Positions 1 to 50,461 of a stretch of DNA of 50,461 nucleotides are shown here, one piece after another. Source of the stretch: Gemmataceae bacterium. Its GTDB lineage: Bacteria; Planctomycetota; Planctomycetia; Gemmatales; Gemmataceae. The stretch is from NCBI GenBank assembly GCA_009692005.1, contig SHZZ01000026.1, positions 1-50,461 on the forward strand, in the 5' to 3' direction. The first letter of the stretch is position 1. Every line of letters begins with the position of its first letter. The position numbers and the translations under genes were made by a program. The notes below the pieces were generated by a model. That model was not told where the DNA came from and did no database searches. It saw only the letters and a list, made by a program, of their open reading frames with translations.

Positions 1-1056
1 CCCGAGGACCTGTTGAGGAAAATTCTGGAAGACGCGGTGGAAACCCTGGAGGCCCAGCGCGGCGCCATCGCCCTTTGGGACACAAGCAATAACAAGCTGC
101 AAGTGCGGGCCATTTCTGACGGCAAGGGCGCCCCTGAGTCCGTTCGCCATGGCCTCAACACTCCTTCCACCAACCTCGTCATTTACAGCCATTCCATGGC
201 CAAGCAATGTTTGGAAAAGAAGGAGTCGATCCTTTACCAAAACGAAGACCAGAATATCAAAGACCGCTCGCGGAGCATTGCCGAAGGTGTCATGAATTCC
301 ATTCTCTGCGTGCACCTGCGCACGCCGCGGAAGACCATCGGCATTCTTCACCTGGACCGCGGCCCCTGGCAAAAAAACTTTAACCGCGACGATTTGCAAC
401 TGGCCGACGCGCTGGGAGCGCAAGTTTCCGCAGGCATCGAATGCGCCCAATTGCTGGAAAAACAAAAACGGCTCTTCCTTGACACCGTCACGGCGCTGGC
501 GCAATCGGTGGAAATGCGCGACCCTTATACCGGCGGGCACACGCAGCGCGTTACCGCCATTTCACTTCTTCTGGCCAAGGCGGCAAAACTCACCGAAACG
601 GAGATCGAGCAAATCCGCATCGGCACGCCCTTGCACGATATCGGCAAGATCGGCATCGACGACGCCATCTTGCGCAAGCCCGGCCGACTCACCGATGAAG
701 AAATGGAAAACATGCGTTCGCACACCACCAAGGGCGCCGCCATTGTCACCCTCATCCCCGATTTGCGCGACATCCTGCCGATTGTCCGCTCGCACCATGA
801 AAGGTACGACGGCAAAGGTTACCCCGATGGGCTGAAAGGGGAGAATATCCCGCGTGTGGCCCGGGCCGTGGCCATCGCTGACACCTTTGACGCCATGGCT
901 TCCGACCGACCCTACCGCAAAGGTTTGCCGCTGGAAGCGGCGTTTAAAGAAATCGAAAAGTTCAAAGGGGTGCAATTTGACCCGGTGCTGGCCGAGATCT
1001 TTCTGACTTTGAAAGGCGCGCTGCAAGTGTACCCCAACTTGAAAATCCCCAATTGA
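1..1056 (+). CDS. GAF + HD-GYP domain protein (5'-truncated)
   Basis: The reading frame is already open at base 1, so the gene starts upstream of the window; the TTG at 13 is probably not the start. The visible part has a GAF-like sensory domain (about the first 150 residues), then an HD-GYP phosphohydrolase domain. Counting from the TTG at 13, the metal-site motif HDIGK lies at residues 208-212 and HHE at 261-263, followed by DGKGYPDG; the later IADTFDAMASDRPYR stretch is also typical. HD-GYP proteins of this kind hydrolyse cyclic di-GMP in the cytoplasm. All metal-binding motifs look intact, so activity is likely. Planctomycete relatives often carry an FHA or other domain before the GAF domain, which cannot be seen here. 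Confidence 0.93.
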   Translation, partial: PEDLLRKILEDAVETLEAQRGAIALWDTSNNKLQVRAISDGKGAPESVRHGLNTPSTNLVIYSHSMAKQCLEKKESILYQNEDQNIKDRSRSIAEGVMNSILCVHLRTPRKTIGILHLDRGPWQKNFNRDDLQLADALGAQVSAGIECAQLLEKQKRLFLDTVTALAQSVEMRDPYTGGHTQRVTAISLLLAKAAKLTETEIEQIRIGTPLHDIGKIGIDDAILRKPGRLTDEEMENMRSHTTKGAAIVTLIPDLRDILPIVRSHHERYDGKGYPDGLKGENIPRVARAVAIADTFDAMASDRPYRKGLPLEAAFKEIEKFKGVQFDPVLAEIFLTLKGALQVYPNLKIPN

Positions 1057-1117
1057 TCGAGCCCCTTGCCCCTGACAAAACCGTCCGATCCCCCGAGTCC
1101 TTTTCCAGGAGGCCTGT

Positions 1118-1990
1118 GTGCTGACCCATACCTTTTGTCATTTACCGGGAATTGGTGAGCAAACCGAAAAGCGCATCTGGGCGGCAGGCCTGGCCGACTG
1201 GCATCAAGCTCTAGGACAACAAACCGCTCCCCTGCCCAGTGGGGTCAAAAGCATTCTTTCGCGTTACCTGGAAGAATCGCTGAGGCAGCGCCAGGCGCGC
1301 AACGCTATTTTTTTTGCCCAGGGGCTTCCTGCCAATCAGCGCTGGCGGCTTTACCGCGACTTCCAGGATTCTTGCGCCTTCCTCGATATTGAAACCACCG
1401 GCCTGAATTACACCGACGAAATAACCACCATCGCCCTTTACGATGGCCAACGAGTCCGCGTCTATGTGAACGGCCAGAACCTGCAGGAGTTTGTCCGCGA
1501 TATTCAAGAGTACCGGCTGCTGGTGACCTACAACGGCATTCAGTTCGACATCCCCAGAATCGAAAACTTTTTTGGCATTCGACTGCCGCAGGCCCATATC
1601 GACCTGCGCTTCCCCTTGCGCAGCCTGGGTATCAAGGGCGGCTTGAAAAAATGCGAAAAACAGTTGGGTATCACCCGCAGCGGGCTGGAGGATGTCAATG
1701 GCTACACTGCCGTCCTTTTGTGGCAGGAATACCGTCGCCACCAAAATCAAAAAGCTCTGGAAACCTTGCTGGCTTACAACATTCAAGACACCGTTGGCCT
1801 GCACACTCTTATGACGCTTGTCTTCAACCGCAAGCTGGCGGGAACCCCGGCAGAGGCCGGCGGTGGTTTGCCGCTGCCCGCCGTGCCCGCCAATCTCTTC
1901 AATCCCGACCGCGAGACCTTAATAAAGGTCGGCGGACTGGCGCCAGATTATGCCCGTTTCGATCTCGGCGCCGGCAGGTTAACCTGGTAA
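1118..1990 (+). CDS. RNase H-like (YprB-type) exonuclease domain protein
   Basis: A 290-residue cytoplasmic protein. The GTG start at 1118 is supported by AGGAGG at 1107-1112. The N-terminus (LPGIGEQTEKRI, residues 9-20) resembles a helix-hairpin-helix DNA-contact element. The middle carries a DEDD-type exonuclease signature: FLDIETTG with D90 and E92, then VTYNGIQFDIPRI, and the late YNIQDTVGL with its aspartate. This is the pattern of the RNase_H_2/YprB family, predicted 3'-5' exonucleases. The substrate is unknown. It starts 61 bases after the HD-GYP gene and ends 30 bases before the sulfatase on the same strand, but nothing suggests a shared pathway. Confidence 0.85.
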   Translation: MLTHTFCHLPGIGEQTEKRIWAAGLADWHQALGQQTAPLPSGVKSILSRYLEESLRQRQARNAIFFAQGLPANQRWRLYRDFQDSCAFLDIETTGLNYTDEITTIALYDGQRVRVYVNGQNLQEFVRDIQEYRLLVTYNGIQFDIPRIENFFGIRLPQAHIDLRFPLRSLGIKGGLKKCEKQLGITRSGLEDVNGYTAVLLWQEYRRHQNQKALETLLAYNIQDTVGLHTLMTLVFNRKLAGTPAEAGGGLPLPAVPANLFNPDRETLIKVGGLAPDYARFDLGAGRLTW

Positions 1991-2020
1991 TCCGAAACGC
2001 TCTCTCATGAAGGATCAGCC

Positions 2021-3505
2021 ATGAAACCCATTGCTTGCTTGCTATGCATCCTTCTGGCCGCGGGGCTTGGCCTGGGCGCCCAGGCCGCCCAGGCCGCCCA
2101 GCCAAATCTCGTTCTGGTTGTGGCCGATGACCACGGCCTGGACGCCGGCTGTTATGGCAACCGGGTCGTGCAAACCCCAAACCTCGACCGCCTGGCCCGC
2201 GAGGGAACCCTTTACACCCGCGCTTTTTGCACTACCGCCAGTTGTTCCGCCAGCCGCTCGGTGCTACTTTCCGGCTTGCACAACCATCAGAACGGGCAGT
2301 ACGGCCACCAGCATTCTTTCCACCACTTTTCCAGTTTCAAAACTGTGCAGAGCTTGCCCGCGATTCTGGGGAAGCAAGGCTACCGTACAGCGCGGATCGG
2401 GAAATTCCATGTCGCCCCGGAAGAAGTCTACTCCTTTCAAAAAACCCTCCCCTCAGCCGGTGGCAACCGCAACTCTGTCGCCATGGCCAACCAATGCCAG
2501 GAGTTTGTCGCGGACAAGTCGAAACCATTCTTCCTTTATTTTTGTTCGAGTGATCCACACCGCGGCGGAGGGAAAATCGCCAACCAGCCTTTGTCGCCCG
2601 ATTTGTTTGGCAACCGCCCCAACTATCCAGGCGTGAAGGAAGTGGTGTACGACCCGGAAAAAGTCATCGTGCCCTCTTGGATGCCCGACAACGGCGCCAC
2701 CCGCGCCGAGATCGCTCAGTATTACCAGGCCATCTCGCGGCTGGATCAGGGGCTCGGCCGGCTGGTGGAAGTTCTCAAGGAGACTGGGCAGTACGAAAAC
2801 ACGGTGATCATTTACACCGCCGACAATGGCAGCGCCATGCCGGGATCGAAAACCACCTTGTACGAGCCTGGAATGCGCCTGCCCCTGGTGGTGCGCGCCC
2901 CGGGGGATTTGAAACGGGGAAGGCAAAGCCAGGCGATGATCTCCTGGGTGGATATCACGCCTACGCTGCTGGATTTCGCGGGCATCAAGGAAGTCCTCGC
3001 CCCGGCCCTGGTTCAGGCCGACCCGGAGGAACGAAGGAATAATCCCCGCCCCGCCAGGGATGTTCCCTACACCTTTCATGGCAGGTCTTTCCAGGAAACT
3101 TTGGCCAAAGATGCTGTTCCCGGCTGGGACTGCGTTTTCGCCTCCCACACCTTTCACGAAATCACCATGTACTACCCCATGCGAGTGATCCGAACGGAAC
3201 GCTTTAAACTGATTCTCAATCTCGCCCACCCGCTGCCCTTCCCTTTCGCTTCCGATCTTTTTGAGTCGGCGGCCTGGCAAGCTGCCTTGCAATCCAGTAG
3301 CGATCTGTTTGGCAAAAGAAAAATGACCAAGTTTATTCAAAGGTCAAGGCTGGAACTGTACGACCTGGAAAAAGACCCCGACGAGGTGGTTAATCTGGCC
3401 AACGATCCAGCCCACATAAAAGTGGTTGCAGACCTGTCGGCGCAGTTGAAAGAGTTTCAGCAGCGGACCGGCGATCCCTGGGTGGTCAAGTACAAGTATG
3501 AATGA
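2021..3505 (+). CDS. Secreted sulfatase (formylglycine type)
   Basis: A 494-residue sulfatase with an N-terminal signal peptide (residues 1-26, ending AQAAQA). Metal ligands D36-D37 fall in the VADDHG motif. The catalytic loop is C75-S-A-S-R79, the C-x-A/P-x-R sequence whose cysteine is oxidised to formylglycine by FGE or an anaerobic sulfatase-maturing enzyme. A later YTADNGS supplies the second metal pair. The layout resembles heparan N-sulfatase (sulfamidase)-like enzymes. The start is supported by AGGA upstream of 2021. Planctomycetes carry many such enzymes for sulfated polysaccharide breakdown; the substrate here cannot be read from sequence. No maturation enzyme lies in the window. Confidence 0.93.
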   Translation: MKPIACLLCILLAAGLGLGAQAAQAAQPNLVLVVADDHGLDAGCYGNRVVQTPNLDRLAREGTLYTRAFCTTASCSASRSVLLSGLHNHQNGQYGHQHSFHHFSSFKTVQSLPAILGKQGYRTARIGKFHVAPEEVYSFQKTLPSAGGNRNSVAMANQCQEFVADKSKPFFLYFCSSDPHRGGGKIANQPLSPDLFGNRPNYPGVKEVVYDPEKVIVPSWMPDNGATRAEIAQYYQAISRLDQGLGRLVEVLKETGQYENTVIIYTADNGSAMPGSKTTLYEPGMRLPLVVRAPGDLKRGRQSQAMISWVDITPTLLDFAGIKEVLAPALVQADPEERRNNPRPARDVPYTFHGRSFQETLAKDAVPGWDCVFASHTFHEITMYYPMRVIRTERFKLILNLAHPLPFPFASDLFESAAWQAALQSSSDLFGKRKMTKFIQRSRLELYDLEKDPDEVVNLANDPAHIKVVADLSAQLKEFQQRTGDPWVVKYKYE

Positions 3506-3717
3506 TGGCAGCGCCAGGCTGCCGGTGTTCTGGGGAATTCTTCGCTTCGTGAAACCAAGGCGCTCTGCCATGGACAACCCCTGGCCATTTTTCCTTCCAC
3601 CTTGGCGTTGATCTCCAGTCTTGGATCCCATCCTTTGCCCATCTTAACCGCCCTTGATTTTTTCTCCCCCCTTTCCTATTGGCTGGTCTGCGATTTTTCC
3701 CTGGTAATGGAGCGGCC

Positions 3718-4701
3718 ATGAGATACTGCTTTCACCTCTTGTTGGCGGCTTTTTTCCTTGTCTTGATCTCGCCATTGCCAACCCCCGCGGAGGAAAAACT
3801 CCCCTCTCCGGCGGATCTCATTCGCTTGATTCCCACCCTCAATTTAAAAGATGGGAAGTTTACCTCGGGGGAAATCAGCGGTTGGTTCAGCCCCTGGGAA
3901 AACGGCTCCCCCATCCAGTTCACGGTCAAGTTTCAGGCCCCTGACAAGTTTCTCTTGCGCGTGGAAGACTCCAAGGATGGGGCGCTCTTTTCCCAGATCA
4001 CTCAGGATCAAACCTTGATTTACGATCCGGTGGTCGGGCAAGCGCTGCTTTGTCCGGGGGGAAAAGCCAAGGGTCAATTCATCATGCGGCAAAAAAAGGA
4101 CATGCTGGAGTTTGCCATGGGTCTTTCTTTTGACAAAAATGACGCCAAGGATAAAGTCAGCCATCAGATCGACCTGGACCTTCCAGGACTCTTGCAAGCC
4201 CCAACCCTTATTTCCCAAAGTGTGGCCAGGCAAAAGGATGGCCAGTTCCTTCTCACTGGGATTTCGCAAAAAGGCAATCGCCTTGATGCCTGGATCCAGC
4301 CCGGAAAGAAAATGCCCATCACGCGAATCGACATGATCAACCTGGAAAAAGCCCCAGGGCGGAAGGTCATGTGCCTAACTCGCATCGTTGTCAATGAGGA
4401 GATCCCCGCTTCTGAGTTTCGTTCGCCAACGCAGGAGGAATGGAAAAAGGTGATTCCGGTGCGGCTGGTGGATTCGGAAAGTTATTTGTCGATGATGGAA
4501 GCGGTCATGCTTTTTTCGCGTGCTGGGTACGCCCGCGTTGGCATCAGCAACCCCGAGGCGCGCGAACTGCTCAAATATCCCGGGCTGGTGGGGATCAACT
4601 GGGACGCCGCCGCCGCCAACGACAAGAAATTTGCGCCCCTTTTGAAAGAGCTGCTGGAAAGCAAAAAGAAAGAGCCAGTTATTTTACAAACAGGTAATTG
4701 A
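3718..4701 (+). CDS. Secreted protein of unknown function, LolA-like features
   Basis: I place the start at the ATG at 3718, preceded by GGAG at 3709-3712, rather than the in-frame TTG at 3679; this gives 327 residues. Residues 1-24 form a signal peptide (MRYCFHLLLAAFFLVLIS, cleavage near PTPAEE). The next ~200 residues hold alternating beta-rich segments such as FTVKFQAPDKFLLRVEDS and LIYDPVVGQALLC, reminiscent of LolA/LolB or DUF2092 carriers that bind lipid in a half-barrel. That likeness is weak and is my inference. The tail is richer in charged residues. The gene is separated from the sulfatase by 212 bases and converges with the SDR gene 15 bases away. Confidence 0.8.
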   Translation: MRYCFHLLLAAFFLVLISPLPTPAEEKLPSPADLIRLIPTLNLKDGKFTSGEISGWFSPWENGSPIQFTVKFQAPDKFLLRVEDSKDGALFSQITQDQTLIYDPVVGQALLCPGGKAKGQFIMRQKKDMLEFAMGLSFDKNDAKDKVSHQIDLDLPGLLQAPTLISQSVARQKDGQFLLTGISQKGNRLDAWIQPGKKMPITRIDMINLEKAPGRKVMCLTRIVVNEEIPASEFRSPTQEEWKKVIPVRLVDSESYLSMMEAVMLFSRAGYARVGISNPEARELLKYPGLVGINWDAAAANDKKFAPLLKELLESKKKEPVILQTGN

Positions 4702-4716
4702 TCTTGGGTCCGCGGA

Positions 4717-5463
4717 TTAATAGGTGGCTCGCCCGCCGGATAAGTCGAAAGTCGCGCCGGTGGAAAAAGAACAATCCTCGCTTGCCAGCCAGGCGACCAT
4801 GGCCGCCGCCTCTTCTTTTTTTCCAAACCGGTTCATGGGAATCTTCGACCGCATGTACTCGATATGCTGTGGGGTTAACTGCTGGAGAATGTCGGTTTCA
4901 ATAACGGCCGGGGTGATGCAATTGACCAGAATTCCGCTCTGGGCCAGTTCCTTGCCCAGCGACTTGCTCAGAGCGATAACTCCGGCCTTGGCGGCGCTGT
5001 AGTGCGAGGCGTTGGGATTGCCTTCCTTGCCGGCGATGGAAGCGATATTGATAATGCGGCCATAGTTTCGGGAAAGCATGTGGGGGACGACGGATCTGCA
5101 GACGAGGAAGACGCCGACCAGATCGATGTCGACAACTTGCCTCCATTCCTCGGGGGAGAGTTCCCATAATTTTTTGCTGGCGCCAGCAATGCCTGCGTTG
5201 TTCACCAGGATGTCCACTTTGGCAAAGTGCGCCAGGGTGGCTGCAAAACCCTGGGCGACCGAGTCGGCGCTGGCAATGTCGACCTGTGCGGAGTGAACGG
5301 CGTGGGAAAGGGCAGCCACAGTTTGTTTCATGGCCTCGAGGTCGCGGTCCCAGATGCTGACCTGGGCGCCGCTCGCCAACAGTCGTTCCACAATGGCCAG
5401 GCCGATGCCTTTTGCGCCTCCGGTAACAATTGCCACCCGCCCCGCCAGATCGATTTGGTTCAT
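4717..5463 (-). CDS. SDR-family oxidoreductase (FabG-like)
   Basis: A 248-residue classical short-chain dehydrogenase/reductase. The Rossmann motif TGGAKGIG is at 14-21, NNAG at 88-91, the catalytic Ser at 142 (INIASIAG), and Tyr155-x3-Lys159 in YSAAK, so the active site is complete. The C-terminus keeps the LASEDCSFSTGATFDLSGG signature. The chosen ATG at 5463 follows GGAGGA closely, so the longer frame up to 5580 is not used. FabG relatives reduce 3-oxoacyl-ACP with NADPH, but many family members act on sugars or other alcohols. No fatty-acid genes are adjacent, so the substrate is open. Confidence 0.92.
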   Translation of the reverse strand: MNQIDLAGRVAIVTGGAKGIGLAIVERLLASGAQVSIWDRDLEAMKQTVAALSHAVHSAQVDIASADSVAQGFAATLAHFAKVDILVNNAGIAGASKKLWELSPEEWRQVVDIDLVGVFLVCRSVVPHMLSRNYGRIINIASIAGKEGNPNASHYSAAKAGVIALSKSLGKELAQSGILVNCITPAVIETDILQQLTPQHIEYMRSKIPMNRFGKKEEAAAMVAWLASEDCSFSTGATFDLSGGRATY

Positions 5464-5848
5464 AGGGTCCTCCCCAGCATTAGGTTGATCCAGGAAGTAT
5501 AGAAAAACGGGCCTTGGGAGATCCCTGCCGTGGAGTGAATGTCGGGTGCAAGCGTGCATTTCCATCAAGCAACATGGCATGAAAAGACAACAAAGGGGTT
5601 ATCCTTTATCCTATTAAGCTCGCTTGACCAGGCTTTAAGTTCACCGGTCGTCAGTGTTCTCTCTTGACTTTTTCCGCTCGCGGGATCACTTCGTCTGTCA
5701 AAATTTTCCCGGTTGGGGTTGAAACTCTTTGCTGAATAGTGGAACTAATCATAGACTTTTCTATTGGAACAACGGTTCCAGTGGGAACCCAGATAGGATG
5801 GGAAGGAGTTCTTAAACCTTCCTCCGTCTGGTCAGGAAATGGACTTGA
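5464..5848. other. Divergent intergenic region with alternating inverted repeats
   Basis: A 385-base gap between the divergent SDR and HEAT/TPR genes, presumably holding both promoters. I could not assign a convincing -35/-10 pair. Near the plus-strand gene, GGAAC (5766-5770), GGTTCC (5774-5779) and GGAACC (5784-5789) form two mutually exclusive short hairpins sharing the middle arm. Confidence 0.35.
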
Positions 5849-6562
5849 ATGGGGTGTCCGATGCCGTCGGCCCTGCTGGTAAAATTTTTTCACGATCTAC
5901 CCACGCCTCGCCAGGGCGAGGATTTTGAAATCTGGAGAACTCGTCATTTTCGCGCCACGCAGCGTTTCAAAAAACGCCTGTTGGCAAAATACAACGAGGG
6001 AACCCTGCTCAGGCTGCTGCAAAGCGATTGCGAGGAAACGCGCAAGGGGGCGCTGTTTGCCCTCGGCTTGACCGCTTCCATGGATGCCAACTTGGCCATG
6101 TCCCGGTTGCTTCACGATGACGATGGCGAAGTGGTGGACATGGCGACTGCGGGGATGTGGAACCTGTGGTTCCGCGCCAGTATCGAAACCAACAACAAGG
6201 AATTGCAGCGGTTGCTGCGTTTACGCGACCGTGAGAAGGCCTTGGCCGGGCTGATGAAACTGGCGGAGCTGGCGCCGGACTTTGCCGAAGTTTATAATCA
6301 GCGAGCCATCGTTTATTTCCGTCTGAAACAATATGAAGACTCCATCACCGACTGCCAAAAAGCCCTCGAAATCAACCCCTGGCATTTTGGCGCCCAGGTC
6401 GGAATGGCCCAATGCTTTATGAAATTGCGCAAGCACCGCTCTGCCTTGAAAGCCTTCCGGGCCACCTTGAAAATCCACCCCCGCATGGAGGGCGTGCGCG
6501 ATGCCATCCGCACTCTGGAGCGGGTGCTTGGGGAAGAAGGCCGCCGCGATGACAAAAAATAA
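5849..6562 (+). CDS. HEAT-like and TPR repeat protein
   Basis: A 237-residue protein without a signal peptide. The N-terminal half has a HEAT-like helical pattern (CEETRKGALFALGLTAS followed by a second similar unit around DDGEVVDMATAGMWNLW). The C-terminal half holds two or three tetratricopeptide repeats, for example VYNQRAIVYFRLKQYEDSI and the next unit ending in KALEINP. It should act as a protein-binding scaffold in the cytoplasm; no partner can be named. The start is uncertain: ATG at 5849 with AGGA 11 bases upstream, or ATG at 5861 (MPSALL), which would remove four residues. Confidence 0.85.
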   Translation: MGCPMPSALLVKFFHDLPTPRQGEDFEIWRTRHFRATQRFKKRLLAKYNEGTLLRLLQSDCEETRKGALFALGLTASMDANLAMSRLLHDDDGEVVDMATAGMWNLWFRASIETNNKELQRLLRLRDREKALAGLMKLAELAPDFAEVYNQRAIVYFRLKQYEDSITDCQKALEINPWHFGAQVGMAQCFMKLRKHRSALKAFRATLKIHPRMEGVRDAIRTLERVLGEEGRRDDKK

Positions 6563-6675
6563 GCGCACCCTAACGCCCTTGATTTTCCCCGGCTTTTTCA
6601 TAGTTTTAGTTCTCTGCCCGTTTGGCGTTGGACGCCCAGACCAATAACCCGTTTTTTCCCTGGGGAGTGACAATC

Positions 6676-7176
6676 ATGGCAGGCCGCCCTCTTAACCGCA
6701 AGAATTTACGCGCCGATTTCGACGCTGCTGAACGCCGTAAAAAAGCCAAGGATAAAGAAGAAGAAGTCAAGGAAGAGGGCGAAGAAGTAGAAGACGATGA
6801 CGATGACGATGACGATGAAGAAGACGAGGAAGAAGAAGGTGATGACGACTCTGGCGACGGCGATGCCGGCGACAAAGGCGATGCCGGCGACAAAGACGAC
6901 GGCGGCGGCGACGACGACGATGAGGACAAGCCAAAGCCCAAGAAAAAGAAGCCCAAGAAGGAACCGGTTGTCAAAAAGCCGCGCAAGGCTCGCGTTACCA
7001 AGGAAGTCCGGATGAAAATGATTTGGGGGGTGTTTAGCAATTCCAACCAGCGGGTAGCGGTCTTCGAATACCCGAAACGGAAAGATGCTGACGAACACGC
7101 CCTTCACCTGACCACGGAAAAGAAGACGGGCGGGCCGTATTTCGTCCAACCGGTGCGCGAACCTATTGAGGTTTGA
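6676..7176 (+). CDS. Highly acidic Asp/Glu-tract protein with Lys-rich linker
   Basis: A 166-residue protein. The ATG at 6676 follows GGGGAG at 6662-6667, so the longer frame from 6622 is rejected. Three regions are visible: a short basic N-terminus; a very acidic low-complexity stretch (about residues 25-83) with a run of eight aspartates and GDAGDK repeats; a Lys/Pro-rich stretch (about 84-108); and a compact C-terminal domain (about 109-166, MIWGVFSNSNQRVAVFEYP onward) that looks folded. The GDAGDK segment is an exact 18-base tandem duplication (6859-6876 and 6877-6894). I do not recognise the family. A charged protein of this kind could bind nucleic acid, basic proteins or divalent metals, but that is speculation. 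Confidence 0.8.
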   Translation: MAGRPLNRKNLRADFDAAERRKKAKDKEEEVKEEGEEVEDDDDDDDDEEDEEEEGDDDSGDGDAGDKGDAGDKDDGGGDDDDEDKPKPKKKKPKKEPVVKKPRKARVTKEVRMKMIWGVFSNSNQRVAVFEYPKRKDADEHALHLTTEKKTGGPYFVQPVREPIEV

Positions 7177-7201
7177 TCCCTCCTTAAATATTCATACCAG
7201 G

Positions 7202-7227
7202 CAAAGCCGGTCTCAGGACCGGCTTTG
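7202..7227 (+). terminator. Intrinsic terminator after the acidic protein
   Basis: A perfect 11-bp stem (7202-7212 with 7217-7227, CAAAGCCGGTC arm) closes a 4-base TCAG loop and is followed by TTGATTTAT. It lies 25 bases after the stop of the acidic-protein gene. The U-tract is modest, but the stem is strong. Confidence 0.75.
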
Positions 7228-7384
7228 TTGATTTATACCCTCTCACCGCTGGGAAACAGTGGAGGAGAAGGCTGGTAAGTGGCCCAAGAGAAAAGCCGAG
7301 GCAATGTATCGCCTTGCCCGCCCCTTAAACAATCGATAAAATTATTACTTCGGTCTCGTTCTTCATTTTTACGGAGTCTTAAAC

Positions 7385-8419
7385 ATGGCCACATCTCGTT
7401 TTCGCTCGGCCTTTACTTTGATCGAATTGCTGGTGGTCATCGCCATCATCGCCATTTTGATCGGTTTGCTTTTGCCGGCCGTGCAAAAAGTGCGCGAAGC
7501 CGCTGCTCGGGCGAGCTGTTCTAACAACCTCAAACAGCTTGGCCTGGCCATGCATTCCTACCTCGGCACATTCAATAACAAATACCCCAGGAATTACACC
7601 CGCATTGGCACGAACGCCTGGGAAGCGCTCAGCCTCAATTACTTTCTCCTCCCTTACATTGAGCAAACGGCGCTGTACCAGAAAATCCTTCGTCCCGCCG
7701 ATGCCAATGTCGGCGATGGCGCTGCCTGGGCCACCGACTGGGCTGCCGTAAATATCAAACTCAAGGTCTTTCTTTGCCCTTCGGCGGACGCCGCACCCGA
7801 GCGCACGGTCAATTACTGGGGTGGGCCGGGATGCAATTACGGTTGGTCGACTGGCAGCAGCGTACACACCGTTTGGGCAGGGAGCAGCTTCAACGGCATT
7901 ATTTCTTATCAGACAGACAGAAAAATGTCCGAGATCACCGATGGCACTTCCAATACCATCTTGGCCGCGGAAATCCTGACCGGCACTGGGTCGAGCGGCC
8001 CCACCGGAAACTACCCTCGCGACATTTTTTACACCAGCAATTCCTACTTCAATGCCCTTCCCGACAAGGATTTCCCCACCCAGGCCCAGTTGGATAACAT
8101 TGGCAATTTGGCAAAAACCGCTCCTTCAGGGGTGCGCGGCACCATGGGTGGCAATTGGGCCTGGTATTCCGCCGGCCAAACCACTCTCAACACCGCTGCC
8201 CCGCCCAACTGGCAATACCCTTCCACTGGCGGCGATTGCTGCCCGGGCGGCGCACACGACTGGGGCTTCGGCATCATTCCACCTCGAAGCAGGCATTCAG
8301 GCGGGGTCAACGCCCTCTTCGGCGACGGCAGCCAGCGCTTCATTCGCGATTCCATTTCCTACACCACTTTCCAATATTTAGGCAACCGCGCTGATGGCAA
8401 GGCCGTTAACGAAAATTAA
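7385..8419 (+). CDS. DUF1559 prepilin-like secreted protein
   Basis: A 344-residue planctomycete DUF1559 protein. The N-terminus has a type IV pilin/pseudopilin processing and membrane segment: a short basic leader, then FTLIELLVVIAIIAILIG and the conserved continuation LLPAVQKVREAAARASC, SNNLKQLGLA. The body has the aromatic/Gly-rich sequence of the family, with ISDGTSNT-like EITDGTSNTILAAE, and the C-terminal signature RHSGGVNALFGDGSQRFI (H-x-G-G-x-N...DG). It is presumably cleaved by a prepilin peptidase and held at or beyond the inner membrane. Its function is unknown, and such proteins occur in very many copies per planctomycete genome. GGAG lies 9 bases before the ATG. A small lipoprotein gene follows 13 bases later. 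Confidence 0.93.
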   Translation: MATSRFRSAFTLIELLVVIAIIAILIGLLLPAVQKVREAAARASCSNNLKQLGLAMHSYLGTFNNKYPRNYTRIGTNAWEALSLNYFLLPYIEQTALYQKILRPADANVGDGAAWATDWAAVNIKLKVFLCPSADAAPERTVNYWGGPGCNYGWSTGSSVHTVWAGSSFNGIISYQTDRKMSEITDGTSNTILAAEILTGTGSSGPTGNYPRDIFYTSNSYFNALPDKDFPTQAQLDNIGNLAKTAPSGVRGTMGGNWAWYSAGQTTLNTAAPPNWQYPSTGGDCCPGGAHDWGFGIIPPRSRHSGGVNALFGDGSQRFIRDSISYTTFQYLGNRADGKAVNEN

Positions 8420-8432
8420 CTGGAGCATGCTG

Positions 8433-8741
8433 ATGAACAAATTTGTGCCGCTTTTCTTGATCGCCTTGGTTCTGGCCGCGCCGGGGTGCGGCGGGTCCGC
8501 CAGCCAAGACATCGAAATCAAGGTCGCCGACCCGCTCGATGGAGTTCGCACTTTGCTCAAAGGATACGCGGAAGGCCAGCCACTGCGCAGCGAGGTGACT
8601 TCCTTCCCCGACCTTGTCAACACGGTCAGAAAGGTTGATGCGAACAAGGCCGACATGCTGGAAAAGGGTTTCGCCGACCTGCAGAAAAAGGGGGCCAATA
8701 TCAAGGCCAAGGCCAAGGAACTGCTGGAGAAGTTTAAATAG
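8433..8741 (+). CDS. Small lipoprotein paired with DUF1559 gene
   Basis: A 102-residue lipoprotein. GGAG at 8422-8425 points to the ATG at 8433 rather than upstream in-frame starts at 8394 or 8427. The signal peptide MNKFVPLFLIALVLAA ends in a lipobox APGC with the acylated Cys at position 19. The mature part is short, Lys-rich and largely helical (DMLEKGFADLQKKGANIKAKAKELLEKF). I do not recognise the family. The 13-base spacing after the DUF1559 gene implies co-transcription, and the same arrangement recurs at 30946-32406 with an unrelated-looking lipoprotein. Confidence 0.85.
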   Translation: MNKFVPLFLIALVLAAPGCGGSASQDIEIKVADPLDGVRTLLKGYAEGQPLRSEVTSFPDLVNTVRKVDANKADMLEKGFADLQKKGANIKAKAKELLEKFK

Positions 8742-8835
8742 ACTTCATTCAAAAGAGCTTTGGATTTTGTAACCGGTAATTCTATTCCCTCATCATCGGA
8801 TGATGGTCAAGGCTTGACCTCGGGCGGCACACACT
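8742..8835. other. Convergent gap with two tandem small hairpins
   Basis: Between convergent genes, CATCAT-CGG-ATGATG (8791-8805) is followed directly by GGTCAA-GGC-TTGACC (8805-8819). Two adjacent 6-bp hairpins could end transcription from both sides, although neither has a good T-tract. Confidence 0.35.
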
Positions 8836-9960
8836 TCATTTCAGCAACTGCCAGCCCTTGGCGCCGGTTTGCAAGCCGGTATGGCCCTTGTAGCGATCGA
8901 AAACTTTTTCCATTTCCTTAATGGAATCGAAGAAGCCGACAATATGAGCGGCGCGGAACGATTCCCCCGCCTTGACCTTTTTCCCGTGAATCTCTTCGAT
9001 CATGACGATGATGTTTCCCGGGCGCTGGCTGCACCAGGCCTCGTAAACCACCGTGGGTTCCAAGGTGAGCCCGCCAAGCCAGGGGCCCTCTTTCCCCGTT
9101 TTCTTGTCTCGCAGGTGATAAGCGCGGATGAATCGCTCGGGGATTGTATTCGTGTCGCGCCGGTAGCCGTACTTCACATCTGGTGGGAAGGGAACGAAAA
9201 ACTCTTTGGCCGGGATTATCAACCCGTTGGCCCCGCCCAGGTAGCTCAGGTACATTTCTGAAAAGGTGTCGCCTCTTTCATGGCGGACGCAGCCGGGCGT
9301 GTCGTTGCGCAGGAACATCTCCTCGGAATCGTTGACGCTTTCGATGCGGTCCATGAGCAGGAAATAGCGTTCTCCTTTGGGGAAGACGATAAGTTGGGTC
9401 CAGCGCGAGCCGGGCTTGCGGCCGGGTGCGGCGTATTCATATTGGTAAGAAGTTTTCACGGCGAGGAAGTCCGGTCCGCGGATCACTTCCGGCTGCACTG
9501 GTTTCATCCGGTGACAAAGTTGCGGCCCTTCCACCACCCGCTTCCTGCGCGTGGTGCCATGCGACAGCCGGTAGTATTCCTTTTTCCCCGGGTCGGTTTC
9601 GTTTTCGTGCCAGGCATAGCGGCCCACGCCATCGCCATCGGGCGCATTGACTTTTTCAGAATAGGCGGCGTCGCTGCCCGCTTCCATCAGCCAGTCAATG
9701 ACCATCAAACCGTCGCCGGCCTCGCGGAACCCCGTGGTTTTATCGAGGAACGAGCCCTTCTCGATCCCGGTCATCCACTGCTTGGGATTTTTTTTGGGAA
9801 TGACCGCCTCGAGTTTGCTGGTCTCAATCTTGATGGCCCGGTCATCCTCGGTCACGCGAACCCAGTCCTGTGGTGAGCCGGTCTGGGCTGAAAGATTTCC
9901 TGAAGGTAATAAGAGCAGCAGACTAACAATGAAACAGGCTGATGGATGCAAGGTCGGCAT
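8836..9960 (-). CDS. Secreted protein of unknown function
   Basis: A 374-residue exported protein. The ATG at 9960 follows GGAGG, so the longer frame from 9975 is not used. It begins with a signal peptide (hydrophobic CFIVSLLLLLPSG, cleavage near LSAQ). The body is rich in aromatic and charged residues and looks beta-rich (WVRVTEDDRAIKIETS, RYFLLMDRIESVNDSEEMFL), possibly a galactose-mutarotase-like or carbohydrate-binding fold. I do not recognise a named family and see no catalytic motif. The gene has a gap of about 450 bases upstream on its own strand, so it is probably transcribed alone. Neighbouring exported sugar-related genes (DUF1080, sialidase-like) hint at extracellular carbohydrate handling, which is inference. 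Confidence 0.82.
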   Translation of the reverse strand: MPTLHPSACFIVSLLLLLPSGNLSAQTGSPQDWVRVTEDDRAIKIETSKLEAVIPKKNPKQWMTGIEKGSFLDKTTGFREAGDGLMVIDWLMEAGSDAAYSEKVNAPDGDGVGRYAWHENETDPGKKEYYRLSHGTTRRKRVVEGPQLCHRMKPVQPEVIRGPDFLAVKTSYQYEYAAPGRKPGSRWTQLIVFPKGERYFLLMDRIESVNDSEEMFLRNDTPGCVRHERGDTFSEMYLSYLGGANGLIIPAKEFFVPFPPDVKYGYRRDTNTIPERFIRAYHLRDKKTGKEGPWLGGLTLEPTVVYEAWCSQRPGNIIVMIEEIHGKKVKAGESFRAAHIVGFFDSIKEMEKVFDRYKGHTGLQTGAKGWQLLK

Positions 9961-10181
9961 TGATAACCCCTCCAAAGATTCTTTTAAGATAGCATGGTAC
10001 AGTTGAATTGGCCCGATAAAAGTGGACGGCTGTTAGGGCTTGGGGCTTCGGACGGCGCCAGGGGTTTACTTTTAACTTTGGTCTCAGGGAGGCTGTGACA
10101 AAGGCGGGACTGTCGGAACATCCGAGGCCTCAAGGGGCCAAGCCCGGAGGCCCCAAACGGACCCGTCTTTTCCCCCTTCCC

Positions 10182-10260
10182 GGGAGCGCCAGGCTCCGGC
10201 CTGGCAGATTGATTGGCCGCGCTGGAGCGCGGCGATCCCAGCGAAGAACAAATCATGCTT
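10182..10260. repeat. Dispersed intergenic repeat, full copy A
   Basis: A 79-base unit aligned along its whole length with 30640-30719, differing at a handful of positions and one single-base indel. It begins GGGAGCGCCAGGC, contains CCTGGCAGATTGATTGGCC and ends CGATCCCAGCGAAGAACAAA-TCATGCTT. It has internal inverted arms (GCCAGGC/GCCTGGC), as in REP-type elements. Confidence 0.75.
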
Positions 10261-10292
10261 GCACCCCAGTGGGCGCTTGCACCCCAGTGGGC
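10257..10292. repeat. Tandem 18-base duplication
   Basis: Two exact head-to-tail copies of GCTTGCACCCCAGTGGGC lie at 10257-10274 and 10275-10292, followed by the first four bases of a third. They directly abut the dispersed repeat copy A. Confidence 0.85.
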
Positions 10293-10332
10293 GCTTCGAA
10301 CGGTTCGGACGGCGCCACGGGTTTACTTTTGG

Positions 10333-10370
10333 CCCCCTCTCCCTCACTGCTTCGCAGCGTGGAGAGGGGG
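10333..10370. repeat. Degenerate intergenic hairpin (ccctctcc family)
   Basis: The arms CCCCCTCTCC (10333-10342) and GGAGAGGGGG (10361-10370) pair fully, with an inner CTGC/GCAG pair and mismatches between. It has the same design as the perfect hairpin at 38350-38392, and both are followed by AAAGAA and a CAGG-type sequence. Confidence 0.65.
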
Positions 10371-10413
10371 AAAGAAAGGCAGGGCCGTCACGCCGGCGGA
10401 ACCCAGAAGCGCC

Positions 10414-11088
10414 TTATTTCTTCCCCGTGACTTTGAGATTGCGAAAAGCCACCGGGCCGTGGTCCCCCTGAAACATCAGCGGCCCTGTGGCTGCTTCCTT
10501 CCCGGTTAACCCCGAGGGCGTTGGTCCCTTGATCTCCACATTATCGTGAATGACTTGGTCGTTGAGAACGACCTTGTTGAAGCGGGCGTTGCTGGTTTTC
10601 TTGCCGTCGTTGAACATTGGGGCGTCGAAGTCGATGAGGAATTTCTGCCACTCGCCAGGCTTTTTTGCAGCGTTGACTCGTGGCGCTGCCGCGCTGTAAA
10701 GCCCACCGACATCTCCGGGGCCCACTTTTTCCTTCCCATAACTGTCGAGGATTTGCACCTCGTATTCGCCCATCAGGTAAATCCCGGAGTTCGACCCTTT
10801 GGGAACCATGAACTCCACCTCGATAACGGCGGAGCCGAACTTTTCTTCGGTGAAAATGTCCACGCCCGAGGCCGGGCTGACCAGCACGCCGCCCGCTTCC
10901 ACCGGGGTGACGGCCAACTTGCCGGGATTCTTTTCGTCGAGGGCGGCCTGGCCGTTGACCCACTTGCTTTTCTTGGCGTCGCCTTTAATTTTCCAGCCGG
11001 CAAGATCTTTGCCATTGATGAGGGACTGCGCCTGGGTTTGGCCGTGCAGAAAAAACGCCAGGGTGCAGAGGAGTAAAAAACGCGGCAT
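10414..11088 (-). CDS. Secreted DUF1080 (3-keto-disaccharide hydrolase-type) protein
   Basis: A 224-residue exported protein. The ATG at 11088 follows AGGAGA by seven bases, so the longer frame from 11139 is rejected. Residues 1-19 form a signal peptide. The mature part has DUF1080 hallmarks: LINGKDLAGWKIKGD near the start, FGSAVIEVEFMVPKGSNSGIYL, GEYEVQILDSYG, GGLYSAAAP, PGEWQKFLIDF, and the C-terminal GPLMFQGDHGPVAFRNLKV. This concanavalin-like fold is common in planctomycetes; some members hydrolyse 3-keto-glucosides. It lies 35 bases downstream of the sialidase-like gene and closes a DUF1501-sialidase-DUF1080 operon. Confidence 0.92.
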   Translation of the reverse strand: MPRFLLLCTLAFFLHGQTQAQSLINGKDLAGWKIKGDAKKSKWVNGQAALDEKNPGKLAVTPVEAGGVLVSPASGVDIFTEEKFGSAVIEVEFMVPKGSNSGIYLMGEYEVQILDSYGKEKVGPGDVGGLYSAAAPRVNAAKKPGEWQKFLIDFDAPMFNDGKKTSNARFNKVVLNDQVIHDNVEIKGPTPSGLTGKEAATGPLMFQGDHGPVAFRNLKVTGKK

Positions 11089-11123
11089 GGCACTTTCTCC
11101 TGATGGCAAAAGGGGGGTAGCTC

Positions 11124-12248
11124 TTAAGGCAATTTCCAATGGACGATGCGTAAGACGGCCTTGGGGTTGCCCGGGCGCACTTCGTACCAGGCGGTGCTCA
11201 GGGAACCGTCGTTTCTTTCTACAGTGGAAGGATAGCCGAGATCGCCGGTCACGCCGTCGGTGGAAAGGAGGATGGGCTGGCTCCAGGTCTTGCCTTTGTC
11301 GGAAGAAAGGCGCGCCTGGTTGCCAAAAGGTTTTCTTCGGTGGCCGTAACTCATCAAAATCCGGCCATCTTTCAACTTCAACAAATGGGAGGGCAACCCC
11401 CAGACGCCAATGGCATGGGGCGTGGACCAGGTTTTTCCTCCATCGGTGGATTCGCTCTGCAGGGTCTCTCGTTCGTTGGCCTTGTTATGGTTGCGGATAT
11501 GGACAAGGATAACTCCGCCGGCATCAATTGCGTGCAGTTCATGGTAGTTTTTAGCGTCGTCCCCTTCGCGAACGGGAATGGCGGCCAGTTTTTTCCAACT
11601 CACCCCGTCATCGGTTGAATGGCAAACCCCGACCCAGCCATCCCGCCAAAGGTCCTTCCCCGCATAAAGCAAGTCGCCATTGCCCAGGGCGATTGGCCCG
11701 TGCGGGCTGTTGACCAGGCAATCCTGCCTGGCGCTCCAGGTAATGCCGCCATCGGTGGAGCGGATCATCCAAACGCCCAAATCTTTTTTCCGCTGCTGGG
11801 GAGAAATGCGGTCTCTTGCCGACTGCCAGGCGCGCAAGTCGGCCTCCTTCCAGTTGCCCTTCTTCTCGGCGGCGGCCAGGATAGGTTCGTAAGCCAGTGA
11901 AGTGAAAGTGGTGACCAGCAAGGAACCCTTGGGTGTGACCAGGAGACCGGCGTCGCGGTCATCGAGAGGGCCGTCGAGAAGGGTTTGCGGCCAGGTCCAG
12001 GTTTTTCCCCCGTCGCGGGAGCGGAAAAGATCGACGCGCCCGAAGGGGCAGACATGAGCCTCCCGGCCGCCGGAGCAGACAAGGAGCAATTCGCCATCGG
12101 GTTTGATCGCCAGGGTGGGCCAGCCCTGGTAAAAGGGGGATTGAGTCGAGACAACGGCTGTGTCGAGTAGGACAGCCTTGGGGGCGCCTTCCTGTCCCCA
12201 GGCAATAGACGCAGCCATGAAAAAAGCGAGAAGGAAGGAAGCCCGCAA
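11124..12248 (-). CDS. Exported sialidase-fold (BNR/Asp-box) protein
   Basis: A 374-residue protein with a signal peptide (MRASFLLAFFMAASIAWGQ). Five Asp-box motifs mark a six-bladed sialidase propeller: SRDGGKTW, STDGGITW, STDDGVSW, STDGGKTW and SSDKGKTW. WPTLAIKPDGELLLVCSGGREAHVC and DDRDAGLLVTPKG are typical of planctomycete exo-alpha-sialidase-like proteins. Whether it cleaves sialic acid is doubtful, because many of these are annotated only by fold. It is 21 bases downstream of the DUF1501 gene and 35 bases upstream of the DUF1080 gene, all on the minus strand, so the three are probably co-transcribed. Confidence 0.88.
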   Translation of the reverse strand: MRASFLLAFFMAASIAWGQEGAPKAVLLDTAVVSTQSPFYQGWPTLAIKPDGELLLVCSGGREAHVCPFGRVDLFRSRDGGKTWTWPQTLLDGPLDDRDAGLLVTPKGSLLVTTFTSLAYEPILAAAEKKGNWKEADLRAWQSARDRISPQQRKKDLGVWMIRSTDGGITWSARQDCLVNSPHGPIALGNGDLLYAGKDLWRDGWVGVCHSTDDGVSWKKLAAIPVREGDDAKNYHELHAIDAGGVILVHIRNHNKANERETLQSESTDGGKTWSTPHAIGVWGLPSHLLKLKDGRILMSYGHRRKPFGNQARLSSDKGKTWSQPILLSTDGVTGDLGYPSTVERNDGSLSTAWYEVRPGNPKAVLRIVHWKLP

Positions 12249-12269
12249 AGTTATCTCCCGGCCAGGAAA

Positions 12270-13583
12270 TTACACCATGTCATTGAGAATGCGATGGTCG
12301 CCCGTGAGGATTGGCCTGGGCCTGCCGGTCGGGTCGAGCCAATGCGTTTTCGGGTCGATGCCAAAATGGTTGAAGACGGTGGCTGCCAGGTTTGAAGGGG
12401 TGAAAGGGTTTTCCTTGATGCCATAGCCGCGGGAATCGGTGGCGCCAATAACGGCGCCCTTGGGCAGCCCGCCGCCAAACGCCAGCATCGACATGCAGTT
12501 GGTCCAGTGGTCGCGGCCGGCGTTCTTGTTCATCACCGGCCCGCGGCCGAACTCGCCCATCATCAGCACCATCGTATCGTTCAATAAACCGCGCGATTCC
12601 AAATCGTGCTGCAGGGTATAAATGACTCGGTCCACCCGAGGCAGCAGGGGTTTCAACCCTTTAACAATGCCGCCCCAGCGCACTTCATCCCCATGGTGGT
12701 CGAAGTAACCCCAGGCGCCGCTGACCAGAACAAAAGTCACGCCCGCCTCCACCAGCCTGCGGGCCAGGAGCGCTTTTTCACCAATGCTGTCGCGGCCATA
12801 GGAATCGCGCAGCTTGTCCGCTTCCCGTTCCACTTCGAATGCTTCACGCGCTTTTCCCCGCACCACCAGGTCGAGGGCGCGGGCGTTGGCTTGATCCAGG
12901 CGATTGAAGGACCCGGTGGCGTCGAGTTGGCGCTCAAGCTTGTCGAATCCCTGGCGCAGGGAATCGCGGTCGCGCAGCGATTCAACATTTAAGCCCGTGG
13001 GCAGTTTCAATTTTCCCGCCAGCAGGCTTCCCTGCACCGGTTCAAAAGCGCTGCCCATGTGGCCGGCGCCCCAGACATCGGCTTTCCACGAGTCGGCCAG
13101 GCCGACAAAAGGAGGCAAGGCCGGGTCGTTGGCGCCACGGTATTTCGCCACGATGGAACCAATGGAAGGCCAGCCGTCGCCATCACGGGCGCCATCCGTC
13201 CGCCGGGCGAAGTCGTTGCCGGCCTGCAAAGTGATCGGCGTATGGTTGCTGGCCTTGCAATCGACCGAGCGAATAATGGTGAGTTTGTTGGCCAGGGAAG
13301 CTTGCAGGGGCAGATGTTCGGAAAAGCGAACGGAGGGAACCGCCGTGGCGATGGAGTTAAATGGCCCGCGGATTTCCACCGGAGCATCGGGTTTGGGATC
13401 CCACATGTCAATGTGGCTGGGTCCGCCGGAAAGCCAAAAGAGGATTACAGATTTCTTCGACGGGCTGGCGGCCTGCAAGGGTGACAGGGCGCCAAGTCCG
13501 CCCAGGGCTCCCAGGCCGGCCATGCTGGTTTGCAAAAACCAACGGCGACTGCCAACACGAATTCCCGTTTGATGGTTTGACAT
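12270..13583 (-). CDS. DUF1501 Tat-exported protein
   Basis: A 437-residue DUF1501 protein of the alkaline-phosphatase/sulfatase-like fold. The N-terminus has a twin-arginine signal, SRRWFLQTSMAGLGALGG. Family motifs visible include VILFWLSGGPSHIDMWDPKPDAP, IRGPFNSIATAVPSVRFSEHLP, NHTPITLQAGND, MMGEFGRGPVMN, and GRDHWTNCMSMLAFGGGLPKGAVIGATD. AGGAG precedes the ATG at 13583. In planctomycetes DUF1501 genes usually follow a DUF1549/DUF1553 cytochrome-containing gene; none is present here, and the partners are instead sialidase-like and DUF1080 genes. The molecular function is unknown. Confidence 0.94.
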   Translation of the reverse strand: MSNHQTGIRVGSRRWFLQTSMAGLGALGGLGALSPLQAASPSKKSVILFWLSGGPSHIDMWDPKPDAPVEIRGPFNSIATAVPSVRFSEHLPLQASLANKLTIIRSVDCKASNHTPITLQAGNDFARRTDGARDGDGWPSIGSIVAKYRGANDPALPPFVGLADSWKADVWGAGHMGSAFEPVQGSLLAGKLKLPTGLNVESLRDRDSLRQGFDKLERQLDATGSFNRLDQANARALDLVVRGKAREAFEVEREADKLRDSYGRDSIGEKALLARRLVEAGVTFVLVSGAWGYFDHHGDEVRWGGIVKGLKPLLPRVDRVIYTLQHDLESRGLLNDTMVLMMGEFGRGPVMNKNAGRDHWTNCMSMLAFGGGLPKGAVIGATDSRGYGIKENPFTPSNLAATVFNHFGIDPKTHWLDPTGRPRPILTGDHRILNDMV

Positions 13584-13769
13584 AATCGCTCCTGGCGCGG
13601 AAAACCGGTCGACCCGGTGTTTATCGGCATGACACTGGCAGGTTCTTTATTATGCACCCTGGCTGGGCTTCCGGGCAAGCAGGAAAGGAAAAAATGTCCT
13701 GGAGCGGGCAGTTTTAACCATCAGGTGGCTGACCCCCAAAAACTCATCCTCCACTACTTGGAAGAGGCT

Positions 13770-14849
13770 TTAGCGCCGCTGGCGGCCCTTTTGATAATGC
13801 TCCAGCAATCCGTCGCCGAAATCGTTGTCGAAATCGCGATAGACGCAGTGAACATGATCCGCTTGATCCTGCGTGTTGTCATATTCAATCAGGAAAGTGG
13901 GGCCTTGGATAAGGTAGTGATGGGGCTCGCCAGATTTCAGACCGCCCGACCATTGGAAGTGAATCTTGTCGGCGCCTGCCTTGTCAATCCGGGCCAGATC
14001 CTGGTCTGCCAGTTCCTTGCGAATGCGGCCGATGTGAACGCGCACAAGTTGCATTAACATTTCCCGCTGCACGGATGTCATGCCTGGGGCCGGCAGGCCG
14101 CGGGGGTTTCCCCGTTCGATTTTCCGCTGGTTCCCGGTGATGAGCCCGCCCACCGTCTCGGTCAGGAAGTCAGGAATTTTGCCAAAGCCAATCTTGCGCT
14201 GTTCCTGAGTGAAGGATTTCGCCAGGGCCCGGCCCAGGTCGGTTTCCTCTTGCAAGACCTGAAGCCCCTTGCGCGGACCGTCCGGGACGGTGGCCGGTAT
14301 CACCCCAAAAAACGATGGCGTCACCGAGATCCAGCGACCTTGAATGACCGTCACATTGAGGGAAAGGTGGAACCCCTCGACGCGGTATCCCCAGGTTCCC
14401 TCCGGAGCGGGGTCGCCAAAAATGGTGAAATAATACTGATCGGAGTCGCGGTAGACCAGCGGCGCCTTATCCGTTTCTCGCAGATAATCCCCCAGGCTCA
14501 TGATCGCCAGCGCCTTTTGATTGCCCGCATGGCTTAGGGCAGCGCTCATCAATGCCAAGCCGAGATGCCGTTGCCCCGTTTTCAATTGCTTGAGTGAGAC
14601 TCCCCGGCGGGCGATGGGGAAGAAATGAAAGTTGGCGCGCTCAGCGTCTTGAAACAGGTATTTCGCCTGCAGGCTTTTATCGACTGCATCGATAAAGCGC
14701 TGGGCGGTGACCGCGAGTTCGCGGGCGATTTCCCGCGATTCAATAGCGCCGGGCGGCGGCTTCACTCCGTCAAACGCACCGGCCATGGAAAGCAAGCCCA
14801 CCCACGCTGCCAGAGTGCCGCGCAAGAGCAGATTGCGATTCACCTTCAT
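13770..14849 (-). CDS. Secreted DUF3500 family protein
   Basis: A 359-residue protein with a signal peptide (LLLRGTLAAWVGLLSMAGAFDG). It matches the DUF3500 pattern: LGLALMSAALSHAGNQKALAIM, YYFTIFGDPAPEGTWGYRVEGFHLSLN, VTPSFFGVIPA, and the C-terminal FLIEYDNTQDQADHVHCVYRDFDNDFG. The ATG at 14849 follows a perfect AGGAGG. No function is established for the family. It lies 60 bases downstream of the oxidoreductase gene on the same strand, so co-transcription is possible. Confidence 0.92.
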   Translation of the reverse strand: MKVNRNLLLRGTLAAWVGLLSMAGAFDGVKPPPGAIESREIARELAVTAQRFIDAVDKSLQAKYLFQDAERANFHFFPIARRGVSLKQLKTGQRHLGLALMSAALSHAGNQKALAIMSLGDYLRETDKAPLVYRDSDQYYFTIFGDPAPEGTWGYRVEGFHLSLNVTVIQGRWISVTPSFFGVIPATVPDGPRKGLQVLQEETDLGRALAKSFTQEQRKIGFGKIPDFLTETVGGLITGNQRKIERGNPRGLPAPGMTSVQREMLMQLVRVHIGRIRKELADQDLARIDKAGADKIHFQWSGGLKSGEPHHYLIQGPTFLIEYDNTQDQADHVHCVYRDFDNDFGDGLLEHYQKGRQRR

Positions 14850-14909
14850 GGATCCTCCTGGTCAGAATAAACAACGGTTGCCTGGCAGAATTTTCGGCTA
14901 ACTCCCCAG

Positions 14910-16217
14910 CTAAACTCCCTTTGGCACGGCCCAATGACCCGGGCGGTATTTCCTGCGGACCAGGGGCGCGGCTTCCGCATCGTTGAGTATTTGTTCCGTG
15001 GCCGGGTCGAAGTGAAGCACTCGTCCGATGCGGGCCCCGATGTTGGCCAAATGGCACAGCGAGGCGGAAAGATGGCCGGCCATGGCATCGGCGTTAAGTT
15101 GCTTTTGTGTGCCGCGAATGCAATCGAAGAAATTCGTGTGGTGCGCCACCAGATCGACAGGCCCGGTTTTCTCGGCCAGGAGTTTGTTCTTGGCTCCGTA
15201 CAGTTTCCAGCCGACCGCGTGGCCAATGATCAACACGCCCTTGGTGCCATAGAAGGCTACGCCGTTCTCGTAACCCTCCTGAACATAAGGGGACCAAATG
15301 CGCTGCTCGAAAATCAGCTGCTTCATGACCCGGGGTTTGCCCGCCACCGGATATTCAAATATGGCGTATTGCGTATCGGGCCATTGCTGATCGTCATCAA
15401 AGAAGTATTTGCCCCCCTGGCAGGTGATGCGGGAAGGCTGCGTGGTCACGCCCAAGCCCCAGCAAGCGACATCAATATCATGCACGCCATCGTTGCCAAT
15501 GTCGCCGGCGCCGAAATCGTGCCACCAGCGCCAAACTCCGGGCAGCAGATTGGTGCGGTAGGGAACCATCGGGGCTGGCCCGATCCACAGGTCGTAGTCG
15601 AGGTTTGCAGGCGGAGTGGCGGGTTTAGATTTTCCAATCGATCGGCGCAACTGGCTGTTCCACGCCTTGGCCACCAGGACCTCGCCGATTTCTCCCTTAA
15701 GAACAATGTCCATGGCCTCGCGGATTATGGGGGTGCTGCGGCTTTGCGTTCCCACCTGCAGGCATTTGCCGCTGCGCTTGGCCGCCTCCACCAGAAGCCT
15801 GCCTTCCCTGATATTGTGGCTGCAGGGTTTTTCCACATAAACATGCTTGCCCGCCTCGAGTGCGAGGATGGCGGCGGGGGTGTGCCAATGGTCCGGCGTG
15901 GCAATCAAGACGGCGTCTACGCTTTTGTCATCCAGGATTTGGCGCAGGTCCTTGACTGCCTGGGGGGCGCGGGAACCTTTTTCCACCAGCGCCGCCGCCG
16001 TCGCCAGGCGGGATTGATCGACATCGCAAACATGGGTGATGGCGACATCCTTGCGGCCGAGAAGATTACGCAGATGATTAGAGCCCATGCCGCCCGGGCC
16101 GATTACCCCCAGGCGCAGGACCTCTTCCGCAGCGCTCGCTGGCTTGGCGGACAGGGCCAATGCCGCGGGGGCCAGGCCAGCAGTTTTCAAAAAAGATCTT
16201 CGTCCGTTCAGTTTCAT
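14910..16217 (-). CDS. Tat-exported Gfo/Idh/MocA family oxidoreductase
   Basis: A 435-residue protein. The ATG at 16217 (MKLNGRRSFLK) is preferred over 16253 because it starts a clean twin-arginine signal and has AGGAAA upstream. After the signal comes a Rossmann NAD(P) site, LRLGVIGPGGMGSNHLRNLL, then VCDVD, and the conserved ATPDHWHTPAAILALEAGKHVYVEKP with the family EKP lysine. The C-terminal half carries WRWWHDFGAGDIGNDGVHDID, typical of planctomycete exported members. Such enzymes oxidise or reduce sugars and polyols using tightly bound nucleotide. The substrate is unknown. Confidence 0.93.
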   Translation of the reverse strand: MKLNGRRSFLKTAGLAPAALALSAKPASAAEEVLRLGVIGPGGMGSNHLRNLLGRKDVAITHVCDVDQSRLATAAALVEKGSRAPQAVKDLRQILDDKSVDAVLIATPDHWHTPAAILALEAGKHVYVEKPCSHNIREGRLLVEAAKRSGKCLQVGTQSRSTPIIREAMDIVLKGEIGEVLVAKAWNSQLRRSIGKSKPATPPANLDYDLWIGPAPMVPYRTNLLPGVWRWWHDFGAGDIGNDGVHDIDVACWGLGVTTQPSRITCQGGKYFFDDDQQWPDTQYAIFEYPVAGKPRVMKQLIFEQRIWSPYVQEGYENGVAFYGTKGVLIIGHAVGWKLYGAKNKLLAEKTGPVDLVAHHTNFFDCIRGTQKQLNADAMAGHLSASLCHLANIGARIGRVLHFDPATEQILNDAEAAPLVRRKYRPGHWAVPKGV

Positions 16218-16594
16218 GATGAATTTCCTTTCCTCAGTTGACGAATCCGGCATGGCGGACCGCCGGGGAGGACTTCTCCGGGTTCTTGGGGATTAACAGC
16301 GTAGCATTATCCCGAAGGGAAATCCATTCTTTGGCGAGTTGCAGCCTGGCGTTTCCAAGGGAAAAGGAAAAGCCGGGCCCGTTGAACCAACCGAGGTGGT
16401 CAAGGGGCCAAGCCCGGAGCACCCACACGGGTGCAAGGGTGACCGACGGGTGGCAATTTAAAAACAAGAAACCCGTCCCTAACGCATCCGGGCTCGGACG
16501 CCGCCGCAAGCTTGAACGCCTTGGCGGCCTCGGTGAGAGGTTTGTTCTTCGCTGGGATCGGCGCCCTCCGGCTCGTAAAAATGCTGCGCTTTCC
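16218..16594. other. Intergenic region with partial repeat copies
   Basis: About 375 bases without a credible gene, between the oxidoreductase start and the 3' end of polX. It holds an inverted partial copy of the dispersed repeat (16541-16571) and a variant of its GCCTGGCGTT arm near 16344. A GGGCCAAGCCCGGAG segment (about 16397) also occurs near 10136, and a GGGCTCGGACGCC segment near 16489 recalls parts of the repeat-rich gaps at 10038 and 30743. Confidence 0.5.
16541..16571 (-). repeat. Dispersed intergenic repeat, partial inverted copy
   Basis: Bases 16541-16560 are the exact reverse complement of the 20-base end block shared by the full copies at 10182-10260 and 30640-30719. The match decays after that (GCGCCCTCCG against CCGCACTCCA). 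Confidence 0.7.
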
Positions 16595-18343
16595 CTATCT
16601 TTTCCACGATGTTCTATCCTGGAAAAACTTCTCCATCTCCTTGGCCTTGGAAGTGTTGAGTACATCCTTGGCCGTCAGCCAGGCTTTTCTGGCCACCGAA
16701 ACGCCGTAGGTAAACAAGCTGACCTCGCCCTTGCTGTGGGCGTCCGGGTTGATCACCAGGGGAATCCCCAACTCCTTGGCGTACTTGGCTTGCACCCAGT
16801 TGAGGTCGAGGCGCAAAGGATGGGCATTGATCTCCATGGCCGTGCCGGTCTTCGCCGCTTCCTTGAACACCGCTTCCAAATCCAAAGCGTAGGCATCGCG
16901 GCGCAAAACCAATCGCCCGGTCGGGTGGCCGAGAATGGTCACCTTCGGATGACGAATGGCCCGCAGCACCCGTTGCGTCATTTCTTCCCTGGCCATTTGG
17001 AAATGCGTGTGCACGCTGGCCACCACATAATCGAACCAGCCCAGCACTTCGTCATCGTAATCCAGCGAGCCATCGGCAAGGATGTCGCACTCGATCCCCT
17101 TGAAGACGCGAAAGTTTCCCAGACTGGACTGCAGGTGATCCAATTCCTTGTGCTGTTCCTTCACCCGCTCGGGAGAAAGTCCATTGGCGACTTTCAACGA
17201 CTGCGAGTGATCGCCGATGCCAAAGTAATCGAAGCCAAGTTTTCTGGCGGCATCGACCATTTCGGTTAGGGAATCGACGCCATCGCTGTAAGTGGTGTGG
17301 CAATGCAACACCCCGCGGATGTCGCCAGGTTGCACCAATTCAGGAAGGGCATCTTTCTCGGCCAGGGCAATTTCGCCGGAGTTTTCCCGCATCTCGGGCG
17401 GCACCCACTGCAGCCCCAGCGCCTTGTAAATATCCTTCTCTTCAGTGCAATCGATCTTTTCCCCGACCTTTTCCAAGGCGTATTCGTTGAGCTTCATTCC
17501 CTGGTCCTGAGCTCGGCCGCGCAGCGCCACATTGTGGTCCTTGCTACCGGTGAAATAGGCCAGCGCGAATGGGAACTCCTTTTCGGAAACGACCCGCAGG
17601 TCGACCTGGATGTTCCGCGAGGTTTCCCCGCCTATAATATTGGCAAGTACGCTGGATTTGGTTTCGCCTTTGCCGAGAACTTGCATCACACCCGGGGCGG
17701 AAACAAAAGCGTCCATGACCGGGGTGGGGTTTTTCGCAGCAATCAAAATATCAATATCGCGGACCGTTTCATTTCTTCTTCTCAAGCTGCCGCACACCTC
17801 GATCTTTTGCATCCCCGGGACTTTTTCGAGGAGTTGTAAAAAGGCGGCGGCGGTCACCTGGGCCTCGTCGAGGCGGACTCTGCCGGCGACAGTGCTCAGG
17901 AATTGGATCCCCTCGAGAATTTTGGCCTGAGTTTTTTCCCCGAAACCCTTTAACTTGGCCACCTCCCCTTGATTACAAGAGGCTTTCAGTTTCTCCAGCG
18001 AATCAATCCCCAGTTCTTTGTGCAAGGCCATCACTTTCTTCGGGCCCAACCCGCCCACCCGCAGCATTTCCAATAACCCCGCTGGCACTTTACCCTTGAG
18101 TTCCTCCAGGTAAGGAAGTTTTCCCTGGGTCACCAGGGTGGTGATCTTCTCCTGCATGGTGGCGCCTATCCCCGCGACGCCGTTGAGAGTTCCTTCTTTC
18201 ACCAGGGTGGCGATGTCGCCGCCCAATTGCGCCACCGCCCGCGAGGCATTGTGGTAAGCGTTCACGCGGAAGGAGTTTTCCCCCAGGAGTTCCATCAAGA
18301 CTGCAATTTCGCTGAGCGCGGAGGCAACCTGGTCGTTGGTCAT
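16595..18343 (-). CDS. polX: DNA polymerase X family protein with PHP domain
   Basis: A 582-residue bacterial PolX. Residues 1-150 form the 8-kDa-like domain with helix-hairpin-helix elements (LNGVAGIGATMQEKI, LRVGGLGPKKVMAL, LKGFGEKTQAKI). The palm carries the nucleotidyltransferase motif G185-S186 with D196-x-D198 and the third aspartate at D248 (IQVDLRV). From about residue 345 a PHP phosphoesterase domain begins with HCHTTYSDG and continues with GIGDHSQS, KGIECDIL, ASVHTHF, LGHPTGR and NPDAHSKG, so its metal ligands look complete. PolX fills short gaps and trims 3' ends in base-excision repair in the cytoplasm. It is full length and apparently monocistronic. Confidence 0.95.
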   Translation of the reverse strand: MTNDQVASALSEIAVLMELLGENSFRVNAYHNASRAVAQLGGDIATLVKEGTLNGVAGIGATMQEKITTLVTQGKLPYLEELKGKVPAGLLEMLRVGGLGPKKVMALHKELGIDSLEKLKASCNQGEVAKLKGFGEKTQAKILEGIQFLSTVAGRVRLDEAQVTAAAFLQLLEKVPGMQKIEVCGSLRRRNETVRDIDILIAAKNPTPVMDAFVSAPGVMQVLGKGETKSSVLANIIGGETSRNIQVDLRVVSEKEFPFALAYFTGSKDHNVALRGRAQDQGMKLNEYALEKVGEKIDCTEEKDIYKALGLQWVPPEMRENSGEIALAEKDALPELVQPGDIRGVLHCHTTYSDGVDSLTEMVDAARKLGFDYFGIGDHSQSLKVANGLSPERVKEQHKELDHLQSSLGNFRVFKGIECDILADGSLDYDDEVLGWFDYVVASVHTHFQMAREEMTQRVLRAIRHPKVTILGHPTGRLVLRRDAYALDLEAVFKEAAKTGTAMEINAHPLRLDLNWVQAKYAKELGIPLVINPDAHSKGEVSLFTYGVSVARKAWLTAKDVLNTSKAKEMEKFFQDRTSWKR

Positions 18344-18501
18344 GGGCCTGCTCCTGAAAGGAGGAAAGGGATTGAAGCCGTCCTATTCTCGCCGATGCGC
18401 CTGGGTTTTCAAGGTTGGCTCGGGTTTTTCAGTGAAAACTGTGGCAATGCAAGGGGTCTTGTTTCTTCCTTGTTTTTTAAGAATCCCAACTTGGGTTGTC
18501 A

Positions 18502-18543
18502 CAAAAAAGAAAGCCGGGCTCTCCTGAGAGGAGATAACCCGGC
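18502..18543 (-). terminator. Intrinsic terminator for the PseG-like gene
   Basis: On the minus strand, GCCGGG/CCCGGC outer arms (18538-18543 with 18513-18518) and an inner TCTCCT/AGGAGA stem form a hairpin. It is followed by CTTTCTTTTTTGTG (18499-18512), a good U-tract. It starts about 29 bases after the stop codon at 18572. Confidence 0.8.
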
Positions 18544-18571
18544 GGATGTTACCAGCAACCGTGCCAGTGGA

Positions 18572-19642
18572 TTAAGCCACTTTCTTCAATTGTTCCTGGC
18601 GGAAAGGCTGCTGCATAATTTCAAAGGCGGTGACAATGCGATCATTGCCCCTGCCATCAATCAGCTTTCTGCCGTTGCGCGACATGGCTTGCCTTTCCAA
18701 AGCATCGTCGAGGAGATCAACGGCGGCATCCCGCAGCGCTTGCGGGGAGAAGCGGTCGAAGGCGCCGACAATGGTCGCCGCCCCTTCCTCTTCCAGCCTG
18801 CTGGCGGTGTGCCAGTGGCATTCTTTCTGAACAATGATGAGTTGTGGCACGCCAATGCAGGCGATTTCCAGCGACCAGGAATTGCCGGCGGTGACTGCCA
18901 GGTGGCAGCGTGACAAGCGAGGCGGCATTTCACTCGGTTCAGTGAAGAGGCCGATTTTGCCATCGGACCTTTCCGCCAGCGCCTTCAATTCCTCCAGGTT
19001 GGAGTAATAGGAACGCGCCAGGATGTCGACGCGGGATACTTTTGGTGCGTTGATCAATTGCAGGGCGATTTCCCCTGCTTGGTTGTTGGGGTCGGAGTCG
19101 CCCAGGGCGACAATGGCGCGGAAAGGTGGCGGCGGTTCCTGCGCCCGCAGGGGCCGCACGCGGCGGATTTCCGGCCGCACCAGGGCGTAGCGTTCACCCG
19201 TCAATATTTGCGTTCCCTTGGCCAGATGATACGCCTCCACCGGCGGACCCAATAGCGGGTTGTAAACCAAGTCGGCTTTGAAATCCTTTTGCGCCATGTG
19301 GTCAATGGCCACTACCATGACGCCTGCTTTGCCTAGCTGAGAGATGTATTTGCCATCCACATTAGGAGAATCGACCAGGATTGCCGAGGCCTGTATCCGC
19401 CTCGCTTCCTCGGCCACTTCCGCCAGGTCTTCCGGCGAACCGATGGGAGAGCTGGCTTCGATCCACTCGTACCCGGCGCGTTTCACCTGGAAACCGAGGG
19501 AGCCCGGCTCGAAGGAAGAAAGGAAAAAAGCCTGCCTTCGACGGCGTTGTAGCGCCGCCGCCACTGTCAAGCAGCGGGTCATATGCTCGTAACCGAGCTG
19601 GGGGTTGGCATCTACTCGAATAATAACGGGAGATCGGGTCAT
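18572..19642 (-). CDS. PseG-like glycosyltransferase-fold hydrolase
   Basis: A 356-residue protein starting at MTRSPVIIRVDANPQLGYEHMTRC (ATG at 19642, AGGA just upstream). The longer frame from 19768 has no family-like extension. The N-terminal pattern R-x-D-x(3)-x-G-x-x-H-x-x-R-C, the middle ILVDSPNVDGKYISQL and the C-terminal VTAGNSWSLEIACIGVPQLII match the PseG family, GT-B-fold hydrolases that remove UDP from an altrose derivative in pseudaminic acid synthesis. The usual GxGH is GYEH here. No other pseudaminic acid genes are nearby except a DegT-type PLP enzyme about 1.7 kb upstream on the same strand, so a role in nonulosonic-acid or other surface sugar synthesis is only a suggestion. 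Confidence 0.8.
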   Translation of the reverse strand: MTRSPVIIRVDANPQLGYEHMTRCLTVAAALQRRRRQAFFLSSFEPGSLGFQVKRAGYEWIEASSPIGSPEDLAEVAEEARRIQASAILVDSPNVDGKYISQLGKAGVMVVAIDHMAQKDFKADLVYNPLLGPPVEAYHLAKGTQILTGERYALVRPEIRRVRPLRAQEPPPPFRAIVALGDSDPNNQAGEIALQLINAPKVSRVDILARSYYSNLEELKALAERSDGKIGLFTEPSEMPPRLSRCHLAVTAGNSWSLEIACIGVPQLIIVQKECHWHTASRLEEEGAATIVGAFDRFSPQALRDAAVDLLDDALERQAMSRNGRKLIDGRGNDRIVTAFEIMQQPFRQEQLKKVA

Positions 19643-20239
19643 TTTCCTGTTCCGTGGGAAAACAAAAAGTCCTGGCCGTTTGGCGGCCCCGTTTACGAAC
19701 AGCCCAGCCCGCGCGGTGCGTGCCTGGCGTTCGACGGAAGAAGGTCGCCCTCCTCCCGGCCTCTTCAACCCAAACCGCCGCTTGCTTAGGGGCCTCTGTA
19801 AAACCCCAGGGCAAGCCCTGGCAGCGGGTCAAACCAAATCAATCTGCTGCGGATCCTGTGAAGTTCGCCTCAGTCGTCCGCGGAGATCCTTCTCCACGGG
19901 GCGCAGGCTTGAAAGACATGCTGGTCGCGGCTGAAGTCGCATCCTTGCCCTTCTTGATCCAGCGGGTTCACGGGCATCATGCCCGATCCCTTCCCGCCTT
20001 GGCCTGCCGGAGTTCGCTTTTGCAAGCTCCTCCCGACAGGCGTAATATTACTTCAAGCATTTCTAAAAAAAAAAGTCCAATTGCCGAGAGTGTTTCCCAG
20101 GCAAATAAGGCAAAGTAGGCGATTGCCCCTCTTGTGACGGCAAGGAAATGACCTTGACCGCTGCTTCGGAAATCCCAAGGAACGCCAGCACCCCAAGGCA
20201 CTGGGAATTCCATTCAGGAAACGCCTGTTTTCAAGCAGT
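19643..20239. other. Long gap without a recognisable gene
   Basis: About 600 bases between two minus-strand genes. Open frames here (for example 19654-20118 plus, 19977-20213 minus) have no family-like sequence or ribosome binding site. Visible structure: CCAGGGC-AA-GCCCTGG (around 19804-19819), an imperfect palindrome with arms GCCTGCCGG and CCGACAGGC (about 20008-20043), and an A10 run at 20065-20074. Confidence 0.4.
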
Positions 20240-21286
20240 TTATGTCGACGACAAGATATGCATGATATCGCCATCGTGCACGATGTAAGTCTTGCCTTCC
20301 AGGCGGTAGACGCCGTGGGTCTTGGCTTCCTTCAACGAGCCGACGCGCTGAAAATCGGCGTACGACACCACTTCGGCCCGGACAAAACCTTTTGCCAGGT
20401 CGGTATGAATTTGGCTGGCGCCAACGACGGCGTCGGCGCCCTTGGGCATCGGCCAGGCACGGCATTCATCTTCACCCACCGTGAAGAATACCAGTTGATC
20501 CAGGCCAGAAAAGATCCCGCGCATCACCTCATCACGGACCATGCCGGACAACCCCAGGTCGGCCATAAATGCCTGGCGGTCTTCCTCGCTCAACTCTGCC
20601 AGTTCCATTTCCAGCTTGGCCGGAGCGCGCATGGCGCCCGGGGAAAGAGCCAGCAAATTCTCGGGCAAGGGCTTTCCCAGCAGCTCTTCGCCCTGATTCA
20701 CCAGCGCCACTTCCGGCTTCAAGGTCAGGAGTTGAAAACTGCGGATCGATTTTTCTTCGTCGTCTTTCAGGCCCAAAGTACTCGGCGACTGGCCGGCCTC
20801 CAGCGCCGCGGCAATCTTCTTCAACAGGTCCAGTTCCAACTGGTCAAGTTCCTTTTGCTTCACCGGCCGGGGCTTTTTCAGGTTGTCTTCGACCTTGCGA
20901 ATGCGGTTGCTGATGATCTCCAGGTCGGCGAAGAGGACTTCCTCGCGGAAACGGGTGAGCTGGCCAGCTAGGTCTTCTTCATTGAAGCCGTTCAGCACCA
21001 CGATCAAGCCGTGGGATTCGCGCAGGATGCCCAGCCGCCTTGGGTTGTCTTGCCTTTCGGAGGCGAGCAAGCCCGGGGTATCGAGAAAGTCGATGGAGGC
21101 CGCCGTGGTCTTCTTGGGATTAAACTTCTGGCTGAGCCAGTCGAGTCGCGGGTCGGGGACTTTGGCGTTGCCGGTCTGGCCGTGCAGCGCCTTGGCTGGG
21201 TCGGGCTTGGCGCCAGTAAGCCATTGAAACACCGTGCTTTTTCCGGAACCGGAAAAACCGACCAAACCAGCCTTCATCAACGCCAT
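20240..21286 (-). CDS. YchF/Obg-type GTPase, variant P-loop
   Basis: A 348-residue GTPase with a YchF-like layout. The P-loop is G10-FSGSG-K16-S-T, the G3 motif DTPG is at 69-72, and VALVNQGEE stands where YchF has its modified G4. The C-terminal ~85 residues form a TGS domain (FFTVGEDECRAWPMPKGADAVVGASQIHTDLAKGFVRAEV and the final KTYIVHDGDIMHI). Classical YchF has GLPNVGKST and binds ATP as well as GTP, so the GFSGSGKST loop suggests a paralogous subfamily. YchF proteins associate with ribosomes and stress responses. The start at 21286 has GGGAA upstream; the DegT-type gene ends 58 bases before it. Confidence 0.88.
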   Translation of the reverse strand: MALMKAGLVGFSGSGKSTVFQWLTGAKPDPAKALHGQTGNAKVPDPRLDWLSQKFNPKKTTAASIDFLDTPGLLASERQDNPRRLGILRESHGLIVVLNGFNEEDLAGQLTRFREEVLFADLEIISNRIRKVEDNLKKPRPVKQKELDQLELDLLKKIAAALEAGQSPSTLGLKDDEEKSIRSFQLLTLKPEVALVNQGEELLGKPLPENLLALSPGAMRAPAKLEMELAELSEEDRQAFMADLGLSGMVRDEVMRGIFSGLDQLVFFTVGEDECRAWPMPKGADAVVGASQIHTDLAKGFVRAEVVSYADFQRVGSLKEAKTHGVYRLEGKTYIVHDGDIMHILSST

Positions 21287-21344
21287 GGGGTTCCCAGCTC
21301 AAAGAGTGATCCCAGGCGCTCAAATAGCCCGGGGAAAGATCATT

Positions 21345-22532
21345 TTATGGTTGCAAGGGGCCATCGTCCCTTGGAGTGAACAGGCGGCGTTGAATTTCCT
21401 GGCAAATCTTCGACGATTGAGCCTGGATTTGCTTCACAACCGGGACCATTTTTAGCAAAGACTCCTCTTGCGCCAGGATGCCATGATGCAAAACCAGCAT
21501 TTGCTCATGTGCCTTGGCGGCCATGGGGAGAGGCCCGGCGCTTTGCCAGCGCCTGGGGGACCGGCCCACCTGCAAAGCGGCAAAACCGGCATCGACCGGG
21601 ATCCCCTCGGCTTTGGCGGCCAGGAGGAACTGTTCCCTGGACAGGCCGAAAGCGCTGGCATCAAACAGGATTCCCAGCTTGTAATACGCCGGGCTGCTCT
21701 GGTCCGGGAGAGGTGAGAAAAAAGAGAAACCGGGCAGTGATTTTAACTGGGAATGCAACAGGGCCGCCCCGGCAGAGCGGGTCTGGTTTTTATCTTCAAG
21801 GGACAATAATTGCGGCAGCAAAACCGCGGCCTGGATTTCCGACAGCGCCGCGACTTTACTACCGCGCGTGAGTTGCACCCGCGCGCGCTGCGCCAGAGCG
21901 GGGTTGCTGGTCAGCAGGGCGCCGCCACGGCCAGAGGTCAAGAGTTTCGATCCGCCAAAACTGATCACGCCGCAATCGCCCCAACTCCCCGCAGGCTTTC
22001 CCTGCACCATGGCGCCCGGGCATTGGCAGGCATCCTCCACAACTCCGACGCCCTTTTCCCCACAGAGCGACAGGAGTTCCTTCATGGGAATCAATCCGCC
22101 ATGCAGGTGCGAGGCAACCACCGCCTTGACTCCGGCGCGGAGCGCTGCTGCCACCCCTTCCAGGGAAATTTGACAAGTGCCCGGATCGAGGTCGACCAGA
22201 AAGGGCATGGCGCCAAGGGCGTGAATGGTGAGGAAGTTACCCGGGTAGTCGTAGGCGGCCATGGCCACCAGATCGCCAGGTTGAATCCCCAGCGATTTCA
22301 GTGCGACTTCCACGGCAAGTGTGCCACTGGCGCAGGTAAGCGCCTGGGAAACCCCGAAGCGTTGCTTTAGTTGCTCCTCAAGAAGGGCGGTTTTGCCCGC
22401 GTCATAGGCGGCCCAGGAATGGTCTTCCCAGGCGTTTTGAAGGGCCAGGCGGATCGCTTCGTCCGGAACAAGGGCGGGTGTCCCCTTGGGAAAAGCCGGC
22501 TCTCCTCCCAGGATGGCCGGCAGTCGCGACAT
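21345..22532 (-). CDS. DegT/DnrJ/EryC1/StrS-type PLP enzyme
   Basis: A 395-residue fold-type I PLP protein. I start at 22532 (MSRLPAILGGEPAFP), which opens like family members and has GGGGA upstream; the longer frame to 22619 is not used. Key elements: CASGTLAVEVALKSLG (phosphate-binding loop), VVASHLHGG, VVEDACQCPGA (about 163-173) with the PLP-contact aspartate, and SFGGSK-LLTSGRGG with the Schiff-base Lys196. These enzymes aminate or dehydrate nucleotide-bound keto-sugars for surface glycans and antibiotics. It begins 19 bases after the DUF4340 gene ends, so it may be read through from the ABC operon, but a functional tie is unclear. No sugar nucleotide pathway surrounds it. Confidence 0.9.
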   Translation of the reverse strand: MSRLPAILGGEPAFPKGTPALVPDEAIRLALQNAWEDHSWAAYDAGKTALLEEQLKQRFGVSQALTCASGTLAVEVALKSLGIQPGDLVAMAAYDYPGNFLTIHALGAMPFLVDLDPGTCQISLEGVAAALRAGVKAVVASHLHGGLIPMKELLSLCGEKGVGVVEDACQCPGAMVQGKPAGSWGDCGVISFGGSKLLTSGRGGALLTSNPALAQRARVQLTRGSKVAALSEIQAAVLLPQLLSLEDKNQTRSAGAALLHSQLKSLPGFSFFSPLPDQSSPAYYKLGILFDASAFGLSREQFLLAAKAEGIPVDAGFAALQVGRSPRRWQSAGPLPMAAKAHEQMLVLHHGILAQEESLLKMVPVVKQIQAQSSKICQEIQRRLFTPRDDGPLQP

Positions 22533-22551
22533 GGGGTTCCCCTGGAATCGG

Positions 22552-25068
22552 TTAGGGATTGAAGTAAGCCGGCTTGCCCCGCAGGGTTTCAAAAGGAATC
22601 TTGGGAAGGAGAAAGACATCGCCGGGGAATTTACTCGACATGCCGAAGGTGTTTTTCTCCCCCTCGACTTTTCCCAGCGACAGGCTTTGCGGATCCTTTT
22701 CCCCCTTCAGGCGGAATTCGATTTTCATGCCGCCCTTGGCCAGGTCAAACTCCTGCTCGGGCTTGGGCCCGGACTTGAAGGTGATGAACTTGTCGGCCTT
22801 GATTAGGGACAGGGTCAGGGCCAGTAAATCGGCTTTGCCCGCGTCGAGTTTGAAATCTTTGGGCGCCTTCACTTCCCAGCCCATGTCCTTTTTATCCAAC
22901 TCCAACGAGGAGGCCGAGCCGGTGACTTTCTGCCAGCCGGTGATTTTCAGCCATTCGATGTTGGCAGGATTCATTCCGGGGAAAATGGCCAGGTCATGCA
23001 GATCCGATTCCAGCGCCGTGGGCACGGTCTTATCTGTAAGGAAGACAAAGTCTCGCCAGGTTTGGCGGGCAAAAACACCCAGTTTATCCGGGGTTTCCTT
23101 GCCAAAGGCGTATTCAAAGGTCTTGGCGTCCTTGTCCAGACCCACGGTGACCACAGCCTTGATAGCAGGCGGATTCAAGGCAAATTCTTTGGTCAAATCC
23201 CCAGGGGCGGGTTTCTCCGCCACGAATTTGTTGCAGCGAACCTGGTTGAGCGCCGTCAGGACATGGCGAATCATGCCCGGGTCGGCATTCTTGCCCGCTT
23301 GTTCCGTCGGCAGGACCATCTTCCACGGGTCTTCCTTCTTGGCCCGGGCAGCTTCTGTGACTTTGCCCGCTCGAGTGATTTGAATGCGCGAGACTTCTTC
23401 CGCCGGGTCGGGGTTTTCAGTAAAGCGGGGCAGGGACGGATCAAGGTAGGCCAGCGGCCCGTCCAGAGCCCGGTCGAGGAACAGTTCCGGCACTTTGCCA
23501 TACAGCGTTTCCCCAGGTGTAATACGCTTGAAGGCGACCTGGCCATTCTCCTTCTTGCCCAGCAGGACCCGCACCTTGGGGTCGCCCGGCTTCAGTTTCG
23601 GTTTTTCCGGCTTGGAAGTTTTCTCATCCCCCTTCTTTTCCCCTTCCTTGCCTTTGTCCTTTTTCTCTTCTTGCTTCTCTTCTTTCTTCTCTTCTTTCTT
23701 TTCTTGTTTCTCAATGCCATCGACATAGAAGGAAATGTCTGCGACGGGCTTGTCCAAACCGAGGTCGGCTTCCTTGACCCCGCTGTTTACGAAGGATTTG
23801 ATTTGCTCTTTACGGGTGAATAGGGAAATCAGGTTGGCCACGGCGGCGCCATCGACCGCTTCCTGTGTCGCTTTCCCCGGACGGTAATACTGCCAGGGTG
23901 CCTCCGGGTTGGGCTTGAAGAATTCCAGAGCGCCGGCGCTGTTTTTCACCACCACCGCGTCGGGCACAGACAGGGCGGGGAATTTCACCAGTATGCGTTC
24001 GCGCAGGCTTTCCGGCTCGGCCAACAGCTTGAGAAGCGGGTCGATGGTGGCGGCGCTGACACGCACCACATCCTTCACCGGTTCATCCATGCAGGCGAAG
24101 TATTTGTCCTTGCCTTCCCCAACCTTCTCATCCAGGGAAACCAGCAAAGCGGCCTTGCTGGACTTGTTCCCCTCTTCAACCCGTTCGATGGCGATGCGCA
24201 GAACCTTATTCTTGGCCGGGTCGAGCTTGTACTTGGCAAGATCGGTGACGGCGTCAGCGACAAAGTCGTTGTTTTTCTCGTCTTTGAAATCGACTTTGAT
24301 ATTGGACAGGTTCATAAGCGCGCCGCGCACTCCGCCCGCTTGTTTAACAGGGTCGGCGGATTCCGGCCCTTCGTAATCGGCCTGGCCATAGGCGGGCTGG
24401 CTGTATTTCCACTGGTTATCGCCGGTCTTTTCCAGGGCCAGGGAAGGTTTCCCCTTTTCCTCCAGTTGGAAGGATTTAATGTCGGCAACACTGGGGCACA
24501 GGAGGTCGCGGTCGCGGAAGGAAATGGTCGGTTTCAAGAGGGCATCGAGGTGGGATTTCTTCACCGCCAGAGGCTCGTTCGGCCGGTCGGAGGAAATCAC
24601 ATAGACCACGGCGCTAGTTTCGCCCGGGCTGGTGTTGCCGATTTTCAAGGTGAAAGTATGGCTGCCGTCTTTCTTCCCCAGGGTGAGAATGGCGGCGGGA
24701 TTATCGAGCCCCCATTGGGAAAGCGAGGAAGGGCGGTCGGCTTCCGAGTCGGGCCTGGCATCGCGCAGTTGCCTGACGATTTCCTGGATGGCAAACTTGT
24801 CTGCCCGCGCGGGGTGGGGAGAGGTCATTTCCCAGCGCTTGGTTTCCCCATCGAGCTTAAAGGCGAGCTTAACGGCGTCGGGCTTCTTGCGCTCGATTTC
24901 CAGGCGCTCAACCTCATCCACTTGCAGGGTGTTTTTCCCAGTCCGCATTTGCGGAAAGAGGAACTCGGAAGACTCGACAGCGCCCGGGTCCAAAAACAGG
25001 GCGAAGCCGAGCAGGACAAAGAGCGCGGCCAGCGAGCCGAACAAAAGGTAGGTAGTCTTGAAATTCAT
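22552..25068 (-). CDS. DUF4340 membrane-anchored protein of a Gld-like ABC system
   Basis: An 838-residue protein with one N-terminal transmembrane anchor (MNFKTTYLLFGSLAALFVLLGFALF) and a long periplasmic part. ATG at 25068 with GAGG five bases upstream is preferred over the TTG at 25083. The DUF4340 signature appears as VDEVERLEIERKKPDAVKLAF, WEMTSPHPARADKFAIQEIVRQLRDAR and WGLDNPAAILTLG, and the repeat unit recurs at the C-terminus (WEVKAPKDFKLDAGKADLLALTL). A Lys/Glu-only linker (around residues 457-500, EKKEEKKEEKQEEKK) divides two DUF4340-like lobes. It is the fourth gene of an ABC operon, 15 bases after the GldG-like gene, a standard neighbour for this family. Function unknown. Confidence 0.9.
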   Translation of the reverse strand: MNFKTTYLLFGSLAALFVLLGFALFLDPGAVESSEFLFPQMRTGKNTLQVDEVERLEIERKKPDAVKLAFKLDGETKRWEMTSPHPARADKFAIQEIVRQLRDARPDSEADRPSSLSQWGLDNPAAILTLGKKDGSHTFTLKIGNTSPGETSAVVYVISSDRPNEPLAVKKSHLDALLKPTISFRDRDLLCPSVADIKSFQLEEKGKPSLALEKTGDNQWKYSQPAYGQADYEGPESADPVKQAGGVRGALMNLSNIKVDFKDEKNNDFVADAVTDLAKYKLDPAKNKVLRIAIERVEEGNKSSKAALLVSLDEKVGEGKDKYFACMDEPVKDVVRVSAATIDPLLKLLAEPESLRERILVKFPALSVPDAVVVKNSAGALEFFKPNPEAPWQYYRPGKATQEAVDGAAVANLISLFTRKEQIKSFVNSGVKEADLGLDKPVADISFYVDGIEKQEKKEEKKEEKQEEKKDKGKEGEKKGDEKTSKPEKPKLKPGDPKVRVLLGKKENGQVAFKRITPGETLYGKVPELFLDRALDGPLAYLDPSLPRFTENPDPAEEVSRIQITRAGKVTEAARAKKEDPWKMVLPTEQAGKNADPGMIRHVLTALNQVRCNKFVAEKPAPGDLTKEFALNPPAIKAVVTVGLDKDAKTFEYAFGKETPDKLGVFARQTWRDFVFLTDKTVPTALESDLHDLAIFPGMNPANIEWLKITGWQKVTGSASSLELDKKDMGWEVKAPKDFKLDAGKADLLALTLSLIKADKFITFKSGPKPEQEFDLAKGGMKIEFRLKGEKDPQSLSLGKVEGEKNTFGMSSKFPGDVFLLPKIPFETLRGKPAYFNP

Positions 25069-25083
25069 CTTGCCCTCGAACAA

Positions 25084-27165
25084 TCAACGCCTGCGGATAA
25101 TCCACACCCCGATACCGAGGCCAATGACCGACAGCACCATCAGGCCCAGTGGCAGGATTTTCAACTTGGTCACGGTTTCCTCGCCGACATTGAAGCGATA
25201 TTCCTTGCGCTCCTGCCCCTTCGGTTTTTCCCCCAGGTCGGGCCGGTCGCGCAGCCACGACAGGCAACTGGCAAAGAGCGACATGTGGCTTTCGCCATAG
25301 CGGCCATTGATGCTTTCATTGGCAACCCAGGTGGCATCACCAATGACTACCAGGCGCGGGCGGTCTTCGCCCCCGGCCATGCCTTCGTGCCCGGGAATAC
25401 GCGATAGGGGGTCTGGTCCGCCGCGCTCGCTAACCGCCACCCCCAGCCCTGCCGGACCCTTGTACAGTTTCTGTTCCACCTTTTTTTCATCCTTGATCAT
25501 CTCGGCGATTATGGCCTGGGGGTTGGCGCCCAGATCGGCTTCAAGCCACACCGGCAGCCGCGGATCGGTCTGCAGGATTTCCTCGACTTTGAACCCGCCC
25601 GTTGCCGGGCCGTTGAGATTGGCCGCCAGTGCCCGCACAGCCCGAATGCGGTCGAACAGAAATAGCGTTGCGCCCCCACGGTGGAAGGCCTTGGCAATGG
25701 AGTTGGCGCTCTTGCGGTCAGTAATGACCGTCATGGTGGAAGGCTTTCTTTCATTGAGCGGCGTGAAGATCTCCTCGTCGCCCACCTCGACCTGGAACTC
25801 TCGCAGCAGCCCCTTGAGATTGGGCATGGGCGTCATTTGCCTTTTAGCTCCGGCTTGTTCCACCTCCACATCGAGAAGCAAAAGAAGCTTGCCTTTCTTC
25901 CCGTCCGCGCCTTTTAAATAGGCGCGCAGGGCGTCGATGGCCGGCGCCGGGGGGTCGAATTTCGGCCCGACCATTACCACCACTTCAGCCTCCGGCGGAA
26001 TCTTTTTGGTGTTGCGGTCGAGGATCAGTTTCTCCAGCTGGTAATTCCCTTTGGCCGTTTCGTCCCAGGCTGCGCCGAGTCCCGCGGGCGAGTTGGGCTT
26101 CTTGTCTTCGCTGTCGAATTCCCCGTTCCCGGTGGTGAAGTAGACGGTGGCGCGGGACTTGCCCTCGGCCAGATAGGACAGGGTTTTGATCAGTTGCCCT
26201 TCGCCGAGGAATTGGAACCCGCCGCCGCCCCCTTCAGGATTGCGGAAGTCCTGCTGTGGAACCGAGTATAGGTCCTGATACTTGATGAAATCGTAAGCCG
26301 GCTTTTCCCCCTCGCCATAGACAACCAGCAGGCCAAGCGAATCGGGAATCTGGTACTTGTTCTGCAATTCGAGCAGCTCGCGGGTGTTCAAATCGCGGGA
26401 GACCGAATCCCATTTCACCTTCTTGTTCAGCGAGCGAAAAGTCTCCAGCAGTGTTTCCGTTTCCTGGGTGATGAGGTTGTTCCCTGGCAGCAGAACATAA
26501 ACCTTAACGGGCTCTTTCAAAGCGGTCAGGAAGTTCTGGGTGCTCTCGCTGACAGTGTAGAGCCCGCTGGCGGTGTAATCGAAAGTGCGGTTGAAAAAGT
26601 CGAGCTTGCCCAGGGGGATGTAGGCGAGAATATTGGCGACCGCGAGAATCGACAGGAGCAACATGCCGGTGAGGAAAGCGTTGACGCCGTACAACAGCCT
26701 GCGCATGCCGACGCTGGTTCGTTCAAAAGCCCTTGCCAGGAGGGCGCCAAGAAACATCAGGAACAGACCGAAGAAAAGCAGCCCCGCGCACCAGAGAACC
26801 GTGCCGGGGTTTTTGCGCCATTCCGCCATCCCGCCGCCGAAGATGGAGGAATATTCCAGGAACGGGAGCGCCATGCCCAAGAGTGCGGTGAGGAAGCCAG
26901 CGCCGCCGCCAAGGAAAATGATTCCCTTGCGAAAGGCGCCGAGATCTTGGCCGCGGCCGAGGGAAAAGCCGGTGACTGCGGACAATAAGGCCAGCGCCCC
27001 GCTCCAGAAAATATAGGGCATGGCCTGGCGCCCTTGCCTCCAGGCGAGGATTCCCGCCGCCAGGGTAAAAAACCCTGCCAGAAGGAAGGGGCCGTAGTTG
27101 GTCACCGCCGGGTTTTTTCCCAGGCGGTCGATCAGGCCAGGCTCGGATTGCTTAAGCTCGCTCAT
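25084..27165 (-). CDS. GldG-like ABC auxiliary protein
   Basis: A 693-residue protein. The N-terminal ~200 residues hold about six transmembrane segments (for example FLLAGFFTLAAGILAW, GLLFFGLFLMFLGALLA, FLTGMLLLSILAVANILA). A large exterior part follows, with the GldG/ABC_transp_aux pattern FDYTASGLYTVSESTQNFLTALKEPVKVYVLLPGNN, then LNTRELLELQNKYQI, YFTTGNGE, VVVMVGPKFDPPAPAIDALRAYL and RLVVIGDATWVANESI. A last membrane segment sits at the C-terminus (ILPLGLMVLSVIGLGIGVWII). Classical GldG has fewer N-terminal segments. It starts 15 bases after the permease gene and overlaps no other gene. Proteins of this type accompany ABC exporters in Bacteroidetes gliding and in many non-gliding phyla. 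Confidence 0.9.
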   Translation of the reverse strand: MSELKQSEPGLIDRLGKNPAVTNYGPFLLAGFFTLAAGILAWRQGRQAMPYIFWSGALALLSAVTGFSLGRGQDLGAFRKGIIFLGGGAGFLTALLGMALPFLEYSSIFGGGMAEWRKNPGTVLWCAGLLFFGLFLMFLGALLARAFERTSVGMRRLLYGVNAFLTGMLLLSILAVANILAYIPLGKLDFFNRTFDYTASGLYTVSESTQNFLTALKEPVKVYVLLPGNNLITQETETLLETFRSLNKKVKWDSVSRDLNTRELLELQNKYQIPDSLGLLVVYGEGEKPAYDFIKYQDLYSVPQQDFRNPEGGGGGFQFLGEGQLIKTLSYLAEGKSRATVYFTTGNGEFDSEDKKPNSPAGLGAAWDETAKGNYQLEKLILDRNTKKIPPEAEVVVMVGPKFDPPAPAIDALRAYLKGADGKKGKLLLLLDVEVEQAGAKRQMTPMPNLKGLLREFQVEVGDEEIFTPLNERKPSTMTVITDRKSANSIAKAFHRGGATLFLFDRIRAVRALAANLNGPATGGFKVEEILQTDPRLPVWLEADLGANPQAIIAEMIKDEKKVEQKLYKGPAGLGVAVSERGGPDPLSRIPGHEGMAGGEDRPRLVVIGDATWVANESINGRYGESHMSLFASCLSWLRDRPDLGEKPKGQERKEYRFNVGEETVTKLKILPLGLMVLSVIGLGIGVWIIRRR

Positions 27166-27180
27166 GGTCGATGCACCTCG

Positions 27181-28743
27181 TTATTTCCACCGGCGCGATT
27201 CCAGCACCTTCACCGTCAGGAAAAGCCAGAAGACCGCAAAGGAGCCATGGAACAGCAAAAACTTGGGGACCAGCTTTCCTTCCAAAGTGTTGTTCCAAAC
27301 ATCAAGGAAGGACACATGCATGAGAAGCTGGTACCAGGGCCCGCCGGGATTTTGCCCGAAAATTCTCTCGCGAATGATGGCCACGATGAACAGGCTGAGC
27401 ATGCCGGCGAAGGTCAGCACCCCGCTGATAATTTGGTTTCGCGTCAGGCTGCTGAAGAACAGCCCCATGGCGATGAACCCCGCCCCGGTGAAGGACATGC
27501 CGAAAAAGAAACTCATCAGCGGGCGGTAGTCAAAGGCTGGGGCGCCGGCCAGCGGCAGAGCCAGCAAGTACAAACCGAAGGGCGCCCATACCACCAGGTA
27601 CATCGCCAGCCCGGCCAGGAATTTGCTCAGAACGATGGTCAACTCGCTTACCGGGGCAGTGAGCAAAACTTCCAGCGTTCCCGAGCGCTGTTCTTCACTC
27701 AGCAAGCGCATGGTGATGGCTGGAACGATAAAGATGATGGCGAAGACCGGGACCAGGTCGATTACATAGCCGCGCACAATCGGTTCGATGTTTCTGCCGG
27801 AGCGGGCAAGCTGGTCGATGAAGCCGATGTAACCGAGCCAGGCGGCCAGGGTAAAGCCAACCAGGACGAAATAGGCGATGGGTGAGAAGAAAATGGCGCC
27901 GAGTTCCCTCAAGGTCAGAATGGCAAGTTTGCTTTCGGAGGAAATCAGCCCGGCCGAGGCAAAATAGAGACCGCCGAGAACCATGAGCAGGAAGCCGCCC
28001 GGGACAAAGAAGTCGCCTGGGCGGGCCTTGGTGAATCCGAGTGAGTAAAGCAAAGGAGGCGCCGCCGAGCGCAGCAGGGCGTAGACAAACAGGGCCAGGC
28101 CGGCCCAAAAGAGAAGCCGTGCGGAGCGCCAGGCAAAATCATCGCTCATGCCGCGTGAGGCGAAATAGCCCAGGAGAAAGACCAGGCCAAAAAGGCCGAG
28201 AGTAAAAAAGTGATGCAGGTAGCCTGAGGCGCGCAGGGATTCCGGCCCTGCCAGGCAGCCGGTCATGCCAACGACTGCGGCCATACTACCGGCCAGCCCC
28301 AAAGCGCCCTGGGCCATGGTCCTGAGAGCCGGGTCGGTCTCTTGCCTGAGGAAGGCCAAAAGGAAAAAAAATCCCAGGAGGAAAACCGGGCAGCCGAGCC
28401 CGAACATCACGGGCCCGCCGAAAAGTGGCAGGGTAAAGGCGATTACGCCGAATACCAGCAGCAGGTAGCCAAACATCATGTAGGCGCGGCGGAACTGGGT
28501 GTCGGCATCGAAGGCGGCGTGGAAAAGCAGGCCGACCATGCCGATGGCCAGGGAAAAGGAGGCCCAGCCTGTGCCGACACTGGCCACCCGGCCAGATAAG
28601 TTTAAGGCCAGGGCCAAACCGCCGAAGATTACCAGCGCCGCCCCCAGGCTGCCGGTCACCCGCGCCAGGGTTGGCTCTGCCGCCACGATATCCGAAGGGC
28701 CTTCCCCGGGTGATAACTTGCTTGTGTCCATTGCTGGTTCCAT
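27181..28743 (-). CDS. ABC-2 type permease (GldF-like) with extra N-terminal membrane domain
   Basis: A 520-residue integral membrane protein. Residues ~270-520 form an ABC-2 permease: LRELGAIFFSPIAYFVLVGFTL, then VFAIIFIVPAITMRLLSEEQRSGTLEVLLTAPVSELTIVLSKFLAG, which is the family's signature loop. The N-terminal ~250 residues add roughly seven further hydrophobic segments (LGAALVIFGGLALALNL to FVPGGFLLMVLGGLYFASAGL) that ordinary GldF lacks. The start ATG at 28743 has GGAG eight bases upstream. It sits 15 bases after the ATPase gene and 15 before the GldG-like gene, forming the exporter core with them. Confidence 0.92.
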   Translation of the reverse strand: MEPAMDTSKLSPGEGPSDIVAAEPTLARVTGSLGAALVIFGGLALALNLSGRVASVGTGWASFSLAIGMVGLLFHAAFDADTQFRRAYMMFGYLLLVFGVIAFTLPLFGGPVMFGLGCPVFLLGFFFLLAFLRQETDPALRTMAQGALGLAGSMAAVVGMTGCLAGPESLRASGYLHHFFTLGLFGLVFLLGYFASRGMSDDFAWRSARLLFWAGLALFVYALLRSAAPPLLYSLGFTKARPGDFFVPGGFLLMVLGGLYFASAGLISSESKLAILTLRELGAIFFSPIAYFVLVGFTLAAWLGYIGFIDQLARSGRNIEPIVRGYVIDLVPVFAIIFIVPAITMRLLSEEQRSGTLEVLLTAPVSELTIVLSKFLAGLAMYLVVWAPFGLYLLALPLAGAPAFDYRPLMSFFFGMSFTGAGFIAMGLFFSSLTRNQIISGVLTFAGMLSLFIVAIIRERIFGQNPGGPWYQLLMHVSFLDVWNNTLEGKLVPKFLLFHGSFAVFWLFLTVKVLESRRWK

Positions 28744-28758
28744 TCACGGGCTCCAAAT

Positions 28759-29724
28759 TTACTCTTGGTGATGCGACGACGCCTGCTGCTCTGAGGGAAA
28801 ATCATCGCGGTTGTTGATCTCGTTCCAGCGGTCTTGCAGGTTCCTGCGCCTCTGGTCAAGTTTTCTCAGCGACCATCCCTGCGACTGCACGCGATGAAAA
28901 ACCGCTTCGCGCAAATCGGCATTGTCACCGCAGCGGATGTCGAACCCTCCGAATCCTTCCCCCAGCGGTCGGTGCGTCACCGACCGCACTCCCTCCATTG
29001 AACGGAGCTGGTTGGCGATCTGCTCTTCCGGACCGCGCGCCTCCAATTGCACCACGGAGTCTGGTTCCAACTCAGATATCTTTTTCGAGAATGCCAGATG
29101 GCCCCGCCTCAGGATCAACACCCGGCTGACGATTGCTTCCACCTCGCCCAGCAGGTGGGAAGAAAAGACAATGGTGTGGCTTTGCCCCAGTTCCCGCAGC
29201 ATCTTCAAGGTTTCCATTTTCTGTTCCGGATCGAGCCCGTCGGTCGGTTCGTCCAGGATCAGCAGGGCGGGATCGGACAGGAGAGAGTCGGCGAGTCCGA
29301 CGCGTTGGCGATAGCCCTTGGAAAGAGTGCCCAGGGGGCGGCGGCGAACCCCAAGGACCCGGCATTTTTCCAGGCACTTCTCCACTTGGGCGGTCCGGTT
29401 GGGCCGGTCGACCCCCTTCAACCTGGCCCGGTAGTTCAAATACTCTTCCACCCGCATTTCCGAATAAAGGGGGACGCTTTCCGGAAGGTAGCCGATCCGT
29501 TTGCGCACTTCCATGGAATCGTTCATGACATCGAAGCCGGCGACGCGAGCCACGCCCGAGGTGGCGGAAAGGAAAGTGGTAAGCACGCGCATGAGGGTGG
29601 TTTTTCCCGCGCCGTTATTGCCTAGCAACCCGACGATCTCGTTGTTTTCCACCTGGAATGAAACATCCCGGACCGCCAGGACTGGCCCAAAGAACTTCGT
29701 CAAGTGTTCAACTTCAATTATCAT
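28759..29724 (-). CDS. ABC transporter ATP-binding protein (GldA-like)
   Basis: A 321-residue ATPase, first gene of the ABC operon. Walker A is GNNGAGKTT, the Q-loop region is IGYLPESVPLY, the signature is LSKGYRQRV, Walker B is LLILDEPTDGLDP and the H-loop is FSSH, so all catalytic elements are present. The C-terminal extension (VVQLEARGPEEQIANQLRSM to the end) is the usual regulatory domain of CcmA/GldA-type ATPases, ending in a charged tail. It energises export by the downstream permease; the cargo is unknown. The ATG at 29724 (MIIEVEHLTK) has GGAG about 11 bases upstream. Confidence 0.95.
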   Translation of the reverse strand: MIIEVEHLTKFFGPVLAVRDVSFQVENNEIVGLLGNNGAGKTTLMRVLTTFLSATSGVARVAGFDVMNDSMEVRKRIGYLPESVPLYSEMRVEEYLNYRARLKGVDRPNRTAQVEKCLEKCRVLGVRRRPLGTLSKGYRQRVGLADSLLSDPALLILDEPTDGLDPEQKMETLKMLRELGQSHTIVFSSHLLGEVEAIVSRVLILRRGHLAFSKKISELEPDSVVQLEARGPEEQIANQLRSMEGVRSVTHRPLGEGFGGFDIRCGDNADLREAVFHRVQSQGWSLRKLDQRRRNLQDRWNEINNRDDFPSEQQASSHHQE

Positions 29725-29877
29725 GGGGGAGGGAACTCCGGTCGGGTAAGGCTAGCAGGGATGGGCCCCGCTTTCCTTTTGGCTCCTGTTCAATCAAATC
29801 TTTCCTGTAAAATATTTAAGTGGCATTGGCAGTAAGTTCAAGTCAAATCGTTTAGTTGCTCAGCCAGGGGCTCTTTC

Positions 29878-30573
29878 ATGTGCGAAAGTTACATGCGCCC
29901 ATTGAAATTAAATCTCTCGCCAGAAGAGTTCGAAAGTCTGCCGCGAAATGCCTCCTGGAGATACCGTTTTGCCGACGGCGTGGCCTGGATCGACCCGGCG
30001 CCAGTTTTCCGCCATGCCCGGTTGGACCTCAACTCGTTTAAGCCGATGCCAGCCGGGGTTTGCCCAGTTCGTGAACTAATTGAGGACGATTGGCGGAACC
30101 TGGTCCCGGTGTTTCAAAGGGCTTTTGCCCCGTTGGAGCCGTTTGCCACCTTGCCAGCCACCATGCGATTTCATGCCGCCGACCAGACTCTTTTGCAAAC
30201 TCGCGCTGGCGGGGACGGTCCGTTAATTGCCCAGGCATCGTATACGGCGCTTCTGGGAAACGAGGTGGCGGGCGCCATCCTGGTCACCTTGCTGCCCCTG
30301 GCTGACCCTGAAAGGCAGACTTCTTATTATTGGGAGTCGCCTCCGCCGGCGGACTGCATTGAGAAGAAAAAGGGACGCCCGCACCTGACCTGGGTATTCA
30401 CCGACCCTGGGTTGGGAATATCGGGGACCGGCGCCAGTTTGCTCAGTTACGCCGTGGTTGGTTTGAAAAACCTCGGGTTTAGCGATTTGTTCAGCACCTT
30501 TATCGTGGGCAACCATGTCAGCACCGCCTGGCATTGGAAGTGCGGTTTCCAACCGCTGGCGAAAAAGGAATAG
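29878..30573 (+). CDS. GNAT-family N-acetyltransferase
   Basis: A 231-residue protein. After an ~60-residue N-terminal extension, the acetyltransferase fold shows VRELIEDDWRNLVPVFQRAF, YTALLGNEVAGAILVTLLP, HLTWVFTDPGLGISGTGASLL (the G-x-G/A acetyl-CoA loop at ISGTGA) and the final LFSTFIVGNHVSTAWHWKCGFQ, with the usual N and GF of the last strands. The acceptor is unknown. The ATG at 29878 follows AGGGG by about nine bases; ATG at 29893 is possible. It is divergent from the ABC operon across about 150 bases. Confidence 0.85.
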   Translation: MCESYMRPLKLNLSPEEFESLPRNASWRYRFADGVAWIDPAPVFRHARLDLNSFKPMPAGVCPVRELIEDDWRNLVPVFQRAFAPLEPFATLPATMRFHAADQTLLQTRAGGDGPLIAQASYTALLGNEVAGAILVTLLPLADPERQTSYYWESPPPADCIEKKKGRPHLTWVFTDPGLGISGTGASLLSYAVVGLKNLGFSDLFSTFIVGNHVSTAWHWKCGFQPLAKKE

Positions 30574-30945
30574 GGCCAACCCCGGTGCGATGGACCCGCG
30601 CACCCAGAGATGCAAACCCCTCAACGACTTCGACGCCCTGGGAACGCCAGGCACCAGCCTGGCAGATTGATTGGCCGCTATTGGAGTGCGGCGATCCCAG
30701 CGAAGAACAAATCACGCTTCGGGCTAGGCCGCGCTAGCGGACTTGGGGCCTCGGACGCCATGAATTGGGTTCCCGGAGGGTGACCTTCGGCGGAATAATG
30801 GCTAAAACCCAGGGGGTCGTTCCAGGCCAATGACTTCCCCATTTTTCTCATGATTTTTATTAGCTTTTCTAGTTGCCATCATTTATATTCTAAGGTTGCC
30901 TGTCTCGTTTTCCTATTCTCCTGGTTTTTTTTGGAGGTCCCTTCC
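30574..30945. other. Intergenic region with full repeat copy and AT-rich leader
   Basis: About 370 bases. It contains the second full copy of the dispersed repeat (30640-30719), a TTGGGGCCTCGGACGCC module (about 30743) also seen near 10038, and then an AT-rich stretch (30838-30930) leading to the GGAGG at 30933-30937. The AT-rich part is the likely promoter and leader of the second DUF1559 gene; I could not fix a -35/-10 pair. Confidence 0.5.
30640..30719. repeat. Dispersed intergenic repeat, full copy B
   Basis: Aligns over its full 80 bases with 10182-10260 in the same orientation, with one single-base indel near the centre. The last 20-base block is identical in both copies and appears inverted at 16541-16560. 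Confidence 0.75.
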
Positions 30946-31947
30946 ATGCGTGTGTTTACCTTCCGTAAGGGGTTCACCCTGATTGAACTCCTGGTGGTGA
31001 TCGCCATCATTGCCATTCTCATAGGCCTGTTGCTCCCCGCCATTCAAAAGGTGAGGGAAGCGGCGGCAAAGTCTTCCTGCCAGAACAATCTCAAGCAACT
31101 GGGCCTGGCTTGCCACAATTTTGAAAACCAGTACCAGAAACTTCCTGAAGGCGCGCAGTACCCAAAGAACGTCGTCTACGACATCGCTGACGCCAACCAG
31201 AATTTCGGTCCCAACTGGGTGGTCCTGATCCTTCCCTACATCGAACAAACCGCTCTCTACAATTCGGCCAATATTGGCGACTACCGCGCGACCAATGGCA
31301 CCAGCACCGCCTGGCGGGCGGTTCGGGACAAACTGATCAAAACCATGCTTTGTCCGACGGACACCAGCCCCGGGGCTTGCACTCGCAACGGCGGCAATTG
31401 GGAACGGGGCAATTACGCCTGCAATGGCGGGCCGGTTTACTGGCACACAGGTCATGTGGGCGGCAATCCGGGCGGTTCCACCACCGGAGACTATGGCATG
31501 CCTGGCGGCTCTGTCATGACCGCCAACTTCGGCTCGAAGATGACCGGCGACATCACCGATGGCACCTCCACCACCATCATGCTGGGTGAAGTGCGCATCG
31601 GCGCCTCGGTCAATGATCGCCGCGGGTCTTGGGCCATGGCGCCGGGCAGCACGGTTTTATCCGGGGGCGCCTGGGGCGATTGCAGCGGGCCCAATGATGG
31701 CACCAGCTACAAGTATCAGTATTGCGACGACATCCAGGATGGCGTGGATGAACCCAAGGTTGGCATGGGTTCTTGGGCCTCATGCTTGAACTGGCAAGTG
31801 CAAGCGCGCAGCAAGCATCCCATGGGCGTCAATGTCGCCTTTTGCGATGCCAGCGTTCGCTTCATTCGTGAAAATGTCGATCGACGGGTTTGGTGGCTCA
31901 TGCTGGCTCGTAACGACGGCCAGGTTTACCACTATTTGGACGAATAA
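30946..31947 (+). CDS. DUF1559 prepilin-like secreted protein (second copy)
   Basis: A 333-residue DUF1559 protein. The ATG at 30946 is set by GGAGG at 30933-30937; the longer frame from 30850 lacks a site and adds an irrelevant hydrophobic stretch. The N-terminus is the pilin-like FTLIELLVVIAIIAILIG followed by LLPAIQKVREAAAKSSCQNNLKQLGLA. The body is Gly/aromatic-rich with DITDGTSTTIMLGEV, and the end has KHPMGVNVAFCDASVRFI, the family C-terminal signature. It is divergent in sequence from the copy at 7385 outside the N-terminus and these motifs. Downstream come a terminator, a lipoprotein and a heme-motif propeller protein. Confidence 0.93.
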   Translation: MRVFTFRKGFTLIELLVVIAIIAILIGLLLPAIQKVREAAAKSSCQNNLKQLGLACHNFENQYQKLPEGAQYPKNVVYDIADANQNFGPNWVVLILPYIEQTALYNSANIGDYRATNGTSTAWRAVRDKLIKTMLCPTDTSPGACTRNGGNWERGNYACNGGPVYWHTGHVGGNPGGSTTGDYGMPGGSVMTANFGSKMTGDITDGTSTTIMLGEVRIGASVNDRRGSWAMAPGSTVLSGGAWGDCSGPNDGTSYKYQYCDDIQDGVDEPKVGMGSWASCLNWQVQARSKHPMGVNVAFCDASVRFIRENVDRRVWWLMLARNDGQVYHYLDE

Positions 31948-31966
31948 CCCTGGCGGTTTCAACCTT

Positions 31967-31999
31967 GGGGCGGATTACTTCCGCCCCTTTCTTTCATTT
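31967..31999 (+). terminator. Intercistronic intrinsic terminator after second DUF1559 gene
   Basis: GGGGCGGA (31967-31974) pairs perfectly with TCCGCCCC (31980-31987) around a TTACT loop, and TTTCTTTCATTT follows. It lies 20 bases after the DUF1559 stop and ends just before the ribosome binding site of the lipoprotein gene at 32017, so it would lower expression of the genes downstream. Confidence 0.75.
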
Positions 32000-32016
32000 C
32001 CTGGGAGATTGGCTTT

Positions 32017-32406
32017 ATGAAGAAGACCTTGGCGGCCTGTTGCTTTTCCGGGTTGATGGTTTTTGCTTTTGGTTGCGGCGGGGGCGGAACCAAGTACAAC
32101 CCCATTTCCATGAAGCTCACCCAGGGCGGCAGCGCTTACAGCGTCCCGGCCGGGGAGAAAATTAGTGTGGAGGTGGTCGGCGCCGGCGGAGGCAAAGGCG
32201 CGGGCAACGGCGAGTTGCAATCCGATGGCAAGTACCTGGTCGGCAAGGGAAATGGCATTCCTCCAGGCAAGTACGATGTCTTCATAACCAAGTATTCCGA
32301 TAAAGCGGACACCAAAAAAGGCCCCCCTACCCGGACAAAGTTGAAGGATTCGATTGATGTAACCGGCGCGGACAAGCAAGAGTTTACCGTGGACATTGGC
32401 AAGTGA
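32017..32406 (+). CDS. Small lipoprotein downstream of DUF1559 gene
   Basis: A 129-residue lipoprotein. The signal peptide MKKTLAACCFSGLMVFAFGC ends in a lipobox with Cys20, followed by a Gly-run. The mature domain looks like a small beta-sandwich (YSVPAGEKISVEVVGAG, GIPPGKYDVFITKY, SIDVTGADKQEFTVDIG), similar to planctomycete carboxypeptidase-regulatory-like lipoproteins that sit behind DUF1559 genes. GGGAG lies upstream of the ATG. Its TGA overlaps the GTG start of the next gene by four bases (GTGA), which suggests translational coupling. Confidence 0.88.
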   Translation: MKKTLAACCFSGLMVFAFGCGGGGTKYNPISMKLTQGGSAYSVPAGEKISVEVVGAGGGKGAGNGELQSDGKYLVGKGNGIPPGKYDVFITKYSDKADTKKGPPTRTKLKDSIDVTGADKQEFTVDIGK

Positions 32407-34307
32407 ACCGGCCTGTTTTCTATTGGACCCTTTCAGCGCTGTTGTTCCTTTGGCTTGGTTGGATTTGGTTTTTTCCCAAGGGGGATGCCAGGCTGAAAGG
32501 GTTTGTCAAAAACCGCCCCCCCTATCCCATTGTTTTCACCTCCCGAACGGGAACCTCCAGCTTCATTGCCTCTTCCCCCAAGGCTCCGGGATTTTCTTTT
32601 CCGGGCATCGCTCCCTGGCAGGAAAAAGAAGGCCGCTTGCGCCTCCTGGCCAGGCATGGCGAGGTTATTGAACTCACCTGGGGGAAAAAACTCCCCGATG
32701 GTTCCACCCTCTTGGATGTCATGGGGCCCAACCTCAGCCCCGATGGGAAAGAAATAGTCTTCGCAGGCAGGAAATCGGGCCAGGCCCCCTCGAGGTTCAG
32801 ACTTTTTTCCGTTCACCTCGATGGCAGCAAACTCAGGCAGCTCACCGGATTGGAAGACGACCCGGGATGCGCCGCCTTGCCACCTCTCCGCTTTGATTCG
32901 CAGGGGAACACCCTGGCCGATGCCGAAAGAAAGAAAATCGATTACGACGATGTTGATCCGTTTCTTCTTCCCGGCGGGACCTTGGTATTCGCCTCCAGCC
33001 GCCTGCCCGATCTGGGTGGCGAGTTTGAAAGGCGGGCCACGCAAATCTGGTTCAAGGATCCGGGCGCGCACCCGCGCATGGCCAGCGCTTCAAGAAGCAA
33101 CGACCGCTGGCCTTTTGTTCTCCTTTCCAGAAAAATGATCTTTTCTTCTTGGAGCCATACGAAAGAAGTGCTCAACCCCGAGGGAACGGGATTGGAGATG
33201 TTCAACCCATTAAAGCCCGGATTGACCCAGCCTTGCGACCGCTGGTTTGGCGCGGCCAACACCATCACCTGGGAGCGCTTTGGCTCGGTGGTCAAGGCGC
33301 CCGAAGCGGTCTGGCGGATACGGCCGCTGTCTACGCCGCGTTATGTCTTCATGACCAACCCGGATTCATCTTCCACGGATTGGGATTCACCCGGCGACCT
33401 TTCGGTGGCGCAAGCCGAACCCGGGTTGATCGCCAGTTCTCCCAGTTCCCTGGCCGCCGATTCCCAGCTTCCGAATGCGGGTGAAGCGCGTTTGCATTGG
33501 GCGCCGCGCCTGGTCAACGGGACTCGCTGGACCCTGGCGACGCCCAACCCCTGCCCACCCAACCAGGTTCTCCTCAGCGCTGGGCCGCAGGGATCTTTGA
33601 AATCTCCGGGAAGTTTTGGCATTTACCTCTGGCCGCAAGAGGGCTGGCTGGGGGACAACCCCAATGGCGAGTTTCCCGGCCAGCCGCTGGCCTTGTTCGA
33701 CGACCCGGATTTCGCCGATGCTGAACCGGTGGCTGTTTACCCCCGCGCCATTCCTGTAGGGATATTGCAGGCGCCTAGCAGCCCGGCCAAGCCCCCGCCG
33801 GTGGAACTGGCCAACGGCCAATTGGCGCTCGGCCCCGTTGGACTGGTGCAGAACCAGGGCTTGTACTTTCATGAAATGGACAAGCTGCCGGGGCAAAAAA
33901 CCGAGAAAAACGATGGCCCGGTGTTTGTCCCCTTCCCTACAGGGTCGATAAAAAAAATCGCCTTTTACACTTCCGGCCGCGACCGCTTCGACGACGAAAC
34001 CAAGCCGGTAATTGCTGGAAAGCTGGAATTGCTGAAAATCGCGGAAGTGTTGCCAGGGGACACCACGGGATTTCTCACTTGGCTGCCGACTGGCGACCCG
34101 ACCATGCTGGTTGGCCTGAATGAAAAAGGCAAGGTGGTCCAAGTCACGGGGCCCGGTTCAGACAAGCAGGGTCGGCGGGCGCGCTTCTACGCCTTTGCCG
34201 GCGACCATGTCAGCGGGGTCAGGCCACAGGGCTACCATTTCTGTTCCGGCTGCCACGCGGGGCACAGCTTCAATGGTGATTACGATTTCGCTGAATCTCG
34301 CCGATGA
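32403..34307 (+). CDS. Membrane-anchored propeller protein with C-terminal CxxCH heme motif
   Basis: A 634-residue protein starting with GTG at 32403, overlapping the lipoprotein stop by four bases. Residues 5-24 (VFYWTLSALLFLWLGWIWFF) form an uncleaved-looking membrane anchor. The body has WD40/PD40 TolB-like features (LSPDGKEIVFAGRKSGQAPSRFRLFSVHLDGS, LLPGGTLVFASSRLPD). The end carries GYHFCSGCHAGHSF, a CxxCH covalent heme c motif, about 20 residues from the C-terminus. This layout recalls planctomycete proteins annotated by likeness to the hydrazine synthase alpha subunit; that is my inference and does not imply anammox. A role in periplasmic electron transfer is possible. Confidence 0.82.
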   Translation: MNRPVFYWTLSALLFLWLGWIWFFPKGDARLKGFVKNRPPYPIVFTSRTGTSSFIASSPKAPGFSFPGIAPWQEKEGRLRLLARHGEVIELTWGKKLPDGSTLLDVMGPNLSPDGKEIVFAGRKSGQAPSRFRLFSVHLDGSKLRQLTGLEDDPGCAALPPLRFDSQGNTLADAERKKIDYDDVDPFLLPGGTLVFASSRLPDLGGEFERRATQIWFKDPGAHPRMASASRSNDRWPFVLLSRKMIFSSWSHTKEVLNPEGTGLEMFNPLKPGLTQPCDRWFGAANTITWERFGSVVKAPEAVWRIRPLSTPRYVFMTNPDSSSTDWDSPGDLSVAQAEPGLIASSPSSLAADSQLPNAGEARLHWAPRLVNGTRWTLATPNPCPPNQVLLSAGPQGSLKSPGSFGIYLWPQEGWLGDNPNGEFPGQPLALFDDPDFADAEPVAVYPRAIPVGILQAPSSPAKPPPVELANGQLALGPVGLVQNQGLYFHEMDKLPGQKTEKNDGPVFVPFPTGSIKKIAFYTSGRDRFDDETKPVIAGKLELLKIAEVLPGDTTGFLTWLPTGDPTMLVGLNEKGKVVQVTGPGSDKQGRRARFYAFAGDHVSGVRPQGYHFCSGCHAGHSFNGDYDFAESRR

Positions 34308-34348
34308 TTGGTAAATTCATGGGCGGCAGGGTGTCATGCGGACCCGGG

Positions 34349-34384
34349 GAGGCAAGGTTCCAGCCTGGCAGAATAAAAGGCCGC
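34349..34384. repeat. Partial copy of the dispersed intergenic repeat
   Basis: CCAGCCTGGCAGA (34360-34372) matches the repeat core exactly, and AAAGGCCGCG further on resembles its TTGGCCGCG. The flanks have decayed. Confidence 0.45.
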
Positions 34385-34480
34385 GCATTTTTAAGACCTC
34401 CTTGGTAATTGCTGATTTGCCCTCAAACTGTTAAAATTCAACCAAGAGTCTTGTTGATAGTCAAACGAAGCCAAGGTGCC

Positions 34481-35548
34481 ATGCGCGATCCTTTTTCCTG
34501 GTCGATTCCCCTGGGTCGGTTGTTTGGGATCCTGATAAAAATCCACTTCCTGTTTCCCCTGGTGATCCTCGGGTTGGCGCTGCGCTTTGGAACGGCCAAC
34601 CCGCCCTATCTGGTGGGAACCTGGATCGATTTCCTGCAGCTTTCCGGCTGGCTGTTTTTGTCGGTGTTGCTCCATGAATTGGGCCATTGCTGGGGCGCGC
34701 GCAAAATGGATGGGGAGGCGCACGAAATCCTTCTCTGGCCGCTGGGTGGATTGGCCAGTTTGGAACTGCCGCACCGGGCCAGAGCCCACTTTGTCACGGC
34801 CGCCGCTGGCCCCGCCGTCAATTTCATCCTTTGCCTTTTTTGCCTGGCCGGGCTGGCAATCCTCGACAAGCACTTTCAACCCCCGTGGAACCCGTTTTGG
34901 TATCCCTTCCGCATTGATGAAACTGCAGCGATTGAAATAACCGCCTGGAATGGGGAAAGCTATTTGACCACCAACTGGGGCGTCATCGCCCTGGCGCGGA
35001 TTTTTTATGTCAACTGGACCCTCTTCCTTTTCAATGTGCTGCTGATCGGGTATCCGCTCGATGGCGGGCAAATGCTGCGCGCCTACCTCTGGCCGCGCCT
35101 CGGTTACAAACAGGCCACACTTTTCGTGGTTTACACCGGCTATTTTTGCATGGCTGCCATGGCCCTTTGGGGAATCATGGGCAACGAGATCCTTCTTCTT
35201 TGTCTGGCGGTCTTCCTTTATGTTTCCTGTAAATCCCAGGCGCTGCTGCTGGAAAACCCGGACGAGCAAGGCGAGTTTGGCTATGATTTCTCCCATGGGT
35301 ACACCAGTTTGGAAAGGGATTTGGACGAGCCCGAGGATGCCCCGGTGGGGAAGAAAACAGGCTGGTGGGAGAGCTGGAAACAGGCGCGCGCCATCAAGCG
35401 CATGCAAAAGGAAATGGCCCGGCATGAGGCCGAGGAAAAGCGCATGGACGGCCTGTTGGAAAAACTGCACCGAGATGGCAAGGACGCGCTCACCGAGGAT
35501 GAAAATCTTTTCATGAGACGCTTCAGCAAAGACCGCAAACGCAATTAA
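34481..35548 (+). CDS. Site-2-type (M50) membrane metalloprotease
   Basis: A 355-residue membrane protein. I start at the ATG at 34481 (MRDPFSWSIPLGRLFGILIKIHF), with AAGG upstream. The zinc motif HELGH lies in SVLLHELGHCWGARKMDG, and LLIGYPLDGGQMLRAYLWP supplies the second conserved motif (DG of the NPDG type), so both halves of the active site are present. Several hydrophobic segments surround them, as in SpoIVFB-type proteases. The C-terminal ~110 residues are soluble, with a Lys/Glu-rich helix and DGLLEKLHRDGKDALTEDE, which recalls a domain found at the C-terminus of some bacterial rhomboids. It may cleave a membrane-bound regulator; no sigma or anti-sigma gene is adjacent. Confidence 0.9.
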   Translation: MRDPFSWSIPLGRLFGILIKIHFLFPLVILGLALRFGTANPPYLVGTWIDFLQLSGWLFLSVLLHELGHCWGARKMDGEAHEILLWPLGGLASLELPHRARAHFVTAAAGPAVNFILCLFCLAGLAILDKHFQPPWNPFWYPFRIDETAAIEITAWNGESYLTTNWGVIALARIFYVNWTLFLFNVLLIGYPLDGGQMLRAYLWPRLGYKQATLFVVYTGYFCMAAMALWGIMGNEILLLCLAVFLYVSCKSQALLLENPDEQGEFGYDFSHGYTSLERDLDEPEDAPVGKKTGWWESWKQARAIKRMQKEMARHEAEEKRMDGLLEKLHRDGKDALTEDENLFMRRFSKDRKRN

Positions 35549-35605
35549 CCCTAATAGGAGCCTGGAGACCGGGCGAAACCGCTTGCCTGCTTCCAATCGT
35601 TACTC

Positions 35606-36940
35606 ATGGCAGATTTGATCCAGCCTCGTACTTTGAAGGGCTTTCGCGATTATCCCCCGGCGCTGATGATTCCTCGCGAGGCGATTTTACAAACGGCCCG
35701 CCAGGTTTACCGCTCTTACGGTTTTGCACCCATCGACACACCCGCTTTGGAATACACGGAAATCCTGCTCGGCAAGGGCGGCGAGGAATCGGACAAGATT
35801 ATCTACCGGTTCAAGGATCACGGCGACCGCGATGTCGCCCTGCGCTTCGATCTTACCGTCCCCTTTGCACGCTTTGCCGCGCAACATGTTCCCGCCCTGG
35901 GCACTCCCTTCAAGCGCTACCACATGGGGCCGGTCTGGCGCGGCGAGAACACCGCCCACGGCCGCTTCAGAGAATTCTGGCAATGCGACTTCGACACCAT
36001 CGGCACCACCGCCAACGCCGCCGATGTGGAATCCACCCTGGTCATCCACGATCTCTTTCAAGCCATCGGCTTTGATCGCTTCGAGATCCGCTTGAACAAC
36101 CGCCTGATTCTCACCGGGCTTTTGGAACATCTTGGCCTGGGGGATAAGGCATCGGCCATCTTGCGCTGCATCGACAAGCTGCCCAAGGCCGGCCACGAAG
36201 CCGTGCTTGAGGAAATGATTTCCCTCCACATCCCCGCTGCCGGAGCCAGGCAGGTTCTGCAACTCGCCTCGCGAAAAGGAGAGAACCGCGAGATTCTCGA
36301 CTTGGTCGAAGGGGAATTTGGCGCCAATGCCAAGGTGCAGGAAGGCTGCCGGAGGATGAAGGAACTTTTCGCCATCGCCCTCGAGGCCGGCATTGCCCCG
36401 GAGCGCCTGCGCCTGGATCTGGCCATCGCCCGGGGGCTCGATTACTACACCGGCGTCATCTTCGAAACTTTCCTCCTCGATTTGCCTGGGATCGGCAGCG
36501 TCTGCTCCGGCGGGCGCTACGACAACCTGGCCGGCCTCTACACGAAAACGCCCTTGCCTGGGGTCGGCGCTTCCCTTGGCCTCGACCGGCTCCTGGCCGC
36601 CATGGAGGAGTTGAAAATGCTGCCAGGGGCAGCCTCGACGGCGCAGGTCTTCATGGTGCGCTTCCCCGGGGTCCCCGCCGGGAAGTATGAATCCTGGTGC
36701 AGGCAGCTTCGCCTGGCCGAGGTGGCAGTGGAGCTTTTCCCGGAAGAGAAAAAAATCGGTCAGCAGTTGCAGTACGCGGAAAAACGCGGCTTTCGTTTCG
36801 CCATCATTGCAGGGCCCGACGACTTCGCCCTGGCACAGTTCAAGATCAAGGAGCTGGCCACGCGCACCGAAACTGTAATCGAGGCCGGCATGCTTTTGGC
36901 CAAAATGCGCCAGTTCACTGGAATAAAGTATCCGGAGTGA
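35606..36940 (+). CDS. hisS: Histidyl-tRNA synthetase
   Basis: A 444-residue class II aminoacyl-tRNA synthetase that charges tRNA-His. The N-terminus PRTLKGFRDYPP, motif 2 in FKRYHMGPVWRGENTAHGRFREF, the histidine-specific LDYYTGVIFE, and motif 3 in GGRYDNLAGLYTKTPLPGVGASLGLDRLL are all present, followed by an anticodon-binding domain (QVFMVRFPG to VIEAGMLLAKMRQF). Its length is in the usual range. The start ATG at 35606 has no strong ribosome site, only a purine-poor leader. It is followed 33 bases later by a HYE-motif gene in the same direction. Confidence 0.96.
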   Translation: MADLIQPRTLKGFRDYPPALMIPREAILQTARQVYRSYGFAPIDTPALEYTEILLGKGGEESDKIIYRFKDHGDRDVALRFDLTVPFARFAAQHVPALGTPFKRYHMGPVWRGENTAHGRFREFWQCDFDTIGTTANAADVESTLVIHDLFQAIGFDRFEIRLNNRLILTGLLEHLGLGDKASAILRCIDKLPKAGHEAVLEEMISLHIPAAGARQVLQLASRKGENREILDLVEGEFGANAKVQEGCRRMKELFAIALEAGIAPERLRLDLAIARGLDYYTGVIFETFLLDLPGIGSVCSGGRYDNLAGLYTKTPLPGVGASLGLDRLLAAMEELKMLPGAASTAQVFMVRFPGVPAGKYESWCRQLRLAEVAVELFPEEKKIGQQLQYAEKRGFRFAIIAGPDDFALAQFKIKELATRTETVIEAGMLLAKMRQFTGIKYPE

Positions 36941-36973
36941 TAATCTCCACTTCCCACGGTCTGGGAGGAACGC

Positions 36974-37534
36974 ATGGATCGCTCGAATCACTACGAGAAA
37001 TCGTTCGAGGCTTATTTGCTCCATCACAAGATTTGCCATGTTGGCGTTGATGAACAGCGCCGGTCGGCGCTGGGCGGCCAGCCGGTGAAGAGCCTCGATT
37101 TCATCCTTTACTGTGACCAGGGCGCCCGCTTTGTCGTGGATATCAAGGGAAGGAAATTCCCTTCCGGCCCCAGTGACAAGCCGCGCCGTGTCTGGGAGCG
37201 CTGGGCCACGCAGGAGGACATCGAGGGGCTCGACCTTTGGGCTGAAATGTCCGGCCCCGGGTACCAAGGGTTGCTCGTTTTCCTTTACGACCTCGACGAT
37301 TCCGTGGCCCTGCCCGAGGACACCGAGGACTTATGGTCCTTTCAAGGCAAACGCTATCTGGTGCGGGCCCTGCGCTGCGCTGACTACAGAAAGCATTTGA
37401 AAATCCGCAGCCCAAGCTGGGGGACGGTTGATATTCCCAACTCGGCGTTCAAGGAACTGGTGCGGCCACTGAGGCATTTCACCCATGGGGCGCCAGAGCA
37501 GCCCGATTTCGATGACCCCTGGTGGGAGTCTTGA
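36974..37534 (+). CDS. HYE-motif (HYExxFE) nuclease-like protein
   Basis: A 186-residue cytoplasmic protein. It opens NHYEKSFEAYLLHHKICHVGVDEQRRS, matching a planctomycete family I remember as HYExAFE. The glutamates here, then LDFILYCDQG and FVVDIKGRKFP, give an E...D...D-x-K arrangement like the PD-(D/E)XK restriction-endonuclease fold; a nuclease role is my inference. The rest is compact, with GLLVFLYDLDDS and a C-terminal FDDPWWES. It lies 33 bases after hisS, and its TGA overlaps the ATG of the next gene by one base. Confidence 0.78.
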   Translation: MDRSNHYEKSFEAYLLHHKICHVGVDEQRRSALGGQPVKSLDFILYCDQGARFVVDIKGRKFPSGPSDKPRRVWERWATQEDIEGLDLWAEMSGPGYQGLLVFLYDLDDSVALPEDTEDLWSFQGKRYLVRALRCADYRKHLKIRSPSWGTVDIPNSAFKELVRPLRHFTHGAPEQPDFDDPWWES

Positions 37535-38322
37535 TGCGGCTAACAGCGGGAATTCGGCTGGATTGCCTTGGTCTGCCTTTTCGCAAGGCCATCACCCGGG
37601 CCGGGCGGCTGGGCGCTCGGGCGGTGCAGTTCAACTCTGCCGGAGAACTCTCCCCGGAAAAGCTGTCCGAAACCGGCCGCAGGGAATTGCTTCATCTGTT
37701 GCACTCGGAAAACCTGCACCTGGCCGCGCTTCACTGCCCCTTGCGCCAGGGGCTCGAAACCCCGGTTGACCAGGAGCCGCGGCTGGCCAAAATTCTCAAG
37801 GCCATCGATCTCTCCGCTTCACTTGGCGCCAGGCTGGTTACTCTTCACCCTGGGAAAATTCCCGCTGACACCGATTCCACAGCCACACGCGCCCTGCGAG
37901 AATCTCTTTCCTTCCTGGCGGTGCAAGGCGACCGCCGGGGTGTCCGCATCGGCCTGGTCACTGGGCCCGATAGCGGTCAGGCCCTGGCAGATTTGATTTC
38001 TACTTTTGATACAGGTGCCTTGGGCGCGGTCATCGATCCGGCCGGGTTGCAACTTCATGGATTCGACCTGGAGGGGGCGGTGAAGTCTTTGGTTGGGCGC
38101 GTGCATTTGGTCTGGGCCAGGGAGCTGGCCTCTTCGCACACCCGAGTGATGCGCGAAGTCCCCTTGGGGAGTGGCAGCCTCGATTGGGTGGCGCTACTGG
38201 CCACCTTGCACGAAACTGGCTACCAGGGGCCGCTGCTTCTATCTCGGGAGGAAGGGATTTTCCCACCGGAAGAGTTGGAGGCCAGTTTTCGATTCTTGCA
38301 GTCTTTACTGCCAGCCAGGTAA
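37534..38322 (+). CDS. Sugar-phosphate isomerase/epimerase-like TIM-barrel protein
   Basis: A 262-residue protein starting at ATG 37534, one base inside the upstream stop (TGATG), with GGGAG before it; a GTG at 37522 is less likely. The sequence has the AP-endonuclease-2/xylose-isomerase-like barrel pattern: AVQFNSAGEL, HLAALHCPL, LGARLVTLHPGK, VRIGLVTGPDSG, GAVIDPAGL, RVHLVWARE, and the closing GSLDWVALLATLHETGYQGPLLL. Some expected metal ligands are replaced (Thr/Val where Glu is usual), so it may not be a normal isomerase. Overlap with the HYE gene implies translational coupling. Confidence 0.82.
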   Translation: MRLTAGIRLDCLGLPFRKAITRAGRLGARAVQFNSAGELSPEKLSETGRRELLHLLHSENLHLAALHCPLRQGLETPVDQEPRLAKILKAIDLSASLGARLVTLHPGKIPADTDSTATRALRESLSFLAVQGDRRGVRIGLVTGPDSGQALADLISTFDTGALGAVIDPAGLQLHGFDLEGAVKSLVGRVHLVWARELASSHTRVMREVPLGSGSLDWVALLATLHETGYQGPLLLSREEGIFPPEELEASFRFLQSLLPAR

Positions 38323-38349
38323 GGAAAATTAACCAAGCACGCAAAAGTG

Positions 38350-38392
38350 TTTCTCCCTCTCCACGCTGCGCAGCAGCGTGGAGAGGGAGAAA
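38350..38392. repeat. Perfect 20-bp intergenic hairpin (ccctctcc family)
   Basis: Arms 38350-38369 and 38373-38392 are exact reverse complements around a GCA loop (core CTCCCTCTCCACGCTGC). It lies 27 bases after the TIM-barrel stop. No T-tract follows, so it is not a standard terminator, but it could block transcription or stabilise the transcript's 3' end. Confidence 0.85.
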
Positions 38393-38395
38393 GAA

Positions 38396-38420
38396 TGCCA
38401 GGCGAGCCTGGCGTTCCCAG
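38396..38420 (-). repeat. Partial inverted copy of the dispersed repeat
   Basis: GCCTGGCGTTCCCAG (38406-38420) is the exact reverse complement of the start of copy B (CTGGGAACGCCAGGC), and it sits right next to the 20-bp hairpin. A second CCAGGCGAGCCTGG inverted arm precedes it. Confidence 0.6.
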
Positions 38421-38540
38421 GGAAAAGAAATCAGCCGGGCCAGCGGACGGAAAACTCTCCTGACCCAAGACTTCATTTCCCTTTTATCCCGTCGAGGTTT
38501 ATAACCAATACCTGCCACTCTTGCGGCGCGGGAAATGAAT

Positions 38541-39254
38541 ATGTACCGATCAATTAACTCCGAAGCCGTGGTGATAACCTGCGGGTTGTTGCAAAGCCGC
38601 ATCCAGGAGCGCTTCCCTCAATCCGGTTTGAACCAAATCTGCAAGGAACTGGTAACGGTGGCCAGCGAGGCCAGCGCTCACATTAGCGAGATCCAAAAGC
38701 CGCACTGGCTCATCCGCGCGGGCGTGGCGCTGGCGCTGAGCCTGGGCTTCGTCACGGCCATCCTCCTGTTTCTTTCCTTCCACGGGAATTTTGGCGTCAA
38801 TGATGTCACCGACTTTCTGCAAGGCCTGGAGGCGGCCATCAACCTCGCCATCTTCCTTGGCCTGGCGATTTATTTCCTCATCACGCTGGAAAGGCGGCTC
38901 AAACGCAAAAGCGCTTTTGAATCGCTCCATGAACTGCGCAGCATCGCCCATGTGATTGACATGCACCAGTTGACCAAGGATCCCGGGGGCATCGCCGGGC
39001 AACTGCCAGCAACTGCCTCCTCGCCGGAAAGGAAATTGTCCCGGCAGGAGCTGGCCCGCTACCTCGATTACTGCTCCGAGATGCTGTCGCTCGTCAGCAA
39101 GGTGGCGGCGATGTACGCCCAGGGGCTAAATGATGTGGAGATTCTCTCCACCGTGGACGATATTGAAAGCCTGACCAACGGGCTGGCATCCAAGATCTGG
39201 CAGAAAATCCTGGTAGTGAATCAGCCCGCTCCCCCTGCGACAAGCCCCGGTTGA
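38541..39254 (+). CDS. Two-span membrane protein of unknown function
   Basis: About 237 residues. GGGAA at 38530-38534 sits six bases before the ATG at 38541, so I prefer it to the ATG at 38535. The N-terminal ~60 residues are soluble and helical. Two membrane segments follow (IRAGVALALSLGFVTAILLFL and LEAAINLAIFLGLAIYFLI), separated by a short loop, then a basic patch (ERRLKRKSAF). The C-terminal ~120 residues are helical and Leu-rich (HELRSIAHVIDMHQL, YLDYCSEMLSLVSKVAAMYAQG). I do not recognise the family. It converges with the efflux-operon lipoprotein gene 24 bases away. Confidence 0.78.
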   Translation: MYRSINSEAVVITCGLLQSRIQERFPQSGLNQICKELVTVASEASAHISEIQKPHWLIRAGVALALSLGFVTAILLFLSFHGNFGVNDVTDFLQGLEAAINLAIFLGLAIYFLITLERRLKRKSAFESLHELRSIAHVIDMHQLTKDPGGIAGQLPATASSPERKLSRQELARYLDYCSEMLSLVSKVAAMYAQGLNDVEILSTVDDIESLTNGLASKIWQKILVVNQPAPPATSPG

Positions 39255-39278
39255 CCGGGCCGAGTTCAATTATCGCCT

Positions 39279-39614
39279 TTACTCCTCGGTCGGCGGCGGG
39301 TCCTTGTCATACTTGGCGCGGTAGATGGCAGCGAACTTATCCTTCAGCTTCGGGTTGCAAATGAAGCAGTGCGACTTGGCCCGCTCGTGCTTTTCGCACC
39401 AGTCGCCCAAGTCCTTGCAGGACTTGGCCACTTTGTCGTCGCACATGCTGCACTGGTATTCCGGCACGCCATGCTCGGGGCACCACCAGCCTTCATGTTT
39501 GGCGGTGGATTTCTTTTCCCCTGGCGCGGGCTTTGGCGCCGGGGCGGGTTCCGGCCCGCCACAACCCAGCAGCATCCCCGCCAACAAGGCCAGACCCAAC
39601 ATTTGCCTTTTCAT
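39279..39614 (-). CDS. Cys/His-rich lipoprotein of the efflux operon
   Basis: A 111-residue lipoprotein, last gene of the RND operon, 9 bases after the pump gene, with GGAGG before its ATG. The signal peptide ends in LLGC (acylated Cys18), followed by a Pro/Ala/Lys linker. The mature domain has two copies of the same metal-site pattern: C45-x2-H48-x6-C55-x2-C58 and C73-x2-H76-x6-C83-x2-C86, plus Cys66. Each is preceded by Trp. The pattern resembles the heavy-metal-binding segment of CusB-type adaptors (C-P-M-H ... C-P-x-C) with a shorter spacer. It probably captures metal ions in the periplasm for the efflux system, which is inference. Confidence 0.82.
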   Translation of the reverse strand: MKRQMLGLALLAGMLLGCGGPEPAPAPKPAPGEKKSTAKHEGWWCPEHGVPEYQCSMCDDKVAKSCKDLGDWCEKHERAKSHCFICNPKLKDKFAAIYRAKYDKDPPPTEE

Positions 39615-39623
39615 AAAACCTCC

Positions 39624-42600
39624 TTAATCAAGAACCTTGCCCTTTTCAGTAGAAAAGGGCGATTGAAACACCAGGTACAAAACACGGACGACAAATAGCG
39701 ACATGACCATGGCGCTAAGAACTCCACCGATGACCACCGTGGCCAGGGGCTTTTGCACTTCTGCCCCCATGCCTTCGCTGAAAGCCATGGGCAAGAAGCC
39801 AATGCCGGCCACCAGAGCGGTCATGAGGACTGGGCGCAAGCGGGTGATAGCGGCCTGGCGGACGGCTTCCTCGAGGCCGAGCCCGGCGGCTCGCAACTGG
39901 CGAATGCGCGACACCAGGATCATATCGTCGAGAACGGCGACGCCAGACATGGCGATGAACCCGACCGCTGCGGAGATGGAAAAAGGCATGTCCCTGAGCC
40001 AGAGTGCGAAGATGCCTCCGACGGCGGCGAAGGGCACGCCGGTGAAGACGCGCGCCATGTCCAACAGGTTGCCGTAGGCCGCGTAAAGCAGCATCAGGAT
40101 CAAAGCCAGGGCGATGGGCACGACGATCATGAGCCGGTTTTGCGCGCGGATGAGGTGCTCGAACTGGCCCCCCCATTCGATGTGGTAGCGGCCCTCGGGC
40201 AAGACAACCCCGGCCGCCACCTTGGCCTGCGCCTCCTTGACAAAGCTGCCGATGTCACGCAGGCGAACATTGCAATTGACGCTGACCCGGCGCTGGCCCC
40301 ATTCCCGCGTAATGGTCGATGGCCCTTTGATCACCTCGATGTGGGCCAGGCGCGACAGTGGAATGCGCTCTCCGGCCGGGGTGGCGATCAGCATGGCGCC
40401 GATGCTCTCGGGCGATTGCCGGTACGATTCTGCCAGCCTGACGACTAATGGAAAGCGGAACTGCCCTTCGACGAGATCGCCCATGCGCTTTCCACCGATC
40501 GACTCGACGAGATCGAGAACCGAGGCGGCCGGCACGCCGTAACGAGCCAGCTCCTCCTGATTGAGGCGGATCTGCAGGATCGGCTGGCCAGTGACCTGTT
40601 CAATCGCGACATCGGCGGCGCCCGGGATGCCGCGCAGAATCTCCTCCACCTTTCCGGCTTTTTCCACCAGCACGGCCAGGTCGTCGCCGAACACCTTCAC
40701 TCCCAGATCCTGCTTCACCCCCGAGTCCATTTCGTTCATGCGCAGTTCAATCGGCTGGGTGTAGGATACGCTTTGTCCGGGGAAATCGCGGAGCAACTTT
40801 TCCAGCAAGCGGGTGAGTTCCTCTTGCGTCCGGGCATTTTTCCACTGCGCGCGCGGCTTCAAACTGAGAAAAATATCGGTCAGCTCCACCCCCATGGGGT
40901 CGGTGGCGATTTCGGCGCTGCCGATCCGACTCCAGACATGCTTCACCTCATTGGGGAAAGCCTTCAATATCGCCCGCTCCATGAATGTGTTGATGCGAAC
41001 GGAATCGTCGATGTCTGTGCCGGCCAGGCGCACGACATTGAGAGCGATCGCCCCCTCGGACAGTTTCGGGATGAACTCGCTGCCGAGGTTGGGCGCGATG
41101 AGGGCGAAGGCGGCAAAGAGAATCAGCGCGGCGAAGGCCAGCACAGTCAATTTGAAGCGCATGGCGAAGGCGAGAATGGGCCCGTGAATGGCGTGCGCCA
41201 GGCGCATGAGCAGTGGTTCCCGCCGCCGGGCGCCACGACCCAGCAGCAGGCTGGCCAGGGCCGGCATCAGCGTCAGCGACAAGACCAGCGAACCGAGCAA
41301 AGCAAAGATCACGGTCAGCGCCATGGGGCGGAAGAGCTTTCCTTCAATTCCCTCGAGAGTGAGAATGGGCATGTAGACGATCATGATGATCAGTTCGCCG
41401 AAGAGAGTCGGCTGGCGGACTTCAACGGCGGCGTCGCGCACCACATCCACCTTTGCCCGGCCCTGGTTTTCTCCCCGGGCCAGATGCCGTGCGCAGTTCT
41501 CCACCATCACCACCGAACTATCGACGATCATGCCGAAATCAATGGCGCCAAGGCTGAGCAGGCTGGCGGCAATCCCAAAGCGGTACATTCCGGAGAAGGC
41601 GAAGAGCATGGAGAGTGGAATGGCCAGTGCGACGAGGAAAGCTGCGCGCAGCCCGCCGAGAAACAGGTAGAGTATGGCCACGACCAGCAGGCCGGCCTCG
41701 AACAGGTTCGACCTCACGGTGGCGATGACATGGTCGACCAGCTCGGTGCGGTCGTAAACGGTCTCTGCAATCATGCCGGCGGGCAAACGCTGCTTCACCC
41801 GTTCCAGTTCCCCCTTCAAGGCCAAGGTGACCTGGTGCGTGTTCTCCCCCATGAGCATGAAGCCCAGTCCGAGAACGACTTCGCCCTGGCCATTGGCGGT
41901 GACTGCGCCGCGCCGGATCTCGTGGCCAATTTCCACAGTGCCCAGGTCGCGGATGCGGATGGGGATGCCATCTCGCGACGCTACCACGATCTTTCCCACC
42001 TGTTCCAGGTTGACGGTGCGCCCGAGTCCGTGGACCAGGAGCATCTCCGGCCCCTGGGTGATGCTGCCCCCGCCGGAATTGCGGTTGTTCTTCTCCAGCG
42101 CCGCCATGACCTCGGCAAAGGTCAACCCATGCTTGATGAGATTCTCCGGCGCCACGCGGGCCTGGTACTGCTTATGGAACCCGCCCCAGGTGTTGATCTC
42201 TGCCACGCCGGGTAAAGTGCGCAGTTGCGGTCGCACCACCCAGTCGTGGATCGTCCGCGGGCTGGTTTGGTCGTCTCCTTTGCCACTGATGACATAATGA
42301 AAGACCTCGCCCAGGCCAGTGGCCACCGGCCCCATCTTGGGCCGCTCCAGCCCCAAGGGCAGCTCTACCGCCGCCAGCCGCTCGTTCACCAACTGCCTGG
42401 CAAAGTAAATGTCCGTGCCGTCGGCGAAGGTGAGCACCACCTGCGACATGCCAAACTGCGAAATGGAACGCATCTGCTTCAAGCCGCGCATGCCGCCCAT
42501 GGTTTGTTCAATAGGAAAAGTGATTTGCCTTTCGCATTCTTCGGGGCCGAGGGCGGGCGCCACGGTGTTGATCTGCACCTGCACGGGTGTGGTATCGGGG

Positions 42601-42716
42601 AAGGCATCGATATCGATGAAGCGCAGGGACAGCGCCCCGGCGACGGCTGCCGCCAGCGTGGCCAGGATCACCCCCAGCCTGTGCTTCAACGAAAAATCAA
42701 TGATCCAAGTCAGCAC
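39624..42716 (-). CDS. Heavy-metal efflux RND pump (CzcA/CusA family)
   Basis: A 1030-residue inner-membrane pump of normal family length. The GTG start at 42716 follows GGAG by seven bases. The N-terminus FSLKHRLGVILATLAAAVAG leads to IDAFPDTTPVQVQI, the conserved heavy-metal RND opening. TM4 carries DFGMIVDSSVVMVEN with both aspartates and the glutamate needed for proton coupling. Later GSEFIPKLSEGAIALNV and the C-terminal SGVAVLDDMILVSRIRQLR are also typical. The metal (Co/Zn/Cd or Cu/Ag) cannot be told. The operon order is Cys-rich protein, adaptor, pump, lipoprotein; no outer-membrane TolC-type gene is present. Confidence 0.95.
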   Translation of the reverse strand: MLTWIIDFSLKHRLGVILATLAAAVAGALSLRFIDIDAFPDTTPVQVQINTVAPALGPEECERQITFPIEQTMGGMRGLKQMRSISQFGMSQVVLTFADGTDIYFARQLVNERLAAVELPLGLERPKMGPVATGLGEVFHYVISGKGDDQTSPRTIHDWVVRPQLRTLPGVAEINTWGGFHKQYQARVAPENLIKHGLTFAEVMAALEKNNRNSGGGSITQGPEMLLVHGLGRTVNLEQVGKIVVASRDGIPIRIRDLGTVEIGHEIRRGAVTANGQGEVVLGLGFMLMGENTHQVTLALKGELERVKQRLPAGMIAETVYDRTELVDHVIATVRSNLFEAGLLVVAILYLFLGGLRAAFLVALAIPLSMLFAFSGMYRFGIAASLLSLGAIDFGMIVDSSVVMVENCARHLARGENQGRAKVDVVRDAAVEVRQPTLFGELIIMIVYMPILTLEGIEGKLFRPMALTVIFALLGSLVLSLTLMPALASLLLGRGARRREPLLMRLAHAIHGPILAFAMRFKLTVLAFAALILFAAFALIAPNLGSEFIPKLSEGAIALNVVRLAGTDIDDSVRINTFMERAILKAFPNEVKHVWSRIGSAEIATDPMGVELTDIFLSLKPRAQWKNARTQEELTRLLEKLLRDFPGQSVSYTQPIELRMNEMDSGVKQDLGVKVFGDDLAVLVEKAGKVEEILRGIPGAADVAIEQVTGQPILQIRLNQEELARYGVPAASVLDLVESIGGKRMGDLVEGQFRFPLVVRLAESYRQSPESIGAMLIATPAGERIPLSRLAHIEVIKGPSTITREWGQRRVSVNCNVRLRDIGSFVKEAQAKVAAGVVLPEGRYHIEWGGQFEHLIRAQNRLMIVVPIALALILMLLYAAYGNLLDMARVFTGVPFAAVGGIFALWLRDMPFSISAAVGFIAMSGVAVLDDMILVSRIRQLRAAGLGLEEAVRQAAITRLRPVLMTALVAGIGFLPMAFSEGMGAEVQKPLATVVIGGVLSAMVMSLFVVRVLYLVFQSPFSTEKGKVLD

Positions 42717-42757
42717 GAGTTTCTCCAGGCCCGACCGGGCCGTTATTTATGGCAGCC

Positions 42758-44341
42758 TCAACCTTTACCCAGGCTGCTTTTCAAAAGCTCGCCTCTCAAG
42801 GCGCCGCTCCCCTTGGTCGCCACCAATTCACCCGGCAGCACGCCGGCGAGAATTTCCGTCTGCCCTCCTTCTCGCGCCCCCAGGCGCACCTTGCGCACAT
42901 GAAAGACCTTGGGCGCTTGCTCTTTAAGAAAATCCCGGTCACGAACAAAGACCACCTGGCAGCACCCTTCCCATTGCACCGCCTCGCTGGGCACCTGCAG
43001 CGCCGCATTCTCTTGGCGGTAGATCACCTTGCCCGTGCCGAAGGTAAAGGCCCGCCATTCCCTCCCCGGGTTGCCGAAGGTTGCGCGGATTTTCAAGGTC
43101 CGCGTCTTCTCGTCCACTGCCGTGCTGATCCAGTCAATCGGCGCCTCCAGCGATTTAGCCCCTTTTCCCCCCGTGGAAAAGCGCGCAGTCTGGCCCAGCT
43201 TAATGCGCTCGACATCTTCGCCCCGGATTTCCAACTGCAGCCACATCCTCGACAAGTCGGCGATGGTGAATAGAGAGCGGCTGGTATCGACAGTTTCCCC
43301 CGCCACCACTTCGCGGGCAACGACGACGCCGTCTTGCGGCGCCAGGATGGGGAATAGGTTGCTGGTGGCAAGTTTCAAACCGCGGGCCTCGAGAAAGGCG
43401 CGCGGCACGCCAAGAAATTGCAGCGCCAGGCGCAGCTCATCCGGCTTGAGGTTTTTCCACTCCTCTGCTTTCACCGGGAAACCGAGATTGAGCAAGGTCT
43501 GCTCTGTCGCCAGGAGACGCACTTCGGCTTCGCGCAGGCCCCCTTGGGCCTCGATATCAGGAATGGAGCCTTTGCGCTGGGCCCCGGCGCGGATCAGGGC
43601 TTCCACGCTGTCCACCACCCGGGCTCGCTGGCCCAACTGGATCTGCGCCTGCAAGTACTCGCTCTTGGCCTTGCCAATTTCTACGGAATCGACCAGGGCC
43701 AGGAGGTCGCCTTTTTTCACCTCGTCGCCCACATTCTTGCCTACCCAGATCATGGCGCCGTTCACTCGAGAGACCAGGCGCGCCACCCGGGTTTGGTCGT
43801 AAGTGATTTCGCCATTGCCCTGAATGAACTCTTCCACCGGCCCGCGCCAGACCGGCTCGACCTCGATCCCGGCTTTCTCCACCGTCTCCAGCGAGGCCAG
43901 TTGAATCCGCCGCAGGTGGGTTTTGCACTTGGAATTGTTGGTCGCCCGTTCCCCCAGCGCCAGCGCCTTGGCCACGCGCTCCAGCTCCTGGGCCGAGGCG
44001 GCCTTGGGGTCCTTAAGCTGCGACAGTTCCGGGTTTTCCCAGGGGCATTCGGCCACACCGTGCGTCGCGCACACCCCCTTTTCTTTCGGCTTGGGCATGA
44101 GGTTGAGGTTGCATTCCACGCAATCATTTTCGGCAATGGCGTGCGTGGCGCACCACTCCTCCGTTGCCGGTTTCCCGCCATTCAAGGAAGAAAACTTGGG
44201 AAAGGTCCACTGACGCGAGTGGCCCCACCAGCCGAGCCCGGCCAGCCCGGCGAGAATGGCCAGGGACAGCAGACCGTCGGCAAGGCGGATAAGTAGGCCG
44301 GTTTTTTCCCGCGGTTGAATTTGTATTAGGGGTGCATTCAT
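42758..44341 (-). CDS. RND membrane fusion (adaptor) protein with N-terminal metal-binding module
   Basis: A 527-residue CzcB/CusB-like adaptor with one N-terminal membrane anchor (LLIRLADGLLSLAILAGLAGLGWW). Residues 63-99 hold WCATH...CVEC (C64-x2-H67-x6-C74-x2-C77) and a second, degenerate CATHGVAEC (C91, H94, C99), with a C139-x2-H142 further on. The remaining ~380 residues are the usual adaptor: a barrel-sandwich half (VSRVNGAMIWVGKNVGDEVKKGDLLALVDS), helical hairpin, second half (FPILAPQDGVVVAREVVAGETVDTS) and beta-barrel (LQLEIRGEDVERI). CNLNLMPK resembles the CGM-x-L ending of the CusB metal-binding segment. The ATG at 44341 has GAGG six bases upstream. Confidence 0.92.
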   Translation of the reverse strand: MNAPLIQIQPREKTGLLIRLADGLLSLAILAGLAGLGWWGHSRQWTFPKFSSLNGGKPATEEWCATHAIAENDCVECNLNLMPKPKEKGVCATHGVAECPWENPELSQLKDPKAASAQELERVAKALALGERATNNSKCKTHLRRIQLASLETVEKAGIEVEPVWRGPVEEFIQGNGEITYDQTRVARLVSRVNGAMIWVGKNVGDEVKKGDLLALVDSVEIGKAKSEYLQAQIQLGQRARVVDSVEALIRAGAQRKGSIPDIEAQGGLREAEVRLLATEQTLLNLGFPVKAEEWKNLKPDELRLALQFLGVPRAFLEARGLKLATSNLFPILAPQDGVVVAREVVAGETVDTSRSLFTIADLSRMWLQLEIRGEDVERIKLGQTARFSTGGKGAKSLEAPIDWISTAVDEKTRTLKIRATFGNPGREWRAFTFGTGKVIYRQENAALQVPSEAVQWEGCCQVVFVRDRDFLKEQAPKVFHVRKVRLGAREGGQTEILAGVLPGELVATKGSGALRGELLKSSLGKG

Positions 44342-44418
44342 GATGGCCTCGTAATGTTTTCCCGTCGCTTACGCTTGCCCGCAGGGCGCTCTGGGTTCGA
44401 ATAGATCTTTTGGCTTTT

Positions 44419-44458
44419 CCTCTCTCTCACCTTGGCAGGAAGGCCCAAGGGGGAGAGG
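44419..44458. repeat. Degenerate hairpin inside the efflux operon
   Basis: CCTCTC (44419-44424) pairs with GAGAGG (44453-44458), and CCTTGG (44430-44435) with CCAAGG (44445-44450), leaving an interior loop. It resembles the other pyrimidine/purine-arm hairpins and lies between the Cys-rich and adaptor genes, where it could affect relative expression. Confidence 0.45.
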
Positions 44459-44508
44459 GTTGCGGCGCGGGGTGTCCCCGGCACGAAACGAATCTTCAAA
44501 GAAATTTT

Positions 44509-44946
44509 CTAACAGCGGAGATGGAATAAAGAAACGGCCGGCAAGCCACCTGGGTCCGGAGGCGCCCCTGCGCAGAGGGCGGGGGAAAGCGAAGCATTCA
44601 ATTGCCAAATGGAGTAAAGGAAGCCGCCGGAAGGGAGGAGTTCTTTACCCCCTCCAGGGGGCAAAACCATAAGACCCGATTGCAGAATCGGGAACTCCTG
44701 GCAACAGGGTGTGGATTTATCAGAGGAAGAAACTTGCCCGTTGACCAAGTCCACCGGGCATTTCTCCTGACAGGCGGGGTCCTCATCGGAATGGCAACAG
44801 GTCTCGCCCTCCGTGCAGCAGTCTTCCCAGCCGATCTGGATCTTTTTCTGACCGGCGTAATTCACGCGCAAGACAAACAAGGGGCTGGCGCAAGCGGCTA
44901 CCGCCTGCGAGATCAACACCAACCCGGCTAACAGTACATTCCTCAC
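44509..44946 (-). CDS. Small secreted Cys-rich protein, first gene of efflux operon
   Basis: A 145-residue protein read from GTG at 44946, with AAGG upstream. Residues 1-20 (MRNVLLAGLVLISQAVAACA) look like a signal peptide. The mature part is unusually rich in Cys: EDCCTEGETCCHSDEDPACQEKCP and STPCCQEF, with three CC pairs. The last 40 residues are Gly/Pro-rich and less protein-like. The position, 167 bases upstream of the adaptor gene on the same strand, and the cysteines fit a periplasmic metal-binding accessory, which is inference. A spurious frame cannot be excluded. Confidence 0.55.
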   Translation of the reverse strand: MRNVLLAGLVLISQAVAACASPLFVLRVNYAGQKKIQIGWEDCCTEGETCCHSDEDPACQEKCPVDLVNGQVSSSDKSTPCCQEFPILQSGLMVLPPGGGKELLPSGGFLYSIWQLNASLSPALCAGAPPDPGGLPAVSLFHLRC

Positions 44947-45215
44947 GCCTTGATTATCCGCTTTCGCCTTGATTAACTTTCTTGGGTGCTCGTCAGCACT
45001 CCCTCTTTTTTACCAAATGAAGGACCCGGGCAGCAAGGTCCATCCTGGGGTGTTTTTATCACTTTCCCTGGTATCCCGCCAGCAAACTCCGAATATGTGG
45101 AAACCAGGCGGGTGAAACAACAGGCTGGGCGAGTGCGGGGCAAGCCGCAGCCTCGCACGCTGCAACCCCTCGTTTACCCCGGGCCGTTCTTGTGAAACAC
45201 CATTCTGGGCCGTGG
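44947..45215. other. Intergenic region upstream of the efflux operon
   Basis: About 270 bases between two minus-strand genes. It must carry the efflux operon promoter. I see no clear MerR-type dyad or other operator and no credible gene. Confidence 0.3.
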
Positions 45216-45719
45216 TTATTCCGCATGGCTCCAATCGTTGAGGGCGCGCACCACATCTATGGTGCTCATCACCCCTACCAACACCATCTCATTATCGACC
45301 ACATAAAGCTGGTGGACATCCAGTTCCAACATCTTCTGAACCAGGGAGCGCAAAGGGGTGTCGAGGTGCACGGTGAAAACCGCCTCGGTCATAATGTCGC
45401 AGACCAGGGCGGTATCGACTTCTTCCACTTCAAACCCCTCGGGCACCGCATGGCCATGCAGCCTTTCCCCGTGGGAGGGGTGAGTCCCGCGGTCGAGATC
45501 GTGGCGCAACAAATCGGACATGCTGACCACGCCGATTGGCCGCCCGGCTTCGTCGATCACTGGGGCGGCATGGTAGCCGCGGTCAAGGAAGAGCGCCAGC
45601 GCTTCAGGAATGGTAGCGTCGGCGCACAGGGAAATCGCCGGCTGATTCATCATTTTCCCGGCGGGATGGTTCAGCAAGGTGGCAAGGTTGCCTTGATCTG
45701 GAGCGGTGGAAACACGCAT
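45216..45719 (-). CDS. Two-CBS-domain protein
   Basis: A 167-residue cytoplasmic protein. The ATG at 45719 (MRVSTAPDQGNLATLL) has AGGAG seven bases upstream, so the longer frame to 45863 is rejected. The first CBS domain covers MMNQPAISLCADATIPEALALFLDRGYHAAPVIDEAGRPIGVVSMSDLL and the second DIMTEAVFTVHLDTPLRSLVQKMLELDVHQLYVVDNEMVLVGVMSTIDVV. Paired CBS domains bind adenosine nucleotides and regulate partner proteins. There is no attached effector domain and no obvious partner gene. Confidence 0.92.
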   Translation of the reverse strand: MRVSTAPDQGNLATLLNHPAGKMMNQPAISLCADATIPEALALFLDRGYHAAPVIDEAGRPIGVVSMSDLLRHDLDRGTHPSHGERLHGHAVPEGFEVEEVDTALVCDIMTEAVFTVHLDTPLRSLVQKMLELDVHQLYVVDNEMVLVGVMSTIDVVRALNDWSHAE

Positions 45720-45888
45720 GGCACAACTCCTTGGAATGAAGAGGGCTTCCCAGCGGGAGGCCCCAACCCCATGGCTTTCCCCCGCGAAAGGAGCGGAGGA
45801 AGAAATCGTTGGCAAGGGCCGGCGAACCGGATGCGGGTGCCAGAATGGCCAGGATCCAGGCAATCACCTGAATCTCAACCACCCTATT

Positions 45889-47052
45889 TTACTCCTCGCC
45901 CTCTCCAGATTTCAACCATTTACGGATTTTTCCAGTTTCTTTTTGCCAAGTGTCCGAACAACGCGTCTTGCCGAAGGCGTCGAACAGCAAATCAAGCGTC
46001 TCCAGGAAGTGGCGGATTTGATCAACCCGTTCTTCTAAACGGGCGCGTTCCTCCAGGGCTTCCATGGCCGGGAGCTTCAAGCTGCTGACGGAAAAGAGTT
46101 CCGCCGCCAGCGACAGTTCATAAGCATCATCCTGTCGCACCAGAGTCATGCCGCACTTGCGCGGCATTTTACCCTCCTGCAGGGCTCGTTTGGATTCGGG
46201 CAATCGGGTGGGTATGTCGGCGCTGAGGGTTGCCTTGCCGGTCTGGCCACGCGGGCATTCCAGCGACAGGGTCCGCGCCAGCATGAGCGTGACCTCGGTG
46301 CCATCCTGCAAGGGAATGACATCCTGATGGTTTTCCACCAGGTGCCAAAGCCAGAGGAGGAACTCGTTGCCGAGGAAATCCTTGGTGGCTTCGTCGCCTA
46401 TCCAGGCGGGAGTTTGACCAGCCCCGGCCTTGTGAAAGGAAGTGGGCTGGGCGTCGTCGATGGCGCGAGTCTGGCCGCGCGGTTGCGCCAGGCGATGCGC
46501 CAGGGCCCCTGCCGTAAGCGGTTCGATCTTCACGCCAAAGGTCTGCTCGAAATGAAATGCCAGCCTTTCGTGCACGGAAAGAGAGGTGGTTCCCACGAGA
46601 AGCTCGTTGGAGCGGGCATCCCAGAGAAGGGGGAAAGCCTTGCGTTTGAGAAAGCGCCCGTCGGAGGCTTCCCGATTCAGTTTCTCCATCGCGGCCATGC
46701 GGGCATCGCGCTTTTGCCTTTGGCTGGGGCGTCCGGAAGGGTTTTCTGCTGCCGCGGCGTCGATTTCCATCTGCGTGTAGGCGCGCAGCAAGTCGGCTGG
46801 CGGCTTGTTGGCATCGAGCCGGAAAGCGAAATGCAAAGTGTCATTGACAATGTTTTTTTCCAGATTGAAACGCACATCGAGCAGGTGCCCCCCGGCGGTC
46901 CAGCCGGCCTCGATTCCGTCGCGGTTGGCAGTCCGCTCTTTGCCGATTGCACGCGCCTGGAGCCTTTCAAGATGGTCTTGTGAAAAGCTGTTGGGGTTCT
47001 TGCCCTTGACGCGAAAGCGCGTGAAGGAAATGCCGCCTGAAAAAAATCCCAT
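45889..47052 (-). CDS. RdgC-like recombination-associated protein
   Basis: A 387-residue protein. The N-terminal half resembles RdgC: GISFTRFRVKG..., GWTAGGHLLDV, LHFAFRLDANKPPADLLRAYTQMEIDAAAAENPSG, then a basic region and LKRKAFPLLWDARSNELLVGTTSLSVHERLAFHFEQTFGVKIEPLTAG. RdgC of proteobacteria is a ring-shaped DNA-binding protein that restrains RecA; this one is longer (~387 against ~300). The C-terminal part (FLGNEFLLWLWHLVENHQD, then a Leu/Glu-rich helix) also fits. Similarity was judged by eye only. The ATG at 47052 follows GGGAGGAG. Confidence 0.62.
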   Translation of the reverse strand: MGFFSGGISFTRFRVKGKNPNSFSQDHLERLQARAIGKERTANRDGIEAGWTAGGHLLDVRFNLEKNIVNDTLHFAFRLDANKPPADLLRAYTQMEIDAAAAENPSGRPSQRQKRDARMAAMEKLNREASDGRFLKRKAFPLLWDARSNELLVGTTSLSVHERLAFHFEQTFGVKIEPLTAGALAHRLAQPRGQTRAIDDAQPTSFHKAGAGQTPAWIGDEATKDFLGNEFLLWLWHLVENHQDVIPLQDGTEVTLMLARTLSLECPRGQTGKATLSADIPTRLPESKRALQEGKMPRKCGMTLVRQDDAYELSLAAELFSVSSLKLPAMEALEERARLEERVDQIRHFLETLDLLFDAFGKTRCSDTWQKETGKIRKWLKSGEGEE

Positions 47053-47142
47053 GGACTCCTCCCGGAAAAGATAGAAGGGAAGTATAGGAAGGGAGGAAGG
47101 AAAAACCCGTCGCCCCTTGGGGCTCCATCTTTTTCCTCTTCT

Positions 47143-47156
47143 TGGGAACGCCAGGC
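47143..47156 (+). repeat. Short piece of the dispersed repeat
   Basis: TGGGAACGCCAGGC is identical to the start of copy B at 30639-30652. Nothing else of the repeat is recognisable here. Confidence 0.35.
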
Positions 47157-47260
47157 GCGAGAGAAGATGCCGCTTCTGATAAAACTATCGCGAATTGACG
47201 AAAGCCCCTGTAGAATACTCCAATTGCCAGGGGCCTTTTCCTTTCTTTAAGGGCCAACCC

Positions 47261-48373
47261 ATGCGTTGGACACTTCAGCAGCGGGGATTTCTCCCAACAC
47301 CGGACCCGTTAACTGAAATCACCGGTCAACCAATGGCCTGGATTCAAGCCCTGACCGAGGATCTGCCCGAACTCGTTCACGAGGGGACCTTTCGCCAGGA
47401 AAGCGTTCGCAGACTGAACCGGCCCTTCCCCTGGGAACTGGTGGAAGAGGAAGATCCTTATGGGCAAAAGGAAAAGTTGTTCCAGGCCTATTCCTATTTC
47501 GCCAGCGCTTTTGTCCACGCGCCCGGACAGGAACCGGTCACTCGCCTGCCCAAGGAAATCGCCATTCCTTTGGCAACCCTGGGAGAGCAACTCCGGCGCC
47601 CGCCCATCCTCGCCTACCCTTCCTATTGCCTGAATAACTGGCAACGGATTGACCGGCAGGGCCCCATCGCCCTGGGCAACATCGAGCTGGTTCAGAACTT
47701 TGCTTTTCCCAAAGAGGGCAAACGGGACGAAGACTGGTTCATTCTGGTGCATGTGGAAATTGAGGCGCGGGCCGGCACAGCCTTGACGGCCATGGCCGAA
47801 CTGGCGCAGGCGATGGCCCAGGAAGACCCGGCCACGGTGAAGAGCTTGCTGGTGCAGTTGAAAAGCGGCCTGGCAGCCATGAACAAAACACTTGACCGCA
47901 TGCCGGAACAATGCAGCCCGGATGTCTATTTCAAAAAAGTGCGGCCGTACATTTTCGGTTTCAACGACCTGGTTTACGATGGGTGCTTCGACGACAAACC
48001 GGTTTCCTTTCGCGGCGAGACCGGCGCCCAGAGCTCCATCGTGCCCGCCGTTCTATCCGGGCTGGGTTTGAAGCATGAGGATTCTTTGCTGACCCGCCAC
48101 CTCGACGACATGCGCAATTACATGCCGGTGGAGCACCGGGAATTCATTGAATCATTGGCGCCGGTGCGCGCGTTTGCGGTAAAGCACAAAACCAGCCTGA
48201 GCGAGGCGTACAACGGCTGCCTCGATGAGCTACTGGCTTTCCGCCAGCGCCATTTCGAATACGCCGTCAATTACATTCACAAAAAAGTGGCCAATCCTCT
48301 GGCCACCGGGGGAACGCCTTACATTCCCTGGCTGAACCAGCTAATTGAAGAGACGAAAACCGGCTATTTATAA
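47261..48373 (+). CDS. Indoleamine 2,3-dioxygenase-like heme protein
   Basis: A 370-residue protein from the ATG at 47261 (AAGG about ten bases upstream); the frame extends to 47195 without a site. It matches the IDO family: PILAYPSYCLNNWQRI, NIELVQNFAF, VRPYIFGFNDLVYDGC, FRGETGAQSSIVPAVLSGLGL, LDDMRNYMPVEHREFIE, LSEAYNGCLDELLAFRQRH and GGTPYIPWLNQL. His331 in RQRHFEYAVNYI should be the axial heme ligand. IDO cleaves the indole ring of tryptophan to N-formylkynurenine using O2. No other kynurenine-pathway genes are nearby. It converges with the next gene and overlaps it by ten bases. Confidence 0.9.
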   Translation: MRWTLQQRGFLPTPDPLTEITGQPMAWIQALTEDLPELVHEGTFRQESVRRLNRPFPWELVEEEDPYGQKEKLFQAYSYFASAFVHAPGQEPVTRLPKEIAIPLATLGEQLRRPPILAYPSYCLNNWQRIDRQGPIALGNIELVQNFAFPKEGKRDEDWFILVHVEIEARAGTALTAMAELAQAMAQEDPATVKSLLVQLKSGLAAMNKTLDRMPEQCSPDVYFKKVRPYIFGFNDLVYDGCFDDKPVSFRGETGAQSSIVPAVLSGLGLKHEDSLLTRHLDDMRNYMPVEHREFIESLAPVRAFAVKHKTSLSEAYNGCLDELLAFRQRHFEYAVNYIHKKVANPLATGGTPYIPWLNQLIEETKTGYL

Positions 48374-49404
48374 TCGCGAGTCTGGTGGGTGCCAGCCTTG
48401 TTATTCCCCGCCTGCACGCTGTAGGAGCGGCCATCGGGCCCCACTTGCAAAATCACAGGCAGGGCCTGGCACTTTTCACTGTCGTTGGCGATTTTCCCCG
48501 GTTCGGTGTTCTCGCCCGGCCCGCCGTTGACATTTTTGTGCAGTTGATAAATCGCCTCTAACCCGTTGACCCGGCGCAGCGTACCCGTTACCTGGGGATG
48601 ACAACCCTTCTTCGGCCCGTTGTTGAAAATGGCCACCCGCGGCTCCACAGTGTTGATCACCACCGGATTGTTGCTGTTTTCTAAACCGTGGTGAGTCGAT
48701 TGATAGACATCGATTTTCCCGATCTTGTCCGTGGGGGAAACAAGCAGATGTTCAACATTCCAGGTAAGGTCGCCGAGGTCGAGAAAGCGCCAATCGCCAA
48801 ACTGCAAAAGGAAGCCAAGGCTTTTGGCGTTGTCGGATTTGTCCTCGGGTAAGGGCTTGTGGGCTTTGGCGATTGGGTTCTGCGGCGCGCCGACGGCGTC
48901 GGGCGCCACCTTGCCGTTCGCGCAAAGGCAAAGGAGGCTGACCTTGGGCGAACCCGCCGTTTGCTTGAGGGGAATGGTGTCGCCCGCTTTCAAGGTTTTG
49001 GACTTGTCTCCCCCCGCCGCCTTGTAAGCCTGGACGAGAATGGAAAAATTCTTGTCCTCGGCCAGCGTATCGGGAATGCCGCGGTCGTAGAAGTGATGGA
49101 TTGGCATGAGTGAGCGCAGGCGTTCGGCGCCGCCGTAATGGTCGAGGTGCCAATGGGTAATCAGCAAGTGATCGATGGCTTTGAGGCCGGCTTTTTGGGT
49201 GGCGACCTGGTGGATGCGCTCGGCGTCGCGCTTGCCCGGGTTGCCGCAATCGATCAGGATCGACTCCCCCGCTGGAGTCACGATCAGTGTGGCGGCGCCC
49301 CCTTCCACATCGACAAAGTACAGGGACAACCCCTTGTTCTCCGCGAGGGAATAGCTGCAAAAGAAAAGGGCCCAGGTGAAAAAGCCAGCGAGAAAGCGAG
49401 CCAT
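48364..49404 (-). CDS. Exported metallo-beta-lactamase-fold protein (ComEC C-domain-like)
   Basis: A 346-residue protein with a signal peptide (FLAGFFTWALFFCSYSLA). The metallo-hydrolase motif is THWHLDHYGG (H-x-H-x-D-H); LYFVDVEGGAATLIVTPAGESILIDCG at the start, FLLQFGDWRFLDLGDLTW and IDVYQSTHHGLENSNNPVVINTVEPRVAIF follow, as in the C-terminal domain of ComEC. A separate secreted enzyme of this type usually has unknown substrate; nuclease activity is possible. The ATG at 49404 follows GGAGA. Its end overlaps the IDO gene by ten bases. Confidence 0.92.
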   Translation of the reverse strand: MARFLAGFFTWALFFCSYSLAENKGLSLYFVDVEGGAATLIVTPAGESILIDCGNPGKRDAERIHQVATQKAGLKAIDHLLITHWHLDHYGGAERLRSLMPIHHFYDRGIPDTLAEDKNFSILVQAYKAAGGDKSKTLKAGDTIPLKQTAGSPKVSLLCLCANGKVAPDAVGAPQNPIAKAHKPLPEDKSDNAKSLGFLLQFGDWRFLDLGDLTWNVEHLLVSPTDKIGKIDVYQSTHHGLENSNNPVVINTVEPRVAIFNNGPKKGCHPQVTGTLRRVNGLEAIYQLHKNVNGGPGENTEPGKIANDSEKCQALPVILQVGPDGRSYSVQAGNNKAGTHQTRDYK

Positions 49405-49479
49405 GTTTGATTCTCCAAATCGGGAATGCGTTAATGGTGCGGCTTGCGGGCCCCGGGTTCCAGTAAAAAATGCTTGATT

Positions 49480-49667
49480 TAAATGGTGTCAGTTCATTTT
49501 TCCGCTGGCAATTACCTCGTCCCCAGTTAGGTTGCCCGCATGAGCCGACCCTTGCAACCGAGCGCGGAAGGCTTGATCTACCACGCCATCAATCGCACAA
49601 CAATTGCAACGCCGTGTTTGCCCGGCCGCGGAAGGCGGAGCAGTTATAAATGAACTGACACCATTTA
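49480..49667 (+). mobile_element. 188-bp MITE-like remnant of a RAYT-type element
   Basis: The ends 49480-49499 and 49648-49667 are perfect 20-base inverted repeats (TAAATGGTGTCAGTTCATTT and its complement). The interior encodes only the N-terminal stub of a REP-associated tyrosine transposase (see separate entry). It therefore looks like an internally deleted, non-autonomous element. It lies between the MBL-fold gene and the final gene. Confidence 0.8.
49540..49653 (+). pseudogene. Decayed N-terminus of a REP-associated tyrosine transposase
   Basis: Reading from ATG 49540 gives MSRPLQPSAEGLIYHAINR, the typical opening of planctomycete Y1-transposase (RAYT) proteins. The frame then breaks: the expected continuation appears in another frame as NNCNAVFARPRKAEQL, ending at TAA near 49646-49648. 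A one-base frameshift near 49597 and loss of the rest of the gene explain this. The catalytic HUH and tyrosine are absent. Confidence 0.8.
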
Positions 49668-49775
49668 TTCCCTGGGGGAAATAGCAAAACTTCCCTCTGG
49701 CAAATATGTTACCATTCTTGGGGTGGTCTGCGTTTGCAGTCGCCAACCCAATGGAACACCTTTTCGGATGCCATC

Positions 49776-50461
49776 ATGAAGAAAATTCTGTCGTCACTAT
49801 TAATACTAGGTTTAGCGGGTTTGGGCCTGGGGCAAGACCCGGTTTTTTCCGGGCCGCAAGCGGGAGAGAAACTCCCCATACTCAAGGTCCGGGCGGTTTT
49901 TGATCCCCACGCGGGAAAAGAAATTGACCTCGTTGCCCTGGCTGGGGGCAAGCCCTTGGTGCTGATCTTTGTTCACGAAGTGAACCGGCCAGCCATTGGC
50001 ATGGCACGCACCCTGGCCACCTACACCAAGACCCGGGAAAAGGACGGCCTGACCACCGGCGTGGTTCTTCTCACCGACGACCCTGCCGAGGGCGAAGCCA
50101 CCCTCAAGCGAGTCAAAGGCGCCTTGGGCGAAGCGGTCCATACGGTTTCGTTGGATGGTAAGGAAGGGCCCGGCGCCTACGGGTTGAACCGGAAAGTCTC
50201 GCTGACCATATTGGTGGCTAACCAGGGAAAAGTGTCTGCGAACTTTGCCCTGATCCAGCCGAGCTTGCAAGCAGACCTGCCCAAGATTTTGGAAGCTGTG
50301 GTGAAGGTGGCCGGAGGGAAAGCGCCCAAGGTGGAAGACCTGGTGGGCATGCCGGTGGCTCGGCCGAAAAATGCCGAGCCCGATCCCCGCTTGCGGGAAC
50401 TGCTGCGGCCGGTGATCCAAAAAGACGCGACCCCGGAGGAAGTGGACAAGGCGGCCAAAGA
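49776..50461 (+). CDS. Secreted thioredoxin-fold-like protein (3'-truncated by window end)
   Basis: Reads open from ATG 49776 to the last base without a stop, at least 228 residues. The signal peptide is MKKILSSLLILGLAGLGLGQ. The next part has the redoxin-like pattern PQAGEKLPILKVRAVFDPHAGKEIDLVALAGGKPLVLIFVHEVNRPAIGMARTLATY, then TGVVLLTDD, and VSLTILVANQGKVSANFALIQPS. Where active redoxins have CxxC or a peroxidatic Cys, this protein has FVHEVNRPAIG and no cysteine, so it is probably not a redox enzyme. The C-terminal part is Pro/Lys-rich. Confidence 0.8.
   Translation, partial: MKKILSSLLILGLAGLGLGQDPVFSGPQAGEKLPILKVRAVFDPHAGKEIDLVALAGGKPLVLIFVHEVNRPAIGMARTLATYTKTREKDGLTTGVVLLTDDPAEGEATLKRVKGALGEAVHTVSLDGKEGPGAYGLNRKVSLTILVANQGKVSANFALIQPSLQADLPKILEAVVKVAGGKAPKVEDLVGMPVARPKNAEPDPRLRELLRPVIQKDATPEEVDKAAK

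Follow-up and report, generated by a model that had tools for sequence, protein, structure and literature searches.

Anatomy of the element

The window, which is the whole stretch of DNA analysed here (50,461 nucleotides), belongs to contig C43 of the Gemmataceae genome G000. At 49480-49667 it holds what is, by its sequence, a copy of a mobile element of roughly 190 bases, the interior of which reads as the decayed N-terminal part of a RAYT-type Y1 (HUH) transposase. The following features were recognised:

49480..49499, plus strand: left terminal inverted repeat, TAAATGGTGTCAGTTCATTT; in other copies the conserved stretch runs on through TTCCG to about 49504
49500..49539, plus strand: 40-bp leader from the left end to the start codon, common to the full-size copies and the decayed full-length element
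49540..49596, plus strand: N-terminal stub of a RAYT/TIRYT transposase, MSRPLQPSAEGLIYHAINR, followed in the window copy by a 1-base deletion
49599..49646, plus strand: shifted-frame continuation, NNCNAVFARPRKAEQL, an N-terminal segment fused to the last codons of the transposase (RPRKAEQ), with the stop TAA at 49647-49649
49623..49628, plus strand: CGGCCG, where the internal deletion was probably joined; the 664-bp relative has this 6-mer at both its N- and its C-terminal breakpoint
49648..49667, minus strand: right terminal inverted repeat, reading AAATGAACTGACACCATTTA on the plus strand; it holds the TGA of the ATG frame, and TT(CC) is favoured outside it in other copies

The ends at 49480-49499 and 49648-49667 were perfect inverted repeats (20 of 20 bp), as the initial annotation had stated, and their core was found twice in the window against an expected 0.18. 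The ATG at 49540 opens a frame of 37 codons whose stop, TGA 49651-49653, falls inside the right end, again as first described. Its first 19 residues matched the N-termini of RAYT proteins (68% over 19 amino acids to the L108 protein), and the stub taken as a family consensus matched RAYT at 74% over 27 amino acids (E 2e-12, five-protein set). Relative to the family alignment, one base was deleted after codon 19 of the window copy. The shifted frame then continues for 16 codons and ends RPRKAEQL-stop, so the window copy also holds the last codons of the transposase. The interior had been described as an N-terminal stub with one frameshift; the N-terminal codons and the frameshift were borne out, but the extreme C-terminus is present as well, joined on by an internal deletion.

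A repeat family and its full-length relative

The genome (4.19 Mb in 99 contigs) was searched with the element using BLAST. There were 39 matches. About a dozen were full size and 73-91% identical to the copy in the window, and the majority of these began and stopped at or near the left and right arms. A 14-bp end core, allowing at most one mismatch, occurred 47 times in the genome against once for the reversed control, and 15 of the 16 adjacent end pairs lying within 700 bp faced inward, with lengths of 74 to 232 bp. The ends are thus multi-copy. Between the ends, the 11 main copies shared about 83% identity with each other, and the flanks were unrelated between copies (at least 11). The reading frames were broken differently from copy to copy; the stub is not a conserved gene. 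A search of plasmids for the element gave no match.

One locus, G000:C86:26344-27006, is an element of 664 bp in which the same ends enclose a decayed transposase containing a frame shift in its N-terminal part and an in-frame stop. The readable 157 residues matched NCBIfam REP_Tyr_transpos at E 4e-14, below the cut-off, and the C-terminus (...SGRPRKAEQK-stop) runs into the right arm. Because about 28 residues near the C-terminus have been lost by comparison with intact relatives (...GRPLGEPGWTEKIAALLKLDLSPRPRGRPRK...), this element is related to the parent but is not itself the direct ancestor. Two findings upheld the view that the window element is MITE-like and made from the ends and a transposase stub: the multiple copies, and the decayed full-length RAYT, which has the ends of the short copies. 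The family is short, multi-copy and bounded by terminal inverted repeats, without an intact transposase, and it shares its ends with a full-length element.

The lengths in this genome formed a series of 664, 232, 193-165, 137, 111, 108 and 74 bp. A longer C-terminus was kept in the 232-bp copy on C22 and only the C-terminus in a 137-bp copy on C86, while almost nothing but the ends was kept in the copies on C30 and C32 (108-111 bp) and C59 (74 bp). One deletion class, that with the N-terminal stub, made up the majority of copies. This short family is explained by an internal deletion joining N-terminal ...VFARP codons to C-terminal GRPRKAEQ codons, and the presence of CGGCCG in both breakpoints suggests deletion at a microhomology. 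Another genus of the same bacterial family (G017) has derivatives of its own, which keep the left end and C-terminal codons.

The assembly yielded no intact transposase of the TIRYT type. A single intact Y1 gene of the genome scored above the Pfam cut-off, and it encodes a different, IS200/RAYT-like protein of 168 amino acids (L031, G000:C29:17662-17874). No ends of the element family were found around it within the 3.2-kb locus, and it is unlikely to have supplied the transposase in trans.

About ten end matches were located within 1 kb of a contig end (C22:323, C23:61699, C32:55168, C38:300, C40:642, C42:10795, C43:49484, C48:43579, C58:193 and C77:31261 of G000). This may be more than chance; the repeats may sit where the assembly breaks, and intact copies may for that reason be absent from it. 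At the end of the window contig, the last 49 codons (window 50313-50459) were identical to the codons with which C93:1-147 of G000 starts, and C43 and C93 probably join there.

Conservation of the ends and mode of movement

Substitutions from the consensus were counted with one copy having a truncated right end left out. They amounted to 13 of 400 positions in the arms (3.2%) and 130 of 1375 in the interior (9.5%; p 2e-5), an approximately threefold lower divergence of the ends that is partly ascertainment, since the pairs were picked by end cores that could still be recognised. The arms had no gaps, against about 11% pairwise gap mismatch inside. The earlier suggestion that the ends had been kept agrees with these counts. 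Variation at codon positions 1, 2 and 3 of the stub was 0.106, 0.060 and 0.095; with no third-position excess, nothing points to a coding stub under maintenance. Followed along the positions, conservation at the left end reached about base 24, and a TT was favoured just outside the right end, so the functional ends are slightly longer than 20 bp and not fully symmetric.

No target-site duplication of 3-9 bp was found in 16 copies, which fits what is expected of Y1 transposases. This absence and the descent of the coding remnant from a RAYT gene favour a Y1/HUH transposase acting in trans. The test for inverted flanks (a hairpin target) at the insertion sites was negative. A test of whether insertions avoid long open frames gave p 0.7, in a GC-rich genome. 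In the search for a relative with an empty site, the neighbouring metallo-hydrolase was not found beside homologues of the right-hand gene in family members.

The suggestion that the ends had been recently mobilised found no support. Given the divergence of about 17% between copies inside the ends and the lack of an intact transposase in the assembly, the family looks old and is unlikely to have moved recently; unless a gap in the assembly hides an intact copy, it is probably no longer active.

Relatives in other genomes and competing readings

Eighty related RAYT loci were found across bacteria, and 77 were scored for flanking inverted repeats. A score of at least 13 was reached by 27 of the 77, compared with 1.3% of mismatched left/right controls. 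The flanked loci include those of Singulisphaera GP187, Aeoliella, Desulfobulbus and Lentisphaerae, and related loci with perfect or near-perfect repeats of 18-28 bp exist. In three planctomycete genes without stops (L107/L054, L108 and L056), the stop codon is overlapped or closely followed by the right end of this family, either identical or slightly changed. The start of the L107 gene is cut by a contig end and its left end is unmatched there; no clear copy of the left end was found upstream of L056.

In TIRYT elements, or TIRtrons, a RAYT-like Y1 transposase lies between long inverted repeats (Di Nocera et al. 2013, PMC3733652); they have been placed mostly in subclass 2.1 (PMC6006769). 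That arrangement is shared by the present family, as is the occurrence of TIR families as singles and dimers. The end GGTGTCAG differs from the TIRYT motif GGGGWSAS (PMC3733652) at one of eight positions; relatives L112, L113 and L205 show GGGGACA, and the motif occurs in the majority, not all, of described TIRs (PMC6006769). In the part of PMC3733652 drawn on here, singles, dimers and clusters of TIRs are described, and derivatives that keep a coding stub from both gene ends are not mentioned. A RAYT gene between inverted repeats unrelated to GTAG REPs was found in the decayed C86 copy and at related loci, and the parent belongs to the TIRYT/TIRtron kind and not to the REP/BIME-type RAYTs.

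Several repeats were observed alongside. Close doublets of the same end occur in other planctomycete genomes, inverted and REPIN-like at L058:1501-1547 and L055:409-500, and direct at L057:1460-1560. At L044:1700, L037:8276, L036:5067 and the left flank of L004, this outer end begins or borders a second short repeat (CCGTGTC.TTCAC...TAGAAATG.CCCC...), possibly another deletion family with a different interior. At L056, L057 and L064 the outermost stretch of the end (GACACCATTTACG / AAATGGTGTCAGGAAAG) recurs just outside the element, as if left by repeated insertions or excisions.

REPINs and BIMEs resemble the element in being inverted pairs of RAYT-associated ends, with proposed mobilisation in trans by RAYT, but they are GTAG-tagged palindromes with no coding remnant and often exceed 100 copies (PMC3116915, PMC2817692). 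That the family is itself a REPIN/BIME-type repeat belonging to a REP-associated RAYT, and not derived from a TIR-type element, is improbable. The RAYT family, the REPIN-like close doublets of the same end in G252 and G129, and the potential of each end to fold as AAATG-N9-CATTT would suit it. The fold is weak, however (-1.2 kcal/mol), and not clearly above shuffles (24 of 200 were as good); no GTAG, and so no GTAG-tagged imperfect palindrome, was present in the 20-bp end, and the element contains transposase coding DNA, which REPINs do not.

We give very little credence to a MITE moved at TA by an IS630/Tc1-like DDE transposase, with the outer TA as target duplication and the RAYT stub as passenger. 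Perfect terminal inverted repeats are typical of DDE MITEs and TA starts nearly all ends in this genome, where a 2-bp duplication is inseparable from the end sequence, but the outer TA is missing from copies in other genomes (CCATTTTTCC, CCATTTTC) and longer duplications were absent. The full-length copy with the same ends encodes a RAYT, and RAYT genes in other genomes have the same right end, by which this explanation is largely refuted. It is just as improbable that the copies, old, diverged and lacking an intact transposase, are dead relics of segmental duplication or recombination whose short unit never transposed, because at least 11 of them share boundaries at the ends between unrelated flanks and the N-stub class forms most copies, implying spread after the deletion.

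PATEs of Haloquadratum are likewise derivatives of IS605-type elements by repeat-mediated core deletion, they lack target duplications, and some keep C-terminal coding remnants; they differ in having subterminal palindromes without terminal inverted repeats and an archaeal IS200/IS605 parent (PMC3119063). Assignment of the element to the PATEs was ruled out by its perfect terminal repeats.

Origin of the family and its meaning

The element is thus very likely a non-autonomous internal-deletion derivative of a TIRYT-type transposon, spread by a transposase supplied in trans. We infer the following order of events, with single-strand HUH chemistry. The starting point would have been a RAYT-family Y1 transposase gene between terminal inverted repeats of about 20 bp, the right one overlapping or just following the stop codon. 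A short GC repeat, here probably CGGCCG, would have been the site of a deletion that took out the catalytic core; both ends and the leader would have remained, with about 28 codons of the N-terminus and about 7 of the C-terminus. In this shortened form the element would then have been copied round the genome by the transposase of a full-length element recognising its ends, and that supplier may since have decayed, as at C86, or may lie outside the assembly.

The REPIN literature (PMC3116915) leaves open how RAYT-linked miniature repeats originate. More tentatively, and with the balance against it, the full-length TIRYT (664 bp), the stub MITEs (232-165 bp) and the near-minimal end pairs (74 bp) may be a graded series showing that REPIN-like doublets arise stepwise. 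If so, internal deletions of a RAYT transposon would yield REPIN-like doublets, and the mobile unit would outlive its transposase.

As transposon parasites go, the element is ordinary in kind, though for the RAYT-type class it is an unusually clear case, and it is a little-described variant in keeping pieces of both gene ends. Its tie to a specific transposase group makes mobilisation in trans testable, and short members with readable pieces of the parent transposase give a direct record of how miniature repeats originate, beyond the proteobacteria in which they are usually studied.
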